Of a stretch of DNA of 64,000 nucleotides, positions 1 to 64,000 are shown piece by piece (the first letter of the stretch is position 1; every line of letters starts with the position of its first letter). A program made the translations under genes and the position numbers. Source of the stretch: Lutibacter sp. A64 (lineage in GTDB: Bacteria; Bacteroidota; Bacteroidia; Flavobacteriales; Flavobacteriaceae); assembly GCF_022429565.1 (NCBI RefSeq), contig NZ_CP092487.1, positions 2,932,001-2,996,000 of the forward strand. Reading direction: 5' to 3'. The notes below the pieces were generated by a model. The model did no database searches and was not told the DNA's origin. It saw only the letters and a list, made by a program, of their open reading frames with translations.

Positions 1-870
1 GGTCCTGAAATTATTCATAAACAAGCACTTTCATTTATAGAAAAAAATAAGGATACTACTTTTTTTATGTATTATCCAACTATAATTCCGCATGCAGAAC
101 TTGTTGCTCCTGAAGTTTATATGGAAAAGTTTAGAGGTAAGTTTTTACCTGAAAAAAAATATAAGGGTAAAGATTTTGGCGATAAAAATTATAAAATGGG
201 AGGTTATGCTTCTCAAGATGAGCCACGTACGGCTTTTGCAGCAATGGTTCATCTTTTAGATTTACATGTTGGTGAGATAAGAAAAAAAATTGAAGACCTT
301 GGTATTGCAGATAATACCATAATAATATTTACTTCAGATAATGGACCTCATAAAGAAGGTGGAGCCGACCCAGAATATTTTAATAGTAATGGTGATTTAA
401 AAGGTTTTAAACGTGATTTGTATGAAGGTGGTATTCGTGTTCCAATGATTGCGAATTGGCCAGGTAAAATTAAGCCAAATTCTACATCAAACCATATCTC
501 AGCATTTTGGGATTTTTTACCAACAGCTTGTGAAATTGCACAAGTTAATACACCTGAAAATATTGATGGTATTTCATTTTTACCAGAATTATTAGAAAAA
601 GAACAAGAAAGCCATGATTATTTATATTGGGAATTTTTAGAACGTGGAGGTAGACAGGCAGTTAGGTTAGGTAATTGGAAAGGTGTTCGATTAAAAATGA
701 GCGATAATCCAAATGCATCAATAGAGCTTTACGATTTAGCAAATGATATTGGAGAAGCACACAATATTGCAAATGAAAACCCAGAAATTGTTAAAAAGAT
801 TTCTGAAATTATGGAAAAAGAACACACCTATTCTAAAGAGTATAGCTTTAAGTTTGAAAAGAATAAGTAG
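1..870 (+). CDS. Type I (S1) sulfatase, 5' end outside window
   Basis: The frame is open from base 1, so only the last 289 residues are visible. The half with the Cys/Ser that matures to formylglycine lies upstream. What remains shows the S1 sulfatase fold: a TSDNG metal-site motif encoded at 331-345, then EGGIRVPMI, and a C-terminal part (RLGNWKGVRL) usual in the family. Such enzymes hydrolyse sulfate esters, often on polysaccharides, in the periplasm of marine Bacteroidota. The substrate cannot be assigned from this part. A strong terminator follows, so it is not transcribed with the next gene. It does lie next to a second sulfatase-like gene (3346-4782). Confidence 0.9.
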   Translation, partial: GPEIIHKQALSFIEKNKDTTFFMYYPTIIPHAELVAPEVYMEKFRGKFLPEKKYKGKDFGDKNYKMGGYASQDEPRTAFAAMVHLLDLHVGEIRKKIEDLGIADNTIIIFTSDNGPHKEGGADPEYFNSNGDLKGFKRDLYEGGIRVPMIANWPGKIKPNSTSNHISAFWDFLPTACEIAQVNTPENIDGISFLPELLEKEQESHDYLYWEFLERGGRQAVRLGNWKGVRLKMSDNPNASIELYDLANDIGEAHNIANENPEIVKKISEIMEKEHTYSKEYSFKFEKNK

Positions 871-934
871 TTTTTAAAAGAGTATAAATAATTTTTTAAG
901 TAGTTTTATATCAGCTGTTTATACCTTACTTTTA

Positions 935-979
935 CCGAAAAACAATATTTAGCATTGGTATTGTTTTTCGGGTTTTTTT
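935..979 (+). terminator. Intrinsic terminator after sulfatase gene
   Basis: A perfect 13-bp stem (935-947 with 959-971, CCGAAAAACAATA arm) has an 11-nt loop and is followed by a T run at 973-979. It separates the sulfatase gene from the AraC regulator gene. Confidence 0.85.
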
Positions 980-1089
980 AGTTATAATCTCTTTTAAGAT
1001 TAATATAACTATTTTAGTTTAAAAAAATTGTAGAATAGAATTTTTGTTAAGTTTAAATTTTTAGATATAAGTATAACCTATTAAAGCTT

Positions 1090-1097
1090 TAAGTTTG
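1090..1097 (+). promoter_or_regulatory. -7 promoter box for the AraC-type regulator
   Basis: TAAGTTTG matches the Bacteroidota TAnnTTTG -7 box and lies 49 nt before the TTG start of the regulator. No clear -33 TTG is seen. The half-sites found before the four downstream units are absent here, so autoregulation through the same site is not supported. Confidence 0.5.
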
Positions 1098-1146
1098 TAT
1101 TAAACTAGAAATATTGTAATTTTAATTATTATTTTAAAACAATTAT

Positions 1147-2010
1147 TTGAAAAACATACCTAATATATCATTTAAAAGTTTAGAAAATAAAATTGATTTT
1201 GAGTTTCTAAATCTGTCTAAATTATTTAAAAGATTAGATACAATTAATGATCATGACCCAACGGAACCACATAGAATTTCTTTTTTTGCGTTGCTTATTG
1301 TTACTAAAGGAACAGGTAAACATCAAATAGATTTAAATGAATATAATTTGTCTGAAGGAACTGTATTAAAAATTGCAAAAGGACAGGTTCATGCGTTTCA
1401 AAAAAACGCAAAATACAAAGGATTTTTAATATTATTTACAGAGAGTTTTGTACTTAATCACTTTTCAAAATCTTCAATAAATGTAATTTCACATTTATAC
1501 AATTACCATATAACTTCACCTATCTTTAACGATAAAACCGATAATGAATCTTTTCTAAATCAACTTATTGCAGAGCTTAATACCGAAAATGATTATGCTC
1601 AAAAAAATATTGTAGCTGCATTGTTAAATTTGTATTTATTAAGGTTAGAACGCAAATCAAATAACAATAAATTACAGAACAATAATTTTAATCTTTATAC
1701 TGTATTTATTCAATTTAAAAATTATGTAGAAGTTAATTATACAACTACAAGAAACGTAAAAGATTACGCTAAAATGTTATTTATTTCTACAAAATTTTTA
1801 AATCAAGTGGTAAAAGAATTTACATTAGATACTGCTAAAACGTTTATAGATAATTATGTAGTTTTAGAAATTAAAAGATCTATTGTAAGTAGTAATAATA
1901 GTTTTAAAGAAATTGCCTTTGAAAAAGGTTTTGATGAGGTTACCAATTTTACCAAATTTTTTAAAAAGCACACGGGTACAACTCCTAAACAGTTTAAAGC
2001 TAAGCTGTAA
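1147..2010 (+). CDS. AraC-family transcriptional regulator
   Basis: A 287-residue protein with AraC_binding-type cupin sheets at about residues 40-110 (includes FFALLIVTKGTGKHQID and VHAF) and a C-terminal double helix-turn-helix at about 195-285 ending in GTTPKQFK, the usual second-helix signature. The start is TTG; no in-frame ATG occurs before the middle of the protein and stops lie upstream. The effector is presumably a small molecule bound by the cupin. It is followed by four transcription units that share a paired 21-bp-spaced site, so it is the obvious candidate for their activator. That assignment is inference from proximity and site geometry. Confidence 0.9.
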   Translation: MKNIPNISFKSLENKIDFEFLNLSKLFKRLDTINDHDPTEPHRISFFALLIVTKGTGKHQIDLNEYNLSEGTVLKIAKGQVHAFQKNAKYKGFLILFTESFVLNHFSKSSINVISHLYNYHITSPIFNDKTDNESFLNQLIAELNTENDYAQKNIVAALLNLYLLRLERKSNNNKLQNNNFNLYTVFIQFKNYVEVNYTTTRNVKDYAKMLFISTKFLNQVVKEFTLDTAKTFIDNYVVLEIKRSIVSSNNSFKEIAFEKGFDEVTNFTKFFKKHTGTTPKQFKAKL

Positions 2011-2026
2011 TTTTTAATATTCGCAT

Positions 2027-2085
2027 ATTTACCATTATTTTATAAAGATTAACCTTTTCAACTATTAAGCATTAGTTCAACTTTG
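2027..2085 (+). promoter_or_regulatory. Paired activator site and -7 box, unit 1 (MoaF-like)
   Basis: Half-site 1 ATTTACC is at 2027-2033 and half-site 2 ATTAACC at 2048-2054 (21 bp start to start). A weak box CAACTTTG is at 2078-2085. The second half-site ends 31 bp before the end of the box. Two direct half-sites two helical turns apart, close to a poor promoter, are typical of AraC-type activation. The start codon of the MoaF-like gene is at 2110. Confidence 0.75.
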
Positions 2086-2109
2086 TGGCTAACTTTAAAT
2101 TCAAAAAAA

Positions 2110-2559
2110 ATGAAAATAAAATTAGTTATACTACTGTGTTTAATACTAGTAACAGGAGCAGTTAGTTTTGCACAAAATCAAATTTTTGAAGATAATAATT
2201 TTCAATTTGGACAACCTCAACACTTACTAGATGGCTACTCATTAAATTTTCAATATCAAAATGGTACTGGGTTGCATATGGAATTTAATAATGGCAAAGC
2301 ACAATACCAATGGGTTGCAGGACCGAATAAAGGAAAAGGAAATAAAGAAATTCCTTATCGTTCAAGTAAAATAGGTCACAATCTTTATTTAGTTAATTGG
2401 CACGAAGAAGGTTTAAAAGATTACTTAACAATTGTTTTTGATTTTAATAATATGATAATGCATAGCTCTATAATTGTCGGCTACCAAAATAATCCAGAAA
2501 GAACTTTAAAAACAGTGTTTTTAAGAGGTGTAATTGACCATTTAAAGAGTGTTAATTAA
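2110..2559 (+). CDS. Exported MoaF-like (calycin-type) protein
   Basis: The ATG at 2110 gives 149 residues starting with a classical signal peptide (hydrophobic core LVILLCLILVTGAV, ends SFAQ). An in-frame start at 2083 would put nine odd residues before it and is rejected. The mature part resembles the MoaF N-terminal family: GYSLNFQYQNG, YQWVAGPNKG, LYLVNWHE. The family is known from the Klebsiella monoamine regulon; despite the name, a molybdenum-cofactor role is doubtful. The signal peptide places it in the periplasm or outside. It is first in a two-gene unit with the methyltransferase and lies behind an AraC-type site. The biochemical function is unknown. Confidence 0.7.
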   Translation: MKIKLVILLCLILVTGAVSFAQNQIFEDNNFQFGQPQHLLDGYSLNFQYQNGTGLHMEFNNGKAQYQWVAGPNKGKGNKEIPYRSSKIGHNLYLVNWHEEGLKDYLTIVFDFNNMIMHSSIIVGYQNNPERTLKTVFLRGVIDHLKSVN

Positions 2560-2560
2560 T

Positions 2561-3190
2561 ATGTTAAATACACAATTTAATAAGATAGAGTCAACTTTAA
2601 ATCAATTATTTAACGAGTCTAAGAATGATCGTTATAAAATAATGAAAAGTTTAGCAAAAAGTGCTTTAAGATCTATTAAACCAATTGATTTTAAAGATGT
2701 TTATCTTTCAATTACAAAAAAACAAGGGATAGATTTGGTACAACTTGTTAAAGAAAATAATTTTAAAAATATAGTTGAGTTTGGAACTTCATTTGGAATA
2801 TCTACACTTTTTTTAGCGCAAGGTGTACTAGAAACAAAAGGGAAAATAATTACTACAGAATTATTGGAATCTAAAGCAAAAATAGCCATAGAAAACTTTA
2901 AAACTGCAGAAGTAAATAAGTTGATTGAAGTTAGAATTGGTGATGCTATGGAAACTTTAAAAGGTTATAATAAACCTATAGATTTATTGTTTTTAGATGG
3001 TTGGAAAGACTTGTATTTATCATTATTTTTAATGCTAGAATCTAATTTTAATAGCAATACTATTATTTATGTAGATAATGCAAATATGGAAGAATCACAA
3101 CTTTTTTTAAAAAAGATAAGCAAAAATACTGATTATTTTTTTACTTCAAAATATAAAGGTAAAGTGGTTTTAATTAAGAAAATACATTAA
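2561..3190 (+). CDS. Class I SAM-dependent methyltransferase
   Basis: The ATG at 2561 lies one base after the stop of the MoaF-like gene (a GTG at 2549 would overlap it). The product has 209 residues. The Rossmann glycine motif is VEFGTSFGISTLFLAQG at about residues 71-87. An acidic ligand for SAM ribose follows after a KGKIITTE strand, and DLLFLDGWKD at about 145 is motif III/IV. The pattern is that of small O-methyltransferase-like enzymes (Methyltransf_24). No signal peptide is seen, so it is cytoplasmic although co-transcribed with an exported protein. The substrate is unknown; the regulon context suggests a metabolite made or modified by the neighbouring enzymes. Confidence 0.8.
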   Translation: MLNTQFNKIESTLNQLFNESKNDRYKIMKSLAKSALRSIKPIDFKDVYLSITKKQGIDLVQLVKENNFKNIVEFGTSFGISTLFLAQGVLETKGKIITTELLESKAKIAIENFKTAEVNKLIEVRIGDAMETLKGYNKPIDLLFLDGWKDLYLSLFLMLESNFNSNTIIYVDNANMEESQLFLKKISKNTDYFFTSKYKGKVVLIKKIH

Positions 3191-3225
3191 CTAAGGGACA
3201 ATAATTATTAGTTAATAATTCACAT

Positions 3226-3284
3226 ATTTACCATTTTTAATAGAAGATTTACCTTTTAAATTATTGTAATAAATATCATTTTTG
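3226..3284 (+). promoter_or_regulatory. Paired activator site and -7 box, unit 2 (MBL enzyme)
   Basis: ATTTACC is at 3226-3232 and again at 3247-3253 (21 bp apart). The box CATTTTTG is at 3277-3284, ending 31 bp after half-site 2. The segment around the half-sites is identical over about 36 bp to the one at 4829-4864. Confidence 0.8.
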
Positions 3285-3345
3285 ACTAAAAAAAAAGCTT
3301 TTAAAAAAGCTGAAAGTTGGTAATTAGAATCGAAAATTAATAGAA

Positions 3346-4782
3346 ATGAAAATAAGAAAGAATAAAACGTTAAATATTTACGTATCAGTCAATAAAAAAT
3401 TTAATAGAGTTCTAAAATTTAGTATATTAATAATGGCAGTTATCATTTTGCAAGGATGTGAAAATACATCAGAAAAAAATATTACTCAAGAACAAAAATT
3501 AGAGCAAGAGCATCCAAATATTACTAAATTAAAAGGTCAAAGTACTGAATTTACTCCAGAAATTATCAAATTAAACGAAAATGTATATGTTGCCGTTGGT
3601 TATGATGGTTCAAATACATCAATGGTTATTGGTGAAGACGGAGTTGTAATTATTGATGCGCTTCGTGCACTAGGTGCTGCAGAAATTGTAGCAAATAAAT
3701 TTAGAGAAATAACTAGTAAACCTGTTAAGGCAGTAATTTATACACACGGACATGACGATCATACCGGTGGAACTTCTGCTTTTATAGGTGATAGTAAAAA
3801 TGTAAAAATTATTGCGAGAGCTGGATTTAAAGAGGAATTACAAGGTAAATCTCCTGTAGAACCTATTTTAAAAAAACGTAATGGACGACAGTTTGGACGC
3901 GATTTACCTGCTAAAGATATTATTAATAGAGGTGTTGCTCCTGGAAGTACGTCAAAAGATAGAGTTGGCAAGGGATATATTGAGCCAAATATTACACTTA
4001 ATGACTCTTTGTTTGTTAATTTAGCAGGTATAGATTTTCAACTTTTTGCAGCTAATGGAGAAACAAATGATGAACTTTTTGTTTGGATACCAAGCGAAGA
4101 ATCTTTGTTTACAGGAGATAATTATTACAAATCATTTCCTAACCTTTATGCAATTAGAGGTTCTCAATATAGAGATGTTAAATCTTGGGGAGAATCAATT
4201 CAAAAAATGAGCACTTTTCCAGTAGAACATATTATACCAGGGCATACACGCCCAGTATCTGGAAAAACAATTGCTTATAAAAATCTTAAAAATTATTCAA
4301 CAGCTATTTTAAGTGTTTACCAACAAACAATAGATGCTTTAAATAAAGGTTATACACTTCAGCAAACGGTAGAAAGCGTTAAATTGGCAGATTCTCTAAG
4401 AAATCAACCTAATTTACAAGAGTTTTATGGTTCAGTTTCCTGGGGAGTTCGTTCTATATTTCTTCATTATGTAGGTTGGTTTGATGGAAACCCAACAAAC
4501 CTTTATCCGTTATCTTCAGCAAAAGAAGCAAAGCATATAGTTGAACTTGCAGGTGGTAAAGAAAAAGTTTTAGAGCATTTAAATAATACGGTTAAAAATG
4601 GTGATTACCAATGGGGTTTACAATTAGCAGATTATCTACTTCAAACAGATTATAAAATAACAAAAATCACAGAAATTAAAATTCAATTGTTAAGAAGTAT
4701 AGCTGCACAACAAATAAATGCGCCTGCTAGAAATTATTACCTTTCTTATGCATACGAATTGGAAAAAAATAATGTAAAGTAG
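3346..4782 (+). CDS. Lipoprotein MBL-fold hydrolase, alkylsulfatase-like
   Basis: A 478-residue protein with a basic N terminus, hydrophobic segment and lipobox LQGC at residues 35-38, so probably a membrane-anchored periplasmic lipoprotein. The metallo-beta-lactamase zinc motif THGHDDH is at 133-139. Further metal ligands are expected in GETNDE and in PGHTRP. The second part contains the GVRSIFLHYVGWFDGNP signature of the alkyl-sulfatase dimerisation domain. Compared with SdsA1-type alkylsulfatases (about 650 residues) the C-terminal SCP2-like domain is missing. Hydrolysis of an alkyl sulfate ester is the family activity; the true substrate may differ. It is transcribed alone from an AraC-type promoter. 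Confidence 0.85.
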   Translation: MKIRKNKTLNIYVSVNKKFNRVLKFSILIMAVIILQGCENTSEKNITQEQKLEQEHPNITKLKGQSTEFTPEIIKLNENVYVAVGYDGSNTSMVIGEDGVVIIDALRALGAAEIVANKFREITSKPVKAVIYTHGHDDHTGGTSAFIGDSKNVKIIARAGFKEELQGKSPVEPILKKRNGRQFGRDLPAKDIINRGVAPGSTSKDRVGKGYIEPNITLNDSLFVNLAGIDFQLFAANGETNDELFVWIPSEESLFTGDNYYKSFPNLYAIRGSQYRDVKSWGESIQKMSTFPVEHIIPGHTRPVSGKTIAYKNLKNYSTAILSVYQQTIDALNKGYTLQQTVESVKLADSLRNQPNLQEFYGSVSWGVRSIFLHYVGWFDGNPTNLYPLSSAKEAKHIVELAGGKEKVLEHLNNTVKNGDYQWGLQLADYLLQTDYKITKITEIKIQLLRSIAAQQINAPARNYYLSYAYELEKNNVK

Positions 4783-4831
4783 CATTATGGTATCATAAAA
4801 ATTAAAGCATTATGTAATTTAAAATTCTCAT

Positions 4832-4890
4832 ATTTACCATTTTTAATAGAAGATTTACCTTTTACAGATTAGTTATAAATATGACTTTTG
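4832..4890 (+). promoter_or_regulatory. Paired activator site and -7 box, unit 3 (egt operon)
   Basis: ATTTACC is at 4832-4838 and 4853-4859 (21 bp apart). The box GACTTTTG is at 4883-4890 and ends 31 bp after half-site 2, the same geometry as at 2027, 3226 and 7776. The first gene starts at 4916. Confidence 0.8.
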
Positions 4891-4915
4891 AAAAAGTAAT
4901 AATTTAATTATAACT

Positions 4916-5644
4916 ATGAGTTTACTTGAAAATATATTAAAAAAGGTTGTTTTAGATAAAGCAATCATAGAAAAAAAAGAACAAATTTCAGCATTAGTTT
5001 ATAAAATTCGGCTTAAAAGCGAAAGTATAAAAACTGCAGAATTTACACCTGGTTATTTTTTAAGGTTAGGTATTGGAATTGGTAATGACACTATTTCTTT
5101 TAAAGATAAAGTTAGAAGTTATAGTGTTTGGAATATTAATAAAACAGAAGGGTACTTAGATATAGCTATTGCAACAGAAAGTAAAGGGATTGGGGCGCAA
5201 TGGGTTACAAACTGTAAAGAAGGAGATAGTGTGTATTTTAAATGGAAAAAAGGAAATTTTTTAGTAGATGAAACCGCAACAAGTTATTTAATGATTGGAG
5301 ATTTATCTGCCTTATCTCATTTATATATTTTAAATAGAAATTTATCAAAAAATAAACAAATAGAAAGCTTAATTTATAGTGAAAAAGCTACTAATCTATT
5401 TAAAGATATAGATAACTCTACACCATTTAACTTCTATAGCTTAGAACAGAATACTACTACCGAAATATTGAATTTAGTTAAAGATATTATACCTAAAATG
5501 AAGGGAAATAAAAAGGTTTATATTGCTGGCGATAGTAGAGTTTGTATTGCGCTAAATCAATACTTTAAAAAAGAATTAAATTGGAGTACCAAACAAATTA
5601 AAACCAAGCCATTTTGGAATCCAAATAAAAAAGGATTAGAATAA
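4916..5644 (+). CDS. Siderophore-interacting-protein-like FAD oxidoreductase
   Basis: A 242-residue cytosolic protein. The FAD-binding beta-barrel is recognised by a GYFLRLG strand and RSYSVWN (the RxYS/T flavin motif) at about residues 65-71. The NAD(P)H-binding part ends in KPFWNPNKKGLE, which resembles the closing YWxPGKxGLE motif of SIP/ViuB ferric reductases. It is the first gene of a tight operon with egtB (1-nt gap) and egtD. No siderophore genes are near. A redox role in the thiohistidine pathway, for instance supplying electrons or reducing a sulfoxide intermediate, is an inference from operon structure only. Confidence 0.75.
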   Translation: MSLLENILKKVVLDKAIIEKKEQISALVYKIRLKSESIKTAEFTPGYFLRLGIGIGNDTISFKDKVRSYSVWNINKTEGYLDIAIATESKGIGAQWVTNCKEGDSVYFKWKKGNFLVDETATSYLMIGDLSALSHLYILNRNLSKNKQIESLIYSEKATNLFKDIDNSTPFNFYSLEQNTTTEILNLVKDIIPKMKGNKKVYIAGDSRVCIALNQYFKKELNWSTKQIKTKPFWNPNKKGLE

Positions 5645-5645
5645 A

Positions 5646-6794
5646 ATGAATATAAATCAAAAATACAAACAAATACGGCAAGAAACGACTGAGTTTTGTA
5701 GTCATTTACATATTGAAGACTATGCCATACAGGTTGTTAAATTTGCTAGTCCACCAAAATGGCATTTGGCGCATACCACTTGGTTTTTTGAAACTTTTAT
5801 TTTGAAAAATTATATAGAAAATTATACCGAATTTAATTCTAATTTTAACTTTCTTTTTAATAGTTATTATAACAATGCTGGTGATAGAATTTTACAAGCT
5901 AACAGAGGTAATATGTCTAGACCAACTACTGATGAAATTTTTGAATATAGAGCATATGTAGATACTAAAATACAAGAATTTTTACAAAATGTTTCTGATA
6001 AAAAAATTATTGATTTAGTAACTCTTGGTCTAAATCACGAGCAGCAACATCAAGAATTATTAATTACTGATGTAAAATATATGTTTGGACACAATCCTAT
6101 TTTTCCTATGTTTAATAATAAATTTAATTTGGTAAAAGATAAAAATAAATCTTTCGAAAACATAAAAATAAAAGAGGGAGTTTATGAAATTGGACATAAA
6201 GGAAACGACTTTTGTTATGATAATGAATTGGGAGTTCACAAAGTTTATGTAGCAGATTTTGAAATAAATAATTACTTAGTTACCAATGGAGATTTTATAG
6301 ATTTTATAGAATCTGGTGCTTATGCCGATTTTAATCTTTGGTTAGATGAGGGGTGGACTTGGGTAAATATTAACAACATAAATTCACCAATGTATTGGCA
6401 TAAAATTAAAGGAGAATGGCATTATTATACTCTTGCAGGATTGCAAAAAGTAGATAAAAAAGCAATTTTAAGTCATATTAATTATTATGAAGCGAATGCT
6501 TTTGCCGAATGGAAAGGTATGCGATTACCTACTGAGTTTGAATGGGAAATTGCTTCTAAACAGTTAAATTGGGGAAAACGTTGGGAATGGACAAACAGTG
6601 CTTATTTACCATACCCAAATTTTAAAAAAGAAAATGGAGCGGTTGGAGAATACAATGGTAAATTTATGAGTAATAAAATTGTGTTAAAAGGAGCTTCAGT
6701 AGCAACTTCAAAAAAACATAGTAGGTCTACATATCGTAACTTTTTTGGACCAACAGAAAGATGGCAATATACAGGAATACGATTAGCTAAATAA
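5646..6794 (+). CDS. egtB: Ergothioneine-type sulfoxide synthase EgtB
   Basis: A 382-residue non-heme iron enzyme that joins hercynine to a cysteine-type thiol with O2. The N-terminal DinB-like domain carries the iron ligands: WHLAH with H43 and NHEQQH with H131 and H135. The C-terminal FGE-sulfatase-type domain shows MRLPTEFEWEIA, NGAVGEYNGKFM and a TYRNFFGPTERWQYTGIRLA ending, all standard for EgtB. No egtA (gamma-Glu-Cys ligase) or egtC (amidohydrolase) is adjacent, suggesting direct use of cysteine as in some other bacterial EgtB enzymes; this is inference. It lies between the flavin reductase gene and egtD. Confidence 0.93.
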   Translation: MNINQKYKQIRQETTEFCSHLHIEDYAIQVVKFASPPKWHLAHTTWFFETFILKNYIENYTEFNSNFNFLFNSYYNNAGDRILQANRGNMSRPTTDEIFEYRAYVDTKIQEFLQNVSDKKIIDLVTLGLNHEQQHQELLITDVKYMFGHNPIFPMFNNKFNLVKDKNKSFENIKIKEGVYEIGHKGNDFCYDNELGVHKVYVADFEINNYLVTNGDFIDFIESGAYADFNLWLDEGWTWVNINNINSPMYWHKIKGEWHYYTLAGLQKVDKKAILSHINYYEANAFAEWKGMRLPTEFEWEIASKQLNWGKRWEWTNSAYLPYPNFKKENGAVGEYNGKFMSNKIVLKGASVATSKKHSRSTYRNFFGPTERWQYTGIRLAK

Positions 6795-6796
6795 GT

Positions 6797-7759
6797 ATGA
6801 CTGAAATTTTTAAGAAAGAAATAAAAGAAGGTTTAGAAGCAAGTCCTAAAACGCTTCCATCTAAATACTTTTATGATAAAACGGGAGATGCACTATTTGT
6901 AGAAATAATGAATTTACCAGAATATTATTTAACACGAAGTGAGTTAGATATATTTAAAAATAAAACGCAACAATTAATAGATTCTTTTAACTTAAAAACA
7001 GATACATATTTTGAATTAATAGAACTTGGTGCAGGTGATGGATTAAAAACTAAAGAGCTACTAAAAGAACTAGATGCACAGAATTTTAAATTCGATTTTT
7101 TTCCTATTGATATTTCTAAAAACGCGTTAGATCTTCTAGAAAAAGATTTAAAAAAAGAGATTCCAAATTTATCTGTAAAAACCCAACAAGGTGATTATTT
7201 TGAAATTTTACATTCTTTAAAAAAGAGTAAAAACCCAAAAATAGTTCTTTTTTTAGGTTCTAATATTGGAAATATGACAGATGTACAGGCTTCAAAATTT
7301 ATTTACAATCTTAGTGAAAATTTACAAGAAGATGATAAATTGTTGTTAGGAGTTGATTTAATAAAACCTAAAGAAATTGTATTACCTGCATATAATGATA
7401 GCAAAGGAATTACAGCAAAATTTAATCTTAATTTATTGCATAGAATTAATCGAGAATTAAGAGGTAATTTTAATTTAAATAACTTTAAACACTTACCTGA
7501 ATATACTGATAAAGAAGGAATTGCAAAAAGTTTTATAATTAGTACAACAAATCAAACAGTAGAAATAAAAGCAATAAATAAATCTTTTAATTTTAGTGAA
7601 GGAGAAAAAATTCATACTGAAATTTCAAGAAAATATAACAATATTATTATTCAAGAAATTATTTCAAATACCAACTTTATAATTGATACTAAAATAATGG
7701 ATAGTAAAAAATACTTTGCAGATTATATTTTTACACGAACATCAAAATTTAAACACTAA
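6797..7759 (+). CDS. egtD: L-histidine N(alpha)-methyltransferase EgtD
   Basis: A 320-residue protein that trimethylates histidine to hercynine, the substrate of EgtB. Family marks are SPKTLPSKYFYDKTGDALF at the N terminus, PEYYLTRSE, the SAM site ELIELGAGDG at about residues 73-82, FPIDIS and VLFLGSNIGN. It starts 2 nt after the egtB stop, the last gene of the AraC-controlled three-gene unit. A PLP-type EgtE lyase, needed for the last step in mycobacteria, is not present in the window. Confidence 0.93.
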   Translation: MTEIFKKEIKEGLEASPKTLPSKYFYDKTGDALFVEIMNLPEYYLTRSELDIFKNKTQQLIDSFNLKTDTYFELIELGAGDGLKTKELLKELDAQNFKFDFFPIDISKNALDLLEKDLKKEIPNLSVKTQQGDYFEILHSLKKSKNPKIVLFLGSNIGNMTDVQASKFIYNLSENLQEDDKLLLGVDLIKPKEIVLPAYNDSKGITAKFNLNLLHRINRELRGNFNLNNFKHLPEYTDKEGIAKSFIISTTNQTVEIKAINKSFNFSEGEKIHTEISRKYNNIIIQEIISNTNFIIDTKIMDSKKYFADYIFTRTSKFKH

Positions 7760-7775
7760 AATAAAAGCAGCTCAT

Positions 7776-7834
7776 TTTCACCATTTTTTTACTAAGATGT
7801 ATCTATAAATTAATAAGTATCATTCGCACATTTG
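7776..7834 (+). promoter_or_regulatory. Degenerate paired activator site and -7 box, unit 4 (NmrA-like)
   Basis: TTTCACC is at 7776-7782 and ATGTATC at 7797-7803 (21 bp apart). The box CACATTTG is at 7827-7834, ending 31 bp after half-site 2. The half-sites are weaker than in the other three units, but spacing and the CCATTTTT and AAGAT context are kept. Confidence 0.6.
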
Positions 7835-7864
7835 TAACTATAAAATAACATTTAATAAAATAGT

Positions 7865-8725
7865 ATGAAAATAGCAGTAACATCAACCAGTGGAAAATTA
7901 GGAGCTTCAATTGTAAGACACTTAATTGATGAAATAGGAAAAGAGCAAGTTATAGGTATTGCCCGCACACCTGAAAAAGCAACATATTTAGGAGTAGAAA
8001 TTATAAAAGGAGATTATAATAATAAACAAGATTTTGATGTAGCCTTAAAGGGTGTTGATGCAGTTCTTTTGGTTTCTGGAATGGATGAACCACAAAAGAG
8101 AATTATACAACATAGAAATGTAATTGAAGCAGCGAAAAATAATGGTGTTAAAAAAATAGTATACACTAGCATAATTGGAGCAGAAGAAAATAATGCTTTT
8201 AGTCCAATTGTACAAACCAATAGGCAAACTGAAAAAGACATTAGAAATTCCGGTTTAAAATGGGTTATTGGTAGAAATGGAATTTACATTGAACCAGATT
8301 TAGAATATTTAGATACCTATATAAAAGAAGGTGAAATTAGAAATTGTGCTTCTGACGGAAAATGTACATACACAAGCAGAGAAGAACTTGGTTATGCTTA
8401 TGCAAAGATGCTTTTAGAAGATAAACATAATGGGAATACTTATAATTTAGTTGGAGAAGGAATAAGTCAAACTGAGTTAGCAGAAAGCATTAATAAAGTT
8501 TATACTACTAATTTAGTTTATAATTCGGTTTCAGTTAAAGATTATGCAATAGAAAGAAAGTCAGATTTAGGAGAATTTATGGGAACTATTATTGCTGGAA
8601 TTTATGAAGGAATAAAAAATGGAGCAAATGATGTTCCTTCCGATTTTGAAAAAGCAGCTGGAAGATCACATAAATCTGCTTTAGAAATGGTAAAAACATT
8701 TAAAAGTATGAATACACTTTTTTAA
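7865..8725 (+). CDS. NmrA/QOR2-like NAD(P)-binding oxidoreductase
   Basis: A 286-residue atypical short-chain dehydrogenase. The dinucleotide motif TSTSGKLGASI lies at residues 6-16, followed by IARTPEK (NADP-binding Arg expected) and KKIVYTSIIGA at about 96-106. It lacks the catalytic YxxxK, as do NmrA-like and quinone oxidoreductase 2 (QorB/YtfG) proteins. A role as NADPH-dependent quinone or aldehyde reductase or as a redox sensor is possible. It is transcribed alone downstream of a degenerate copy of the AraC-type site. Confidence 0.8.
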   Translation: MKIAVTSTSGKLGASIVRHLIDEIGKEQVIGIARTPEKATYLGVEIIKGDYNNKQDFDVALKGVDAVLLVSGMDEPQKRIIQHRNVIEAAKNNGVKKIVYTSIIGAEENNAFSPIVQTNRQTEKDIRNSGLKWVIGRNGIYIEPDLEYLDTYIKEGEIRNCASDGKCTYTSREELGYAYAKMLLEDKHNGNTYNLVGEGISQTELAESINKVYTTNLVYNSVSVKDYAIERKSDLGEFMGTIIAGIYEGIKNGANDVPSDFEKAAGRSHKSALEMVKTFKSMNTLF

Positions 8726-8737
8726 AAGTAAGTAATT

Positions 8738-8785
8738 TAAAAAACAGAGGATTTAATTATTTATAGTTTTGTCCTGTGTTTTAAT
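8738..8785 (+). terminator. Possible terminator after NmrA-like gene
   Basis: AAAACAGAGGA pairs with TCCTGTGTTTT with one mismatch across a long loop. It is a plausible but weak terminator. Confidence 0.35.
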
Positions 8786-8828
8786 AGCTAAAATTAAAAA
8801 TAGTAGGCTAATTTTCTGCAAACAATAA

Positions 8829-8861
8829 AATAAAAAAGGCCTTCAATTTATTGAACGCCTT
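8829..8861 (-). terminator. Terminator of the tRNA-Ala gene
   Basis: On the minus strand a stem formed by 8851-8861 and 8836-8846 (AAGGC-TTCAA arms with one C-C mismatch) is followed by a U-rich run (A-rich 8829-8837 on the plus strand). It lies 9 nt beyond the tRNA 3' end. Confidence 0.7.
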
Positions 8862-8869
8862 ACTGTTGT

Positions 8870-8946
8870 TGGTGGAGAAGATGGGAGTCGAACCCACTAC
8901 CTCTTGACTGCCAGTCAAGCGCTCTAGCCAGATGAGCTACATCCCC
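8870..8946 (-). tRNA. tRNA-Ala (anticodon GGC)
   Basis: The cloverleaf folds on the minus strand: acceptor G1-C72, G2-C71, G3-U70, G4-C69, A5-U68, a U6-U67 mismatch, G7-C66. The anticodon stem CUUGA/UCAAG encloses the loop CUGGCAG (anticodon GGC). The T loop is UUCGACU. A73 and CCA are encoded. The G3-U70 wobble is the alanine identity element and agrees with the anticodon. A terminator follows. Confidence 0.95.
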
Positions 8947-8987
8947 ACTATGTTTAACAAAAATGTATATTTATTTTATAAATAATG

Positions 8988-9728
8988 CTAATTTCTCTTT
9001 TTATTTCTAACATAAATAAGTTTAAAACGTCCGCTAGTTTTTTCACGCTGTTCAATTTCAAATTGAGGTAAAGATTTAAACAAAGGCGTTAGCTTTTCAA
9101 AACCAAAATTACGCGCATCAAAATTGGGTTGTTTTTTTATAATAAGTGAACCAACATCACCCATAAAAGCCCAACCATCATCATCAGCTGTGTCATCTAC
9201 AGAGTTTCTTAAAAGCCTAATTATTTTTGGTGTAATTTTATCGATACTCGCTTTTTTCTGTGTTGTTTTACCGTTTTCGGTTTCGTCTTCACTTGTATCT
9301 AATATTTCTAAATAAATAAATTTATCACAAGCAACAATAAACGGATCTGGTGTTTTCTTTTCGCCAATACCATAAACAACAAGGCCTTCTTCTCTTAATC
9401 TGGTCGCTAATTTAGTAAAATCGCTATCTGAAGAAACCAAGCAAAAACCATCTACTTTTTCTGAATATAAAATATCCATTGCATCAATAATCATTGCAGA
9501 ATCTGTAGCATTTTTACCTGTAGTATAGCCATATTGTTGAATTGGAGTTATTGCATTTTCTAATAAAATAACTTTCCATTTAGCAAGTTGAGGTTTGGTC
9601 CAATCGCCATAAATACGTTTTACGGTGGGTGTACCATATTTGGTAATTTCCTGCATCATTTCTTTAATATATTTTGAAGGAATATTATCACCATCAATTA
9701 GTACGGCTAGTTTTGTGTCTTTTATCAT
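8988..9728 (-). CDS. NYN (LabA/DUF88) domain protein with OST-HTH/LOTUS-like tail
   Basis: A 246-residue protein. The NYN nuclease-like PIN fold fills residues 1-145: LIDGDNIP with the first acidic residues, GYTTGKNATDSAMIIDAMD and LVSSDSDF with the further metal-binding Asp residues. After a charged linker a winged-helix OST-HTH-type region follows (DDGWAFMGDVGSLIIKKQ to GRFKLIYV). Such proteins are predicted RNA-binding or RNA-cleaving factors. It stands alone, divergent from glsA. Confidence 0.85.
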   Translation of the reverse strand: MIKDTKLAVLIDGDNIPSKYIKEMMQEITKYGTPTVKRIYGDWTKPQLAKWKVILLENAITPIQQYGYTTGKNATDSAMIIDAMDILYSEKVDGFCLVSSDSDFTKLATRLREEGLVVYGIGEKKTPDPFIVACDKFIYLEILDTSEDETENGKTTQKKASIDKITPKIIRLLRNSVDDTADDDGWAFMGDVGSLIIKKQPNFDARNFGFEKLTPLFKSLPQFEIEQREKTSGRFKLIYVRNKKRN

Positions 9729-9921
9729 AATTGTTAAATATACGGAATTTATTCATTAATATTTTATACTTTTAAATCCAATTCAATTTTATAAATAAAT
9801 TGAATTATTTTTTAATTAATTGAGAATAAAATTCAATGTTTAGTGCTACTAATTAAACAATAAAAATACCTATTTTTCTTAAATTAATTCAATAGAAACC
9901 AAACAAAAATTAAATTAAAAA
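9729..9921. other. Divergent intergenic region, NYN / glsA
   Basis: An AT-rich spacer of 193 nt. It holds an AATTCAATT/AATTGAATT inverted repeat near 9780-9806 and further ATTCAAT words (9831, 9887). No clear TAnnTTTG box was found. Confidence 0.4.
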
Positions 9922-10836
9922 ATGGATTATAATAACATTATATTCAAAATATATAATAATTTAGATAAGTTAAAAAAGGAAGGAGAAGTAGCTTCTTATA
10001 TTCCTGAACTTGCCAAAGTAGATCCTAATAAATTTGGTGTACATATTACCACTACAGACAATCAACATTTTAGTATTGGAGATTCGAATGAAAAATTTTC
10101 TATACAAAGTATTGCAAAAGTATTGGCCTTAACAATAGCTTATGATAAAATAGGTGAAAAGATTTGGAAGCGTTTAGGAGTTGAGCCTTCGGGAACTGCA
10201 TTTAACTCTTTAGTGCAGTTAGAGTTGGATAAAGGCATACCTCGAAATCCATTAATAAATGCTGGAGCAATAGTAATTTGCGATATTTTAATCAGTCATT
10301 TTAAAGACCCAAAAATAGAATTTTTAAATTTTATAAGAGCACTATCAGGAAATCCATTAATAGATTTTTGTTCTAGAATTGTTGAGTCTGAAAAGCAAAC
10401 AGGTTATAAAAATGTTGCACTTGTAAACTTAATGAAATCTTTTAACAATATTAAAAATGATATTGATGTAGTTATGGATTTTTATTATAATTTATGCTCT
10501 ATTGAAATGACTTGTAAAGAGCTTTCGCGCACATTTTTATTTTTAACTACAGATGGTATAGATCCAATTACAAATAAAAAAATAATTTCAGAAAGTAAGT
10601 CTAAACGTATAAATGCTATTATGCAATTGTGTGGTTTTTACGATGAAGCTGGTGAGTTTGCTTTTAAAGTAGGTTTACCAGGTAAAAGTGGTGTTGGAGG
10701 TGGAATTGTTGCCATTCATCCAAATCAATATAGTATTGCGGTTTGGAGTCCTAGGTTAAATAAAAAAGGAAATTCTAAAAAAGGAATGAAATTTTTAGAA
10801 CAATTTACAACTAAAACACAATTATCTATTTTTTAA
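9922..10836 (+). CDS. glsA: Glutaminase
   Basis: A 304-residue serine-dependent beta-lactamase-fold glutaminase that converts glutamine to glutamate and ammonia. The S-x-x-K catalytic pair is in QSIAKV (S63, K66). NPLINAGAI (substrate Asn), SEKQTGYKNVALVNLMKS and GLPGKSGVGGGIVAI near the end are family signatures. The length is that of the bacterial GlsA/GlsB type. It leads a possible operon with the DUF2007 gene (11-nt gap) and a tiny membrane protein gene. Confidence 0.95.
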   Translation: MDYNNIIFKIYNNLDKLKKEGEVASYIPELAKVDPNKFGVHITTTDNQHFSIGDSNEKFSIQSIAKVLALTIAYDKIGEKIWKRLGVEPSGTAFNSLVQLELDKGIPRNPLINAGAIVICDILISHFKDPKIEFLNFIRALSGNPLIDFCSRIVESEKQTGYKNVALVNLMKSFNNIKNDIDVVMDFYYNLCSIEMTCKELSRTFLFLTTDGIDPITNKKIISESKSKRINAIMQLCGFYDEAGEFAFKVGLPGKSGVGGGIVAIHPNQYSIAVWSPRLNKKGNSKKGMKFLEQFTTKTQLSIF

Positions 10837-10847
10837 AAATAAATATT

Positions 10848-11084
10848 ATGGAAAATAATGAAGCATTTATAGATTTTTATACAGGCTCAGAAATTATGAT
10901 AATGGGTCTAAAAAAACGCTTAGAATCAATTGATGTATTTGGAATAGTTCAAAACGATTTTAATTCTGGAAACCTTGCCGGATTTGTTGGTGGAACTACT
11001 AGCGCAGTTAGATTTAAAATTCGTGCAATGGATTTTGAAAAAGCACAACCAATATTAGAAGCATATTTAAAAGAAGATAACTAG
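10848..11084 (+). CDS. DUF2007-type small protein
   Basis: A 78-residue protein with a ferredoxin-like pattern of the DUF2007 (putative signal-transducing protein) family: an N-terminal FYTGSEIMIMGLKKRLESIDV helix-strand, a central GFVGGTTSAVRFKI and AQPILEAYLKE at the end. The family is common in Bacteroidota and without known function. It follows glsA by 11 nt. Confidence 0.75.
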   Translation: MENNEAFIDFYTGSEIMIMGLKKRLESIDVFGIVQNDFNSGNLAGFVGGTTSAVRFKIRAMDFEKAQPILEAYLKEDN

Positions 11085-11106
11085 TTAAATAATTAAGTTT
11101 AAAATA

Positions 11107-11274
11107 ATGAATAAATATAGAGTTTTAGGAATTGTATTATTAATTATAGGAATAGTAATAATGAAAACAGTTAATAACGATTTAGGTTCTTTTATCTCAG
11201 GAATTTTGATAGGTATTGGTGCTGTAATTGCTGTAACTGGAAAGACAGTTTTTCAAAAAAAGAATATCAAATAA
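11107..11274 (+). CDS. Small two-helix membrane protein (55 aa)
   Basis: An ORF of 55 codons from ATG 11107 to TAA 11274. Two hydrophobic segments (about residues 6-18 and 28-44, rich in Ile, Val, Gly) are separated by KTVNNDLG, with a basic tail KKNIK. The even gap to its neighbours (22 nt after the DUF2007 gene, 38 nt before the LysR gene) and a membrane-hairpin composition suggest a real gene. No homologue recognised. Confidence 0.6.
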   Translation: MNKYRVLGIVLLIIGIVIMKTVNNDLGSFISGILIGIGAVIAVTGKTVFQKKNIK

Positions 11275-11312
11275 ACTAAAATAATTTCGCCAATTAAGTT
11301 ACCTATAAGTTA

Positions 11313-12197
11313 ATGAAAACCAAGTTGCATATTTTTAAAGTTGTTGCCAATCATTTAAGTTTTACAAAAGCTTCGGAACAGTTATTTTTATCGCAACCTG
11401 CAGTTTCTAAAACAATACGAAATTTAGAAGAAACCTATAAAATTACCTTATTTTTAAGAAAAAGAAACTCCATAGAATTAACTAGTGAAGGAAAAGCATT
11501 TTTAATTTATGTGAATAAAATTTTAGAGATTTATGCAGCTATGAAACATCAGTTTTTGCATCAAAATAAAACCTTTCCAAACATAATAAATTTTGGTGTA
11601 AGTACAACAGTAGCAAACTATATTATTCCAAAGGTAATTGCAAAATTTAGAACGCAATTTCCAAAAATTAAATTTGAAATTACCAGTGGAAATTCTGATG
11701 ATGTTGAAGACCTAATTTTAAATCAAAAATTAAACTTTGGAATAATTGAAGGTAAAAACACCAACCGTAAACTGCAATTTAAAGAGTTTATTAAAGATGA
11801 AATTGTATTGGTTACAAATGTTAAAAATAATGCTTTTAAAAAAGATGTTATTAGTTTAAAAGAACTGCAAGAAATTCCTATTATTTTGCGCGAAATGGGT
11901 TCTGGAACAAAAGAAATTATTTTCGAATATTTGAACAAGCATCAAATTAAAAAACTGAATACCGTTGTAACCTTAAATAGTACCGAAGCTATTAAAAATT
12001 ACCTTTTTAATTCGGATAATTATGCATTTATGTCAATTCATGCCATCTCAGAAGAGTTAATAAATAACAAGCTTAAAATTATAGATGTTAAAGATTTAAA
12101 TATTGAACGATGGTTTTATTTTGTTTCTAGAACCGGGTATCAATCTAATTTAATGGATTATTTTGAAAAGTATACGTTAAATATCTATAACTTTTAG
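11313..12197 (+). CDS. LysR-family transcriptional regulator
   Basis: A 294-residue protein. The N-terminal winged helix has the LysR pattern FTKASEQLFLSQPAVSKTIRNLEE at residues 17-40, then a linker helix and a periplasmic-binding-protein-like effector domain from about 90. It directly precedes the YeiH-type transporter gene on the same strand, the arrangement known for YeiE/CysB-like regulators with sulfite or sulfate exporters. Regulation of the transporter is therefore likely but inferred. Confidence 0.92.
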   Translation: MKTKLHIFKVVANHLSFTKASEQLFLSQPAVSKTIRNLEETYKITLFLRKRNSIELTSEGKAFLIYVNKILEIYAAMKHQFLHQNKTFPNIINFGVSTTVANYIIPKVIAKFRTQFPKIKFEITSGNSDDVEDLILNQKLNFGIIEGKNTNRKLQFKEFIKDEIVLVTNVKNNAFKKDVISLKELQEIPIILREMGSGTKEIIFEYLNKHQIKKLNTVVTLNSTEAIKNYLFNSDNYAFMSIHAISEELINNKLKIIDVKDLNIERWFYFVSRTGYQSNLMDYFEKYTLNIYNF

Positions 12198-12218
12198 TTA
12201 TATCAAACAATAAATTAA

Positions 12219-12252
12219 TTTGCTAAAAAGTTATTCTATGTAGCTAGTTTTG
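12219..12252 (+). promoter_or_regulatory. Promoter of the YeiH-type transporter gene
   Basis: TTTG is at 12219-12222 and TAGTTTTG at 12245-12252, a 22-nt gap, close to the Bacteroidota -33/-7 pattern. An imperfect palindrome ATCGATAAATATTACCGAT (12255-12273) lies between the box and the ATG and could be a LysR operator. Confidence 0.55.
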
Positions 12253-12272
12253 TATCGATAAATATTACCGAT

Positions 12273-13193
12273 ATGAAAGTTAGATTAACAAAAATTATTT
12301 TCTTATTAACAGCAATTTTTATTCTATTTGGAACAATTAATAGTCCTACAGCATTACTACTTGGATTTTTATTTGCGCTTATTTTTAAGAATCCTTTTAT
12401 ATCAAAGAGTCATAAAGCAATTCATCATTTTTTAAAAATTGCAGTTGTGGGTTTAGGTTTTGGAATGTTAATAAAAGAAACACTTGCAACCAGTAAACAA
12501 GGTTTTAGTCTAACTTTTTTTTCAATTATTTTAACGGTAAGTTTAGGTTTGTTACTTACTAAAGTATTTAAATTAGATAAAAAATTAGGACATTTAATTA
12601 CCTCTGGAACTTCTATTTGTGGCGGAAGTGCTATTGCTGCAATTTCACCAGTAATAAAAGCAAATAGCAAATCTATTAGTATTGCTTTAGGAATTGTATT
12701 TTTATTAAATTCTATTGCGTTGTTTGTTTTTCCTGCAATTGGACACTTATTAAATCTATCTCAAGAGCAGTTTGGTTTATGGTGTGCCATTGCTATACAC
12801 GATACCAGTTCGGTTGTTGGTGCAGCAATGGGTTATGGAGAAGAGGCTTTAAGAATTGCTACAACCGTAAAACTATCTAGAACATTATGGATTATACCCT
12901 TGTCTATTGTTTCAATGTTTATTTTTAAAACTAAAGGCGAAAAAATTAAAATTCCATATTTTATTTTGTTATTTATACTTGCTATTTTTATAAATAGTTA
13001 CCAGTTACTTCCAATTTTAATAACAAGTGAAATTGTGTTTTTTTCTAAAAGATTATTGGTATTAACGTTGTTTCTTGTAGGTTCAACAATTTCAATAACA
13101 GACTTAAAATCCACAGGACTAAAACCAATAGTATTAGCCTTAAGCTTGTGGATCTTTATTTCAATATTTTCACTGGTTTATATCACCTATTAA
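12273..13193 (+). CDS. YeiH/UPF0324-type putative sulfate exporter
   Basis: A 306-residue integral membrane protein with about ten hydrophobic helices. UPF0324 signatures are TSGTSICGGSAIAAISPVI at about residues 110-128 and AIAIHDTSSVVGAAMGYG at about 172-189, plus TVKLSRTLWIIPL. The family is annotated as a sulfate or sulfite exporter on limited evidence. Together with the LysR gene upstream it forms a standard pair. Its gene is convergent with 13205-13738, only 11 nt away. Confidence 0.9.
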   Translation: MKVRLTKIIFLLTAIFILFGTINSPTALLLGFLFALIFKNPFISKSHKAIHHFLKIAVVGLGFGMLIKETLATSKQGFSLTFFSIILTVSLGLLLTKVFKLDKKLGHLITSGTSICGGSAIAAISPVIKANSKSISIALGIVFLLNSIALFVFPAIGHLLNLSQEQFGLWCAIAIHDTSSVVGAAMGYGEEALRIATTVKLSRTLWIIPLSIVSMFIFKTKGEKIKIPYFILLFILAIFINSYQLLPILITSEIVFFSKRLLVLTLFLVGSTISITDLKSTGLKPIVLALSLWIFISIFSLVYITY

Positions 13194-13204
13194 AAAAAGG
13201 TTTA

Positions 13205-13738
13205 CTATTTACTTTTAGCTCCAGAAAACTGATGTTCTTTTATTTTAAATAACACATTAAAAGTGGTTAAACTTCCATAAACACGAGTAATATATTGTTG
13301 TAAATCAACTTTTTCTTGATCGTCTAATAATTTGCTAGAATTTATTTTTTGCTCCATTACTCTAACGCGATCTCTAACCATTACAATTTTATGAAAAAAG
13401 GTATCAATCGGAATTTCTTTACTTGCTAAATTGGTGTCTTTTGGTTCTAAAATTAGCTTTCCACCTTTCCAACGGTCTGCAATTGGAACAATTTCAGAAA
13501 TATCTGACCATTGTTTTAGCATATTTCTAAGTGTGTTTTCAACTTCGTAAAAACTGATAGTATCCACTTCATCTTCAACACTTTCAATAACTTCAAAATC
13601 GCTATTTAAATCAATAGTTTCCAATCCGTTTTCTATAAAAGTAACCCAATAATGTTTTGAGGTTACGTTGGTAACTACTCCTAAACCAAATTCGGTATGT
13701 TTAATACGAGAACCTATTCCTAATAATTTCATAATCAA
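13205..13738 (-). CDS. Uncharacterised protein with N-terminal SH3/CarD-like barrel
   Basis: A 177-residue soluble protein. The first 50 residues (GIGSRIKHTEFGLGVVTNV, YWVTFIENGLETID) look like the small SH3-type barrel in CarD and UvrD C-termini. The rest is predicted helical with an RDRVRVMEQKINSS stretch. The start could be 13738 or two codons later (13732). Third gene of an apparent holB-doxX unit (4-nt gap). Conserved in Bacteroidota as far as I recall, with no known function. Confidence 0.6.
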   Translation of the reverse strand: MIMKLLGIGSRIKHTEFGLGVVTNVTSKHYWVTFIENGLETIDLNSDFEVIESVEDEVDTISFYEVENTLRNMLKQWSDISEIVPIADRWKGGKLILEPKDTNLASKEIPIDTFFHKIVMVRDRVRVMEQKINSSKLLDDQEKVDLQQYITRVYGSLTTFNVLFKIKEHQFSGAKSK

Positions 13739-13742
13739 TAAT

Positions 13743-14138
13743 TTAAGTTAATAAAAAAATTCCAATAATAGTTAAAATAAAGTACACTGTTATGTTCATA
13801 GCGCCTGCATAATCTTTAGCCAAACGTTGTCCTATTAAAAATTGTAACAATATAATAGCAGAAACTTCCAAACTAATTTTAGCAATAGCAATAGTGTCTT
13901 CTAAAACTAAAAAATAAAGTCCAATACACAATAAAATAACTGCAGCAATTTCAAATATTAAAACCTGAATCATTACTACAGGAATCATTTTATAAAGTAT
14001 GGTATTTTTAAAATGATTGGTATAATAAGCAATAGTATTTTTCCAATCAGCTATTTTTTCAATAACCGATAAAAAAAAGGTTATTATAAAGAATAACAAC
14101 ACTAAAATTACAGCTGAATTAGCATTAAAAATAGACAT
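13743..14138 (-). CDS. DoxX-family small membrane protein
   Basis: A 131-residue protein with four hydrophobic helices. The last two have the DoxX-like order LIGQRLAKDYAGAMNITVYFILTIIGIFLL. The function of the group is unclear. It lies 2 nt after the holB stop and is probably co-transcribed. Confidence 0.65.
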   Translation of the reverse strand: MSIFNANSAVILVLLFFIITFFLSVIEKIADWKNTIAYYTNHFKNTILYKMIPVVMIQVLIFEIAAVILLCIGLYFLVLEDTIAIAKISLEVSAIILLQFLIGQRLAKDYAGAMNITVYFILTIIGIFLLT

Positions 14139-14140
14139 AA

Positions 14141-15283
14141 TTAAGTGGTTTCTTTAGTATGTAAAAGGCGTGTTAGTTTTATTGATAAATCTAACAATAT
14201 AATTTTAGCGTTTCCATTACGCTCTATATGGTAAATGGCATCATTTAATTCATTGGTAATATCTAAAATATTTCCACTGTGAATAAAAGGTGCAAAATTT
14301 TCTAATTTAAAACCGGGAGTTTTTGGTTCTAAAAAGACCAAAGTATCTGCGCTATAATTTAATAACATGGCTTGTCTAAAAAACTGCAAACAATAATTTA
14401 AAAATCGTTTTTGGGTTTCTCTACCGCTTTTTGCAATGGTTTCGCTCCAACTAATTAAATTTTGAATTACGGCAGCATTTCCTTTTGCTTTAAAGGCAGC
14501 TCTAATCCAAGTTATAAACCATTGTTCAAACTGCTCGTCTGCATTATCGTTATGTAATAAATGCAAGGCTTTATTAAAATTACCATCAGATTGGTAGGCA
14601 ATTTGTGCAGCTAGAGATGGTTCTACACCTTCTTTTTCTATCAATCCTTTTTCAATGGCTTCATTAGGTAATAATGGAAAATGCAATATTTGACAACGCG
14701 ATTTTATGGTTGTAATTATTTGTTGTTCATCTTCAGCAACTAATAAAAAAACTGTTTTTTCTGGTGGTTCTTCTAATAATTTTAACAATTTATTAGAGGC
14801 AGAAGTATTCATTTTTTCAGCCATCCAAATAATCATTACTTTATAACCACCTTCATAACTTTTTAAGGTTAATGATTTTACAATTTGTTCGGCTTCATCA
14901 ACACCAATTTGGCCTTGTTTGTTTTCTACACCAATAGATTGTAACCATTCAAATAAATTTCCGTAGGGTTTCTGTTTAACAAACTCGCGCCATTCTTCTA
15001 AAAAATCATTACTTATTGGTTTACTTTTAATGCGATCGTTTGTAGCAACCGGAAAAGCAAAATGCAAATCGGGATGCATTAATTTTTCACATTTAACAGT
15101 TGTAGTTTCTGGGTTTGTGCTAGAAGAAACTAAAATATATTGTGCATAAGCAATGGCTATTGCTAAAACACCTGTGCCTTCTTTACCTACAAATAATTGT
15201 GCATGAGAAATCCTACCATTATCAGTAGATTTTACTAAATGGTTTTTTAAATGTTCTTGACCTAATATTTCAGAAAAATTCAT
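14141..15283 (-). CDS. holB: DNA polymerase III subunit delta'
   Basis: A 380-residue AAA+ clamp-loader subunit. SHAQLFVGKEGTG is a degenerate Walker A region, as expected for delta'. HPDLHFAFPV, a KLLKLLEEPPEKTVFLL segment, and TTIKSRCQILHFP with the SRC motif are typical. Helical collar domain to the end. First gene of a three-gene minus-strand unit and divergent from pgk. Confidence 0.9.
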   Translation of the reverse strand: MNFSEILGQEHLKNHLVKSTDNGRISHAQLFVGKEGTGVLAIAIAYAQYILVSSSTNPETTTVKCEKLMHPDLHFAFPVATNDRIKSKPISNDFLEEWREFVKQKPYGNLFEWLQSIGVENKQGQIGVDEAEQIVKSLTLKSYEGGYKVMIIWMAEKMNTSASNKLLKLLEEPPEKTVFLLVAEDEQQIITTIKSRCQILHFPLLPNEAIEKGLIEKEGVEPSLAAQIAYQSDGNFNKALHLLHNDNADEQFEQWFITWIRAAFKAKGNAAVIQNLISWSETIAKSGRETQKRFLNYCLQFFRQAMLLNYSADTLVFLEPKTPGFKLENFAPFIHSGNILDITNELNDAIYHIERNGNAKIILLDLSIKLTRLLHTKETT

Positions 15284-15414
15284 TAGAGCGAAAGTAAAAC
15301 TTTTTTTTAATTTTTAAATTAATTAAGTATTGCAATCTTTCAAACTTAAATCTTTTAATTAAAAAAAATGAAATCGGTTTCGTAAAAAAGTGCAATCTTT
15401 AGTCTAAATTGAGT

Positions 15415-15422
15415 TATATTTG
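15415..15422 (+). promoter_or_regulatory. -7 promoter box of pgk
   Basis: TATATTTG fits the TAnnTTTG box perfectly and leaves a leader of about 100 nt. The leader (15450-15520) is relatively GC-rich for this genome and holds GAGCAGG and CAGCAGG words, so a structured leader is possible. A GTGCAATCTTT word occurs twice upstream (15330 and 15390). Confidence 0.6.
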
Positions 15423-15532
15423 TACAACTAATAATTTATATAAAAATTAACCGAGCAGGCTAAAAGGCTTATCACGCAACAAAATTATAAATAGCGAACA
15501 GCAGGTGACCGTTAAAAAAATAAAAAATACAC

Positions 15533-16720
15533 ATGAAAACAATACAAGATATTAATTTTGAAGGAAAAAAAGCGTTAATACGTGTTGACTTTAATGTACC
15601 GTTAGATGAAGATTTTAACGTAACAGATGCAACAAGAATTGAAGCGGCAAAACCAACTATTATAAAAGTTTTAGAAGATGGTGGAGCGGTAGTTTTAATG
15701 TCGCATTTAGGACGTCCAAAAGGAGTTGAAGACAAATTTTCTTTAAAGCATATTGTAGATAAAGTTTCTGAAATTATTGGAGTTCAAATAAAATTTGCTT
15801 CAAATTGTGTAGGTGAAGTTGCTGAAAAAGCAGCAGCTGAATTAAATATGGGTGAAGTTTTGTTGTTAGAAAATTTACGTTTTCATAATGAAGAAAAGGC
15901 TGGTGATGTCGATTTTGCTAAACAACTTTCTAAATTAGGAGATGTTTACGTAAACGATGCTTTTGGAACAGCACACAGAGCTCACGCTTCTACAACAATA
16001 GTTGCTCAGTTTTTTCCTGAAGCAAAATGCTTTGGAGCTTTATTAGCACAAGAAATTATAAGTCTTAAAAAAATATTAGAAGAAGGTGAAAAACCAGTTT
16101 TAGCTATTTTAGGAGGTGCAAAAGTGTCTTCAAAAATTACAGTTATTGAAAATATTTTAGATAAAGTAGACCACTTAATTATAGGTGGTGGTATGGGCTT
16201 TACTTTTATTAAAGCACAAGGAGGTAAAATTGGAGATTCTATTTGTGAAGATGATAAACAAGAATTAGCACTTGAAATTTTAGCACAAGCTAAAGCAAAA
16301 GGTGTACAAGTTCATATTCCAGTTGATGTAATTGTTGCTGATGACTTTAGCAACGACGCAAATACACAAGTTTGTGATATTTATAACATTCCTGATGGTT
16401 GGGAAGGTGTAGATGCTGGTCCAAAAACAAGAGAAATTTTTGACAAAATTGTAAAAGAATCTAAAACAATCCTTTGGAATGGTCCATTAGGTGTTTTTGA
16501 AATGGAAAGTTTTGCTGGTGGAACAATTGCACTTGGAAACTCTATTGCAGAAGCAACTAAAAACGGAACATTCTCACTTGTAGGTGGGGGAGATTCTGTG
16601 GCAGCTGTAAAACAATTTGGTTTTGCAGATAAAGTAAGTTATGTTTCTACAGGTGGTGGAGCAATGTTAGAAAGCCTTGAAGGAAAAACATTACCAGGTA
16701 TTGAAGCAATATTAAAATAA
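15533..16720 (+). CDS. pgk: Phosphoglycerate kinase
   Basis: A 395-residue glycolytic enzyme transferring phosphate between 1,3-bisphosphoglycerate and [12 protein letters not shown] at about residue 18, [30 protein letters not shown] and the nucleotide loop [14 protein letters not shown] near 360 are diagnostic. Normal length. It has its own promoter and terminator, so is monocistronic. Confidence 0.98.
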
Positions 16721-16727
16721 ATAAACC

Positions 16728-16755
16728 GCCATGCTGAACTTGTTTCAGCATCTCA
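16728..16755. repeat. Dispersed hairpin repeat, copy 1
   Basis: The 8-bp stem ATGCTGAA (16731-16738)/TTCAGCAT (16744-16751) with a 5-nt loop CTTGT is followed by CTCA. Copies are at 44922 and 62866. It lies 8 nt after the pgk stop. Confidence 0.8.
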
Positions 16756-16763
16756 CAATACTT

Positions 16764-16798
16764 AAAAAACCATTTTCTATTTTGAAAGTGGTTTTTTT
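16764..16798 (+). terminator. Intrinsic terminator of pgk
   Basis: AAAAAACCATTTTC (16764-16777) pairs with GAAAGTGGTTTTTT (16784-16797), one G-U pair, ending in a T run. Confidence 0.85.
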
Positions 16799-16916
16799 AT
16801 TTCGTTATTTTTCTCTATTTCACCAATCAACTTTTACACACTTAAACCATTTAAAATTATTATTTTCTTTAAGTTTGAAACCAACTTTTGAACTTTTAAC
16901 TCTTTAAACTAAAAAC

Positions 16917-17954
16917 ATGAAATACACCAAAATTCCAAATACCGATATAAAAGTTAGTAAAATTTGTTTGGGAACTATGACTTTCGGTCAGCAAAACACC
17001 GAAAAACAAGCTCATGAACAACTAAATTATGCAGTAGAACAAGGTGTAAATTTTATTGATACTGCAGAAATGTATTCGGTACCTGCGCAAGCTGTAACAC
17101 AAGGAAATACAGAACGGTATATTGGAGCGTGGTTAAAAAATCAAAAGAGAGAAGATTTAGTAGTTGCTTCTAAAGTTGTTGGACCCAATGATTCTTTTAA
17201 TTATATAAGAGAAAACCTTGGTTTTTCTAAAAATGCCATTGAAGATGCTCTAACAAAAAGTTTAAAAAGATTACAAACCGATTATATAGATTTGTATCAA
17301 TTGCATTGGCCCGAACGCAATGCAAATTTTTTTGGAAAAAGAAATTATGTTCACAAAACCGATGAAAAATGGGAAGATAATTTTAAAGAAGTTATTGAAA
17401 CTTTAAATAAATATGTGAAAGAAGGAAAAATACGTCATTACGGTGTTTCTAATGAGACCTCTTGGGGTGTTATGCGTCAGATAACCGAAAGTAACAATAA
17501 TAATTTAACACGTTGTAAAACCATTCAAAATCCATATTCTTTATTAAATAGGTTATTTGAAATTAATTTAGCTGAGGTTGCAATGCGAGAAAATATTGGT
17601 TTATTAGCGTATTCTCCATTAGGTTTTGGAACACTTTCAGGGAAATATTTAAACGGAAAAATGCCCAATAATTCTCGTATAAAATTATTTCCACAATACA
17701 ATAGATATAGTAGTAAACAATCTATTTTTTTGACTGAAAAATATGCAGAATTAGCTAAAGAATTAGAGATTAGTTTAACACAACTTTCTTTAGCATTTGT
17801 AAATCAGCGTGAATTTTTAACAGCTAATATTATTGGAGCCACAACATTAGAGCAATTAAAAGAAAATATTTCAAGTATTCACATAGAACTTTCTTCTGAA
17901 ACTTTAAATAAAATAGATGCAATTCAAGAATTACAGCCTAATCCAGCTCCTTAA
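16917..17954 (+). CDS. Tas-like NADP-dependent aldo/keto reductase
   Basis: A 345-residue TIM-barrel oxidoreductase very like E. coli Tas: LGTMTFGQQN at 18-27, FIDTAEMY with catalytic Asp and Tyr at about 47-54, ASKV with the catalytic Lys, LYQLHWPERN with the His, HYGVSNETSWGVMR, TIQNPYSLLNR and a LSFVNQREF-type cofactor segment. Substrate unknown. Single gene; no terminator recognised directly after it. Confidence 0.92.
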   Translation: MKYTKIPNTDIKVSKICLGTMTFGQQNTEKQAHEQLNYAVEQGVNFIDTAEMYSVPAQAVTQGNTERYIGAWLKNQKREDLVVASKVVGPNDSFNYIRENLGFSKNAIEDALTKSLKRLQTDYIDLYQLHWPERNANFFGKRNYVHKTDEKWEDNFKEVIETLNKYVKEGKIRHYGVSNETSWGVMRQITESNNNNLTRCKTIQNPYSLLNRLFEINLAEVAMRENIGLLAYSPLGFGTLSGKYLNGKMPNNSRIKLFPQYNRYSSKQSIFLTEKYAELAKELEISLTQLSLAFVNQREFLTANIIGATTLEQLKENISSIHIELSSETLNKIDAIQELQPNPAP

Positions 17955-18054
17955 AAACAACTAAAAAAATCGAATTTTTCAATCAAAATTTCTTGTAATT
18001 TTTTCTTTTTTTAGAAATTAAAATAGTATTTGTTGCCTTATATTTTGTTTAAAT

Positions 18055-18236
18055 AACCCGTTGTGCATTTTGATTATTTACTCGTGTATTAGCATCAGTT
18101 CGAGTTATTTTTGATAAAAATCGTATCGAGAACCATTATAGTTCTATAAAAATACCATTTTAGATACTAATTTTAAGCCTAAGAAGGCTAAAATTCACTC
18201 GAATTGACGAAGTTTTATCAAAATGCACAATAGGTT
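18055..18236. repeat. Small element bounded by 20-bp inverted repeats
   Basis: The left end 18055-18074 and right end 18217-18236 are inverted copies with 2 mismatches in 20 (both contain TTGTGCATTTTGAT when read inward). The interior holds several small hairpins: ACTCG/CGAGT, AGAAC/GTTCT and AGCCT/AGGCT. No ORF inside. It could be a MITE-like non-autonomous element, a dispersed intergenic repeat or a structured RNA. Confidence 0.6.
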
Positions 18237-18362
18237 TAAATAGTTAATTGGTATTTAAGTAAATATTTCTATTTAGTAAACTAATAAAGTTTGTAAATAG
18301 TTATAAGATAATGAGTTAAAATATTATTTAAAGTTGTAATTATTTTCATATATTTTTTATTT

Positions 18363-18408
18363 CTATGATTTAAATCATAGTTTAAACTTAAAATTTTTAC
18401 AAAATTTG
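18363..18408 (+). promoter_or_regulatory. Crp/Fnr-type operator and promoter of nrfHA
   Basis: An 18-bp perfect palindrome CTATGATTTAAATCATAG at 18363-18380 contains TGAT-N4-ATCA, the Fnr half-sites. A -7-like box AAAATTTG ends at 18408, 36.5 bp from the palindrome centre, which puts the site near -41.5, the class II activator position. nrfH starts at 18480. Confidence 0.7.
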
Positions 18409-18479
18409 TATAAACAAGAAATAAAAGAGATTTTTTTGTCTTAAAATCCTTTTTTGAATTTTTCAAAAATTATATTTAT

Positions 18480-19097
18480 ATGAAAAGGCTATTTAAATTT
18501 TTTATTCCACCAAAACAATGGCGTATACCGGTAATTATTTTACTGGGTGCTATTTGTGGGTTAGGTTTGTACGCAATGGTTGAATCAAAGGCCATATCTT
18601 ATTTGTCTGATGACCCAAAAACGTGTGCTAATTGTCATGTAATGACTCCACAATATACAACTTGGCAAAATAGCTCTCACCGGGAATGGGCTTCTTGTAA
18701 TGATTGCCATGTACCTCATGATAATATTTTTAACACATATTATTTTAAAGCCAAAGACGGTTTATACCATGCTTCAGTTTTTACAACTCGTGGAGAACCA
18801 GAAGTGATTAAAATGAAAGAAGCTGGTAATGAAGTGGTTCAAAATAACTGTATTCGTTGTCATCAAGATCAAGTTACCGATGCGCGCTTAAATGGAATGA
18901 TAGCAACGCATTTTGAAGATAGAACAGAACGTAAATGTTGGACCTGTCATCAAGAAGTTCCACACGGAAGTATACATAGTTTGTCTTCAGTAAAATACTA
19001 CGGAAAAATTTCAGATGAACATCAAGAAACAGTACCAAATTGGCTTAGTAAATTTTTAAATAAATCAGAAAAACAAAAAGATAAAAAAGATGAGTAA
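18480..19097 (+). CDS. nrfH: Cytochrome c nitrite reductase small subunit NrfH
   Basis: A 205-residue membrane-anchored NapC/NirT-family tetraheme quinol dehydrogenase that passes electrons from menaquinol to NrfA. One N-terminal transmembrane helix (about 16-35) precedes four CxxCH heme sites: CANCH, CNDCH, CIRCH and CWTCH. The methionine after the first site (CANCHVM) fits the unusual NrfH heme ligand. The stop overlaps the nrfA start by 8 nt, indicating translational coupling. An Fnr-like site lies upstream. Confidence 0.96.
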   Translation: MKRLFKFFIPPKQWRIPVIILLGAICGLGLYAMVESKAISYLSDDPKTCANCHVMTPQYTTWQNSSHREWASCNDCHVPHDNIFNTYYFKAKDGLYHASVFTTRGEPEVIKMKEAGNEVVQNNCIRCHQDQVTDARLNGMIATHFEDRTERKCWTCHQEVPHGSIHSLSSVKYYGKISDEHQETVPNWLSKFLNKSEKQKDKKDE

Positions 19098-20580
19098 TAA
19101 AAGAAAACCTTGGATGAACTGGATGCTTTTTTTAGCATCGTTAGTAATTGTGTTTTTGTTAGGACTTTTAGTGTCTTCAATAACAGAACGCAAAATGGAG
19201 GCTAAATTTGCATATACTCCAATGACTGAAATTAATAAATTGGAACCTAGAAATGAAGTTTGGGGAGAAAATTTTCCTCGAGAATTTCAATCGTATTACA
19301 AAACGGCAGATACTACTTTCCGTTCAAAATATAATGGAAATGCAATGATTGATATGCTTGAAGAAGATCCTCGTTTAGTGGTACTTTGGGCAGGTTATGG
19401 ATTTTCAAAAGATTACAATCAAGGACGTGGACACGTGTACGCAATTGAAGATGTAAGAAATACTTTAAGAACAGGCGCTCCAACTGGACCAGAAGACGGA
19501 CCTATGCCTTCTACTTGTTGGACGTGTAAATCGCCAGATGTACCACGTTTAATAAACGAAATAGGAGTGGATGCTTATTATAGTGGTAAATGGGCAAGTA
19601 AAGGTACAGAAATTGTGAATCCAATTGGTTGTGCAAACTGTCATGATGAAGAATCAATGCGACTTACTATTACGCAACCAGCTTTAATTGAAGCCTTTGA
19701 ACGTCAAGGAAAAGACATTACAAAAGTTTCACATAACGAAATGCGTTCGTTGGTGTGTGCGCAATGTCACGTAGAATATTATTTCAACAAAAATTTACCT
19801 GGAAAAGAAGGAATCCCTTACTTAGTTTTCCCTTGGGATGATGGTCAAACTGTTGAAGATATGGAAAAATATTATGACAATATTGAATTTAGCGATTGGA
19901 CACACGCCATTAGTAAAGCACCAATGTTAAAGGCACAACATCCAGGTTACGAAACCTACAATATGGGTATTCACGGCCAAAGAGGAGTTTCATGTGCCGA
20001 CTGCCATATGCCCTATAAAACTGAGGGTGGACAAAAATTTACCGATCATCATATTCAATCTCCTTTAAATAATGTGGCGAATTCTTGTCAAGTTTGTCAT
20101 AGAGAAGAAAAAGATGAATTAATTGCAAATGTTTTCAGTAATCAAGATCGTATTATAGAAAATCGTGACCAATTAGAACGTTTATTAGTACGTGCACACG
20201 TTGAAGCAGGTAAATGTTGGGAATTAGGAGCTACTGAAGCTCAAATGAAAGATATTTTACAAGGTATTCGTATTGGACAATGGCGTTGGGATTATGTTGC
20301 AGCATCGCACGGTGGTTCTTTTCACGCCCCAGTTGAGTTAGGTAGAGTTCTTGGTAAAGGAATTGATATTACACAAGAAACTAGAATTAAATTAGCAAAA
20401 TTGTTAATGAAATTAGGGTTTGAAGGTGAAGTTCCTTATCCAAATATTGAAACAAAAGACGATGCTCAAAAGTTTATTGGATTACCAATAGACGAATTAA
20501 AAGCTGAAAAGAAAGTTTTCTTAAAAGAATTAGCTACAGAGTGGGATAAAGAAGCTGCTGAAAGAGAGGCTAAATATTAA
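19090..20580 (+). CDS. nrfA: Ammonia-forming cytochrome c nitrite reductase NrfA
   Basis: A 496-residue pentaheme enzyme that reduces nitrite to ammonium in the periplasm. N-terminal signal/anchor LFLASLVIVFLLGLLV. The catalytic heme site is the characteristic CWTCK (C143 to K147); CANCH, CAQCH, CADCH and CQVCH bind the other four hemes. AQCHVEYYF and ASHGGSFHAP hold the active-site Tyr and a distal heme His. Normal length. It forms the nrfHA operon; the cytochrome c assembly genes resB/ccsA follow after a terminator and an esterase gene. Confidence 0.97.
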   Translation: MSNKRKPWMNWMLFLASLVIVFLLGLLVSSITERKMEAKFAYTPMTEINKLEPRNEVWGENFPREFQSYYKTADTTFRSKYNGNAMIDMLEEDPRLVVLWAGYGFSKDYNQGRGHVYAIEDVRNTLRTGAPTGPEDGPMPSTCWTCKSPDVPRLINEIGVDAYYSGKWASKGTEIVNPIGCANCHDEESMRLTITQPALIEAFERQGKDITKVSHNEMRSLVCAQCHVEYYFNKNLPGKEGIPYLVFPWDDGQTVEDMEKYYDNIEFSDWTHAISKAPMLKAQHPGYETYNMGIHGQRGVSCADCHMPYKTEGGQKFTDHHIQSPLNNVANSCQVCHREEKDELIANVFSNQDRIIENRDQLERLLVRAHVEAGKCWELGATEAQMKDILQGIRIGQWRWDYVAASHGGSFHAPVELGRVLGKGIDITQETRIKLAKLLMKLGFEGEVPYPNIETKDDAQKFIGLPIDELKAEKKVFLKELATEWDKEAAEREAKY

Positions 20581-20614
20581 TTTTGAAAAGATTTAGAGTA
20601 TAAGACAATAGGCG

Positions 20615-20655
20615 CTAAAAATGCTTCTGAAAAATTAATCGGAAGCATTTTTAGT
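20615..20655 (+). terminator. Terminator of nrfHA
   Basis: A 13-bp perfect stem CTAAAAATGCTTC (20615-20627)/GAAGCATTTTTAG (20642-20654) with a 14-nt loop. Confidence 0.7.
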
Positions 20656-20662
20656 ATATTTG
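20655..20662 (+). promoter_or_regulatory. -7 promoter box of the SGNH esterase unit
   Basis: TATATTTG begins directly at the foot of the nrfA terminator and lies 27 nt before the ATG at 20690. It would start a unit of esterase, resB and ccsA. Confidence 0.55.
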
Positions 20663-20689
20663 AAAGTATCTAAAATTAAATAAATTTTT

Positions 20690-21535
20690 ATGAACAGTTT
20701 CAAAATAAGTGCACCTTTATTTTTGTTAGTAGTAATGGTTTTATTTACCACTTCAGCTTTTTCTCAAAACTCTAATTTTCATGTTTATTTGTGTTTCGGG
20801 CAATCAAATATGGAAGGGCAAGGAGTTATTGAAGAACAAGATAAAACCGTAGACAATCGCTTTTTAATGATGCAAAGTACAGATTGCCCTAATTTAGAAA
20901 AAACCTTAGGAAGTTGGTATCCAGCAATTCCACCTTTAAGTCAATGTTATACAGGACTTTCACCTGCCGATTATTTTGGTAGAACTATGGTTGAAAAATT
21001 ACCAGATAGCATAAAAGTAGGAGTTATTAATGTGTCCGTTGGAGGTTGCGATATACGCTTATTTGACAAAGATTTATACTTAGAGTACGATGATACTTAT
21101 CCTGAAGCTTGGTTTACAGATAAAGTTGCAGGCTATGGCGGTAATCCGTATCAACGTATAATTAAACTTGCCAAATTAGCGCAAAAAGATGGTGTAATTA
21201 AAGGTATTTTATTACATCAAGGTGAAACAAATACAGGAGATGAAAATTGGCCGTTGTATGTAGCAACTGTTTACAATAATATGCTAGAAGATCTTTCTTT
21301 AAATGCAGCCGATGTGCCTTTGTTAGTTGGTGAAGTTGTTCATGAAAATCAACAAGGTAAATGTGCAAGTATGAATGCAATTATTGCAACTGTACCAAAA
21401 GTGATTCCAACAGCACATGTAATTTCATCAGATGGTTGTTCGGTAAAATCAGATAATGTTCATTTTAATGCTCAAGGTTACCGTGAATTAGGAAAACGTT
21501 ATGCAATTGAAATGTTAAAAATAGTAGAAAACTAA
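20690..21535 (+). CDS. Secreted SGNH-type acetylesterase (CE6/sialate O-acetylesterase-like)
   Basis: A 281-residue protein with a signal peptide (residues 1-26, ending SAFSQ). The nucleophile block GQSNMEG is at about 37-43, an HQGETNTG block at about 176, and DNVHFNAQGYRELG near the end gives the Asp-His pair. This order is that of the DUF303/CE6 family, which removes acetyl groups from sugars or xylan. Position between nrfA and the cytochrome c assembly genes is unexpected. No link to cytochrome maturation is known to me, and it may simply be an insertion. Confidence 0.8.
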   Translation: MNSFKISAPLFLLVVMVLFTTSAFSQNSNFHVYLCFGQSNMEGQGVIEEQDKTVDNRFLMMQSTDCPNLEKTLGSWYPAIPPLSQCYTGLSPADYFGRTMVEKLPDSIKVGVINVSVGGCDIRLFDKDLYLEYDDTYPEAWFTDKVAGYGGNPYQRIIKLAKLAQKDGVIKGILLHQGETNTGDENWPLYVATVYNNMLEDLSLNAADVPLLVGEVVHENQQGKCASMNAIIATVPKVIPTAHVISSDGCSVKSDNVHFNAQGYRELGKRYAIEMLKIVEN

Positions 21536-21565
21536 AATTCTTAATTGAATTTATTCGATAAAAAT

Positions 21566-22813
21566 ATGAGTGAAAATACCATAAAATTTCAACGCAAACT
21601 TTGGGAAAACCCTTGGGGTTACGCTGAATCTTTTTTTATAGGTTTTGGATTAATGCTAACAGGCTTTTTTTTAGAAGTTTTTGCAGGTTCAGAACATATA
21701 GTTACAGTTTCGTATCCGTACAATATTTTTATATTGTTTGGTTATATTTTAGTGTTATTTGTACTGTATAAAAAATTTGCAGATAAGCAGTTGATTCGGT
21801 GGCTTACCAAAGTTCCAGCTTCTATTTCAAGCATTGTACTTATTACTATTTTGGTAATGTTCATGGGAATAATTCCACAGGTTCCTTCAACAAATAACTT
21901 GATCAATAATTTAGGTTTAAATCGCATTACTACAAACTGGGCATTTTTATTAATTTTATTTCAATTTTTAACCTGTTTAGGTCTTATTTCAATCAAAAGA
22001 ATTTTACAATTTAAGTGGAGTAATTTTGGGTTTATTTTAAATCACGTAGGCTTATTTTTAGCACTAACAGCAGGTATGTTAGGTACTGGAGATTTACAGC
22101 GGTTATCTATAAATTTATATGAAGAAAAACCAAGTTGGATAGCAACGGATGCACAAAATAACCAACTTGAATTGCCTTTTGCTTTTTATTTAAAAGATTT
22201 TGTAATTGAAGAATATGCACCAAAATTAGCATTAATAGACAATAGTACCGGGAGTATTTCGCAAAATAAAGGCAATAATTTATATTTAGTTGAAAAAGAT
22301 GAAACCTATTTTTTTAACAATTTTGAAGTAACGGTTGAAGATTATTTACCAAATGCCATTCGCTTTGGAATGCGATATGAACCTGTTAATGAAATTGGCG
22401 CACCACCAGCGGCATTTATTTCAGTAAAAAATATTGAAAATGATTCCATTCAAAAAGGGTGGATTAGTAGCGGAAGTTTCCGATATTCATATGAATCATT
22501 AAAAATTAATGATGCCTATTCTATGGTAATGACCATTCCTGAAGCAAAAAAATTTAGTTCAGACATAGATATTTTAACTAAAGAAGGAGAACGTATAAGT
22601 ACAGTTTTAGAAGTAAATAAGCCTTTTAAATTTAGAGGTTATAAAATTTATCAATTAAGTTACGATGATAAAATGGGTAAATGGAGTAATTTAAGCGTTT
22701 TAGAACTTGTAAAAGACCCTTGGCTTCCTTTAATATATTTGGGTATATTTATGATGATTGCTGGTGCTATTTATATGTTTTGGATGGGAAATAAAATAAC
22801 TAAAAACGAATAA
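21566..22813 (+). CDS. ResB-like cytochrome c biogenesis protein
   Basis: The ATG at 21566 gives 415 residues; a TTG 21 nt earlier is also in frame. Four hydrophobic helices and a large periplasmic loop fit the ResB/Ccs1 protein of system II, which with CcsA exports heme and attaches it to apocytochrome c. ILNHVGLFLALTAGMLGTGDLQRL and FKFRGYKIYQLSYDDKMGKWS are typical of the group. It lies 1 nt before ccsA. NrfA and NrfH, with nine hemes in total, are the obvious local clients. Confidence 0.88.
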   Translation: MSENTIKFQRKLWENPWGYAESFFIGFGLMLTGFFLEVFAGSEHIVTVSYPYNIFILFGYILVLFVLYKKFADKQLIRWLTKVPASISSIVLITILVMFMGIIPQVPSTNNLINNLGLNRITTNWAFLLILFQFLTCLGLISIKRILQFKWSNFGFILNHVGLFLALTAGMLGTGDLQRLSINLYEEKPSWIATDAQNNQLELPFAFYLKDFVIEEYAPKLALIDNSTGSISQNKGNNLYLVEKDETYFFNNFEVTVEDYLPNAIRFGMRYEPVNEIGAPPAAFISVKNIENDSIQKGWISSGSFRYSYESLKINDAYSMVMTIPEAKKFSSDIDILTKEGERISTVLEVNKPFKFRGYKIYQLSYDDKMGKWSNLSVLELVKDPWLPLIYLGIFMMIAGAIYMFWMGNKITKNE

Positions 22814-22814
22814 T

Positions 22815-23615
22815 ATGACTTGGATAGATTTTCCTTTTTATAGTTCAATAACGGGTTTTTTATGGGTTTTAGGACTTATTTTTTTAGTAGTTTCCTATAA
22901 AAAACAAACACTCATAAAAATAGCATATTTGTTATTTTTGTTGGGCTGGGCAATGTTGATAACCTTTGTAGTAAAATTGTGGATAGAACTCGACCGTCCG
23001 CCAATGCGAACCTTGGGTGAAACTCGCTTATGGTATGCTACATTTTTACCTTTAATTGGTTTTATAACTTATATACGTTGGAAATATAAGTGGTTTTTAG
23101 CATACAGTATTTTAATGGCAGCAATGTTTTTAGCTATTAATTATTTAAACCCAGAAACATACTCTAAAACATTAATGCCAGCGTTACAAAGTCCGTGGTT
23201 TATACCACATGTATTGGTATACTTATTTTCTTATGCCGTGTTAGCAGCTTCAAGTATAGTTGCCATAAAAGGTTGGTACGATAGTTACAAAGGAAATTTT
23301 AATATAGAAACCTTAAAATTAGCCGACAACCTAGTGTACATCGGTTTTGCTTTTTTAACCTTAGGATTGCTTTTTGGAGCTTTATGGGCAAAAGAAGCTT
23401 GGGGACATTATTGGACTTGGGATCCAAAAGAAGTTTGGGCATTTTTAACTTGGATGGGTTATTTAATTTACATTCATTACCGTCATTTTCATAATCATAA
23501 AACAAAACAAGCGCTAACTATTTTAGCACTTGCTTTTGTTGTTTTATTAGTATGTTGGTTTGGTGTAAATTATTTGCCAGTTGCAAACACCAGTGTACAT
23601 ACATATACAAATTAG
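22815..23615 (+). CDS. ccsA: Cytochrome c assembly protein CcsA
   Basis: A 266-residue membrane protein with about eight helices. The heme-handling tryptophan-rich motif WGHYWTWDPKEVWAFLTW at about residues 195-212 is diagnostic for the CcsA/CcmC superfamily. Invariant histidine candidates lie in HVLVY and HYRHFHNH. It is co-transcribed with resB (1-nt gap). It ends 23 nt before the convergent esterase gene. Confidence 0.93.
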   Translation: MTWIDFPFYSSITGFLWVLGLIFLVVSYKKQTLIKIAYLLFLLGWAMLITFVVKLWIELDRPPMRTLGETRLWYATFLPLIGFITYIRWKYKWFLAYSILMAAMFLAINYLNPETYSKTLMPALQSPWFIPHVLVYLFSYAVLAASSIVAIKGWYDSYKGNFNIETLKLADNLVYIGFAFLTLGLLFGALWAKEAWGHYWTWDPKEVWAFLTWMGYLIYIHYRHFHNHKTKQALTILALAFVVLLVCWFGVNYLPVANTSVHTYTN

Positions 23616-23638
23616 TTTAAAAGATAATTAATGTTATT

Positions 23639-26218
23639 TTAATTCCATTTAAAATCTCCTTTATCGATAGACCAATCATTTCCAAAAAAACCTGCACATT
23701 TTACAGCTTTATCTCCATTGGAAATTACTGTATTGTCGAATAATAGTACATCTGGAAACGTTGTACCATTTACTAAATAGTTATTAGCATACGTAGCTTT
23801 CATACCATTAGTTCCGGTTGCAGTTACTATACCAATACTTGCAAAATCGCTATCGGTTCTTGGTACTGTAAAATATAATCCCCATTGGTTTCCAGTTAAT
23901 TTTTTAGTACCAATAGTTACTAAATTATCTTCTACTTGGATAGGGCTATTTTTAAGTAATTTATTCCAAGCAGCATTATTGCTTTTATTTCCGTAAATAA
24001 TTACGTTTCTATCTGTGTATTTTTTAGCATTAAAGTCGGTATCTTTTATAACTTCAATTGTACCATTTGCTCTATACCAGAATGTTTCTGCATCAAATTT
24101 TGCTTTATTATAATACCATTCGTTTTCAAGAGTTGACCCTTTTGTTGCGTACACAAATACAACATTATGTCTAAAAGCATCTTTAAAACCACCATTTCTA
24201 TGTGGTCCTTTTTCTTGTAATGAAGGTTTATTTACAATGTTCCATTCATTGTTTTTAGCTGTTAAAAACACTTTTGAATTGGAGTTTACATTAAAAGTTG
24301 TTCCATCTACAGAAATGTTGGTAATAGTATCGCTTAATTTAGTTAAATCAACTTCTAATAATTCAACATTATCAGTATCAATTTTAAATGAATTTTCTTT
24401 TGAGAAATTAAAAGAACTTACTTCAAAAGGCTTTTTTTGTTGATGGATAGTAATAAAATTAGATGTTGCAGAAACTCCAGGAGAACCTGTATAAAATTCT
24501 AGGTTTTTAATTTCGTTTGGATTTTTTAGTGTACGTTCTTTAAAAAAGTTAAATATTTTATACCAATCTAAACTGTGATTTCCGTACCAATGCGTTCCAT
24601 CAGGATATTCATAATAAGTAAAATCGTTATGAAATTTACCTAAACGTTCTCTCATATCACGTGCAATAAAAGTTGGTACAACATTGTCTTTTTCTCCGTG
24701 TAAAACATATACACCATAATGTAAGTAGTTACGAATTAATTTTAATGTTCGGCTTGGAGTACCAGCTCTTTTCATTAATATTTCAACTTCTGTTGGTATG
24801 TAGGGAGTTTTTATTTTGGCAACAACTTCAGGAGTCATTCCTCTTTTAGTTAACTCCTCTTGCGGTAATTCTAAGGTTTTCTTTAAAAAACTATCGCGGT
24901 ACAATAATAAGTCTGGATAACCAGCACACGGAGCAATAGACGCAAATTTATCTGGATATGTAGCACCTAAATACCAAGTTCCGTGTCCACCCATTGAGTG
25001 ACCTGTTAAATAAATTTTTGAAGGATCTGGTTGATAAATATTTTTAGCATCAGCTAAAACTTCTAAAGCATCTAATCTTCCCCAATCTTCCCAAGCAAAA
25101 CCAAAAGGTCTACGGTTGGTTGGTGCAACTACATTTCCCCAGTCTTTTTTCTGGTAAGCATTCGCTTGGTTTACAGCTTCTACAGAAGCACCGTGTACTG
25201 AAAGAAATAACGCTTGTTTTTCTGAATTTTTATCGGTTGAAGGTGCAACACTATAATATTGAACACTTCCATCTATATTACTTATAAATGTTTTTTTATG
25301 ATGTTTGTGTTTTGTTTTAATTTCTACTTTAACTATTTGATTAGAAACAATTTGACTTTTATTATCTTTAAGTTCTAATTGTAAATTTACTTGTTCTAAA
25401 GGTGTTTCTTTTGATACTGAAGCAATAGAAAAAGGAACTTTAAGCACACTCATTGGAGGAATTGCTATTACTTTTGATTCTTTTTGAGTTCCTAATAAAT
25501 TAGATGATATTGTATAATTTTCAACCCAGTTATTAGATGCGTTTATTACTCTAATTGCTCCTTTATAATCTTTGGTTTCCTCTACTAAAATATCTGGCAT
25601 TGTAAGATCTCTTGATGTAAATTGAACAGGTTTTTGAGGTTCAATTAAACGCGCTCTAATACGAGGAAAACGACCAACTTTTAAAATAAAAGTATTGGTT
25701 CCTTTTTTTAGTTTAAGAGGAATTAAATTCCAACCAAAATCGTAATGATCACCTTCGTGTGGCAATCCATTTATTAATAGCATTGTATGTCCAGAAGCTT
25801 CAAAAAGAACAGTTTTTTCTGAGTTAGATTTATAGGTTAAATAAACATAACTAGATTTTAAATCTTTATTACTAAATGTATTTGTTTCATCTGTTGAAAT
25901 GGCTTTCCATTTTAATTCATTTCCTAGATAATCAATATCAAAAACTTCATTTTCTGAAACTTTTAAAGTAGGATTCATTAAAAATTTATCAAAAACAGGT
26001 TCTTTTGGAAAAGAAGAAGAATTAAAAGTGAAATCTTGAATTTTTAAGGAAAGTCCGTTTTTAAATACGTGTAGTAATTTTCCCTCACTAATTTCATTTA
26101 CTTTTTCTTTGCCAAAATATTCTACAATATTTCCTGTTTTTTGTTGGGCAAATTGTACGGTGGTAATTAAAAGAATCAAAATAAAGCTTGAAACTTTTTT
26201 GTAATTTTTTAGTTGCAT
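23639..26218 (-). CDS. Large secreted alpha/beta-hydrolase (esterase/S9-like)
   Basis: An 859-residue protein with a signal peptide (1-24, ends QFAQQ). The N-terminal half is beta-rich with a galactose-binding-like part (HEGDHYDFGWNLIPLKLKKGTNTFIL). The hydrolase core has TGHSMGGHG with nucleophile S408, an Asp in LHGEKDNVVP and a His in GTHWYG, giving a complete triad. The C-terminal 250 residues are beta-rich. It resembles CE1-like esterases and prolyl-oligopeptidase-like proteins of polysaccharide degraders. Substrate unknown; no SusC/D genes are adjacent. Confidence 0.75.
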   Translation of the reverse strand: MQLKNYKKVSSFILILLITTVQFAQQKTGNIVEYFGKEKVNEISEGKLLHVFKNGLSLKIQDFTFNSSSFPKEPVFDKFLMNPTLKVSENEVFDIDYLGNELKWKAISTDETNTFSNKDLKSSYVYLTYKSNSEKTVLFEASGHTMLLINGLPHEGDHYDFGWNLIPLKLKKGTNTFILKVGRFPRIRARLIEPQKPVQFTSRDLTMPDILVEETKDYKGAIRVINASNNWVENYTISSNLLGTQKESKVIAIPPMSVLKVPFSIASVSKETPLEQVNLQLELKDNKSQIVSNQIVKVEIKTKHKHHKKTFISNIDGSVQYYSVAPSTDKNSEKQALFLSVHGASVEAVNQANAYQKKDWGNVVAPTNRRPFGFAWEDWGRLDALEVLADAKNIYQPDPSKIYLTGHSMGGHGTWYLGATYPDKFASIAPCAGYPDLLLYRDSFLKKTLELPQEELTKRGMTPEVVAKIKTPYIPTEVEILMKRAGTPSRTLKLIRNYLHYGVYVLHGEKDNVVPTFIARDMRERLGKFHNDFTYYEYPDGTHWYGNHSLDWYKIFNFFKERTLKNPNEIKNLEFYTGSPGVSATSNFITIHQQKKPFEVSSFNFSKENSFKIDTDNVELLEVDLTKLSDTITNISVDGTTFNVNSNSKVFLTAKNNEWNIVNKPSLQEKGPHRNGGFKDAFRHNVVFVYATKGSTLENEWYYNKAKFDAETFWYRANGTIEVIKDTDFNAKKYTDRNVIIYGNKSNNAAWNKLLKNSPIQVEDNLVTIGTKKLTGNQWGLYFTVPRTDSDFASIGIVTATGTNGMKATYANNYLVNGTTFPDVLLFDNTVISNGDKAVKCAGFFGNDWSIDKGDFKWN

Positions 26219-26293
26219 TTTTAAAGTTTACGATTTTATTAGAAAACTTAAATATGCAATTATTACGTAGAATTTTAAAAAAATATAGACAAA

Positions 26294-26332
26294 TAGCGTT
26301 AAATTTTGGCTAAAGGAAGCTTTTTAACGCTA
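26294..26332 (-). terminator. Hairpin between acyl-CoA ligase and esterase genes
   Basis: A 10-bp perfect inverted repeat TAGCGTTAAA (26294-26303)/TTTAACGCTA (26323-26332). It lies 3' of the ligase gene and 76 nt 5' of the esterase gene, so it could be a terminator or an operator. Confidence 0.5.
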
Positions 26333-26363
26333 ATAATTGTAAAATAAATTTTTAAAAAGGGAC

Positions 26364-28166
26364 TTATTCTTTATACATTTTATCAATAAGCTGTTTGTAT
26401 TTTTTCTGAATTACTTTACGTTTTAATTTTAAAGTTGCTGTAATTTCACCAGCTTCTATACTAAACTCTTTAGGTAGTAAAGTTATTTTTTTAATTTTTT
26501 CAAAAACAGAAAATTCTTTTTGTAACTCTTCAACACGTTTATCAATCATATCTTTTATTTGATTATGATTAATTAATTCTTCTATGTCTTTAAAGGTAAT
26601 TTTATGCTCTAATGCATATTTTTTTAAGTTTTCGAAACTTGGTACGGCTAAAGCAGTAACATATTTTTGTTCATCACCAATAACTGCAATTTGTTCAATA
26701 AAAGAATCGTTTATTAGTGCAGTTTCTAGTTTTTGAGGAGCAATATATTTTCCTCCAGAAGTTTTCATTAGATCCTTTATTCTATCTGTAATTGTAAGAT
26801 TTCCTTCGGCATCCATTTTACCAGCATCACCAGTTTTAAACCATCCGTCTTTGGTAAAAACTTCGGCAGTTGCTTCTGGTTTTTTGTAATAACCACGCAT
26901 AACACCAGGTCCTTTTACTAAAATTTCATTGTTTTCACCAATTTTAATTTGAGTACCTTTAATTGGTTTTCCTGCAGAATTAAATTTGTAATTTTTATAA
27001 CCGAATAAAGAAACAGTTGCGGTAGTTTCTGTTAAACCATATCCACATTTAATATTTAAACCAAAAGAATAGAAAAAAGAAACTAAATCAGCTGCTAAAG
27101 GCGCACCTCCACTTGGCATAAATTTTATACGTCCACCAAAAACATCTCTAAGTTTACTTAAAACTAATTTATCGGCTATTTTAAATTTTAATTTTAGGGC
27201 TAATGGTATTTTTTTATCATACCGTCTGTATTTATTGTGGTATGTATTTCCAATACCCAAAGCCCAACTAGCTAATTTCATTTTTGTTGGCGAGGCTTCT
27301 TTTCTTTTTTCTTGAATAGCAGCAAATATTTTTTCAAAAATACGAGGTACAGTACACATTACTGTAGGTTTCACTTCTTTTAAAACATCTGCTATTTTTT
27401 TAGGATCTTGGTTAAAATAAACTTCCATACCAATGTGTAAGCAGAAAAATAACCAACTACGTTCATAAACATGACTTAATGGTAAAAAGCTTAAAGAAAT
27501 GTCTGTATCATCAACATCTACCAATTCATAGGCATGTGCTTTTAATGAGTTTGAAAAATTGTTATGATCTAGCATAACACCTTTAGGTTCTCCAGTAGTA
27601 CCAGAAGTGTATATTATACTTGCCAAGTCATTTAAATCTAACTCATATTCTCTTTTTTGACGCTCAATTTCAACTGCTTTTGTAAAGTTTTGCTGAGTAA
27701 AATCTTTAAAATAAACAGCGTTATCTGTACTTTTAAATTTAACAGTTGGAGTTAAAGCAACAATTAATTTTAAGTACTTGTTGGTTTTAGAAATTTCATA
27801 AGCTTTATTGTATTCCTCTTGATCTCCAACAAAAATTAAAGGTATTTCGGCGTCATTTATTATGTATTCTGTTTCTTTTTTAGAATTGGTAGCATAAATA
27901 GGAATTGTAATTGCTCTAATACTCATAATACCTAAATCAGAAATAACCCATTCTGGCATATTTTGAGAAAAAATTGCAATGTGTTCTTGTTCTTTAATTC
28001 CGTAATTTATTAGTGCTTTGGAAACTTGTTGAATTTGATTTTCAAAGCTTTCCCAAGAAATTCCTATCCATTTCTTACTAATTGCATCTTTATAACGTAT
28101 TGCATTTTTTGCACCATATTTTTGTGCATTATTTTTAATTTCAATACTCAGATGTTTGTAACTCAT
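26364..28166 (-). CDS. Long-chain fatty-acid--CoA ligase (AMP-forming)
   Basis: A 600-residue ANL-superfamily enzyme that activates fatty acids through an acyl-adenylate. Motifs in order: P-loop-like YTSGTTGEPKGV at about 188-199, FLPLSHVYER, YGLTETTATVS at about 377-387, WFKTGDAG at about 447 and DLMKTSGGKYIAPQ. The length and the SGGKYIAP block fit the FadD15/FAA1-like branch common in Bacteroidota. Single gene. Confidence 0.92.
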   Translation of the reverse strand: MSYKHLSIEIKNNAQKYGAKNAIRYKDAISKKWIGISWESFENQIQQVSKALINYGIKEQEHIAIFSQNMPEWVISDLGIMSIRAITIPIYATNSKKETEYIINDAEIPLIFVGDQEEYNKAYEISKTNKYLKLIVALTPTVKFKSTDNAVYFKDFTQQNFTKAVEIERQKREYELDLNDLASIIYTSGTTGEPKGVMLDHNNFSNSLKAHAYELVDVDDTDISLSFLPLSHVYERSWLFFCLHIGMEVYFNQDPKKIADVLKEVKPTVMCTVPRIFEKIFAAIQEKRKEASPTKMKLASWALGIGNTYHNKYRRYDKKIPLALKLKFKIADKLVLSKLRDVFGGRIKFMPSGGAPLAADLVSFFYSFGLNIKCGYGLTETTATVSLFGYKNYKFNSAGKPIKGTQIKIGENNEILVKGPGVMRGYYKKPEATAEVFTKDGWFKTGDAGKMDAEGNLTITDRIKDLMKTSGGKYIAPQKLETALINDSFIEQIAVIGDEQKYVTALAVPSFENLKKYALEHKITFKDIEELINHNQIKDMIDKRVEELQKEFSVFEKIKKITLLPKEFSIEAGEITATLKLKRKVIQKKYKQLIDKMYKE

Positions 28167-28505
28167 AATTTATTAATTTTCTTTGCCGTAATTTATTAAA
28201 TTACTTATTAAAGGCGTGCAAATTTAATAATATTTTAATTGTTGTAACATGTTTAAGGTTACATAAGCTGTTATTTAACGTTATTTAACACTCATTTTCA
28301 AGGTGTTTTGCTTATTAAAATATAAGTGTTGAGTGCTTAAAATCAATTTAATACATATTAATTTAGAGTTGATTTTTACATTTTTAAAGCTAGAATTAAA
28401 TTTTAACACTTCTAAAAGTAAACGGAGTGCTTAAAAAAAATATGATTACTTATAAAACTAGTTGCTAAATCACTAAATTTGCACAGTCTTTTAAAAAAAA
28501 TTAAA
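28167..28505. other. 339-nt divergent intergenic region, acyl-CoA ligase / aspS
   Basis: Contains a perfect tandem 10-mer GTTATTTAAC (28270-28279 and 28280-28289), a possible operator. A 12-bp word GAGTGCTTAAAA occurs twice (28331-28342, 28425-28436). The aspS -7 box lies at 28474. No ORF or RNA gene recognised. Confidence 0.5.
28474..28481 (+). promoter_or_regulatory. -7 promoter box of aspS
   Basis: TAAATTTG matches TAnnTTTG and lies 24 nt before the ATG at 28506. Confidence 0.6.
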
Positions 28506-30257
28506 ATGTATAGAACACATTCAAACGGAGAATTAAGATTAGAAAATGTTGGTCAAGAAGTTACTTTGGCCGGATGGGTACAAAAAACCCGAGATAAAGG
28601 ATTTATGATTTGGGTTGATTTACGTGACCGTTATGGAATTACACAGTTAATTTTTGATGCTGACCGTACTTCAAAAGAAATGGTTGAAGAAGCTAAAACA
28701 CTAGGACGTGAATTTGTAATTCAAGTTAAAGGTGAGGTAATTGAACGTGTTTCAAAAAATAAAAATATACCTACTGGTGAAATTGAAATTTTAGTAAAAG
28801 AACTAACAATTTTAAATAAATCAAAAGTTCCTCCTTTTACTATTGAAGATGAAACTGATGGTGGTGATGAGTTAAGAATGCAATATCGTTACCTTGATAT
28901 TAGAAGAAACCCGGTAAAAAATAACTTAATTTTTAGAAGTAAAATTGCCATTGAAACTAGAAAATATTTATCCGATGAAGGTTTTATTGAAGTTGAAACT
29001 CCAGTTTTAATTAAATCTACTCCAGAAGGAGCACGTGATTTTGTAGTGCCAAGTAGAATGAATGAAGGTCAGTTTTATGCATTGCCACAATCTCCTCAAA
29101 CTTTTAAGCAATTGCTAATGGTTGGTGGTCTAGATAAGTATTTTCAAATTGTAAAATGCTTTAGAGATGAAGATTTACGAGCAGACAGACAACCAGAATT
29201 TACACAAATAGACTGTGAAATGGCGTTTGTAGAACAAGAAGATATTTTAAATACGTTTGAAGGACTTACTCGTTATTTATTAAAAGAAGTAAATGGTGTT
29301 GAAGTTGATAAATTTCCTAGAATGACCTATGAAGAGGCTATGAAAAAATATGGAAATGATAAACCAGATATTCGTTTTGGAATGGAATTTGGCGAATTAA
29401 ATGAAGTAGCACAACATAAAGAATTTGGTGTTTTTAACAATGCAGAATTAGTTGTTGGTATTGCCGTTCCTGGTGCAGCAAGTTATACACGTAAAGAAAT
29501 AGATAAATTAATTGAATGGGTAAAAAGACCTCAAGTAGGAGCCCTAGGTATGGTTTATGCCAAATATAATGAAGATGGAACGTTTAAATCTTCTGTAGAT
29601 AAATTTTACGACCAAGAAGATTTAGCAAAATGGGCAGAGGTTACCGGTGCAAAACCAGGAGATTTAATTTGTGTTTTAAGTGGTGTTGCAGATAAAGTAA
29701 GAACACAATTAAGTGCCTTACGTATGGAATTGGCAGAGCGTTTAGGTTTACGTAAACCAAATGAATTTGCTCCGCTATGGGTAGTTGATTTTCCTTTATT
29801 AGAATGGGATGAAGAAACAAATCGTTACCATGCAATGCACCATCCGTTTACTTCACCAAAACCTGAAGATTTACACTTATTAGATACAGATCCAGGAAAA
29901 GTAAGAGCAAATGCTTATGATATGGTATTAAATGGAAATGAAATTGGTGGAGGTTCAATTCGTATTCACGATAAAAATACCCAAGCTTTAATGTTTGATC
30001 ATTTAGGCTTTACACCAGAACAAGCAAAAGAACAATTTGGCTTTTTAATGAATGCTTTTGAATATGGAGCACCTCCTCACGGTGGTTTAGCTTTTGGATT
30101 GGATAGATTGGTTGCTATTTTAGGCGGACAAGAAACTATTAGAGATTTTATTGCATTCCCTAAAAACAATAGCGGACGAGATATAATGATAGACGCTCCA
30201 TCTAAAATTGATGATGAACAACTTAAAGAGTTATGTTTAAAATTAGATTTAAAATAA
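28506..30257 (+). CDS. aspS: Aspartate--tRNA ligase
   Basis: A 583-residue class II synthetase. The ATG at 28506 gives the normal [10 protein letters not shown] start; a TTG at 28479 overlaps the -7 box and is rejected. OB-fold anticodon domain (residues about 15-100, [23 protein letters not shown]), then the catalytic core with TPEGARDF, motif 2 in [19 protein letters not shown], the bacterial GAD-type insertion domain and motif 3 [12 protein letters not shown] near 545. Full length. A strong terminator follows. Confidence 0.97.
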
Positions 30258-30270
30258 TCTATTAAAAATA

Positions 30271-30329
30271 AAACCAAAAAAAGTCACTACTTCATATTTT
30301 AAAAATTGAAAAGTGACTTTTTTTGGTTT
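30271..30329. terminator. Strong terminator after aspS
   Basis: The 18-nt arms AAACCAAAAAAAGTCACT (30271-30288) and its exact complement (30312-30329) form a long stem with A and T tracts, so it can work in both directions. Confidence 0.85.
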
Positions 30330-30378
30330 TAGCCATTTCAGTGGTTAATCATATAAAATAATTTAATAATTAAAAAAA

Positions 30379-32148
30379 TTGAAAGCGCATCTTAAAAGTT
30401 TTTTGTCCTTAAAATTATTGTACAAAGTTGCTTTTTATTTAACACTTTTAGGAATATTTGTTTTAATTTTTGATTTTGGTTTCGATCAAACAATTAGAGT
30501 GCAAAGAGTAATAAATGCGTTGTATTTAATAATTTTAAGCATAGGAATATTAACCACTACTATACGATATTTAACACAAAGAAAAACAATACAAACTAAA
30601 GTTTGGCTTTTTGATTTTATAAGTATTTTAATTACTGTTTTTGTAATTTATATTCATTTTTTTTCTCAAGAAGCGCATCGTCATATTACATTTTTATATA
30701 ATGATAATTGGATTAAATTAACTATTATTTTAACCTTTATTAGGGAGTTTTCAGAGCAAAACATTAATTATAAACGTACGTTATTAAATCCTGCACAGTT
30801 ATTTATTGTAAGTTTTTTAGCAATTATTCTTTTAGGAGCATTTTTATTAATGCTTCCTAATGCAACTTATTCAGGTATTTCTTTTATAAATGCGTTATTT
30901 ACATCAACTAGTGCAGTTTGTGTAACTGGACTTATAGTTGTTGATACTAGTAGTTATTTTACCCAATTTGGACAAATAATATTGCTTATTTTAATACAAG
31001 CTGGTGGAATTGGTATTTTAACATTTGCAAGTTATTTTAGTTACTTCTTTAGAGGCGTTTCATCGTATGAAAATCAATTGATTTTAAGCGATATGACAAA
31101 TTCAGATAAAATTGGAGAAGTTTTTAATACCTTAAGAAGAATTATTGTAATTACTTTTACAATTGAAATAATTGGAGCACTATTAATTTTCTTTAGTTTA
31201 AATTCTGAATTGTTTAATGGGGTTGTTGATCAGGTGTTTTTTGCATTTTTCCACGCTATTTCTGCGTTTTGTAATGCCGGATTTTCAACCTTGCAAAATG
31301 GTTTGTATGAAAGCAGCTTTAGATTTAACTACCTGTTACAATTTTTACTTATTCTACTTCTAATTCTAGGAGGTTTAGGATTTCCTATTTTGGTAAATAT
31401 TTTAAAATATTCTAAATATTATTTAACCAGAAAAATATTTGGTGTAAAACATTGGGAAAAACAATATAAGCCTTGGGTGTTAAGTTTAAATAGTAGAATT
31501 ACATTAATTACAGCATTTTCATTATTGGCTTTCGGAACAATATCATTCTACATTACTGAATATAATAATTCACTTGTAGAACATCATGGAATAGGAAAAT
31601 TTATAACAGCTTTATTTGGATCTGCAACACCAAGAACTGCGGGTTTTAATACTGTAGATATGGCTACATTAAGTTTGCCAACAATTTTAGTCACAATGTT
31701 TTTAATGTGGGTTGGAGCTTCACCTGCATCAACAGGTGGAGGTATAAAAACTAGTACTTTTGCCATTGCAACACTTAATTTTATAAGTTTAGCAAAGGGT
31801 AAATCAAGAATTGAGATTTATAGAAGAGAAATTTCAGATTCTTCGGTAAGAAGAGCTTTTGCTATAATTTCTTTATCGTTAATTGTTATTGGAATAGGTA
31901 TTATCGCTATTTTAATTTTTGATTCAGAAATAAGCCCCTTAAATGTTGCTTTTGAATGCTTTTCAGCATATAGCACTGTTGGTTTAAGTTTAGGAATTAC
32001 GGCAGCATTAAGCGATCCAAGTAAACTTGTTTTAATTACAATAATGTTTATAGGTAGAGTAAGTATGTTGTCAATTTTAATTGCTGTATTTAAAAAAGTA
32101 AAACATAAAAATTATCGGTATCCAACCGAAGAAATTACAATTAACTAA
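30379..32148 (+). CDS. TrkH/KtrB-type potassium transporter subunit
   Basis: A 589-residue membrane protein starting at TTG (stops upstream, next Met far inside). Four selectivity-filter repeats of the Trk/Ktr superfamily are seen: TSAVCVTGLIVVDT, ISAFCNAGFSTL, TPRTAGFNTVD and SAYSTVGLSLGIT, each with its key Gly. An N-terminal extension of about 140 residues with extra hydrophobic helices precedes the usual TrkH core. It is followed after 15 nt by the TrkA-like regulatory subunit gene. Confidence 0.93.
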   Translation: MKAHLKSFLSLKLLYKVAFYLTLLGIFVLIFDFGFDQTIRVQRVINALYLIILSIGILTTTIRYLTQRKTIQTKVWLFDFISILITVFVIYIHFFSQEAHRHITFLYNDNWIKLTIILTFIREFSEQNINYKRTLLNPAQLFIVSFLAIILLGAFLLMLPNATYSGISFINALFTSTSAVCVTGLIVVDTSSYFTQFGQIILLILIQAGGIGILTFASYFSYFFRGVSSYENQLILSDMTNSDKIGEVFNTLRRIIVITFTIEIIGALLIFFSLNSELFNGVVDQVFFAFFHAISAFCNAGFSTLQNGLYESSFRFNYLLQFLLILLLILGGLGFPILVNILKYSKYYLTRKIFGVKHWEKQYKPWVLSLNSRITLITAFSLLAFGTISFYITEYNNSLVEHHGIGKFITALFGSATPRTAGFNTVDMATLSLPTILVTMFLMWVGASPASTGGGIKTSTFAIATLNFISLAKGKSRIEIYRREISDSSVRRAFAIISLSLIVIGIGIIAILIFDSEISPLNVAFECFSAYSTVGLSLGITAALSDPSKLVLITIMFIGRVSMLSILIAVFKKVKHKNYRYPTEEITIN

Positions 32149-32163
32149 TTAAAAAATATAGAT

Positions 32164-32850
32164 ATGAAATTTTTAATAGTCGGTTTAGGAAATTTTGGTG
32201 CTTCGTTAGCAGAAAAATTAACAAATCAAGGTAATGAAGTTATTGGAATAGACTCTAGTATGGCAAGAGTAGATGCTTTAAAAGAAAAAATTTCACATAC
32301 TATCTGTATGAATGCAACTGATGAATATACAGTTTCTGGTTTACCATTAAAAGACACCGATGTTGTAATTGTTGCAATAGGAGAAGATCAAGGAGCAAAT
32401 GTAATGGCTACAGCGTTATTTAAAAACTTAAATGTTAAAAGGCTTATAAGTAGAGCCATTAACCCTTTACATGAAATGGTTTTAAAAGCCTTAGGTGTTG
32501 ATGAAATTTTACACCCAGAGGAAGAAACTGCAGAACGATGGGCAAAAAAATTATGTTTAATAGGTGTTATAGATTCTTTTGAACTTAGTGAAGATTATAG
32601 TTTGGTAGAAGCAAATGTACCAACAATGTATGCAGGTAAAAAAATTAAAGATTTAGACTTTAGAAATAAATTTAATATTTTAATACTAACTACTATTAAA
32701 AAAACTGAAATTCAAGGTAACTTAGGGAAAACCGAAATTATTAATAAAGTGCAAGGTGTAGCTTCTGCTGAGCTTGTTTTAGAAGAAGAAGATATTTTAG
32801 TACTTTACGGTTCTAATATGGATATTAAAAAGTTTTTAAACAATTACTAA
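32164..32850 (+). CDS. TrkA/KtrA-type potassium channel regulatory subunit
   Basis: A 228-residue cytosolic protein. RCK_N Rossmann domain with GLGNFGASLAEKL at 6-18 and the acidic ribose ligand in VIGIDSS; RCK_C part from about 140. It gates the membrane subunit encoded upstream in response to nucleotides (ATP/ADP or NAD(H)) and forms a two-gene operon with it. Confidence 0.93.
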   Translation: MKFLIVGLGNFGASLAEKLTNQGNEVIGIDSSMARVDALKEKISHTICMNATDEYTVSGLPLKDTDVVIVAIGEDQGANVMATALFKNLNVKRLISRAINPLHEMVLKALGVDEILHPEEETAERWAKKLCLIGVIDSFELSEDYSLVEANVPTMYAGKKIKDLDFRNKFNILILTTIKKTEIQGNLGKTEIINKVQGVASAELVLEEEDILVLYGSNMDIKKFLNNY

Positions 32851-32931
32851 TTACCCCATGTTTAACAAATTATTTTTTTAAGTATTGCTTTTAAAGCTAT
32901 ATTTGCTTATAACCATTCTAAATAAGAAATT

Positions 32932-33075
32932 GTGCTACATAAAAAGCCAAAAAGTATTTTTAACTACGATTTTGATTGGGATTCAATAAAAAAAGAATCT
33001 ACAAAAGATAGTTGTTGTAAAAAATATAAAAAAAAAGGTGAAAAGAAATGCAAAAATTGTCCAAAAAAAAGGTAA
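32932..33075 (+). CDS. 47-residue Cys- and Lys-rich protein
   Basis: A frame from GTG 32932 (or ATT 32929) to TAA 33075. The N-terminal half is VLHKKPKSIFNYDFDWDSIK; the C-terminal half has CC, KYKKKG, then C-K-N-C-P and ends KKR. The two Cys pairs with basic surroundings look like a small metal-binding knuckle. I recall similar CCKKYKKKGKRC-type small proteins in other Flavobacteriia, but could not verify this. It lies between trkA and the first ClC gene. Function unknown. Confidence 0.6.
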   Translation: MLHKKPKSIFNYDFDWDSIKKESTKDSCCKKYKKKGEKKCKNCPKKR

Positions 33076-33091
33076 AATAATCTTATTTTGG

Positions 33092-33099
33092 TATTTTTG
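33092..33099 (+). promoter_or_regulatory. -7 promoter box of the first ClC gene
   Basis: TATTTTTG, 25 nt before the ATG at 33124. The paralogue downstream has the same box (35029) at a similar distance. Confidence 0.55.
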
Positions 33100-33123
33100 A
33101 GAAAATGATTGTTAAAAAATATA

Positions 33124-34914
33124 ATGGCAGAAAAGTCTAAAAAATTTTTAAAAAGATTTCTAATCTGGAAATACCAACATATTTCCGATAAACAATTTGT
33201 TAGAATTGCTAGTGCCATAATAGGTTTATTAGCAGGCTTAGGTGCTGTAATTTTAAAAAATCTAACGCATTTTATTCAGCATTTGCTAGAGAGCGAATTT
33301 ATTAAAGATATTCACGTAGCTTTTTATTTTATTTTTCCGCTTTTTGGATTGTTTTTAGTTCGTATGATTAAAAGGTACGTTATTAAAAAAAAAGTGGGTC
33401 ATGGTATTCCTTCTACCTTATTTACAATCTCAAAATTAAAAGGAATAATGCCTCGTCATCAAATGTGGTCGTCAATATTAACGGCGCCATTAACTGTTGG
33501 TTTTGGAGGTTCAGTAGGTTTGGAAGGACCAACAGTTGCAACAGGTGCAGCCTTAGGTTCTAATTTTGCCCGTTTAATGCATGTAAACCAAACTACAAGA
33601 ACATTGCTTATTGGTGCAGCCGCAGCAGGAGCTATGTCATCTATTTTTAAAGCGCCTATTGCAGCAATTGTTTTTGCCGTTGAAATTTTTAGTTTGGAGT
33701 TAACAATGGTTTCTATGATTCCGTTATTATTAGCCTCTATAACAGCTGTTTTAACCTCTTATTTCTTTTTTGGAGATGACGTGTTGCTTCACTTTAGTAT
33801 TGAAGATAAATTTCATTTATATGATGTAATTTTTTATATTTTACTAGGGGTTTCTTCAGCAGCAGTATCAATTTATTTTAGTAAAATTTATTTTAAAATA
33901 GGAGCTTTTTTTAGAGATTTTAAGGGAGCGCATAAACGCTTAATTTTTGGTGGAATATCCTTAGGTATTATGGTTTTTTTAATTCCTCCTTTATTTGGTG
34001 AAGGATATTCAATTATTAATAATGTTTTAAAAGGAAACATAACTCCTATTGTTTCTAATAACATTTTTCAAATTGAACCTGATAATTTTTTAATAGTTAT
34101 AGTGTTATTAATTGGCTTAGTTCTTTTTAAAGTAATTGCTACTTCGTTAACATTTGGTGCTGGTGGTGTAGGTGGTATTTTTGCACCTACTCTTTTTACA
34201 GGTAGTATTACAGGTTACGTATTTGCTTCAATTATTAATCATAGTAATATTTTCAGTCATCAATTATCTTCTTCTAATTTTGCAATGGTTGGTATGGCAG
34301 GTTTAATGGCAGGAATTCTTCAAGCTCCATTAACGGCTATTTTCTTAATTGCTGAACTTACGGGTGGTTATGAATTATTTGTACCATTAATGATTGTTTC
34401 TTCTATTTCATACTTAATTGCCAAACGCTATATTCCATATAATATTTACGCTTCAGAATTGGCTGAAAAAGGGCAGTTATTAACACATGATAAAGATAAA
34501 AACGTGTTAATGTTAATGGATATTGATAAGGTTATTGAAACTAATTTTATTGTTTTAAAACCACAAATGACTTTGGGTGAAATAGTAAATAATGCTGTTG
34601 CAAAATCTTCTAGAAATCACTTTCCTGTTGTAAGTAGTGAAAATGAATTTTTAGGAGTTATAACGCTTGATGATATTAGGAGTATTATGTTCAATACAAA
34701 ATTATATGGTAAAGAACGGGTTTTAGACCTAATGCATAGTGTACCCGATATTATTAATTATGAAACCGATTCTATGGAAGTAATTATGAATAAATTTAAA
34801 ACAACAGTTGCTTGGAACTTGCCCGTAATTAAAAATGGAAAATATTATGGTTTTATTTCAAAATCTAGACTTTTAACCGCCTATAGAAGAAAACTAATAA
34901 ATGTAACTACTTAA
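33124..34914 (+). CDS. ClC-type chloride channel/transporter with CBS pair (copy 1)
   Basis: The ATG at 33124 gives 596 residues. ClC signatures: GFGGSVGLEGPTVATGAALGS (the GxGxP-type anion site with GSVGLEGP), FKAPIAAIVFAVE, GAGGVGGIFAPTLFTG and LQAPLTAIFLIAELTGGY. The glutamate in GLEGP is the gating Glu, suggesting H+/Cl- exchange or gating. Two CBS domains occupy about residues 455-590 (HFPVVSSENEFLGVITLDD, NLPVIKNGKYYGFISKSRLL). A close paralogue follows in tandem. Confidence 0.95.
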   Translation: MAEKSKKFLKRFLIWKYQHISDKQFVRIASAIIGLLAGLGAVILKNLTHFIQHLLESEFIKDIHVAFYFIFPLFGLFLVRMIKRYVIKKKVGHGIPSTLFTISKLKGIMPRHQMWSSILTAPLTVGFGGSVGLEGPTVATGAALGSNFARLMHVNQTTRTLLIGAAAAGAMSSIFKAPIAAIVFAVEIFSLELTMVSMIPLLLASITAVLTSYFFFGDDVLLHFSIEDKFHLYDVIFYILLGVSSAAVSIYFSKIYFKIGAFFRDFKGAHKRLIFGGISLGIMVFLIPPLFGEGYSIINNVLKGNITPIVSNNIFQIEPDNFLIVIVLLIGLVLFKVIATSLTFGAGGVGGIFAPTLFTGSITGYVFASIINHSNIFSHQLSSSNFAMVGMAGLMAGILQAPLTAIFLIAELTGGYELFVPLMIVSSISYLIAKRYIPYNIYASELAEKGQLLTHDKDKNVLMLMDIDKVIETNFIVLKPQMTLGEIVNNAVAKSSRNHFPVVSSENEFLGVITLDDIRSIMFNTKLYGKERVLDLMHSVPDIINYETDSMEVIMNKFKTTVAWNLPVIKNGKYYGFISKSRLLTAYRRKLINVTT

Positions 34915-35028
34915 GTAACCTAAAAAGGTTTAATTTTTCTTTATTTATAATAAATAGCTGTTTAATTACCATTAAAAAATATCCTTTTAAAAAAAGCAAA
35001 AATCTAAAATGTTAAGTACTATTTTTTG

Positions 35029-35036
35029 TATTTTTG
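35029..35036 (+). promoter_or_regulatory. -7 promoter box of the second ClC gene
   Basis: TATTTTTG, 28 nt before the ATG at 35064, so the second copy can be transcribed independently. Confidence 0.55.
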
Positions 35037-35063
35037 CAATTCTTTTTTTTAAATATACTCGTA

Positions 35064-36854
35064 ATGTCAGAAGGATTTAAAAAAGTTCTTAAAAAATTTT
35101 TAATTTGGAGATTTCAACATATTTCTGATAAACAGTTTATAAACATTTCAAGTGCCGTAATTGGCTTATTAGCTGGTGTTTCTGCTGTAGTTTTAAAAAA
35201 TTCTACTCACTTTATTCAAGAGAGATTAGAAGATGGAATTATTAAAGATATTCATCACGCGTTCTATTTTATTTTTCCGCTTATTGGATTAATAGTTGTT
35301 TATATTATAAAAAAATACTTTATCAGAAAGAAATTAGGGCATGGTATCCCTGTAATTCTTTTTTCAATTTCAAAATTAAAAGGTGTTATACCTCGTTATC
35401 AAATGTGGGCATCTTTAATAACTGCACCTTTTACTGTTGGTTTTGGTGGTTCTGCAGGTTTAGAAGGTCCAATTGTTGCTACAGGTGCTGCAATGGGTTC
35501 AAATTTTGCACGTTTAATGCACTTAAATCAATCTACTAAAACACTTTTAATTGGTGCTGCAGTAGCTGGTGTGTTTTCTTCAATTTTTCAAGCTCCAATT
35601 GCTGCCATTGTTTTTACTGTAGAAGTATTTAGTTTAGAGTTAACAATGGTTTCCATGATTCCAATTTTATTAGCTTCAATTACAGCAGTTTTAACTTCAT
35701 ATTTCTTTTTTGGAGATGATATATTACTTCATTTTGAAGTAATTGATAAGTTTCAATTAGAAGATGTTATTTTTTATGTGCTTCTTGGTGTTTTTTCTGC
35801 AATGGCATCTATATATTTTAGTAAAATTTATTTTAGAATTGGTGGCTTTTTTAGGGATTTTAAAGGCTTTCATAAAAGACTCTTGTTTGGAGGAATCTTA
35901 TTAGGTGTTATGGTATATTTGGTGCCACCATTATTTGGTGAAGGTTATTCTACTATTAATAATATTTTAAGAGGAGATATTTATAAGGTAGTTTCTAATA
36001 ATATTTTTCATGTTCAAGCTGATAATGTATTAATTATTATTTTATTTTTATTGGGCTTAATCTTATTTAAAGTAGTTGCTACATCTCTAACTTTTGGAGC
36101 TGGTGGTGTTGGTGGTGTTTTTGCTCCTACACTTTTTACAGGAAGCGTTACCGGGTATGTTTTTGCCTTAATAATTAACAATAGTAATATTTTTAGTCAT
36201 CAATTATCTTCTGCAAATTTTGCAATGGTTGGTATGGCAGGTTTAATGGCGGGTATATTACAAGCTCCTTTAACGGCTATTTTTTTAATAGCCGAAATTA
36301 CAGGAGGTTATCAACTTTTTGTTCCTTTAATGATTGTTTCTGCAATTAGTTATTTAATTACAAAACAGTATATTCCACATAATATTTACAGTGCAGAATT
36401 AGCCAAAAAAGGTCAGTTGATTACGCATGATAAAGATAAAAAAGTGCTGTTACTTATGGATGTTGATAAGGTAATTGAAACTAATTTTATTATCATTCAT
36501 CCTAATATGAATTTAGGAGATATTGTTAATAAAGCTGTAATTAAATCAACTAGAAATCATTTTCCTGTTGTAAATGATGCTAACGAATTTTTGGGTATTT
36601 TAATGTTAGATGACATAAGAAGTATTATGTTTGAACAAAAGTTATATACAAAACTAAAAGCCAAAAATTTAATGCAAATGGCACCTGCAATTATTAATTA
36701 TGACAAAGATTCTATGGAAGTAATTATGGATAAATTTAAAGATACCGTTGCTTGGAATTTACCTGTTTTAAAAGACGGGAAATATTATGGGTTTATATCT
36801 AAATCTAGGTTATTAACAGCTTATCGAAGAAAATTAATTAATGTAACTGCTTAA
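35064..36854 (+). CDS. ClC-type chloride channel/transporter with CBS pair (copy 2)
   Basis: The ATG at 35064 gives 596 residues, collinear with and very similar to the previous gene. The same motifs are kept (GSAGLEGPIVATGAAMGS, FQAPIAAIVFTVE, GAGGVGGVFAPTLFTG, two CBS domains ending in the same KSRLLTAYRRKLINVT tail). Differences are spread over the whole length, so the duplication is not recent. A small membrane-protein gene begins 2 nt after the stop. Confidence 0.95.
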   Translation: MSEGFKKVLKKFLIWRFQHISDKQFINISSAVIGLLAGVSAVVLKNSTHFIQERLEDGIIKDIHHAFYFIFPLIGLIVVYIIKKYFIRKKLGHGIPVILFSISKLKGVIPRYQMWASLITAPFTVGFGGSAGLEGPIVATGAAMGSNFARLMHLNQSTKTLLIGAAVAGVFSSIFQAPIAAIVFTVEVFSLELTMVSMIPILLASITAVLTSYFFFGDDILLHFEVIDKFQLEDVIFYVLLGVFSAMASIYFSKIYFRIGGFFRDFKGFHKRLLFGGILLGVMVYLVPPLFGEGYSTINNILRGDIYKVVSNNIFHVQADNVLIIILFLLGLILFKVVATSLTFGAGGVGGVFAPTLFTGSVTGYVFALIINNSNIFSHQLSSANFAMVGMAGLMAGILQAPLTAIFLIAEITGGYQLFVPLMIVSAISYLITKQYIPHNIYSAELAKKGQLITHDKDKKVLLLMDVDKVIETNFIIIHPNMNLGDIVNKAVIKSTRNHFPVVNDANEFLGILMLDDIRSIMFEQKLYTKLKAKNLMQMAPAIINYDKDSMEVIMDKFKDTVAWNLPVLKDGKYYGFISKSRLLTAYRRKLINVTA

Positions 36855-36856
36855 TT

Positions 36857-37105
36857 ATGAAACAGATTTTAATTATTATATTATTAGTTATTTTAGGAGC
36901 CTTAGTATATGGTTTTTACATTAAAAATAATGGTGATGCCAATGGAGAAATAATAATTGGTATTAGCGTTTTGGTAATTGCATTTGTTTTTATGCCATTG
37001 TTTATTTATTACCGTTATAAAAATAAAAACATTAAAGATTTTACTTTTGATAAATACAAAAAAGATTTAGAAGAGCATATTAAAAAAGAGGATAAAGATT
37101 TATAA
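36857..37105 (+). CDS. Small membrane protein with two helices (82 aa)
   Basis: An 82-residue protein with hydrophobic segments at about 3-21 and 34-53, separated by KNNGDANGE, and a charged lysine-rich cytosolic tail. It follows the second ClC gene by 2 nt, which suggests co-expression. No family recognised. Confidence 0.65.
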   Translation: MKQILIIILLVILGALVYGFYIKNNGDANGEIIIGISVLVIAFVFMPLFIYYRYKNKNIKDFTFDKYKKDLEEHIKKEDKDL

Positions 37106-37109
37106 CCTC

Positions 37110-37559
37110 TTAATTTAAATTTCGTTTTTCAATAAAAAATCTGGTTAATAATTTGGCACAGTCCTCTTTTAAAACACCACCAACAACCTTAGTTTTTGGA
37201 TGTAATGTTGTATTTAGTTTTAAAAATCCCCTTTTTTCTTCTGAAGCGCCATATACAATTTTACCAATTTGTGTCCAATAACTTGCTCCAGCACACATTT
37301 GGCAAGGTTCTAAAGTAACGTAAAGTGTGCATTCTTTTAAATATTTTCCACCTAAAAAATCTGCAGCCGCTGTAAAAGCTTGCATTTCTGCATGTGCTGT
37401 AACATCATTTAAAGTCTCAGTTAAATTATGGGCACGTGCAATTATTTGATTGTTCATTACAATTACTGCACCAACAGGAATCTCATTTTTATCAAAGGCA
37501 AGCTGCGCTTCTTGTAAAGCGCGCTTCATAAAATAGCTGTCATCAAAAGGATTTATCAT
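37110..37559 (-). CDS. tadA: tRNA-specific adenosine deaminase
   Basis: A 149-residue zinc deaminase that converts A34 to inosine in tRNA-Arg(ACG). The zinc and catalytic motif HAEMQAF is at about 56-62 and PCQMCAGA at about 84-91. KRALQEAQLAFDKNEIPVGAVIV is a typical N terminus. Normal length. Convergent with the small membrane protein gene (4-nt gap) and divergent from dxs. Confidence 0.93.
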   Translation of the reverse strand: MINPFDDSYFMKRALQEAQLAFDKNEIPVGAVIVMNNQIIARAHNLTETLNDVTAHAEMQAFTAAADFLGGKYLKECTLYVTLEPCQMCAGASYWTQIGKIVYGASEEKRGFLKLNTTLHPKTKVVGGVLKEDCAKLLTRFFIEKRNLN

Positions 37560-37605
37560 ATTTCAAAAGTAATTTTTTTTATTTCAAACAACAATTTAAA
37601 TAGTG

Positions 37606-37613
37606 TAGTTTTG
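37606..37613 (+). promoter_or_regulatory. -7 promoter box of dxs, very close to the start codon
   Basis: TAGTTTTG ends only 5 nt before the ATG at 37619. Transcription would begin at or next to the start codon, so the mRNA may be leaderless. Confidence 0.55.
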
Positions 37614-37618
37614 TACTA

Positions 37619-39388
37619 ATGAATTTAAGTTTATTAGCACATATTAATAATCCAAAAGATTTACGAAAGTTGTCTAAAGGACAGCTGCCGCAAGTTGCAA
37701 AAGAATTGCGCGATTTTATTATTGATATTGTAGCAACTAAAGAAGGACATCTAGGTGCCAGTTTAGGAGTTGTTGAGCTTACAATTGCATTACATTATGT
37801 GTTCGATACACCAAATGATTTGCTTATTTGGGATGTTGGACACCAAGCATACGGACATAAAATTTTAACAGAACGAAGAGCTATTTTTGATACTAATAGG
37901 CAGTTTAGAGGTATTTCTGGATTTCCAAAAAGAAGTGAAAGTAAGTACGATGCTTTTGGAACAGGACATTCTTCAACTTCTATTTCTGCGGCGTTAGGAA
38001 TGGCAATTGCTTCTAAATTAAAAGGAGATTTTAACAAACAGCATATTGCAATAATTGGAGATGCTTCTATTGCTAGTGGAATGGCATTTGAAGGCTTAAA
38101 CCATGCAGGTGTAACCGATGCAAATTTATTAATAATTTTAAATGACAATACTATGGGAATTGATCCTAGTGTTGGAGCATTAAAAAATTATTTTACCAAT
38201 GTAAAAGCAGGTAAAAAAGTTAGAAAAAACAATATAATTGAAGCTTTAAATTTTAATTATTCTGGTCCAATTGATGGTCATAATATAGAAGCTGTAATTT
38301 TAGAATTAGAACGCTTAAAATCAATTAAAGGCCCTAAATTTTTACATATAATTACTACCAAAGGAAAAGGTTTAGAAAAAGCAGAACAAGATCAAGTTAG
38401 ATACCATGCTCCTGGAAAATTTAATAAACTTACAGGCGAATTAATTCCGGGTACTAATAAAATAGTACCTCCCAAATTTCAAGATGTTTTTGGTGAAACT
38501 ATTGTAGAATTAGCAAAAGAGAATAAAAATATTGTTGGTATTACGCCAGCGATGCCAACGGGATCTTCATTAAAATTAATGATTGACCAGTTACCAGAAA
38601 GAGCTTTTGATGTTGGTATAGCAGAACAGCACGCTGTTACTTTAGCTGCTGGAATGGCAACGCAAGGTTTAATTCCGTTTTGTACAATTTACTCTACATT
38701 TTTACAACGTGCTTACGATCAAATAATACATGATGTAGCTTTGCAAAATTTACCTGTTATTTTTTGTATAGATAGAGCCGGACTTGTTGGTGAAGATGGA
38801 GCAACACATCACGGTGTTTTTGATATTGCTTATTTACGTTGTATTCCAAATTTAAAGGTATTTGTTCCATTAAATGAGGTGGAATTACGCAATATGCTTT
38901 ATACGGTACAATTAGGAATAAATTCCCCACTTACAATTAGATACCCAAGAGGAAGAGGTACTTTAATAGATTGGAAACAACCTTTTTCAAAAATAGAAAT
39001 AGGAAAAGGAGTTTGTATTACAGAAGGTAATGAAATAGCTGTTTTAACAATTGGAACAATTGGAAATAGTATTATTGAGATTCAACAAGAATTGCCTAAA
39101 AATAAGATTGCACATTACAATATGCGTTTTGTAAAACCTTTAGATGTTGACTTACTTCATACAATATTTAAAAAATTTAAAACTATTGTTACTATTGAAG
39201 ATGGGACTGTTGTTGGTGGATTTGGAAGTGCTATTTTAGAGTTTGCGTCCGAAAACAACTACACGGAAACCACAGTTAAAACTCTTGGGATTCCAGATGT
39301 TTTTATAGAACATGGCAATACTGAAATGTTATTTAAAGCAGTTAATTTATCGAAAGAACAATTAAAACAATTTTTATTGAAACTGTAA
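37619..39388 (+). CDS. dxs: 1-deoxy-D-xylulose-5-phosphate synthase
   Basis: A 589-residue thiamine-diphosphate enzyme, first step of the MEP isoprenoid pathway. GHLGASLGVVELT at about 41-53, DVGHQAYGHKIL, GTGHSSTSISAALGMA and the ThDP motif GDASIASGMAFEGLN...NDN at about 143-180 are diagnostic. A transketolase-like C-terminal half with DVGIAEQHAVTLAAGMA and DRAGLVGEDGATHHG follows. It is slightly shorter than E. coli Dxs (620). The start is supported by the usual INxPxDLRKLS N terminus. Confidence 0.97.
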   Translation: MNLSLLAHINNPKDLRKLSKGQLPQVAKELRDFIIDIVATKEGHLGASLGVVELTIALHYVFDTPNDLLIWDVGHQAYGHKILTERRAIFDTNRQFRGISGFPKRSESKYDAFGTGHSSTSISAALGMAIASKLKGDFNKQHIAIIGDASIASGMAFEGLNHAGVTDANLLIILNDNTMGIDPSVGALKNYFTNVKAGKKVRKNNIIEALNFNYSGPIDGHNIEAVILELERLKSIKGPKFLHIITTKGKGLEKAEQDQVRYHAPGKFNKLTGELIPGTNKIVPPKFQDVFGETIVELAKENKNIVGITPAMPTGSSLKLMIDQLPERAFDVGIAEQHAVTLAAGMATQGLIPFCTIYSTFLQRAYDQIIHDVALQNLPVIFCIDRAGLVGEDGATHHGVFDIAYLRCIPNLKVFVPLNEVELRNMLYTVQLGINSPLTIRYPRGRGTLIDWKQPFSKIEIGKGVCITEGNEIAVLTIGTIGNSIIEIQQELPKNKIAHYNMRFVKPLDVDLLHTIFKKFKTIVTIEDGTVVGGFGSAILEFASENNYTETTVKTLGIPDVFIEHGNTEMLFKAVNLSKEQLKQFLLKL

Positions 39389-39489
39389 TTTTCACCTTTT
39401 TTATGCTACAAAAATTTACAATTTCTGTTGGTATTTTAAAAAGTGATAGCTAGTAAAAATTAAAAATATCCTTAATTATTTTTTTATTT

Positions 39490-39510
39490 CTAAACGATTG
39501 CTTAGTTTTG
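39490..39510 (+). promoter_or_regulatory. TetR operator overlapping the promoter of its own gene
   Basis: CTAAACGATTGCTTAG (39490-39505) is an imperfect copy of the palindrome at 40111. It overlaps a perfect -7 box TAGTTTTG (39503-39510), 17 nt before the regulator ATG. Binding here would block transcription. Confidence 0.7.
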
Positions 39511-39527
39511 CGCTGTAATTAAAACTA

Positions 39528-40091
39528 ATGGCTAGAAAAAAACAATATAACGAAGAAGAAGTAATAGAAAAAGCAATGCATTTGTTTTGGAAAAATGGTT
39601 ACGAAAATACTTCAGTTCGTATGTTGGAAAAAGAAATGGGTATTAACCAATTTTCTATGTATTCTAGTTTTGGAAGTAAACATGGTGTTTTTTTAGAGAG
39701 TTTAAAATCTTATAAAAAAATCATAAATAGTATTTTTGAAAAATTAAAAACTTCAAAAAATGGTATTGAAGACATTAAAGAATTTTTTTATAATTCTATT
39801 CAGGTGTCAAACATTAATGGAAATCAAAAAGGTTGTTTAGTTACAAATACATATAACGAATTTGCTGAAAGTGAAGACGAATTGATAAGAGAGCAAATGA
39901 ATGATTTTATGCTTGGTTTGAAAGAAATATTTATTGAAAAATTAAGTATAGATAGTTCAAAAGACGAGCAAACAATTATAAAACAAGCTAATTATTTATT
40001 GTTAGCAAAACATGGATTGGCTGCAGCAAGCAGAGTTAATAATCAACAAGAAATAGAAGATTATATAGAAATGGTCTTTAAAAATTTATAA
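39528..40091 (+). CDS. TetR-family repressor
   Basis: A 187-residue regulator. The N-terminal HTH has the TetR pattern ALHLFWKNGYENTSVRMLEKEMGINQFSMYSSFGSKHGVF-like at about residues 14-53. The C-terminal ligand domain (TetR_C, with KGCLVTNTYNEFA) resembles the AcrR/NemR-type group. Matching palindromes before its own gene and before the next operon point to autorepression and local repression. Confidence 0.92.
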   Translation: MARKKQYNEEEVIEKAMHLFWKNGYENTSVRMLEKEMGINQFSMYSSFGSKHGVFLESLKSYKKIINSIFEKLKTSKNGIEDIKEFFYNSIQVSNINGNQKGCLVTNTYNEFAESEDELIREQMNDFMLGLKEIFIEKLSIDSSKDEQTIIKQANYLLLAKHGLAAASRVNNQQEIEDYIEMVFKNL

Positions 40092-40110
40092 CATTTTTTT
40101 TAACCTAAAA

Positions 40111-40126
40111 CTAAGCAATTGCTTAG
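40111..40126 (+). promoter_or_regulatory. Perfect palindromic operator of the TetR target operon
   Basis: CTAAGCAATTGCTTAG is a perfect 16-bp palindrome, 30 nt before the ATG of the membrane protein gene. The right half GATTGCTTAG/AATTGCTTAG is shared with the site at 39490. Confidence 0.75.
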
Positions 40127-40155
40127 ATATTAATAATTAATAAAACACAAAAAGT

Positions 40156-40587
40156 ATGAACAAAGTATTATTTACCACTAACATATTAATGGGAATTGTA
40201 TTATCTCGATTTGCCATTTCAAAATTAACAGGGTGGGAAATTTCAGTTAAAGCCTTTATAGAAATGGCAAAACCTTTAGGTATAGATCCTACCTTTTTTA
40301 GAATATTTACAGGAATAGTTATTTCTGCAGTAGTAATTGGTTATTTATCAACAGCCATCTTAAGTTTAATAAAAAATAAACAACGTTTTACATTTAAAGT
40401 ACCATTTACAACTTGGGCAATTTTTAGCAATCTTTTTGGCTTACTTACTATGGTTGGTGCATTAATAGCTGAATTTTCACTAAGAGTTCAACCAAAATGG
40501 TTGTTGGTTTATATAGCTATAGGCGTTATTCTATTTTCAGCATTAAACCTTTTTATTTTAAACAAGCAAAAACAAATTAGTAACTAA
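40156..40587 (+). CDS. DoxX-like membrane protein
   Basis: A 143-residue protein with four hydrophobic helices. FAISKLTGWEISVKAFIEMAKPLGIDPTFFR is the DoxX-like region after the first helix. First gene of the putative TetR-controlled pair; the second encodes a carboxymuconolactone-decarboxylase-like protein. Such pairs often respond to quinones or electrophiles, which is inference. Confidence 0.65.
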   Translation: MNKVLFTTNILMGIVLSRFAISKLTGWEISVKAFIEMAKPLGIDPTFFRIFTGIVISAVVIGYLSTAILSLIKNKQRFTFKVPFTTWAIFSNLFGLLTMVGALIAEFSLRVQPKWLLVYIAIGVILFSALNLFILNKQKQISN

Positions 40588-40604
40588 AAATTAAAAATAA
40601 AATT

Positions 40605-41168
40605 ATGAGCACATTTAAAATTCACAACTTAGAAACTGCCCCAGAAGCAAGTAAACCATTTTTAGAACAATCTTTTAAATCAAATGGTATGATACCTGGA
40701 TTACACGGTGTATTAGCTGAATCTCCTCAATTATTTGAAGCCTATCAAACACTTCATAAATTGTTTACACAATCTAGCTTTAATGCTGAAGAGTTAACCG
40801 TAGTTTGGCAAACTATTAATGTAGAACACGAATGTCATTATTGTGTGCCAGCACATACTGGTATTGCGCATATGATGAAAGTTGATGCAGCATTAACTAA
40901 AGCATTGAGAAATGGAGAACCAATGCCAACTGAAAAATTACAAGCTTTACAAGACACTACCTTAGAAATTGTTAGAGAGCGTGGTCATCTTTCAGAAACT
41001 CAAAAAGAAAAGTTTTTTGCAGCAGGTTATGGAAACCGTCAATTATTAGAAATTGTTTTAGGATTATCTCAAAAAGTAATTAGTAATTATACAAATCATT
41101 TAGCAGAAACTCCTATAGATAAACCTTTTGAAAAGTTTGCTTGGGAGAAAAACGCCTCAAATTCTTAA
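40605..41168 (+). CDS. Carboxymuconolactone decarboxylase/AhpD-like protein
   Basis: A 187-residue helical protein. The CMD-family redox motif ECHYCVPAHTGIAH at about residues 74-87 has the CxxC and His found in AhpD alkylhydroperoxidases. The gene lies 17 nt behind the DoxX-like gene. A peroxidase or thiol-redox role is likely; the substrate is unknown. Confidence 0.85.
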   Translation: MSTFKIHNLETAPEASKPFLEQSFKSNGMIPGLHGVLAESPQLFEAYQTLHKLFTQSSFNAEELTVVWQTINVEHECHYCVPAHTGIAHMMKVDAALTKALRNGEPMPTEKLQALQDTTLEIVRERGHLSETQKEKFFAAGYGNRQLLEIVLGLSQKVISNYTNHLAETPIDKPFEKFAWEKNASNS

Positions 41169-41259
41169 AAAAAGGAGCTAAAAACTTTAATTTTTTAATT
41201 AAACAAGGTTTTAATATTTAATTAAATACTAAAGATAACGTAAAAAAGACAATGTTAAA

Positions 41260-41281
41260 ACCAAAAGTTATTACTTTTGGT
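41260..41281 (+). promoter_or_regulatory. Promoter with 8-bp inverted repeat before dehalogenase gene
   Basis: The perfect arms ACCAAAAG (41260-41267)/CTTTTGGT (41274-41281) flank TTATTA. The right arm contains the -7 box TACTTTTG (41272-41279). The gene starts at 41295. The overlap suggests an operator. Confidence 0.5.
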
Positions 41282-41294
41282 GTAAATAAAAACA

Positions 41295-41963
41295 ATGAAA
41301 TACACTTTAGCTTTTGATGTATACGGAACATTAATAAACATTTCGGGAGTTTTTAATTCTCTAGAAAAAATGATTGGTGATAAGGCAAAACCAGTAATGG
41401 ATACCTGGAGAAATAAGCAATTAGAATATTCTTTTAGAAGGGGTTTAATGAATAGTTTTGTCGATTTTTCTGTATGCACAAAAGAAGCTTTAGAATTTAG
41501 TTGTTTAACGTTTAAGGTGAATTTATCAGAAGCTCAAAAGGCGGCTTTAATGGATGAATATAAAGTGTTACGGAGTTTTCCAGATGTAAAACAAGGACTT
41601 CAAAAATTAAAAAATGATGGACATAAACTCTATGCTTTTTCTAACGGAAGTGCCAATACAGTTTCAAATTTGTTAATAAATGCAGGAATTAGTGAGTTAT
41701 TTGATGGAGTAATAAGTGTTGAGGCTGTTCAGGTTTTTAAACCAAGTCCAAAAGTTTATCAATATTTCAATAAAAAAACAGCTTCTACAAAATTAGATTC
41801 TTGGTTAATATCTAGCAATCCGTTTGATGTTACTGGAGCTGCAATTTATGGAATGAAAACAGCTTGGGTGCAACGTACTCAAGATTCAATTTTTGATCCT
41901 TGGGAAATAAAGCCAACAACAATTATTAACAATATTATAGAATTGTCTTCAAAACTTAAATAG
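41295..41963 (+). CDS. HAD-superfamily (S)-2-haloacid dehalogenase-like hydrolase
   Basis: A 222-residue protein. HAD motif I FDVYGTL with nucleophile D8, motif II FSNGS, Lys in FKPSPKVY and motif IV SSNPFDVTGAAIYGMKT are exactly those of type II 2-haloacid dehalogenases, which replace halogen by hydroxyl. Activity on halogenated acids is plausible in a marine bacterium. Single gene. Confidence 0.9.
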   Translation: MKYTLAFDVYGTLINISGVFNSLEKMIGDKAKPVMDTWRNKQLEYSFRRGLMNSFVDFSVCTKEALEFSCLTFKVNLSEAQKAALMDEYKVLRSFPDVKQGLQKLKNDGHKLYAFSNGSANTVSNLLINAGISELFDGVISVEAVQVFKPSPKVYQYFNKKTASTKLDSWLISSNPFDVTGAAIYGMKTAWVQRTQDSIFDPWEIKPTTIINNIIELSSKLK

Positions 41964-41971
41964 TAACTTTG
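41964..41971 (+). promoter_or_regulatory. -7 promoter box of the SDR gene
   Basis: TAACTTTG directly follows the dehalogenase stop. A TTG lies 18 nt upstream (41943-41945). The SDR ATG is at 42046. Confidence 0.45.
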
Positions 41972-42045
41972 CGCAATAAATAGTCAATTCTAAATTTAGA
42001 AATAGAAAAATATTAATTTTTACATCACTATAAAAATATTAAAAA

Positions 42046-42762
42046 ATGAAATTAAATAAGAAAAAAGCCATTATTACCGGCGGAAGTAGAGGTTTAGGAA
42101 AAGCTACAGCATTGGCGTTTGCAAAAGAAGGAATAGATGTTGCTATAACTGGTAGAAATGAAGAAAGATTAAAAGCAACTGTTTCAGAAATAAAAGCATT
42201 GGGTGTAAATGCTACGTATGAAGTTTTTGATATTTCTAATTATGAAGCTGTAAAAATTGGAATTAAAAATATAATATCAAATTTAGGAACTGTTGATATT
42301 TTAGTGAATAATGCAGGAATTGCCGCTTTTGGAACTTTAAACGATATGGATTCGAAACTTTGGGAAGATATTATTAAAACCAACGTTTTAGGAATGTATT
42401 ATGTAACTAAAGAAGTACTTCCGTATTTAATTGAAAAAAATGAAGGAGATATTATTAATGTTTCTTCAACAGCTGGTTTAAACGGAAACCCAACAACTTC
42501 AGCTTATTCTGCTTCAAAATTTGCAGTAATTGGTTTATCTCAATCTTTAATGAAAGAAGTTAGAAAAAATAATATTAGAGTAAACACTTTAACACCAAGT
42601 ACTATTGCTTCAGATATGTCTATAGAATTAGGTATTGCTAATAAAGATTCTGAAGACAGCGTTTTACAACCAGAAGATTTTGCAGCGTTAATTGTGGCTA
42701 GTTTAAAATTACCTAGAAGAGCTATGATGGCAAATGCATCATTATGGTCTACAAATCCATAA
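42046..42762 (+). CDS. Short-chain dehydrogenase/reductase (FabG-like)
   Basis: A 238-residue classical SDR. The cofactor loop GGSRGLG is at 11-17, NNAG at about 87-90, catalytic Ser in NVSSTAG and Y-x3-K in SAYSASK at about 153-159. It resembles 3-oxoacyl-ACP reductases, but the isolated position does not prove a fatty-acid role. It has its own promoter and terminator. Confidence 0.9.
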   Translation: MKLNKKKAIITGGSRGLGKATALAFAKEGIDVAITGRNEERLKATVSEIKALGVNATYEVFDISNYEAVKIGIKNIISNLGTVDILVNNAGIAAFGTLNDMDSKLWEDIIKTNVLGMYYVTKEVLPYLIEKNEGDIINVSSTAGLNGNPTTSAYSASKFAVIGLSQSLMKEVRKNNIRVNTLTPSTIASDMSIELGIANKDSEDSVLQPEDFAALIVASLKLPRRAMMANASLWSTNP

Positions 42763-42786
42763 AAGAAAAATATTTTTAATAAATTT

Positions 42787-42823
42787 AAACCTAACAGGTT
42801 TTCAAAACCTGTTAGGTTTTTTT
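42787..42823 (+). terminator. Strong terminator after SDR gene
   Basis: AAACCTAACAGGTTTT (42787-42802) pairs with AAAACCTGTTAGGTTT (42804-42819); about 13 bp can form around the central bases. T run to 42823. Confidence 0.9.
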
Positions 42824-42871
42824 GTGTTTAAAAATGGATTTTTTCCTGTTAAGGAATAACAAATAAGGCTA

Positions 42872-43213
42872 TTAATTTTCAGTAACTTTAATAACTCTAT
42901 CTACAGTATCTAATTTAGATAAAGTTAAGCGAACAATACTAGCTGTTTTTGCAACTAAATCGTGTGGTACATTTCCTTCTAAAGCAACTAAATCGCCTTT
43001 TACTAAATTATAAATTGTACCATCTACACCAAAATCAATAGCTCCTTCAAAAATTTCAACACTAATAGGAAAGGCTGTTTTATGCTCTTTCATAAGTTGA
43101 TTTTCTTTAAAAACAATTCTAATTTCTTTGGTTGTTTCTGTTTCAAATAAAACAGAAATTGCAGGTTTCGTATCGTTGTAAATTATATTTTCTAAGAGCG
43201 ATGATTTTTTCAT
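42872..43213 (-). CDS. Cupin-domain protein
   Basis: The ATG at 43213 gives 113 residues; a longer frame to 43282 would overlap the DinB-like gene. One small cupin barrel: [25 protein letters not shown] and [19 protein letters not shown], with only part of the metal-binding His set. Function unknown. It follows the DinB-like gene by 34 nt. Confidence 0.75.
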
Positions 43214-43247
43214 AATAAATAAAGTTACAATTTGTAATTGATTATTG

Positions 43248-43763
43248 TTACCAACCTGTATATTTTGGAGGTTTAATTTCATTTAAATTTAAGTAAACTA
43301 TTAATTGTCCGCGGTGATGTGTTACGTGATCTTGCAATAAATTTAGTATTTGTAATTTACTTTTTGGGCCAGCAAAAAAGTTGACCTCTGTATCTAAATC
43401 TTCTAACTTAGTTTTTTTTATTATTTCAGAAACTTTATCAAACGCTAATGTTAGTTCATTAATAATTTCACTTTTTGTAGTGGAGTTTATTTTTTCAGAT
43501 TTTTTAAAATCATCAGTAATAAAATAATTCTCACTCAACGAAACCATATTACCTTTTATGTGTAGCAATTGTTCTTTAAAAGTCATTTGTCTTTCTGTAG
43601 GCGCAAAATTGTAATTAGCTTCAGGCATTGCTTCAGCCATTTCTAATAAATAATTTTTAGAGTTTTCCCACTTTAATAAAAAAGCAGAAATAACATCATT
43701 TTGTGCTGATAAATTGTTGTTAACCATAATAATGAATAAGATTAGTAGAGGAGTTTTCTTCAT
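43248..43763 (-). CDS. Exported DinB-family protein
   Basis: A 171-residue protein with a signal peptide (about residues 1-20, ends NLSAQ), then a DinB four-helix bundle with the three expected metal His residues: LLHIKGN at about 67-73 and [10 protein letters not shown] at about 145-154. Related proteins are thiol-dependent transferases or simply of unknown function. Export is unusual for cytosolic DinB enzymes but common in Flavobacteriia. Confidence 0.8.
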
Positions 43764-43861
43764 GTTGATAATGTTTATAGAATTATTTTTAAAGGCTAAA
43801 TATACTCAATACTTTTTTATATTTTAGCAACAAACTATTTTAACTCATTTTAATAAAGATT

Positions 43862-44875
43862 ATGGCAGAAGATAAAGAAAAAGCAGCAAAATTAAAAGCA
43901 TTACAGCTTACGTTAGATAAATTAGATAAGGCTTATGGAAAAGGAACGGTAATGAAAATGGGAGATGTTGCAATAGATGATATTGAGGCAATTTCTTCAG
44001 GATCGTTAGGGTTAGATTTAGCTTTAGGTGTTGGTGGTTATCCAAGAGGTAGAGTTATTGAAATATATGGCCCAGAATCATCGGGTAAAACAACATTAAC
44101 ATTGCATGCAATTGCCGAAGCACAAAAAGCAGGTGGTATTGCTGCCTTTATTGATGCAGAGCATGCTTTTGACCGTTTTTACGCACAAAATTTAGGAATA
44201 GATGTAGATAATTTAATTATTTCTCAACCAGATCACGGTGAGCAAGCATTAGAAATTGCAGATAATTTAATTAGTTCTGGAGCTATAGATATTGTAGTAG
44301 TAGATTCAGTTGCAGCACTTACACCAAAAAGTGAAATTGAAGGTGAAATGGGAGATTCTAAAATGGGATTACACGCTCGTTTAATGTCGCAAGCACTTAG
44401 AAAATTAACAGGTACAATTCATAAAACAAACTGTACAGTTATATTTATTAACCAGTTACGTGAAAAAATTGGAGTTATGTTTGGTAACCCAGAAACAACT
44501 ACTGGTGGTAACGCTTTAAAGTTTTATGCGTCTGTTCGTTTAGATATTAGAAGAAGAACTCAAATTAAAGATGGTGATCGTGTTATAGGAAATAGTACAA
44601 AAGTTAAAGTTGTAAAAAATAAAGTTGCACCACCTTTTCAAGTTGCAGAATTTGATATTATGTACGGAAAAGGAATTTCTAAAACAGGTGAAATTTTAGA
44701 TTTAGCTGTTGAATTTGGTATTGTAAAGAAAAGCGGTTCTTGGTTTAGTTACGGTGAAACAAAATTAGGACAAGGTAGAGATGCCGTTAAAGGACTGATA
44801 TTTGACAACCCAGAATTAGCAGAAGAATTAGAAATAAAAATTAAAGATTTTATTAATAATCAAGATGAAGATTAA
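43862..44875 (+). CDS. recA: Recombinase RecA
   Basis: A 337-residue strand-exchange ATPase. [17 protein letters not shown] N terminus, Walker [10 protein letters not shown] at about 71-79, [55 protein letters not shown] (L2 loop and motif). Normal length with a short acidic tail. Its 3' region contains a dispersed hairpin repeat inside a larger inverted repeat. Confidence 0.98.
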
Positions 44876-44895
44876 TAAAGTATTGATTTTATAGA

Positions 44896-45000
44896 GTAGG
44901 TTGTAAAAAAAGTGAAATTTACGTCAACCTGAACTTGATTCAGGTTCTCATAATGATTGGTAATCAGTATGATGGATTTCTAATTTTTTTTACAACCTAT
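44896..45000. repeat. Long inverted repeat after recA enclosing hairpin repeat copy 2
   Basis: The arms TAGGTTGTAAAAAAA (44897-44911) and the exact complement (44985-44999) enclose 73 nt. Inside are the dispersed hairpin repeat (44922-44949) and a small GATT/AATC hairpin. It may serve as the recA terminator or be a MITE-like insertion. Confidence 0.65.
44922..44949. repeat. Dispersed hairpin repeat, copy 2
   Basis: The stem AACCTGAA (44926-44933)/TTCAGGTT (44939-44946), loop CTTGA, preceded by GTC and followed by CTCA. Compared with copy 1, the changed arm bases are compensated on the other side. Confidence 0.8.
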
Positions 45001-45053
45001 TTTCATTTATAATAACTTTTTAAACAATAACTTTTTCAATTAAAATAATAGTC

Positions 45054-45061
45054 TATTTTTG
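45054..45061 (+). promoter_or_regulatory. -7 promoter box of the RimB-RimK operon
   Basis: TATTTTTG, 38 nt before the TTG start at 45100. Confidence 0.5.
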
Positions 45062-45099
45062 GTAGATAATTTTTATATTAAAAAGCAGGCTTTAAAACT

Positions 45100-45537
45100 T
45101 TGAAAACACCTAATACAAAAACACTTATAGGAAGAACTGATATTGTTGATTTTCCAAAATTAGAATTGTTTGGAATCGCTATAAAAGTAGATTCAGGTGC
45201 ATATACTTCAAGCTTTCATTGCCATCATATTGAAGTTGAAAATGAGGTTTTAAAATGTCAGTTTCTAGATCCAGAACACGAAAAATACCACCAAAAATAT
45301 TTTTACTTTAAAGAATTTATTCAAAAAAATGTAAAAAGTTCTAATGGAATTATAGAAAGTAGATTTATAATAACTACTGAAATTCTTATTTTTAATAAAA
45401 TTCATAACATAGAATTATCATTAACAGAAAGAGGATCAATGATGTATCCAGTACTTTTAGGAAGAAAATTTTTATCTAAAAAATTTATTATAGATACTGC
45501 AAAAAAAAATCTTTCCCTTAAAAAAATAAACTCTTAA
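45100..45537 (+). CDS. RimB-like ATP-dependent zinc protease (aspartic-protease fold)
   Basis: A 145-residue protein with TTG start. [12 protein letters not shown] at the N terminus, [13 protein letters not shown] with the D-[ST]-G catalytic-type motif at about 28-40, and PVLLGRKFL are hallmarks of the RimB/DUF785 family. In Pseudomonas RimB acts with RimK and RimA in trimming glutamate tails on ribosomal protein S6. It is the first gene of a four-gene operon with rimK. Confidence 0.88.
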
Positions 45538-45547
45538 AACTACTAAC

Positions 45548-46423
45548 ATGAAAATTGTTGTTTTATCACGCAATCCAAATTTATATTCTACAAGAAGACT
45601 TGTTGAAGCAGGAAAGGAAAGAAAACATGAAATGGTAATAATAGACCATACTAAATGCGATATTATTATAGAACGGAAAAAACCAGCCATACGCTATAAA
45701 CAAGAACTAATTACAGATGTAGATGCTGTAATACCTAGAATTGGAGCTTCTGTAACATTTTTTGGAACCGCAGTTGTACGTCAGTTTGAAATGATGAAAG
45801 TTTTTACTGCAGTAGAATCTCAGGCTTTAATGCGTTCTCGCGATAAATTGCGAAGTTTACAAGTACTCTCTAGAGCTGGTTTGGGTTTACCAAAAACGGT
45901 TTTTACAAATTATTCTAAAAACGTAGATGATGTAATTAAAAGTGTTGGAGGTGCTCCTTTAGTTATTAAATTATTAGAAGGAACACAAGGTTTAGGTGTT
46001 GTTTTGGCTGAAACACACACAGCCGCAGAGTCGGTTTTAGAAGCGTTTAATGGGTTGAAAGCTAGAGTAATTGCACAAGAATTTATTAAAGAAGCAAAAG
46101 GTGCCGATATTCGTGTTTTTGTAGTTGATGGTGTTGTTGTTGGCGCTATGAAAAGACAAGGAAAGGAAGGAGAATTTCGCTCTAATTTGCATAGAGGAGG
46201 TACAGCTGAAATTTTTGAATTGTCTGTTGATGAGGAAAATGCAGCGTTAAAAGCGGCACGTGTAATGGGATTAGGTGTTGCAGGTGTAGATTTATTGCAA
46301 TCGGAGCGAGGACCACTTATTTTAGAAGTTAATTCTTCACCTGGTTTAGAGGGTATAGAATCTGCTACAGGAAAAGATATTGCTAAAAAGATAATTCATT
46401 ATATAGAACGTCATGCCGAATGA
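45548..46423 (+). CDS. rimK: RimK-type alpha-L-glutamate ligase
   Basis: A 291-residue ATP-grasp ligase adding glutamate to the C terminus of ribosomal protein S6 or related acceptors. [18 protein letters not shown] at about 59-76, an ATP-grasp core [29 protein letters not shown] and [14 protein letters not shown] with metal ligands near 264-277. It lies 10 nt after the RimB-like gene; its stop overlaps the M14-like gene by 11 nt. Confidence 0.94.
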
Positions 46424-47372
46424 TTTTAAAATATTAAATCAGAAAATTAGTTTAGGAGAAACCGTTCAATTAAAAATGGACATTGCTCAATTAAGTATTG
46501 GAATAAAAATAGAAGTACCTATAATTGTTTCAAGAGGATTGATAGATGGTCCATGTTTATTGTTAATTGGTGGTATTCATGGAGATGAAACTAATGGAAT
46601 AGAAATTGTGCGACAAATTGTTGCATCTGGATTAAATAAACCAGAAAAGGGTACTGTAATTTGTATTCCAGTATTAAATGTTTTTGGGTTTTTAAATAAA
46701 TCTAGAGAATTTCCAGATGGGCGCGATTTAAATCGTCAGTTTCCAGGTTCAGCAAAAGGCTCTTTAGCAAGTAGGTTTGCATACCATTTAATGACCAAAG
46801 TTATTCCTAAAGTAAACTATTGTATAGATTACCATACGGGTGGTGCACAGCGCTTTAATTACTCGCAAGTAAGAATTGATGCTAAAGATGAAGAAACCTT
46901 AAAATTGGCTAAAATCTTTGGTTCGCCTTATATTGTTTATAGTAAAAGTAAAGAAAAAACTTTTAGAAGATCTATGGCAGATTTAGGTAAAAAAGTGTTG
47001 CTGTTTGAAGGTGGAAAATCTTTTAATCTTGATAAAATTGTTACTAAATCAGGTATTCAAGGTGCTGTAAATGTAATGCATTATCTAGAAATGCGAGATT
47101 TTTCTTCAATAATTTCAAAGGAAGACCCCAAAAATCCACCAATAATAATTAAAACTTCTAAATGGATTAGAGCAAAGCGTTCTGGTATGTACAGATCATA
47201 TATTCATGTTGGTCAAAAAGTAGAAAAAGGTGTTAAATTAGGTAGTATTTCAGATCCTTTTGGTGCGTATGAAAATGTTTTTAAAAACCCTCAAGAAGGG
47301 TATATTTTAAATTCTAACCATGCGCCAGTTGTTAATCAAGGAGATGCATTATTACATATTGGATTTGAATAA
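46413..47372 (+). CDS. Succinylglutamate desuccinylase/aspartoacylase-family metallohydrolase
   Basis: A 319-residue M14-like zinc hydrolase. Zinc motif [10 protein letters not shown] (H and E) at about 53-62, [10 protein letters not shown] at about 103-112, and YCIDYHTGG with the third His ligand at about 141. A C-terminal beta domain with [22 protein letters not shown] is typical of the AstE/ASPA family. Coupling with rimK suggests that it removes glutamyl residues or acts on an RimK product; inferred from the gene order. Confidence 0.9.
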
Positions 47373-47375
47373 GTT

Positions 47376-48323
47376 ATGTTAAAAGTTACAGATATATCAT
47401 TTGGTTATACTTCAAAAGAAGTTTTAAAAAATGTTAGTTTTACCGCTAGCAAAGGAGATTATATTGCTATAATTGGCGAAAGTGGTTGTGGAAAAAGTAC
47501 TTTATTAGAAATTATTTATGGTTTATTACATATTGAAAAAGGCGCTGTTTATTGGAATGAAGAGAAGCTTTTAGGACCTAATTTTTATCTAATTCCAGGT
47601 GAGGATTTTATGAAATATTTACCTCAAGATTTTGATTTAATGCCATATATAACAGTTGAAGAAAATATTGGTAAAAATATTTCAAGTCTAGACCCAAATA
47701 AGCTAAATAGAATTAAAGAATTGCTAGAAGTTGTAGATATGAGCAACTTTTTAAATACCAAAGTAAAAAATTTAAGTGGAGGTCAAAAACAACGTGTAGC
47801 TATAGCGAAAGTTTTGGCAGATGAACCAGAAGTTTTATTGTTAGATGAACCTTTTAGTCATATAGATAATTTTAGAAAAAATAATTTAAGAAGAAGTATT
47901 TTTAGGTATTTAAAATCAAAAAATATTTTATGTATTGTTGCTACACATGATACAACCGATGCGCTTTCGTTTGCCGATGAAATTTTAGTGATTAGAGATG
48001 GAAAATTAGTAGCAAAAAACACACCAGAAACCTTATATAATAATCCAGAAAGTAAATATGTAGCTTCTTTTTTTAATGAAATAAATGAAATTCCATTACA
48101 TATAATAGAAGCAAAAAACACTTCGAAAGAAACAGTTTTATTATACCCGAATCAGTTAAAAGTAGTTGAAAAATCCGAATTAAAAGCAACAGTTATTGCA
48201 TCTTATTTTAAAGGAAGTTATTATTTAATTGAGGCCGATTTAAAGAATGAAACTATATTTTTTGAGCACCCAACCAAATTAGAGATTAATCAAAAAGTGG
48301 ATATAGAGGTAAATAAGAACTGA
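47376..48323 (+). CDS. ABC transporter ATP-binding protein, no permease nearby
   Basis: A 315-residue ATPase. Walker A GESGCGKST at about 33-41, Q-loop PQDFDLMPY, signature LSGGQKQRVAIA at about 134-145, Walker B VLLLDEPF, and H-loop VATHDTTD. About 90 residues follow the core, like a small regulatory (TOBE-like) extension. It is the last gene of the RimB-RimK-M14 operon. No membrane subunit is adjacent, so its partner is elsewhere, or it has a non-transport role. Confidence 0.9.
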   Translation: MLKVTDISFGYTSKEVLKNVSFTASKGDYIAIIGESGCGKSTLLEIIYGLLHIEKGAVYWNEEKLLGPNFYLIPGEDFMKYLPQDFDLMPYITVEENIGKNISSLDPNKLNRIKELLEVVDMSNFLNTKVKNLSGGQKQRVAIAKVLADEPEVLLLDEPFSHIDNFRKNNLRRSIFRYLKSKNILCIVATHDTTDALSFADEILVIRDGKLVAKNTPETLYNNPESKYVASFFNEINEIPLHIIEAKNTSKETVLLYPNQLKVVEKSELKATVIASYFKGSYYLIEADLKNETIFFEHPTKLEINQKVDIEVNKN

Positions 48324-48327
48324 AAAA

Positions 48328-49680
48328 TTAGTTGTTTTCTAATGGAAGAGAAATAGAAACCTTAGTTCCTTCTTGTAAATTACTATTAATATTAATTTTT
48401 CCTTTGTTTATGGTTAAAAACTCCTTGCAAAGTTTTAACCCTAAACCAGTTCCTTTTTCATTATCTGTTCCAAAAGTAGAAATAAAGGTATTAATTTCAA
48501 AAATTTTATGCAGTGTTTCTTTATTAATACCAACACCGCTATCAGCTATTGAAATTCTACATATATTTAGGTTTGGGTTAATTTCTTCCAAAATAATTTC
48601 AATTTTACCATTGGTTTTGGTAAATTTTATAGCATTAGAAATTAGGTTTCTAATTATTGTATCAATCATATCATAATCAGCATAAACAAATAAATCTTGT
48701 TTAAAATTGCAAGTCAGACTAATGTTTTTTAATTTAACTTGAGAGTTAAAAAGGTTTATATTATTATGTATTATTTTATAGAGATTAAGTTTATTAGGTT
48801 TGTAAATAATTAATCCGGCATTGGTATTTGCCCATTTTAATAAATTATCTAATAGATTAAAGGTGTTTTTACTATTTTGATAAAGTGATTTGGTTAGCTT
48901 TTCTCTTTTTTCATCGCTAATATCATTAAGCCATAGGAGCTCTCCAATTTGTTGTAAACCACCTAAAGGGCCTTTTAAATCGTGAGCAATAATTGAAAAA
49001 AAGTTATCTTTGCTTTTTATTAGTTCATTTAATTTTTGATTGTCCTTTTCCTTTAAAATAAAAATTAAAAGTAGAGGAATAATTAAATTAAGGATTAAGA
49101 AAAATATGAGAGGTAGAACAAGTATATAGTTTGTTGAAAACATACTTATTTTAGTTTCTAAATAGGCGCCTAATGCACGAAATGATAGAAATACAGCAGC
49201 AAGTGTAAAAATAAAGCCGGTTAGGTGCTGTATTTTAGTTTTTCTTCTGTTTATTAAAAGTATATAAGAAGCATAAGCATATATTAACGCAACACTTAAG
49301 GATGTTGCAATAATTCTAATGTTAGTTGATGATGTACTAAAATAAATTAATATTACAGAAAAAACAACGGGTATAAACAAGCATTGTTTAAAATGTTTTA
49401 AATTAAATTTTTTTTCAATAAAGGAAATACAATAAACTTCATAAAATACTATAAATAAATTTATTGTAGTATTTAAAAAAATATTTATTGGGCTTGGAAT
49501 ACTATCTCGTGTTGAAAGCATTATTAAGAAAAATATACCTAGTATTCTAGAAAGAATAAAAATACTAATAATTGGATTTTTTACTTTATATAATTTAATA
49601 TAAGTAACAAATAAAGCAATAATAAATATATTAGCGGCAGCTGAGAAAAGAAATAAAGTTTTTACATCTATTGGAATCAT
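48328..49680 (-). CDS. Orphan sensor histidine kinase with multi-TM sensor
   Basis: A 450-residue protein. About seven hydrophobic helices fill residues 1-205. A HisKA domain follows with phospho-acceptor in FFSIIAHDLKGPLGGL at about 228-243, then HATPase_c with N-box IRNLISNAIKFT, G1 DSGVGI and G2 GTGLGLKLCKEF near 410-422. No response regulator is adjacent. Convergent with the ABC gene (4-nt gap). Confidence 0.9.
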   Translation of the reverse strand: MIPIDVKTLFLFSAAANIFIIALFVTYIKLYKVKNPIISIFILSRILGIFFLIMLSTRDSIPSPINIFLNTTINLFIVFYEVYCISFIEKKFNLKHFKQCLFIPVVFSVILIYFSTSSTNIRIIATSLSVALIYAYASYILLINRRKTKIQHLTGFIFTLAAVFLSFRALGAYLETKISMFSTNYILVLPLIFFLILNLIIPLLLIFILKEKDNQKLNELIKSKDNFFSIIAHDLKGPLGGLQQIGELLWLNDISDEKREKLTKSLYQNSKNTFNLLDNLLKWANTNAGLIIYKPNKLNLYKIIHNNINLFNSQVKLKNISLTCNFKQDLFVYADYDMIDTIIRNLISNAIKFTKTNGKIEIILEEINPNLNICRISIADSGVGINKETLHKIFEINTFISTFGTDNEKGTGLGLKLCKEFLTINKGKININSNLQEGTKVSISLPLENN

Positions 49681-49707
49681 ATTTATTATTTACGGTAAAT
49701 ATATGTA

Positions 49708-50139
49708 TTAAATTCCAGTACTTCCAAAACCACCTTCACCGCGTTCAGTTTCACTTAAAACTTCAACTACATCCCATTCGGCACGTTCGTGTTTTGCAAT
49801 TACTAATTGAGCAATGCGTTCACCATCATTTATAATAAAATCTTCGTTAGAAATATTCACTAAAATCACGCCAATTTCTCCTCTATAGTCTGCATCAATA
49901 GTTCCAGGAGCGTTTAAAACCGTAATTCCTTTTTTTGCTGCTAGACCACTTCTTGGACGTACTTGTGCTTCAGTTCCAATAGGTAAAGCAATAAATAAAC
50001 CTGTTTTAATAATGGCTCTTTCTAAAGGTTTTAATGTAATTGCAGCATCTATATTTGCACGTAAATCCATTCCGGAAGAAGCAATTGTTTCGTAACTTGG
50101 TAATTCGTGTTTAGATTTGTTTATGATTTGTATTTTCAT
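49708..50139 (-). CDS. dut: Deoxyuridine 5'-triphosphate nucleotidohydrolase
   Basis: A 143-residue trimeric dUTPase. The five motifs are visible: [39 protein letters not shown] and the C-terminal [10 protein letters not shown] arm. Normal length. It is followed in the same direction by the orphan kinase and preceded by the flippase gene. Confidence 0.97.
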
Positions 50140-50198
50140 AAGTATTTAGTTTTTTATGGTGTTATATTTTGCGATTTAAAACGCTGCTTTTTACGTTT

Positions 50199-51656
50199 TT
50201 AATTTCGTTTTAAAATAGCTAAAATTTCCTTTTTTTCATTAAAATAAATTAAAAATCCGAAAATGATTACTAAGCCAACAGAAACAAAGTAGTTTTCTCT
50301 AAAATAGTTAAAAGAAACATAAGAAAGTAGCGTGGCTGAAAATAAATAACTTATTATTTTTTTAATATTATAGGGTACTGGATAGTATTTTTTTCCAATA
50401 AAATAAGATAAAAGCATCATAACTCCATAAGCTGTTAGCGTTGCCCAAGCAGAAGCCATAAAGCCAATTTTAGGAATCATAATTACATTTAAAACAATTG
50501 TAATTATAGCTCCAATAATTGAAAAATACATTCCAAACCTGGTTTTATCGGTTAATTTATACCAGATTGCTAAATTGTGGTAAACACCTAATAAAAGGTT
50601 TGCTAATAAAATTATTGGAACAATCATTAAAGCTTCAAAATATTCGTCGCTACCCAATAAAATTGATGCGAAAATATCTATAAAAGCAACAATAAATATC
50701 ATAAAAAATGCACCTGCTATAATAAACCAATTTAATATTTTAGCGTAGGTTTGTGTAGCATTTTTTTCTTCGGAATGATTGAAAAAGAACGGTTCTGCGC
50801 CCAATCTAAATGCCATTATAAAGAGCGTCATAAAAACCCCTAATTTGTAACAAGCAGCATAGATTCCCATTTGTTGTTCCCCAATCATATCTCCCAATAA
50901 TAATTTATCTAAATTTTCATTGGTTACATATGCTAAACCAGCAATTAAGATAGGAAAAGCATAGCGTAGCATTTTTTTTAATAATTCAAAATCGAACTGA
51001 ATTTTAAACTTAAAAAGTGTTGGTAGTAATAATAAAAATGTGGTGGCACTAGCTATGGTTCCGGCAATAAAAATAAATATTACGGCTGGGTTGTTTTGGT
51101 AACTTGAAATTATCCAAGCAGGTAATGCTATGTGTTTTTGCATTGCGTATGGTACAAACCATAAAAAAAATAGGTTAAAAAATGCAAAAATTAAGATGTT
51201 TAATACTTTATATAATGTAAACCTAATAGGTCTGTTAGTCACGCGTAAATAGGCATAAGGTATTACTACCATGGTGTCTAAAACAGTTGTCCAAATTAAT
51301 AACTTAAAGAATAATGGGTTTTTGAAACCAAAAAAACCTGAAATTTCAGCACTAAAAATTACCATGGCAACTAAAAATAAAAAAGTAGTAGTTGCTAAAC
51401 TTAAAAACGACGTTGAAACAACCTTTCCTTTATCTTTTTCTTTTGAGAAAAATCGAAAAAAAGCAGTTTCCATTCCGTAGGTTAGTAAGGCATTAAAATA
51501 AGCGGCATACACATAATAATCTGTGTTTACTGCATATTTTTCGGCAGTTAATTTAGAGGTGTGTAATTTTACTAAAATAATATTAATAGCTCTCGGTAAA
51601 ACTGCAGCAATTCCGTAAATTATAGTGTCTTTAAAAAATTGTTTAAGTGCGCTCAA
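50199..51656 (-). CDS. Wzx-type polysaccharide flippase (MATE/MVF-like)
   Basis: A 485-residue membrane protein with about 14 helices. KDTIIYGIAAVLPRAINIILV at the N terminus and GMETAFFRFFSKEKDKGKV fit the polysaccharide biosynthesis protein family that flips lipid-linked oligosaccharides. No glycosyltransferases are adjacent, as often seen for this single-copy gene between dut and other housekeeping genes. Confidence 0.85.
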   Translation of the reverse strand: MSALKQFFKDTIIYGIAAVLPRAINIILVKLHTSKLTAEKYAVNTDYYVYAAYFNALLTYGMETAFFRFFSKEKDKGKVVSTSFLSLATTTFLFLVAMVIFSAEISGFFGFKNPLFFKLLIWTTVLDTMVVIPYAYLRVTNRPIRFTLYKVLNILIFAFFNLFFLWFVPYAMQKHIALPAWIISSYQNNPAVIFIFIAGTIASATTFLLLLPTLFKFKIQFDFELLKKMLRYAFPILIAGLAYVTNENLDKLLLGDMIGEQQMGIYAACYKLGVFMTLFIMAFRLGAEPFFFNHSEEKNATQTYAKILNWFIIAGAFFMIFIVAFIDIFASILLGSDEYFEALMIVPIILLANLLLGVYHNLAIWYKLTDKTRFGMYFSIIGAIITIVLNVIMIPKIGFMASAWATLTAYGVMMLLSYFIGKKYYPVPYNIKKIISYLFSATLLSYVSFNYFRENYFVSVGLVIIFGFLIYFNEKKEILAILKRN

Positions 51657-51708
51657 AGTGTTTTTGTAAATTTGTTATCAAAAGTAAAATTTTTTACTTC
51701 AAATTAGA

Positions 51709-52578
51709 GTGAAATCGGATTTAAATAAACATATAGAAAAGCAAATTAATAAAACATTGAATTTAAATGCTGTTTTTACTTGGAAAAAAGTAGGAGGTGG
51801 CTCTATAAATAATGCGTATAAATTGACTTCTAAAGCACAATCTTTTTTTGTAAAAACAAATACAATTTCAATTTTTAAAAATGGTTTTAAAGAAGAAGTT
51901 CATGGCCTTAATTTTTTAAAAACAAACGGAGTAAGCATTCCTCAAATAATTGTTGAAGGAACTTTTAATACAGAAATTTATTTAGTTTTAAGCTGGGTTG
52001 AAAACTACTATGAAACTAATAAGTTTTGGCAAAATTTTGCTGTTCAATTAGCCGATTTACATAAAAATAAGAGTGTGCAATTTGGGCTAAACCATAATAA
52101 CTTTATGGGACAATTGTTTCAAAAAAATACTTTTTTTAATGATTTTCCTTCATTTTTTATAGAAAACAGACTAAAACCTCAAGTAAAAATAGCTTTTGAT
52201 AACGGATTACTTCAAACAAAAGAAGTGCAGTTATTTGAAAGTTTGTATAAACAATTAGGAACTATAATTCCAGCAGAAAAACCAAGCGCAATTCACGGTG
52301 ATTTATGGAGCGGAAATTTTATTGCTGCAATAAATAATAAAGCAGTTTTTATTGATCCGGCAGTGTGTTATGGACATAGAGAGGTTGATTTGGCAATGAG
52401 TTTATTGTTTGGTGGATTTTCTAATGAATTTTATACAACTTATAATGAAGTAGTTCCACTAGAAAAAGGCTTCAATACTAGAAAAGATATTTATAATTTA
52501 TATCCGTTATTAATTCATTTAAATTTGTTTGGAACATCCTATCTAAAAAGTATTAAAACTATAGTTTCTCAGTTTTAA
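51709..52578 (+). CDS. Fructosamine kinase-family protein
   Basis: A 289-residue APH-fold kinase starting at GTG (an upstream stop limits the frame). VGGGSINNAYKL nucleotide loop at about 25-36, FVKTN with the Lys, catalytic IHGDLWSGNF at about 196-205, FIDPAVCYGHREVDLAMSLLFGGF metal and substrate block, LYPLLIHLNLFG near the end. It phosphorylates ketosamines on glycated proteins or free sugars in deglycation. Confidence 0.93.
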   Translation: MKSDLNKHIEKQINKTLNLNAVFTWKKVGGGSINNAYKLTSKAQSFFVKTNTISIFKNGFKEEVHGLNFLKTNGVSIPQIIVEGTFNTEIYLVLSWVENYYETNKFWQNFAVQLADLHKNKSVQFGLNHNNFMGQLFQKNTFFNDFPSFFIENRLKPQVKIAFDNGLLQTKEVQLFESLYKQLGTIIPAEKPSAIHGDLWSGNFIAAINNKAVFIDPAVCYGHREVDLAMSLLFGGFSNEFYTTYNEVVPLEKGFNTRKDIYNLYPLLIHLNLFGTSYLKSIKTIVSQF

Positions 52579-52590
52579 GAGTGCAATTAA

Positions 52591-52619
52591 TTTAGTTTTT
52601 TTACTTTTGAAAAACTAAA
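52591..52619 (+). promoter_or_regulatory. Promoter with inverted repeat before gpsA
   Basis: The arms TTTAGTTTTT (52591-52600)/AAAAACTAAA (52610-52619) flank a perfect -7 box TACTTTTG (52602-52609). The gpsA ATG is at 52629. The hairpin could also act as terminator of the kinase gene. Confidence 0.45.
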
Positions 52620-52628
52620 CCTATTAAA

Positions 52629-53624
52629 ATGAATACAAACCCTAAAATAGCCGTTTTTGGAGGAGGAAGTTGGGCTACAGCAATTGTAAAAATGCTGTGC
52701 GAAAATTTAGATCAAGTTGGCTGGTATATGAGAAATCAGAGTGCTATAGATTATATAAAAGAAAACGAGCACAATCCAAATTATATAAGTTCTGCAACTT
52801 TTAATGTAGATCAATTATTTTTATCTAGTGATATTAATGAGATGGTAAAATATGCAGATATTTTAATTTTCTCTATTCCATCTGCATTTGTAAAAGCAGA
52901 ATTAGATACAATAACCGAACCGTACACTTCAAAAACAGTGTTTTCAGCAATTAAAGGAATTATTCCAGAAAGTGGTTTAATTGTAGGAGAACACTTTAAT
53001 AAAATATTAAATGTTCCAATTGAAAATATTGGAGTAATAACAGGCCCTTGTCATGCAGAAGAGGTTGCAATGGAACGCTTATCTTATTTAACAGTTGCTT
53101 GTAAAGATGAAGAAAAAGCTAAACTTGTAAGTAAATATATTTCTAGCCATTATATAAAAACAAAAACATCTGACGATATTATTGGAGCAGAATATGCTGC
53201 AATGCTAAAAAATATATATGCAATAGCAGCTGGTATTGCACACGGATTGGGCTATGGAGATAATTTTCAAGCTGTTTTAATGTCTAATTCAATTAGAGAA
53301 ATAAAACGCTTTATTAAAAAGGTTCATAAAATGAAACGCAATATTAATAATTCGGCTTATTTAGGTGATTTATTAGTGACAGGTTATTCTGTTTTTAGTA
53401 GAAATAGAATGTTTGGTAATATGATTGGTAAAGGCTATACAGTTAAAAGCGCTATGATGGAAATGAGTATGATTGCTGAAGGATACTACGCAACAAAAAG
53501 TGCCTATTTATTAATTAAAAAAAATAAAACAAATACCCCAATTATTGATGCCGTTTATCAGATTTTATACGAAAATAAAAATCCGAAAAAAGTATTTAAT
53601 AAATTAACAGAACTGCTAGATTAA
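52629..53624 (+). CDS. gpsA: Glycerol-3-phosphate dehydrogenase [NAD(P)+]
   Basis: A 331-residue enzyme making sn-glycerol-3-phosphate from dihydroxyacetone phosphate for phospholipid synthesis. NAD loop GGGSWATAI at residues 9-17, FSIPSAFV, SAIKGI, GPCHAEEV, catalytic Lys in AAMLKNIYAIAAGIAHGLGYGDN at about 192 and LGDLLVTGYSVFSRNRMFG. Normal length and typical order. Confidence 0.96.
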   Translation: MNTNPKIAVFGGGSWATAIVKMLCENLDQVGWYMRNQSAIDYIKENEHNPNYISSATFNVDQLFLSSDINEMVKYADILIFSIPSAFVKAELDTITEPYTSKTVFSAIKGIIPESGLIVGEHFNKILNVPIENIGVITGPCHAEEVAMERLSYLTVACKDEEKAKLVSKYISSHYIKTKTSDDIIGAEYAAMLKNIYAIAAGIAHGLGYGDNFQAVLMSNSIREIKRFIKKVHKMKRNINNSAYLGDLLVTGYSVFSRNRMFGNMIGKGYTVKSAMMEMSMIAEGYYATKSAYLLIKKNKTNTPIIDAVYQILYENKNPKKVFNKLTELLD

Positions 53625-53688
53625 CAATAGGTTACAAATATTATGTTTTTGATAAATTTTATAAAAAATTATTAAAAACAAAGAAATA

Positions 53689-53708
53689 TTAGTAACTTAG
53701 TTACCTAA
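53689..53708 (+). promoter_or_regulatory. Hairpin in the csp leader
   Basis: The near-palindrome TTAGTAACTTAGTTACCTAA can form an eight-pair stem with one bulge, 15 nt before the csp start. Cold-shock mRNAs often have structured leaders, so a regulatory role is possible. Confidence 0.4.
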
Positions 53709-53722
53709 TTTATTTTTTAACA

Positions 53723-53914
53723 ATGAAAAAAGGTACAGTAAAATTTTTTAATGAATCTAAAGGTTTTGGATTTATTACAGAAGCAGGTTCTAATACAGAT
53801 TATTTTGTTCACATTTCTGGATTGATTGATGAAATTAAAGAAGGAGATGAAGTAGAATTTGAACTGAAAGAAGGGAAAAAAGGTTTAAATGCAGTTAATG
53901 TAAAAGTTATCTAA
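53723..53914 (+). CDS. Cold-shock protein (CspA family)
   Basis: A 63-residue single cold-shock domain with RNP1 KGFGFIT at about 13-19 and RNP2 DYFVHIS at about 27-33, preceded by GTVKFFNESKG. Binds single-stranded RNA and DNA. Its own terminator follows. Confidence 0.96.
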   Translation: MKKGTVKFFNESKGFGFITEAGSNTDYFVHISGLIDEIKEGDEVEFELKEGKKGLNAVNVKVI

Positions 53915-53940
53915 GTATAAAATTCTTTTAAAAAACGCTT

Positions 53941-53969
53941 AAAACTCATTCTTCTTGGATGGGTTTTTT
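53941..53969 (+). terminator. Terminator of csp
   Basis: AAAACTCAT (53941-53949) pairs with ATGGGTTTT (53959-53967) and is followed by T residues. Confidence 0.75.
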
Positions 53970-53999
53970 GTTTTAGCACCTTTCAATTAGCATTAGGGT

Positions 54000-54044
54000 A
54001 TTGATAAATATCATACAAAAAATACTGTTTTTTAGTTAACTTTA
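54000..54044 (+). promoter_or_regulatory. Crp/Fnr-type operator and promoter of hemG
   Basis: TTGATAAATATCAT at 54001-54014 is a TGAT-N4-ATCA palindrome. The -7-like box TAACTTTA (54037-54044) ends 36.5 bp from its centre, exactly as in the nrfH promoter. The hemG ATG is at 54066. Confidence 0.65.
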
Positions 54045-54065
54045 ACCCCTAATGAAACCATTGTA

Positions 54066-54593
54066 ATGAGTGAACGAATTGGTGTTTTATATGCAACAGT
54101 AGACGGACATACAACAAAAATATGTAATGAAATTGTTAAAACTATACAAGAAAAAAATATTGATGTTCAGTTATTTACTATAGATAATTTTACAAAAAAT
54201 ATTACTGATTTTGATAAGTTTGTAATTGCGTCAAGTATAAGATATGGTGTGCATAACAAAGAAATAATTGCATTTATCAATAAAAATAAAGCAGTATTAG
54301 ATACTGTAAAAACAGCTTTTTTTTCTGTGAATTTGGTGGCTCGAAAACCAGAAAAAAACACACCAGAAACCAATCCCTATGTAGTTAAGTTTTTTAAAAA
54401 AATAGATTGGAAACCAACAATTACTGAAGTTTTTGCTGGAATGTTAGATTATAAAAGATATAAACCTTTTGATAGAATAATGATTCAGTTTATTATGTGG
54501 ATGACAAAAGGACCTACCAATAAAAATATTAAAATAGAGTATACAGATTGGAAAAAAGTTGAAGCATTTGCTATGCGTGTAATTAATTTTTGA
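54066..54593 (+). CDS. hemG: Protoporphyrinogen oxidase HemG-type flavodoxin
   Basis: A 175-residue flavodoxin-fold protein. FMN phosphate loop YATVDGHTTKI at about 9-19, then ASSIRYGVHNKEI and FFSVNLVARKPEKNT, then the extended helical segment FDRIMIQFIMWMTKGPTN characteristic of the menaquinone-dependent HemG. It oxidises protoporphyrinogen IX in heme synthesis and needs no O2. The Fnr-like site matches the one before nrfHA, tying heme supply to the heme-rich nitrite reductase. Confidence 0.9.
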   Translation: MSERIGVLYATVDGHTTKICNEIVKTIQEKNIDVQLFTIDNFTKNITDFDKFVIASSIRYGVHNKEIIAFINKNKAVLDTVKTAFFSVNLVARKPEKNTPETNPYVVKFFKKIDWKPTITEVFAGMLDYKRYKPFDRIMIQFIMWMTKGPTNKNIKIEYTDWKKVEAFAMRVINF

Positions 54594-54885
54594 TTTAAAA
54601 TATATCGTTTTTAATTATAATTATTTGTAAAACATCTATTTAACAGTGTTTTATAAAATTAAGCCTCCATTTTACTAAAAAACGTATATTTGAAGCGTTC
54701 ATAATTTATATAAGAATAAACTTAATTATCTAAGCATTATTTTAATTATAATTTAGAACTTAATTGAATTGCTTAAAATACCTATTATTTAATTAAACTT
54801 TAAAAGTATTAGATATAGAGTTATTTAAAAAAAAGATTCTATAGTGTAATTTTATTTTAAAGAAGGCGCATAACAATTCACCATA
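54594..54885. other. 292-nt intergenic region hemG / sensor kinase
   Basis: Very AT-rich. A perfect TAnnTTTG box (TATATTTG, 54685-54692) would leave a leader of about 190 nt. No ORF or clear structure was recognised besides short AATTA repeats. Confidence 0.4.
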
Positions 54886-57483
54886 ATGAATAAATTAAAT
54901 AAATTATTTAAAAATAGGTATTTAATATTTTTAATTACAATCATAATTTTATTAGCTCTAATGCTTTTGCTTGTTCAGAATAGTATTAGTTTACAAAAAT
55001 CTGACGCACATATTATTAACGTTTCTGGTAAACAACGTATGTTAAGTCAGCGTATTACTAAACTTAATAATATTATAAAAACAACAAATAATATTAATTC
55101 AAAAATAGATGTTAACAAACTAAAATTACTGATTAAAGAATGGGAAGAAGCTACTAATTATTTGATTTTAAAGAATGAAAAGGATGGTAATAAAACTATC
55201 GATTCGTTATTTAAAGAAATTAAGCCTTATCAAAATAAAATACTAGAATACAGTAAAAGTATAATAAATACTATTGAATCTGATAAAAGTGTTAAAGACT
55301 TAAAAGATCTTGAAGCTTTAGATTTGGCTTTTTTAACTACAATGGATACAATTGTAAATGAATACCAGAAAAATGCAGAAAGAAAGCTTCAAAAGTTAGA
55401 AAATATACTGTATTTATTAGCTTTTATAGTTGTATTAATTTTAATTTTTCAGTTTATTTATATCATTAAACCCGTTTACAAATTATATTTTCAAAAGAAT
55501 CTAGATCTCCAAAAAACAAATCGTGCGTTAGTGCGTTCTCAAGAAAAAGTTCGCAATAATTTAAAAGAATTGAAACAGCTCAAAAATAAAATTGAAAAAG
55601 GAGCAGAATTAGGTAAAATTTTTATTGAACAAGCACCAAATGCTATTGCAATGTTTGATAAGGACATGAAATATATAGCAGCTTCACATCGTTGGAAAGA
55701 AGATTATAAATTAACAGGTCAAGAAATTATAGGGAGATCTCATTATGAAATTTTCCCTGAAATAGGAGATGATTGGAAGGAGCACCATAAAGCGTGTTTA
55801 AAAGGAGCAATTAATAAATGCGATGAAGCACCATTTAAAAGAGCAGATGGCACTACACAGTGGCTTACTTGGGATGTGAGACCTTGGTATATTTCTAAAG
55901 GAAAAATAGGTGGATTATTAATGTATACTGCAGATATAACAACTATTAAAGAAAAAGATCAAGAAAGGTTAAGAATTGAAAAAATACTTGACAAAACCAA
56001 TCAAATTGCACGTATTGGAACATGGGAAGTAAATCTAATTGAAAATAAAGTTAATTGGAGTAAAGTAACTCGTGAAATCCATGACGTACCAGACGATTTT
56101 ATACCTAATTTAAATACTGCAATTGAATTTTATAAAGAAGGAGAGAGTAGAATAAAAATTAAAAAGGCTATTAATACAGCTATTGAAAAAGGAAAACCAT
56201 TTGATATTGAATTAGAACTTGTAACAGCAAAAGGAAATGTTGTTTGGACTCGTGCTATTGGTCAAGCTGAATTTGAAAATGGAAAATGTATTTTACTTAA
56301 TGGTGTTTTTCAAGATATTAACAAAGTAAAATTAGCAAAAGCAACATTAAATTCGGTAAATGAAGAGTTAAATGCAATATTAAATTCTGGTCCTATTTCT
56401 ATAATTGGAACAGATAAAAATGGTTTAATAACCCATTTTAATAAAGGTGCCGAAAGCATGTTACATTATTCATCTAATGAAATGGTTGGATTAAAAACAC
56501 CTGAAATAATTCATTTAAAAGAAGAAACTCTTAAAAGAGGAGAAGCATTATCTAAAAAATATAATAAAGAAATAATAGGTTTTGATGTTCTTGTAGCAAA
56601 TGCTAAACAAGGAGAATCAGAATCTAGAGAATGTACATATGTTAGAAAAGATGGAACTACGTTTCCTGTGCTTTCAGTTACAACAGCAATTAAAAATAAC
56701 AAAGATGAAATTACGGGTTTTATTAAAATGGCAACAGATATTAGTGAGAGTGTGAAAAATCAAAAAATAATTATTGATGCAAAAAATAATCTCGAAATTC
56801 TTACAAGAAAATTAACCAGTCAAAATAATCAGTTGGCTAGTTTTGCTCATATTACATCTCATAATTTGCGAGCGCCAGTGAGTAACCTTAATTCTTTACT
56901 TCAAATTTATAAAATGGCTGAAAGTGACGAAGAAAGAAGTATGTTGTTTGAAAAATTTGAAAAAGTAATTGATCATTTAACTTCAACATTAAACACATTA
57001 GTTGATGCCATAAGAATTAGAGACGATAGTTCTAAAAATATTGAAAAAATATTATTTAAAGATATTTTAAATAAAACAATGGAAATATTAACTGGTCAAA
57101 TAATAGAGACTGAAACAAATATAACCAGTAATTTTACCAATGCGCCTAGTATTAGCTATAATAAAACCTATTTAGAAAGTATCTTTTTAAATTTAATTAC
57201 AAACTCTATTAAATATAGATCTATAGAGCGTGCACCAAAAATTACAATTGAAACAACTAATTTAAATGGCAGGATCCAGTTATCAATTACGGATAACGGT
57301 TTAGGGATAGATTTAAATAAACATGGCCATAAATTATTTGGATTAAATAAAACTTTTCATAGGCATGCAGAAGCAAAAGGAGTTGGCTTGTACCTTACCA
57401 AAATTCAAATTGAATCTATGGGTGGAACAATTTCAGCATCAAGTAAGGTTAATGAGGGAACAACATTTACAATAACATTTTAA
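54886..57483 (+). CDS. Multi-PAS sensor histidine kinase with PilJ-type sensor
   Basis: An 865-residue protein. TM1 at about 13-29, periplasmic PilJ/type-IV-pili chemotaxis-like domain beginning INVSGKQRMLSQRITKL at about 44-60, TM2 at about 170-192, coiled linker, then three PAS domains at about 240-350 (AIAMFDKDMKYIAAS), 365-480 (IGTWEVNLIENKVNWS) and 495-615 (IIGTDKNGLITHFNKGA). HisKA with FAHITSHNLRAPVSNL at about 650-665; HATPase with NLITNSIKYRS, DNGLGID and KGVGLYLTKIQIESMGG. It is coupled to a REC-only regulator 8 nt downstream. Confidence 0.93.
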   Translation: MNKLNKLFKNRYLIFLITIIILLALMLLLVQNSISLQKSDAHIINVSGKQRMLSQRITKLNNIIKTTNNINSKIDVNKLKLLIKEWEEATNYLILKNEKDGNKTIDSLFKEIKPYQNKILEYSKSIINTIESDKSVKDLKDLEALDLAFLTTMDTIVNEYQKNAERKLQKLENILYLLAFIVVLILIFQFIYIIKPVYKLYFQKNLDLQKTNRALVRSQEKVRNNLKELKQLKNKIEKGAELGKIFIEQAPNAIAMFDKDMKYIAASHRWKEDYKLTGQEIIGRSHYEIFPEIGDDWKEHHKACLKGAINKCDEAPFKRADGTTQWLTWDVRPWYISKGKIGGLLMYTADITTIKEKDQERLRIEKILDKTNQIARIGTWEVNLIENKVNWSKVTREIHDVPDDFIPNLNTAIEFYKEGESRIKIKKAINTAIEKGKPFDIELELVTAKGNVVWTRAIGQAEFENGKCILLNGVFQDINKVKLAKATLNSVNEELNAILNSGPISIIGTDKNGLITHFNKGAESMLHYSSNEMVGLKTPEIIHLKEETLKRGEALSKKYNKEIIGFDVLVANAKQGESESRECTYVRKDGTTFPVLSVTTAIKNNKDEITGFIKMATDISESVKNQKIIIDAKNNLEILTRKLTSQNNQLASFAHITSHNLRAPVSNLNSLLQIYKMAESDEERSMLFEKFEKVIDHLTSTLNTLVDAIRIRDDSSKNIEKILFKDILNKTMEILTGQIIETETNITSNFTNAPSISYNKTYLESIFLNLITNSIKYRSIERAPKITIETTNLNGRIQLSITDNGLGIDLNKHGHKLFGLNKTFHRHAEAKGVGLYLTKIQIESMGGTISASSKVNEGTTFTITF

Positions 57484-57491
57484 TATTTATT

Positions 57492-57908
57492 ATGAAAAAG
57501 CCTTTTATTATATGTATAATTGATGATGATGAGATTTATCAATTTACAATTACTAAAACTATAGAGACACATAAATTATCTAGAAAAGTACTTATATTTT
57601 CAGATGGAGAAGAAGCCTTGGATTTTATGGTAGACAATGTTGGAAACATTAAAGATTTACCAGATGTTATTTTTTTAGATATAAATATGCCAATAATGGA
57701 TGGCTTTCAATTTATGGAAGAGTATGTTAAGATAGCTCCAAGAGTTGGCAAAAAAATAACTATTTATATGGTTTCTTCATCAGTAGATCCTATTGATATT
57801 GAAAGAGCTAAAAAAATTAGTGAGATATCCGATTATATAATTAAACCTATTAATTCAGACGATCTTAAAAAAATTATTACCTCTTTAGAAAAAGCTAAGA
57901 AAATTTAG
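57492..57908 (+). CDS. REC-only response regulator
   Basis: A 138-residue CheY-like receiver without output domain. Acidic pocket IDDDE at about 9-13, phospho-acceptor Asp in VIFLDINMPIMDG at about 60, conserved Ser in MVSSS, Lys in IIKPIN. Rcp1-like proteins of this kind pass phosphate or bind partner proteins. It partners the kinase encoded directly upstream. Confidence 0.95.
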   Translation: MKKPFIICIIDDDEIYQFTITKTIETHKLSRKVLIFSDGEEALDFMVDNVGNIKDLPDVIFLDINMPIMDGFQFMEEYVKIAPRVGKKITIYMVSSSVDPIDIERAKKISEISDYIIKPINSDDLKKIITSLEKAKKI

Positions 57909-58020
57909 ACTGTTTTAATTAAGATTAAAGAACTTTTTTTCTTATTAGTTTATTGTATATTAGTAAAATCTTATTTTTAAAAAAAAGATATTAAATAGTT
58001 GTAACCCCTAACTATATAAA

Positions 58021-59967
58021 ATGAATGCAATTGCTGTTAAAAAAAAGATGAAAAAGATTACCCCAAAAACTATAAAATCATTAGTAATTGCTGTTTGCGT
58101 TTTTACTTTCGTAATTAGTTTGTTTGTAATTGTATTTTGGCTATTAAATAAACAAGAAATGTTAAGTTTAATTTTTGGTAGAGTAACCATGAAATTTAAT
58201 ACAGCATTATCCTTTTTGTTACATAGCATTTGTGTATTAGTTTATATAAAACAAAGTAGATTTTGTAAAATTATAAATTTAACCTTAATTAGTATAGTTA
58301 CAGTAATAGCCATAGTAACTTTAATTAATTATTTTTTTGAAATTGAAAATTTTTATGTTATTGATAAGTCTGCAATTAATTCGCCAACAACCGCTATTGG
58401 TCTTTTATTTTTAGGGTTTGCTATTTTAGGAATGCAATCTAAAAAGGAGCGTATTAAAAAAAGAACTCAGTTTGTTTTTATAGCTATATTGTTGGTTTCC
58501 TTTATTGTAATATTAAGTTACATTTTACAGATTCCTATTGCAAAAGAATCTAGTTTTATTAATTCAATGTCCTTGCATACATCATTAATGTTTTTATTAT
58601 TTTCAAGTATACTTTCTGTAAAAAATTCACCAAAAGAATTTTACAGTCTAATTTTAAGTAAATATGCAGGAAGTAAATTAATTAGATTAGTTGCGCCATA
58701 TAATTTTATAATGATATTGTTAATGAGTTTAGCGCTATTATATGCTGTAAACCATAACATTATTGGCTTTAATTTTGGTTTTATTATTTTTACTATTGTT
58801 GCACTATTTGTTTCTATTCTTTATATTTTTGGTATCGCCGTTGGAATAAATAAAAGAGACGTAGAGAAAGAAAATCTTAAAAATTCACTATACCAAGCTA
58901 ATTTAGAATTAAGTCAACTTAAACAAGCTTTAGACGATAGCTCTATTGTTGCAGCTACTGATGTGAATGGAGTCATTACTTCAGTAAATGATAAGTTTTG
59001 TGAAATTTCTAAATATAGTAGAGAAGAGCTTGTTGGTAAAACACATAAAGTTATTAATTCTGGACATCATTCAAGAGCATTTTTTAAAGAGCTTTGGGGA
59101 ACAATTAAAAGTGGTGAAGTTTGGATTGGAGGCGTAAAAAATAAGGCAAAAGATGGTAGTTTTTATTGGGTACACACTTCAATTATTCCATTTAAAAATG
59201 AAAAAGGTGAAATTTATCAATTTCTTACAATAAGACAAGATATTACAAGGCTTACAATGCTTTCATCTCAATATGAAAACTTACAACTTAAAAATAAGGA
59301 AATAGAACAATTTACATATATTGCTTCACATGATTTGCAAGAACCGTTAAGATCTATACGGGGAATGGTAAATATTTTAAAGCAAAAACAAATAGATGAG
59401 ATAGATGTAGTAACAAATAACTGTATCTCTTTTATTGAGCGGTCTACAGATAGAATGAGTAGTTTAATAAAAGGTCTTTTAGATTACTCGCGTATTGGAG
59501 TAAATAAAGAGTTAGAAACTGTTTATATTAAAGAACTAGTAGATTCTATAAAAATGGAGCTTTCAGATACTATAAAAAATACTAATGCAAAAATTATTTT
59601 TGATAATTTACCAGCTTTAAAAGTTTATAAAAAAGAACTTCACCTTTTGTTCTTTAACCTAATTACAAATGCTATTAAATTTCATAAAAAAGATGTTGAT
59701 CCTATTATTAAAGTATCTGCAATTAGAAGTGGGCAATATTGGAGATTTTCAGTTTCAGACAATGGTATTGGCATTGAAAATCTAAATAATCGTAATATTT
59801 TTGGAATGTTTCAAAAGTTAAATAGAAGAGGTAATTTTGATGGAACTGGAATTGGATTAGCGCATTGTGATAAAATTATACATTTGCATGGTGGCGAAAT
59901 TTGGGTAGATTCAAAATTAGGGGAAGGATCAACTTTTCACTTTACAATTCCTATAAATTTAAACTAA
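58021..59967 (+). CDS. PAS sensor histidine kinase with multi-TM sensor
   Basis: A 648-residue protein. About eight hydrophobic segments in residues 20-280, then a PAS domain at about 305-415 (DSSIVAATDVNGVITSVND, KAKDGSFYWVHTSIIPF), HisKA with YIASHDLQEPLRSIRGM at about 437-453, typical for phytochrome-like kinases, and HATPase with NLITNAIKFHK, DNGIGIE and GTGIGLAHCDKIIHLHGG. The sensor region holds no CACHE or MASE1 domain that I recognise. It is followed 7 nt later by its receiver gene. Confidence 0.92.
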   Translation: MNAIAVKKKMKKITPKTIKSLVIAVCVFTFVISLFVIVFWLLNKQEMLSLIFGRVTMKFNTALSFLLHSICVLVYIKQSRFCKIINLTLISIVTVIAIVTLINYFFEIENFYVIDKSAINSPTTAIGLLFLGFAILGMQSKKERIKKRTQFVFIAILLVSFIVILSYILQIPIAKESSFINSMSLHTSLMFLLFSSILSVKNSPKEFYSLILSKYAGSKLIRLVAPYNFIMILLMSLALLYAVNHNIIGFNFGFIIFTIVALFVSILYIFGIAVGINKRDVEKENLKNSLYQANLELSQLKQALDDSSIVAATDVNGVITSVNDKFCEISKYSREELVGKTHKVINSGHHSRAFFKELWGTIKSGEVWIGGVKNKAKDGSFYWVHTSIIPFKNEKGEIYQFLTIRQDITRLTMLSSQYENLQLKNKEIEQFTYIASHDLQEPLRSIRGMVNILKQKQIDEIDVVTNNCISFIERSTDRMSSLIKGLLDYSRIGVNKELETVYIKELVDSIKMELSDTIKNTNAKIIFDNLPALKVYKKELHLLFFNLITNAIKFHKKDVDPIIKVSAIRSGQYWRFSVSDNGIGIENLNNRNIFGMFQKLNRRGNFDGTGIGLAHCDKIIHLHGGEIWVDSKLGEGSTFHFTIPINLN

Positions 59968-59974
59968 ATAAAAG

Positions 59975-60391
59975 ATGAAGAAAAAATTAAATTGTATTCT
60001 GTTAATTGATGATGATGATGCCATCAATTTTATTCATGAATGGGTAATTAATAAGGTTGACTGTACTGAAAAAATAGAAATGGCAGAAAATGGAATGGAA
60101 GCGCTAGAGTACCTTAAATCAACTAACGCTGGTAAACACCCTCAGCCAGATCTTATATTTTTAGATATTAATATGCCTAGAATGAATGGATGGGAATTTC
60201 TTGAGGAATATAATAAACTTGATAAAAGCAAAAAAGGAAAAATTATATTAGTAATGCTATCTTCTTCATTAAACCCAGATGATTTGGCTAAATCTAAAAC
60301 TATTTCAAGTGTTAGCGGTTATCAAAATAAACCATTAACTATAGAATTAATGCAAGATATTCTAAAAGAATATTTTGAAGATTATTTGTAA
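59975..60391 (+). CDS. REC-only response regulator
   Basis: A 138-residue receiver with LIDDDDAIN at about 8-16, phospho-Asp in IFLDINMPRMNGWEF at about 60, MLSSS and NKPLT. It is the same length as and similar to the receiver at 57492-57908, so the two kinase/receiver pairs look like related modules. Confidence 0.95.
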   Translation: MKKKLNCILLIDDDDAINFIHEWVINKVDCTEKIEMAENGMEALEYLKSTNAGKHPQPDLIFLDINMPRMNGWEFLEEYNKLDKSKKGKIILVMLSSSLNPDDLAKSKTISSVSGYQNKPLTIELMQDILKEYFEDYL

Positions 60392-60486
60392 TAAACTATA
60401 AATTAAATTTACATACATTATTTTTGTTTTAGATATTATATCAATTTAAAAAGTAGTTGATTTAAGCTATTTAAAACATTACCCTT

Positions 60487-61377
60487 ATGAGAAATAGAAT
60501 ATTTATAATTGTACTTTTACTTATAAATTATGCTATAGCGCAAGAAAAGTTACTTATTAGTGAAAATAATGATTTGAGATTATTTGAAACCTATCTTTCA
60601 TTAAATTCAGGAGGAAATATTTTTCCTACTATTTATAACGAAGGTCTAATTTATGCATCAAATCACGAAAATAATAATTATAAGCTTTTATATTCAGATT
60701 TAAAATCTGAATCTCAGAAAATTAAAATCGGTTCAAAGTATAGTTTAGGAGCAGTTACTATTTTTAAAAATGAAATTTATTTTACTGGAATTACAAGAAA
60801 ATTAAGTACTTCTGGCACTAATAATTTTACAATTTATAAAGGAATAATTGAAGATTTTAAGGTTAAAAAAATTAAACGATTACCTGTTTGCAGCTTAAAT
60901 TTTTCATACACCTATCCAACAATTTCAAAAGATGGTAGTAAAATGTTAGTTGTTACTAACGAAAGAGGACGTTTACATTTGTTAGAATTTATTAGAAATA
61001 AAGACAATCAATGGGAAAAAGGCGAAGTTGTCTATATTTCTCATCCAGAATTTGAGATTATTAATCCAACTTTTTATAATGAAAACACTATTTATTTTGC
61101 CTCAAATACTTATGAAGGAGAAATAACAGGCGTTGTTTATACTTCCGATAATGAAGGAAATAATAAAATATCAGAAGTTATTAGAGAGCAAGGGAGTTTT
61201 AATATTTATAAAATAGAAAGAAACAATTTAGCTTGGGGAATACCTATAAAACAAGACATGTTTAATTCAGATTTTGATGAGTTAGGAGTTGTGTTTATTA
61301 ATGAAAATTCGGGATACTTAAATTCGTTTAGATACAGTAATACAGATAATATTTATTATTTTGAATTAAAAGAGTAA
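60487..61377 (+). CDS. Exported WD40/PD40-like beta-propeller protein
   Basis: A 296-residue protein with a signal peptide (1-18, ends NYAIAQ). Repeats of the PD40/TolB type: NIFPTIYNEGLIYASNHENN, SYTYPTISKDGSKMLVVTNERG and INPTFYNENTIYFASN. In Flavobacteriia such propellers precede OmpA domains in envelope or gliding/T9SS proteins, but no OmpA part is present here. The 3' end overlaps the convergent lactonase gene by 12 nt. Confidence 0.7.
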   Translation: MRNRIFIIVLLLINYAIAQEKLLISENNDLRLFETYLSLNSGGNIFPTIYNEGLIYASNHENNNYKLLYSDLKSESQKIKIGSKYSLGAVTIFKNEIYFTGITRKLSTSGTNNFTIYKGIIEDFKVKKIKRLPVCSLNFSYTYPTISKDGSKMLVVTNERGRLHLLEFIRNKDNQWEKGEVVYISHPEFEIINPTFYNENTIYFASNTYEGEITGVVYTSDNEGNNKISEVIREQGSFNIYKIERNNLAWGIPIKQDMFNSDFDELGVVFINENSGYLNSFRYSNTDNIYYFELKE

Positions 61378-62421
61378 ACAAACAGGTGTTGGTGCTTTAA
61401 TGCTGTGTGAAAACGATAATTTACCAGTTTTTTTATTCACATTGTAAATGCTAATATTTTTACTTTTTTTATTAGCTACTAATAAAAATTTACCGTTTGG
61501 AGCTAAGGTAAAATTACGAGGCCAGTCTCCGTGAACAGATATATTTTGAATTTTTTGAAGCATTCCATTTTTTTTATTTCTTTTAAAAACTACAATAGAG
61601 TTTTCGCCTCTATTAGAGCCGTAAAGAAACTTTTCATTTTTAGATAAATGAATATCTGCACAAAAGCTTTCCCCTTTAAAATCACTACTTAAAGTACTTA
61701 TATTTTGAATGTATTTATAGCTGTTTTCAGCGTTTTTAAGAACTGTAACAGTAGAATTTAATTCATTAATAACATAAATATACTTACCTTTTTTAGAAAT
61801 TTCAAAATGTCTTGGTCCAGCACCAGCTTCCATTTTATAATTTTCTTTTAAAGTATACGTTCCTTGGTTTTCGGTATAATGTGCTAAAAAATCTCGCCCT
61901 AAATCTGCTACAAATAAATTACTATCTAAAAATTGGGCAGAATGCGCGTGTGATTTTACAGTTTCAATATTATGATCTGTAACTTGAAAAGCCTCTTGTA
62001 AACTTCCGCTTTCTTCAACATTATAAATAGCAAAAGTTCCGCCTCCATAATTTGAAACTACAGCTTTATCTCCTTTTTTATTTAATTGTACATGGCAAGG
62101 GCCTTTACCGCCACTATTTACTTTATTAATTAAGGAAAGTGTGCCGTTTTTGGTTATATTATAGGCGCTTAAAGTACTTCCATTATCACTTTCACTAACT
62201 GCATATAGTTGCTTTTTGTTTGCTGAAAAAGTAATAAATGAAGGGTTAACAGTTTTAATAGCTAATGTTTTAGCACTTAATTCACCAGTTTTAGTGTTGA
62301 AGTTATATAAGTAGATTCCTTCACTATCTTCACCAGTATAAGTACCAACATACATTGGTATATTTTGAGAATATGTTAATATGCTAAAGCCCATTAATAA
62401 AACTGTTAGGGTTGCTTTCAT
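61366..62421 (-). CDS. Exported 6-phosphogluconolactonase-like (YbhE/Pgl-type) propeller protein
   Basis: A 351-residue protein with a signal peptide (1-18, ends LTYSQ). Seven-bladed lactonase family marks: PMYVGTYTGEDSEGIYLYNFNTKTG, GPCHVQLNKKGDKAVVSNYGGGTFAIY, HAHSAQF, AGAGPRHFEISKKGKYIYVINELNSTV and GDWPRNFTLAPNGKFLLVANK. The export signal argues for a periplasmic sugar-lactone role rather than the pentose phosphate pathway. Confidence 0.85.
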   Translation of the reverse strand: MKATLTVLLMGFSILTYSQNIPMYVGTYTGEDSEGIYLYNFNTKTGELSAKTLAIKTVNPSFITFSANKKQLYAVSESDNGSTLSAYNITKNGTLSLINKVNSGGKGPCHVQLNKKGDKAVVSNYGGGTFAIYNVEESGSLQEAFQVTDHNIETVKSHAHSAQFLDSNLFVADLGRDFLAHYTENQGTYTLKENYKMEAGAGPRHFEISKKGKYIYVINELNSTVTVLKNAENSYKYIQNISTLSSDFKGESFCADIHLSKNEKFLYGSNRGENSIVVFKRNKKNGMLQKIQNISVHGDWPRNFTLAPNGKFLLVANKKSKNISIYNVNKKTGKLSFSHSIKAPTPVCLLF

Positions 62422-62435
62422 TTGGTTGTTATTTA

Positions 62436-62837
62436 TTATTTTATCAATATACCACGCTTATTTAACAAGGGTATGTTTCTAATTGCGCTGTCTTTAATTG
62501 TGCCTTTTTTAAATACATATTTTTTATCTAACATTGCATTTCCTTCAAAAAAGGTAACGTTAAAAAAGTTTGAAAGTTTTAAAACATCATCTTGTAAAAA
62601 TTCAACTTTAGCAAAAGATTTTGCAGGTAATTTTTCAATTTTATGTCTTAAAACCGCAGTTTCAATCATTTTATCTTCATCATATCCTTTAGAAACAACT
62701 AAAACCATTTCTAAATCAACATCTTTGTTGTTAATTATATAGGCGTTCCATTCATCTGTTTTAAAATCTTGGTTGTATTCTTTTACAGCAGCCATAAAAA
62801 CATCACTAACTTCTGGAATTTTAATGTCTTTTTTCAT
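62436..62837 (-). CDS. Uncharacterised small protein (133 aa)
   Basis: The ATG at 62837 gives 133 soluble residues (a start at 62852 adds five). Mixed alpha/beta with DEWNAYIINNKDVDLEMVLVVSKGYDED and VLRHKIEKLPAKSFAKVEFLQDDV. No family known to me; seemingly a conserved Flavobacteriia protein. It lies between pheS and the lactonase gene (14-nt gap), probably in one unit with the latter. Confidence 0.6.
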   Translation of the reverse strand: MKKDIKIPEVSDVFMAAVKEYNQDFKTDEWNAYIINNKDVDLEMVLVVSKGYDEDKMIETAVLRHKIEKLPAKSFAKVEFLQDDVLKLSNFFNVTFFEGNAMLDKKYVFKKGTIKDSAIRNIPLLNKRGILIK

Positions 62838-62865
62838 AAATAATTTACTCAAAATTAAAATGCGG

Positions 62866-62894
62866 TGTCATTCTGAACTCGTTTCAGAATCTCA
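62866..62894. repeat. Dispersed hairpin repeat, copy 3
   Basis: The stem ATTCTGAA (62870-62877)/TTCAGAAT (62883-62890), loop CTCGT, preceded by GTC and followed by CTCA. It lies between the pheS 3' end and the small gene. Confidence 0.8.
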
Positions 62895-62956
62895 GAATTG
62901 TTAGTTCAAATTTTGATAAGAGACCGAATTTATCTCAGTTTTACTAATTTCAATAT

Positions 62957-63976
62957 CTAAATTACCGATTTAAATTGTTCTAAAAAGCGTACATCGTTTT
63001 CATAAAACATTCTAATATCTGGTATTTGATACAATAACATTGCAATACGTTCTATACCCATTCCAAAAGCGTAACCACTGTAAACATCTGGATCTATATT
63101 TGCATTTTTTAATACATTTGGATCTACCATTCCACAACCCATAATTTCTAACCAACCTGTACCTTTTGTAATTTTATAATCGGTTTCAGTTTCTAAACCC
63201 CAATAAATATCTACTTCGGCACTTGGCTCTGTAAACGGAAAATAAGAAGGGCGTAAACGTATTTTAGATTTTCCAAACATCTCTTTGGTAAAATACAATA
63301 AAGTTTGTTTTAAATCTGCAAAAGAAACGTCTGTATCTATGTATAAACCTTCTACTTGATGAAAAATACAATGTGCACGTGCCGAAATATCTTCATTTCT
63401 AAAAACTCTTCCCGGAGAAATAGTTCTAATTGGCGGTTTATGATTTTCCATATAACGTACTTGTACAGAAGAAGTATGGGTACGTAATAAAATATCTGGA
63501 TTTGTTTCAATAAAAAATGTATCCTGCATATCACGTGCTGGATGGTATTCTGGTAAATTTAAAGCCGTAAAATTATGCCAGTCATCTTCAATTTCAGGAC
63601 CTTCAGAAACTGTAAAACCTATGCGAGAAAAAACATCAATAATTTTATTTCTAACTATAGATATTGGGTGGCGAGAACCTAGTTCTATTGGTTCTTCTGG
63701 TTGTGTTAAATCGCCATAAACACCTTTTTGTTCATTTGCGTTTTCTAAGGCGTCTTTTAGTTGATTTACTTTATCTTGTGCTGCGTTTTTTAACGTATTT
63801 AATGCCTGTCCAAATTCTTTTCTTTCGGCAGGTGCTACATTTTTAAATTCAGCAAATAAATCATTAAGTATTCCTTTTTTACTTAAAAATTTAATTCTAA
63901 AAGTTTCAATTTCTTCTTTGGAAGTTGCGTTAAATGCAGCTACTTCACCAATCAATTCTTTTACTTTATCCAACAT
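62957..63976 (-). CDS. pheS: Phenylalanine--tRNA ligase alpha subunit
   Basis: A 339-residue class II synthetase subunit. N-terminal coiled arm (residues 1-90), then [27 protein letters not shown], motif 2 region [41 protein letters not shown], and motif 3 [18 protein letters not shown] ([21 protein letters not shown]) near the end. Normal length, complete; starts 24 nt from the window edge. Confidence 0.97.
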
Positions 63977-64000
63977 TTTTATATAAAATTAGAGTGCAAA

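Follow-up and report, generated by a model that had tools for sequence, protein, structure and literature searches.

Four units of a Lutibacter gene cluster share one operator-promoter layout and a candidate AraC-family activator

Upstream of four consecutive units in the window, by which we mean the whole 64,000-nt stretch analysed here (Lutibacter sp. A64, assembly GCF_022429565.1, contig NZ_CP092487.1, positions 2,932,001 to 2,996,000), we found one shared operator-promoter layout, and comparison of sequences makes it very probable that the AraC-family protein encoded at 1147-2010 binds its half-sites and activates the four units as a regulon. This protein is the best candidate and the likely activator, and the genes for MoaF-like, O-methyltransferase, MBL-fold, FAD-reductase, EgtB, EgtD and NmrA proteins are its likely predicted targets. 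The features are as follows.

1147..2010, + strand: AraC-family regulator gene, candidate activator (HTH_18, 1.2e-15; AraC_binding cupin domain, 1.5e-8)
2021..2054, + strand: operator 1, predicted (half-sites 2027-2033 and 2048-2054)
2078..2085, + strand: -7 box of promoter 1, CAACTTTG, predicted (31 bp from the end of half-site 2 to the end of the box)
2110..2559, + strand: MoaF-like protein gene (PF22036, 35.1 bits, cut-off 27)
2561..3190, + strand: O-methyltransferase gene, Methyltransf_3 (PF01596, 49 bits, cut-off 22)
3220..3253, + strand: operator 2, predicted (half-sites 3226-3232 and 3247-3253)
3277..3284, + strand: -7 box of promoter 2, CATTTTTG, predicted (same offset from half-site 2)
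3346..4782, + strand: MBL-fold hydrolase gene, alkyl-sulfatase dimerisation domain (PF14863, 137 bits; PF00753, 62.1 bits)
4826..4859, + strand: operator 3, predicted (half-sites 4832-4838 and 4853-4859)
4883..4890, + strand: -7 box of promoter 3, GACTTTTG, predicted (same offset from half-site 2)
4916..5644, + strand: FAD/NAD(P)-binding reductase gene, SIP family (PF04954, 31.9 bits; PF00970, 30 bits; both above cut-off)
5646..6794, + strand: egtB, predicted ergothioneine sulfoxide synthase (TIGR03440, 511.9 bits, cut-off 360)
6797..7759, + strand: egtD, predicted histidine N-alpha-methyltransferase (PF10017, 324.3 bits, cut-off 23)
7770..7803, + strand: operator 4, predicted, degenerate (half-sites 7776-7782 and 7797-7803; fourth-best window position by the out-of-genus matrix)
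7827..7834, + strand: -7 box of promoter 4, CACATTTG, predicted (same offset from half-site 2)
7865..8725, + strand: NmrA-family NAD(P)H-binding oxidoreductase gene (PF13460, 83 bits; PF05368, 68.4 bits)

Read on the sequence, each of the four regions carries two ATTTACC-like half-sites 21 bp apart: ATTTACC at 2027 and ATTAACC at 2048 in site 1, ATTTACC at both 3226 and 3247 in site 2 and at both 4832 and 4853 in site 3, and TTTCACC at 7776 and ATGTATC at 7797 in site 4. These are direct half-sites about two helical turns apart, as in a class II operator, and the second one ends (at 2054, 3253, 4859 and 7803) exactly 31 bp before the end of a NANNTTTG-type box (2085, 3284, 4890 and 7834). The original prediction had described this geometry, and all of its coordinates and both distances are exact in 4/4 regions. 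It had also stated that all four boxes lack the opening T of TAnnTTTG, the canonical sigma-A -7 sequence; this is so in CAACTTTG, CATTTTTG, GACTTTTG and CACATTTG, a trait that they share with sites in other genomes (see below). Sites 2 and 3 are identical over 36 bp (3223-3258 and 4829-4864), a match that had been put down to duplication or strong selection; of the two, duplication is the better fit, since no other pair of sites agrees at all 8 bases (8/8) of the poorly conserved spacer.

A matrix built from 46 sites of other genera, leaving out both the window and the sister species (L104), ranks the four sites first in the window with scores of 51.8, 46.2, 43.0 and 34.1, the next position scoring 6.4. 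The full pattern, CAYATTTACCATT-N11-ATTNACC-N27-TTTG, was drawn from the window sites and those of relatives; with 3 or fewer mismatches allowed, it has three matches in the window (0 mismatches each) vs none in 100 shuffles, and the same three and no more in the whole 4.03-Mb genome, where the reversed pattern has none. Because the pattern derives partly from the window sites, its count in the window is not an independent test, whereas the out-of-genus matrix ranking is. Site 4, which has 4 mismatches to the full pattern, was kept because it ranks fourth by that matrix (34.1 vs 6.4) and because its counterpart before the orthologous nmrA in L104 is almost perfect (G022, 1 mismatch). The short motif ATTTACC-N14-ATTTACC, with which a genome scan had been proposed, proved non-specific and was rejected as a genome-wide marker: two of its four exact genome matches fall outside the cluster, at loci where we found no regulon family on examination, and the reversed control gives 1.

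The layout accompanies the regulator gene across genomes. In all but one of 44 orthologue loci (the exception, L118, has no site), the first half-site, with at most 1 mismatch, lies no more than 350 nt past the araC stop: 43/44, or 36/37 with near-identical strains removed. In 39 of these 43 a TTTG stands at an offset of precisely +55 (32/36 after strain removal). Among distant relatives, the layout persists beside the AraC gene in 24/36 loci, in 20 of which the site is within 150 nt after araC, and the other 12 hold no site above control. A survey of upstream sites found by the first half-site alone, limited to those with CA, TA or CG at -3/-2 and a gene beginning 20 to 300 nt away, gave 80 sites at 57 loci; two of the sites are inside a reading frame. 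TTTG is at +55 in 68 of the 80, and the offset next in frequency, with 3 cases, is this box measured from the second half-site. The 57 loci include near-identical strains, and L055/L111 and L059/L102 are the same places twice; the non-redundant recount is 54/65.

For the site profile we took upstream sites with TTTG at +55 and less than 80% mutual identity (69 reduced to 53), with site 7776 added by hand. The first half-site, the -3/-2 bases and TTTG are conserved by construction in this set, so that only the second half-site and the first box base are independent, and outside it the independent tests are the TTTG offsets in the araC-orthologue loci and in the 80-site survey. The best second half-site is at +21 in 51/53 sites. 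The first box base is C or G in 42/53, against 73/234 other such boxes, which are not mapped promoters (p = 1.9e-10), and T in only 9/53; TTG at +29 to +31 occurs in only 4/53. Between genera the spacer varies, as does the stretch leading up to the box, and the second half-site and the distances are kept. According to PMC9723704, the Flavobacterium sigma-A -7 box is TAnnTTTG and ends at -5 in mapped promoters; compared with it, the sites here keep the A and the TTTG and mostly replace the first T by C or G.

We then asked how far the full pattern marks regulon loci. Over 16 AraC-bearing genomes it has 35 matches vs 2 for the reversed pattern, 30 of the 35 in regulon loci; the five outside known loci are at exactly 3 mismatches, with no family gene at the four examined and no locus for the fifth (G204:C35). 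All 26 matches with at most 2 mismatches in 26 further genomes fall in regulon loci. Including 3 mismatches, 6 of 37 matches there are outside known loci, two of which were examined and have no family gene, vs 18 matches of the reversed control, whose mismatch numbers are not given; two of the 26 genomes have no match. Given these non-cluster matches and the reversed-control matches (2 and 18), we rejected the pattern at exactly 3 mismatches as a stand-alone marker. Scanned with no more than 2 mismatches allowed, 395 genomes of the phylum yield 13 matches, seven in genomes already known; five of the six new ones lie beside an AraC gene or regulon families, and the sixth (G764) has no family gene. 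In G048, a genome that does carry an orthologue, the spacing is shorter by 1 bp and the pattern therefore finds nothing. Genomes without an araC orthologue contain few matches, of which the 2 outside G051 have no family gene, and eight egtB loci without an AraC match nearby have no site. In genome G311 four sites occupy four separate, unlinked loci, and each precedes a member of the same set of families. As side observations, the araC adjoining the sites of G051 gives a match that is broken across reading frames, and in G642 a site lies amid regulon families in a 3-kb locus that shows no AraC match.

These comparisons back the prediction of an AraC-type regulon in which the 1147-2010 product would probably activate weak promoters: the layout stands beside araC in nearly all orthologue loci and most distant ones, and is rare where the orthologue is missing. 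Class II activators, AraC included, contact sigma region 4 from the -33/-35 position. Taking -5 as the end of the TTTG box, following PMC9723704, would put the half-sites near -63 to -57 and -42 to -36. With that placement the downstream half-site would replace the -33 element, with the bound regulator touching sigma region 4 in class II style; the distance to TTTG is fixed, and the overlap of the proximal half-site with -35/-33 depends on the predicted start. RNA polymerase would start poorly without the regulator, because the -7 box opens with C or G instead of T and a -33 TTG is nearly absent, so that the genes would stay off until the cupin domain binds an inducer. No operator of this kind was found before araC itself in the upstream-site survey or the matrix scan of the window, and the regulator is therefore probably not self-activated through this operator.

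Activation rather than repression is something we infer solely from position. The same protein could instead be a repressor whose occupancy of -63 to -36 blocks RNA polymerase until an inducer releases it; the half-sites would overlap the promoter and make a steric block possible, and the spacing data from araC-orthologue loci and upstream sites apply equally. We consider this unlikely, since the C or G at the first box base and the scarcity of TTG at +29 to +31 fit an activator-dependent promoter better, and contact with polymerase would call for a strictly fixed distance to the -7 box more than simple blocking would.

Less likely still is that another factor, such as an alternative sigma factor or other regulator, reads an element that merely travels with araC. 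An extended promoter would also keep a fixed distance to its -7 box, and both the G051 sites, adjoining an araC with a split match, and the G642 site, at a locus lacking an AraC match, would suit such a factor; yet the close placement after araC in orthologue and distant loci and the paucity of matches in genomes without an orthologue speak for this regulator, and a direct repeat of 21 bp lying upstream of -36 does not, to our knowledge, look like a sigma-factor site. A mobile or repeated element with no part in regulation, of which the repeats would be copies, is very improbable indeed: the 36 bp common to sites 2 and 3, poorly conserved spacer included, might be taken that way, but the conservation profile contradicts it, with the spacer diverging across genera while the second half-site and distances stay, as do the 68/80 sites that precede genes with the box at one offset and the mere three pattern matches in the genome.

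The candidate activator has the expected domains. Its C-terminal AraC-type helix-turn-helix scores 58 bits with HTH_18 (cut-off 33.6, residues 207-285) and 23.2 bits with HTH_AraC, below the cut-off of 26.6, and its N-terminal cupin scores 34.9 bits with AraC_binding (cut-off 21.1). An AlphaFold2 model (mean pLDDT 89.4) has beta strands between 7 and 97 and helices from 181 to 286, and its best fold matches are solved AraC-family structures; at 1e-12, no solved structure is close in sequence. Orthologues at 43 named loci are 52-79% identical. HpaA, among AraC regulators, is the best named NCBIfam match (residues 45-285), yet at 90.7 bits it is far under the cut-off of 274.65, and we rejected the identification; among the nine neighbouring proteins scanned, no 4-hydroxyphenylacetate pathway enzyme was named.

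An AraC class II regulon is a known kind of system. E. coli araI1 and araI2 are direct half-sites about 21 bp apart, and the window cluster resembles AraC at araBAD both in having two such half-sites adjoining the core promoter and in the domain order of the regulator, cupin then helix-turn-helix. It differs in its TTTG-type -7 box, its half-site sequence and its gene set. According to PMC4760080, arabinose-bound E. coli AraC occupies araI1 and araI2 and recruits RNA polymerase. Literature searches, judged by titles and abstract openings, found no such regulon and no regulator of ergothioneine genes in Bacteroidota. What emerges is a defined operator with a candidate regulator, the set of genes it may control, and a promoter rule, C/G for the first T of the -7 box. 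All of these are open to direct testing in culturable Flavobacteriia (Lutibacter, Zobellia and Maribacter, for instance), and they offer a comparative handle on how AraC activators engage the unusual Bacteroidota promoter.

The gene set suggests redox or electrophile defence, since it combines ergothioneine synthesis, a quinone-reductase-like NmrA protein, a catechol-type O-methyltransferase and electron-transfer proteins. A wider reading, which we offer tentatively and regard as rather doubtful, is a Bacteroidota-wide, AraC-controlled electrophile/quinone defence regulon with a single HpaA-like cupin sensor and a dedicated promoter class, which units join by operator copying. Besides ergothioneine synthesis, the sensor might then switch on an NADPH-quinone-reductase-like NmrA enzyme, a catechol-type O-methyltransferase, a membrane cytochrome b plus its FAD reductase and a small CxxC protein, from promoters whose C/G-A-N-Y-TTTG -7 box would be silent without the activator and which might be recruited by 36-bp operator copies. 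A search run without a positive control did not find the small CxxC protein or the ferric-reductase-like protein of relatives in the window's genome.

With respect to known ergothioneine genes, the window EgtB is above its NCBIfam cut-off and is nearest to the Chloracidobacterium type (solved chains 8qf6, 6qki and 6o6l at 349 bits vs 86 for 4x8b), and EgtD matches its family, with TIGR03438 at 284.6 bits, just below the cut-off of 290.9, and solved EgtD 4uy6 at 173.9 bits. Here, in contrast, the genes sit in an AraC cluster, as egtB/egtD do in 13/44 loci, and Pfam/NCBIfam-type profiles run on nine cluster proteins found neither an EgtC-like nor an EgtE-like one. A search of the window for RNA families found only the tRNA. 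By sequence, the nearest solved relatives of the MBL-fold hydrolase are alkyl sulfatases, e.g. YjcS and SdsA1, and those of the NmrA-family protein are triphenylmethane reductase and ytfG.

The paired ATTTACC-like half-sites that precede four gene units in the window, 21 bp apart and followed by a −7-like box with TTTG, form, on sequence grounds, a genuine set of operators for an AraC-family regulon conserved across Bacteroidota. The kind of system, an AraC-family regulon, is already known; in the literature searched, no description turned up of this regulon, its promoter variant or its connection with ergothioneine genes. The half-sites, spacings, boxes and 36-bp match described in the original prediction were all recovered when the sequence was checked, with the operators starting at 2027, 3226, 4832 and 7776. 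The genes of the cluster are listed below, and their spacing makes co-transcription within each unit probable.

1–870: sulfatase gene ahead of the AraC gene, truncated at the window start
1147–2010: AraC-family regulator gene, upstream of units 1–4
Unit 1, behind the AraC gene: MoaF-like gene and O-methyltransferase gene
Unit 2: MBL-fold hydrolase gene with alkyl-sulfatase dimerisation domain
Unit 3: SIP-family FAD reductase gene, egtB and egtD
Unit 4: NmrA-family oxidoreductase gene, with tRNA-Ala next on the opposite strand

The window is part of one contig of a 4.03-Mb genome. A lengthened motif made of the features common to the first three sites and to relatives' sites, CAYATTTACCATT-N11-ATTNACC-N27-TTTG, matched perfectly three times in the window and not once in 100 shuffles. 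Scanning the whole genome with up to three mismatches returned nothing beyond these matches. Site 7776, with four mismatches, falls beyond that limit. A position matrix built from 46 sites, leaving out the window and the sister-species locus (L104), gave its top window scores to 4832 (51.8), 3226 (46.2), 2027 (43.0) and 7776 (34.1), against 6.4 for the fifth-best position and 1.4 for the best in the reversed window. Scoring so far above the next position despite its mismatches, the site at 7776 is genuine, though degenerate. The operators at 3223–3258 and 4829–4864 have even their spacer in common, a part otherwise poorly conserved, and so do those at 9877 and 10664 of locus L124; units may therefore join the regulon by operator copying.

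At E ≤1e-60, AraC orthologues were detected in 15 of 397 genomes of the family; a search of 100 genomes at E 1e-30, a looser threshold, gave 15, the genome itself being counted both times. Among the named records listed, Lutibacter citreus has the closest regulator (79% identical). A scan of named contigs for AraC relatives supplied, among the matches listed, 43 loci at least 52% identical. With the window included, the araC stop is followed within 350 nt by a first half-site with at most one mismatch in 43 of 44 loci, and in 39 of those 43 TTTG stands exactly 55 bases from the half-site start, the exceptions (L180, L143, L142 and L141) having a displaced box or TTTA; after removal of near-identical strains, these counts are 36/37 and 32/36. 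The half-sites are 20 bp apart, not 21, in L143 (9879) and L141 (9874), and the TTTG box of L143 has moved one base. Searching upstream regions of 57 loci with the first half-site alone gave 80 sites, 68 of them with TTTG at +55 (54/65 with near copies removed); any other offset occurred at most three times, the three at +34 arise when these boxes are measured from the second half-site instead. In a 53-site profile, conservation of the first half-site, −3/−2 and TTTG follows from the choice of the set, whereas the second half-site, which played no part in that choice, is conserved too (T at +22 in 53/53, A at +25 in 52/53), its best position being +21 in 51/53; the stretch before the box is unconserved. 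Arenibacter sp. ARW7G5Y1 carries two copies of the AraC regulon (L138 and L124), whose target sets differ.

With the reversed pattern as a control for chance, the 16 orthologue-bearing genomes gave 35 matches at up to three mismatches, in 15 genomes, against two reversed. Thirty of these were within regulon loci, and the remaining five all had three mismatches. A further 26 genomes gave 37 matches in 24 genomes against 18 reversed; all 26 with at most two mismatches fell within regulon loci, and the 11 with three were divided into five inside and six outside. Sixteen genomes (14 of the genus, two of the family) without an AraC match at E 1e-30 held four matches against one reversed, two of them in G051, around an egtB–egtD–nmrA cluster whose araC match is divided between reading frames. 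At this locus (L098, 6380–7300) the small CxxC gene has an early stop and both operators are kept despite the split AraC match; the G051 regulon seems to be decaying. Among 395 phylum genomes, 13 matches with at most two mismatches were found in eight genomes, against five reversed. Seven belong to previously known genomes (G000, G194 and G038), and six are new: two in G638, whose cluster includes an AraC of 72% identity; one in G642, among SnoaL-type, O-methyltransferase and small CxxC genes; one in G200, adjoining an AraC relative at 33% and an MBL relative at 42%; one in G834, downstream of a 27% AraC relative; and one in G764, without any regulon relative nearby. Eight egtB loci of about 4 kb each, away from the AraC matches of the 100-genome search, had no site (best score 3.5).

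In genome G311 the pattern occurs at four places far apart. One follows araC and precedes the small CxxC and nmrA genes. The other three stand in front of a MoaF gene, of an MBL gene accompanied by SnoaL-type and O-methyltransferase genes, and of a DUF4405 cytochrome-b-like gene adjoining a SIP gene. The three detached sites have three mismatches each and score 38.4, 48.4 and 38.6, those at 48.4 and 38.6 having been among the matrix-building sites, and the next-best score per stretch is below 0. Since these dispersed sites precede family genes, the motif marks the gene set and not merely the cluster. Among the matches listed for distant AraC proteins (32–44% identical; 36 loci in Saprospiraceae, Cytophagales, Marinilabiliaceae and others), 24 loci have a site above the reversed-control maximum of 9.0, with the best site at most 150 nt after araC in 20 of the 24.

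Of the 53 sites, 42 have C or G as the first base of the −7 box and nine have T. XANNTTTG boxes taken from 471 further upstream regions of those loci, which are not mapped promoters, have T in 99/234 and C or G in 73/234 (p = 1.9e-10 for the C/G excess), and TTG occurs at the expected −33 element in 4/53 sites. If the box ends at −5, as the sigma-A box does in mapped Flavobacterium promoters (PMC9723704), the half-sites lie at about −63 to −57 and −42 to −36, positions that would correspond to class II activator geometry. From this placement the AraC-family regulator is probably an activator; polymerase recruitment at araI1/araI2 is described in PMC4760080.

HpaA, which senses an aromatic acid, is the best named relative of the regulator, although the score falls well short of the HpaA cut-off. 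The window's AraC protein contains no cysteine, so its signal cannot be oxidation of its own thiols. Its AlphaFold2 model (mean pLDDT 89.4) is built of beta structure towards the N-terminus and helices towards the C-terminus; among solved structures it matches full-length AraC-family regulators best, followed by RhaR and AraC regulatory domains. The full-length TM-scores are just 0.39–0.52 (rmsd near 8), as would be the case if the domains were arranged differently relative to each other; the C-terminal part alone reaches 0.85 over target 3lsg_A.

Companion genes were counted over 44 loci, some of which end at contig ends. The commonest is nmrA (39), so that AraC and NmrA would form the regulon core, followed by genes for the small CxxC protein (32), a ferric-reductase-like membrane protein (25), SIP reductase (20), O-methyltransferase (18), MoaF-like protein (15), egtB and egtD (13 each), a racemase-like gene (7) and two MBL types (7 and 4). 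The nearest relatives of the NmrA protein are triphenylmethane reductase and ytfG (quinone oxidoreductase 2). The small CxxC protein (L104:11909–12106 and 31 other AraC loci) is about 65 aa long with one CPxCG-type motif and is predicted from its sequence to be a coiled coil; the one member scanned had no Pfam match. Its gene stands first after a site more often than any other (18/68) and was not found in the window's genome in a search run without a positive control. The role that makes most sense of these genes is a redox or electrophile defence.

The ergothioneine part is optional yet recurrent. EgtB scores above its NCBIfam cut-off and EgtD over the Pfam cut-off and just below that of NCBIfam. 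The nearest enzymes to EgtB are of the Chloracidobacterium type, which uses cysteine directly, so EgtC would be unnecessary. Of 37 genus relatives, G022 alone has egtB above the cut-off and a close AraC orthologue (80%), the relatives in G009 and G011 being 36–43% identical. An Asp/Glu-racemase-like gene (L028:11446–12108 and 10 other loci) directly follows egtD in several loci.
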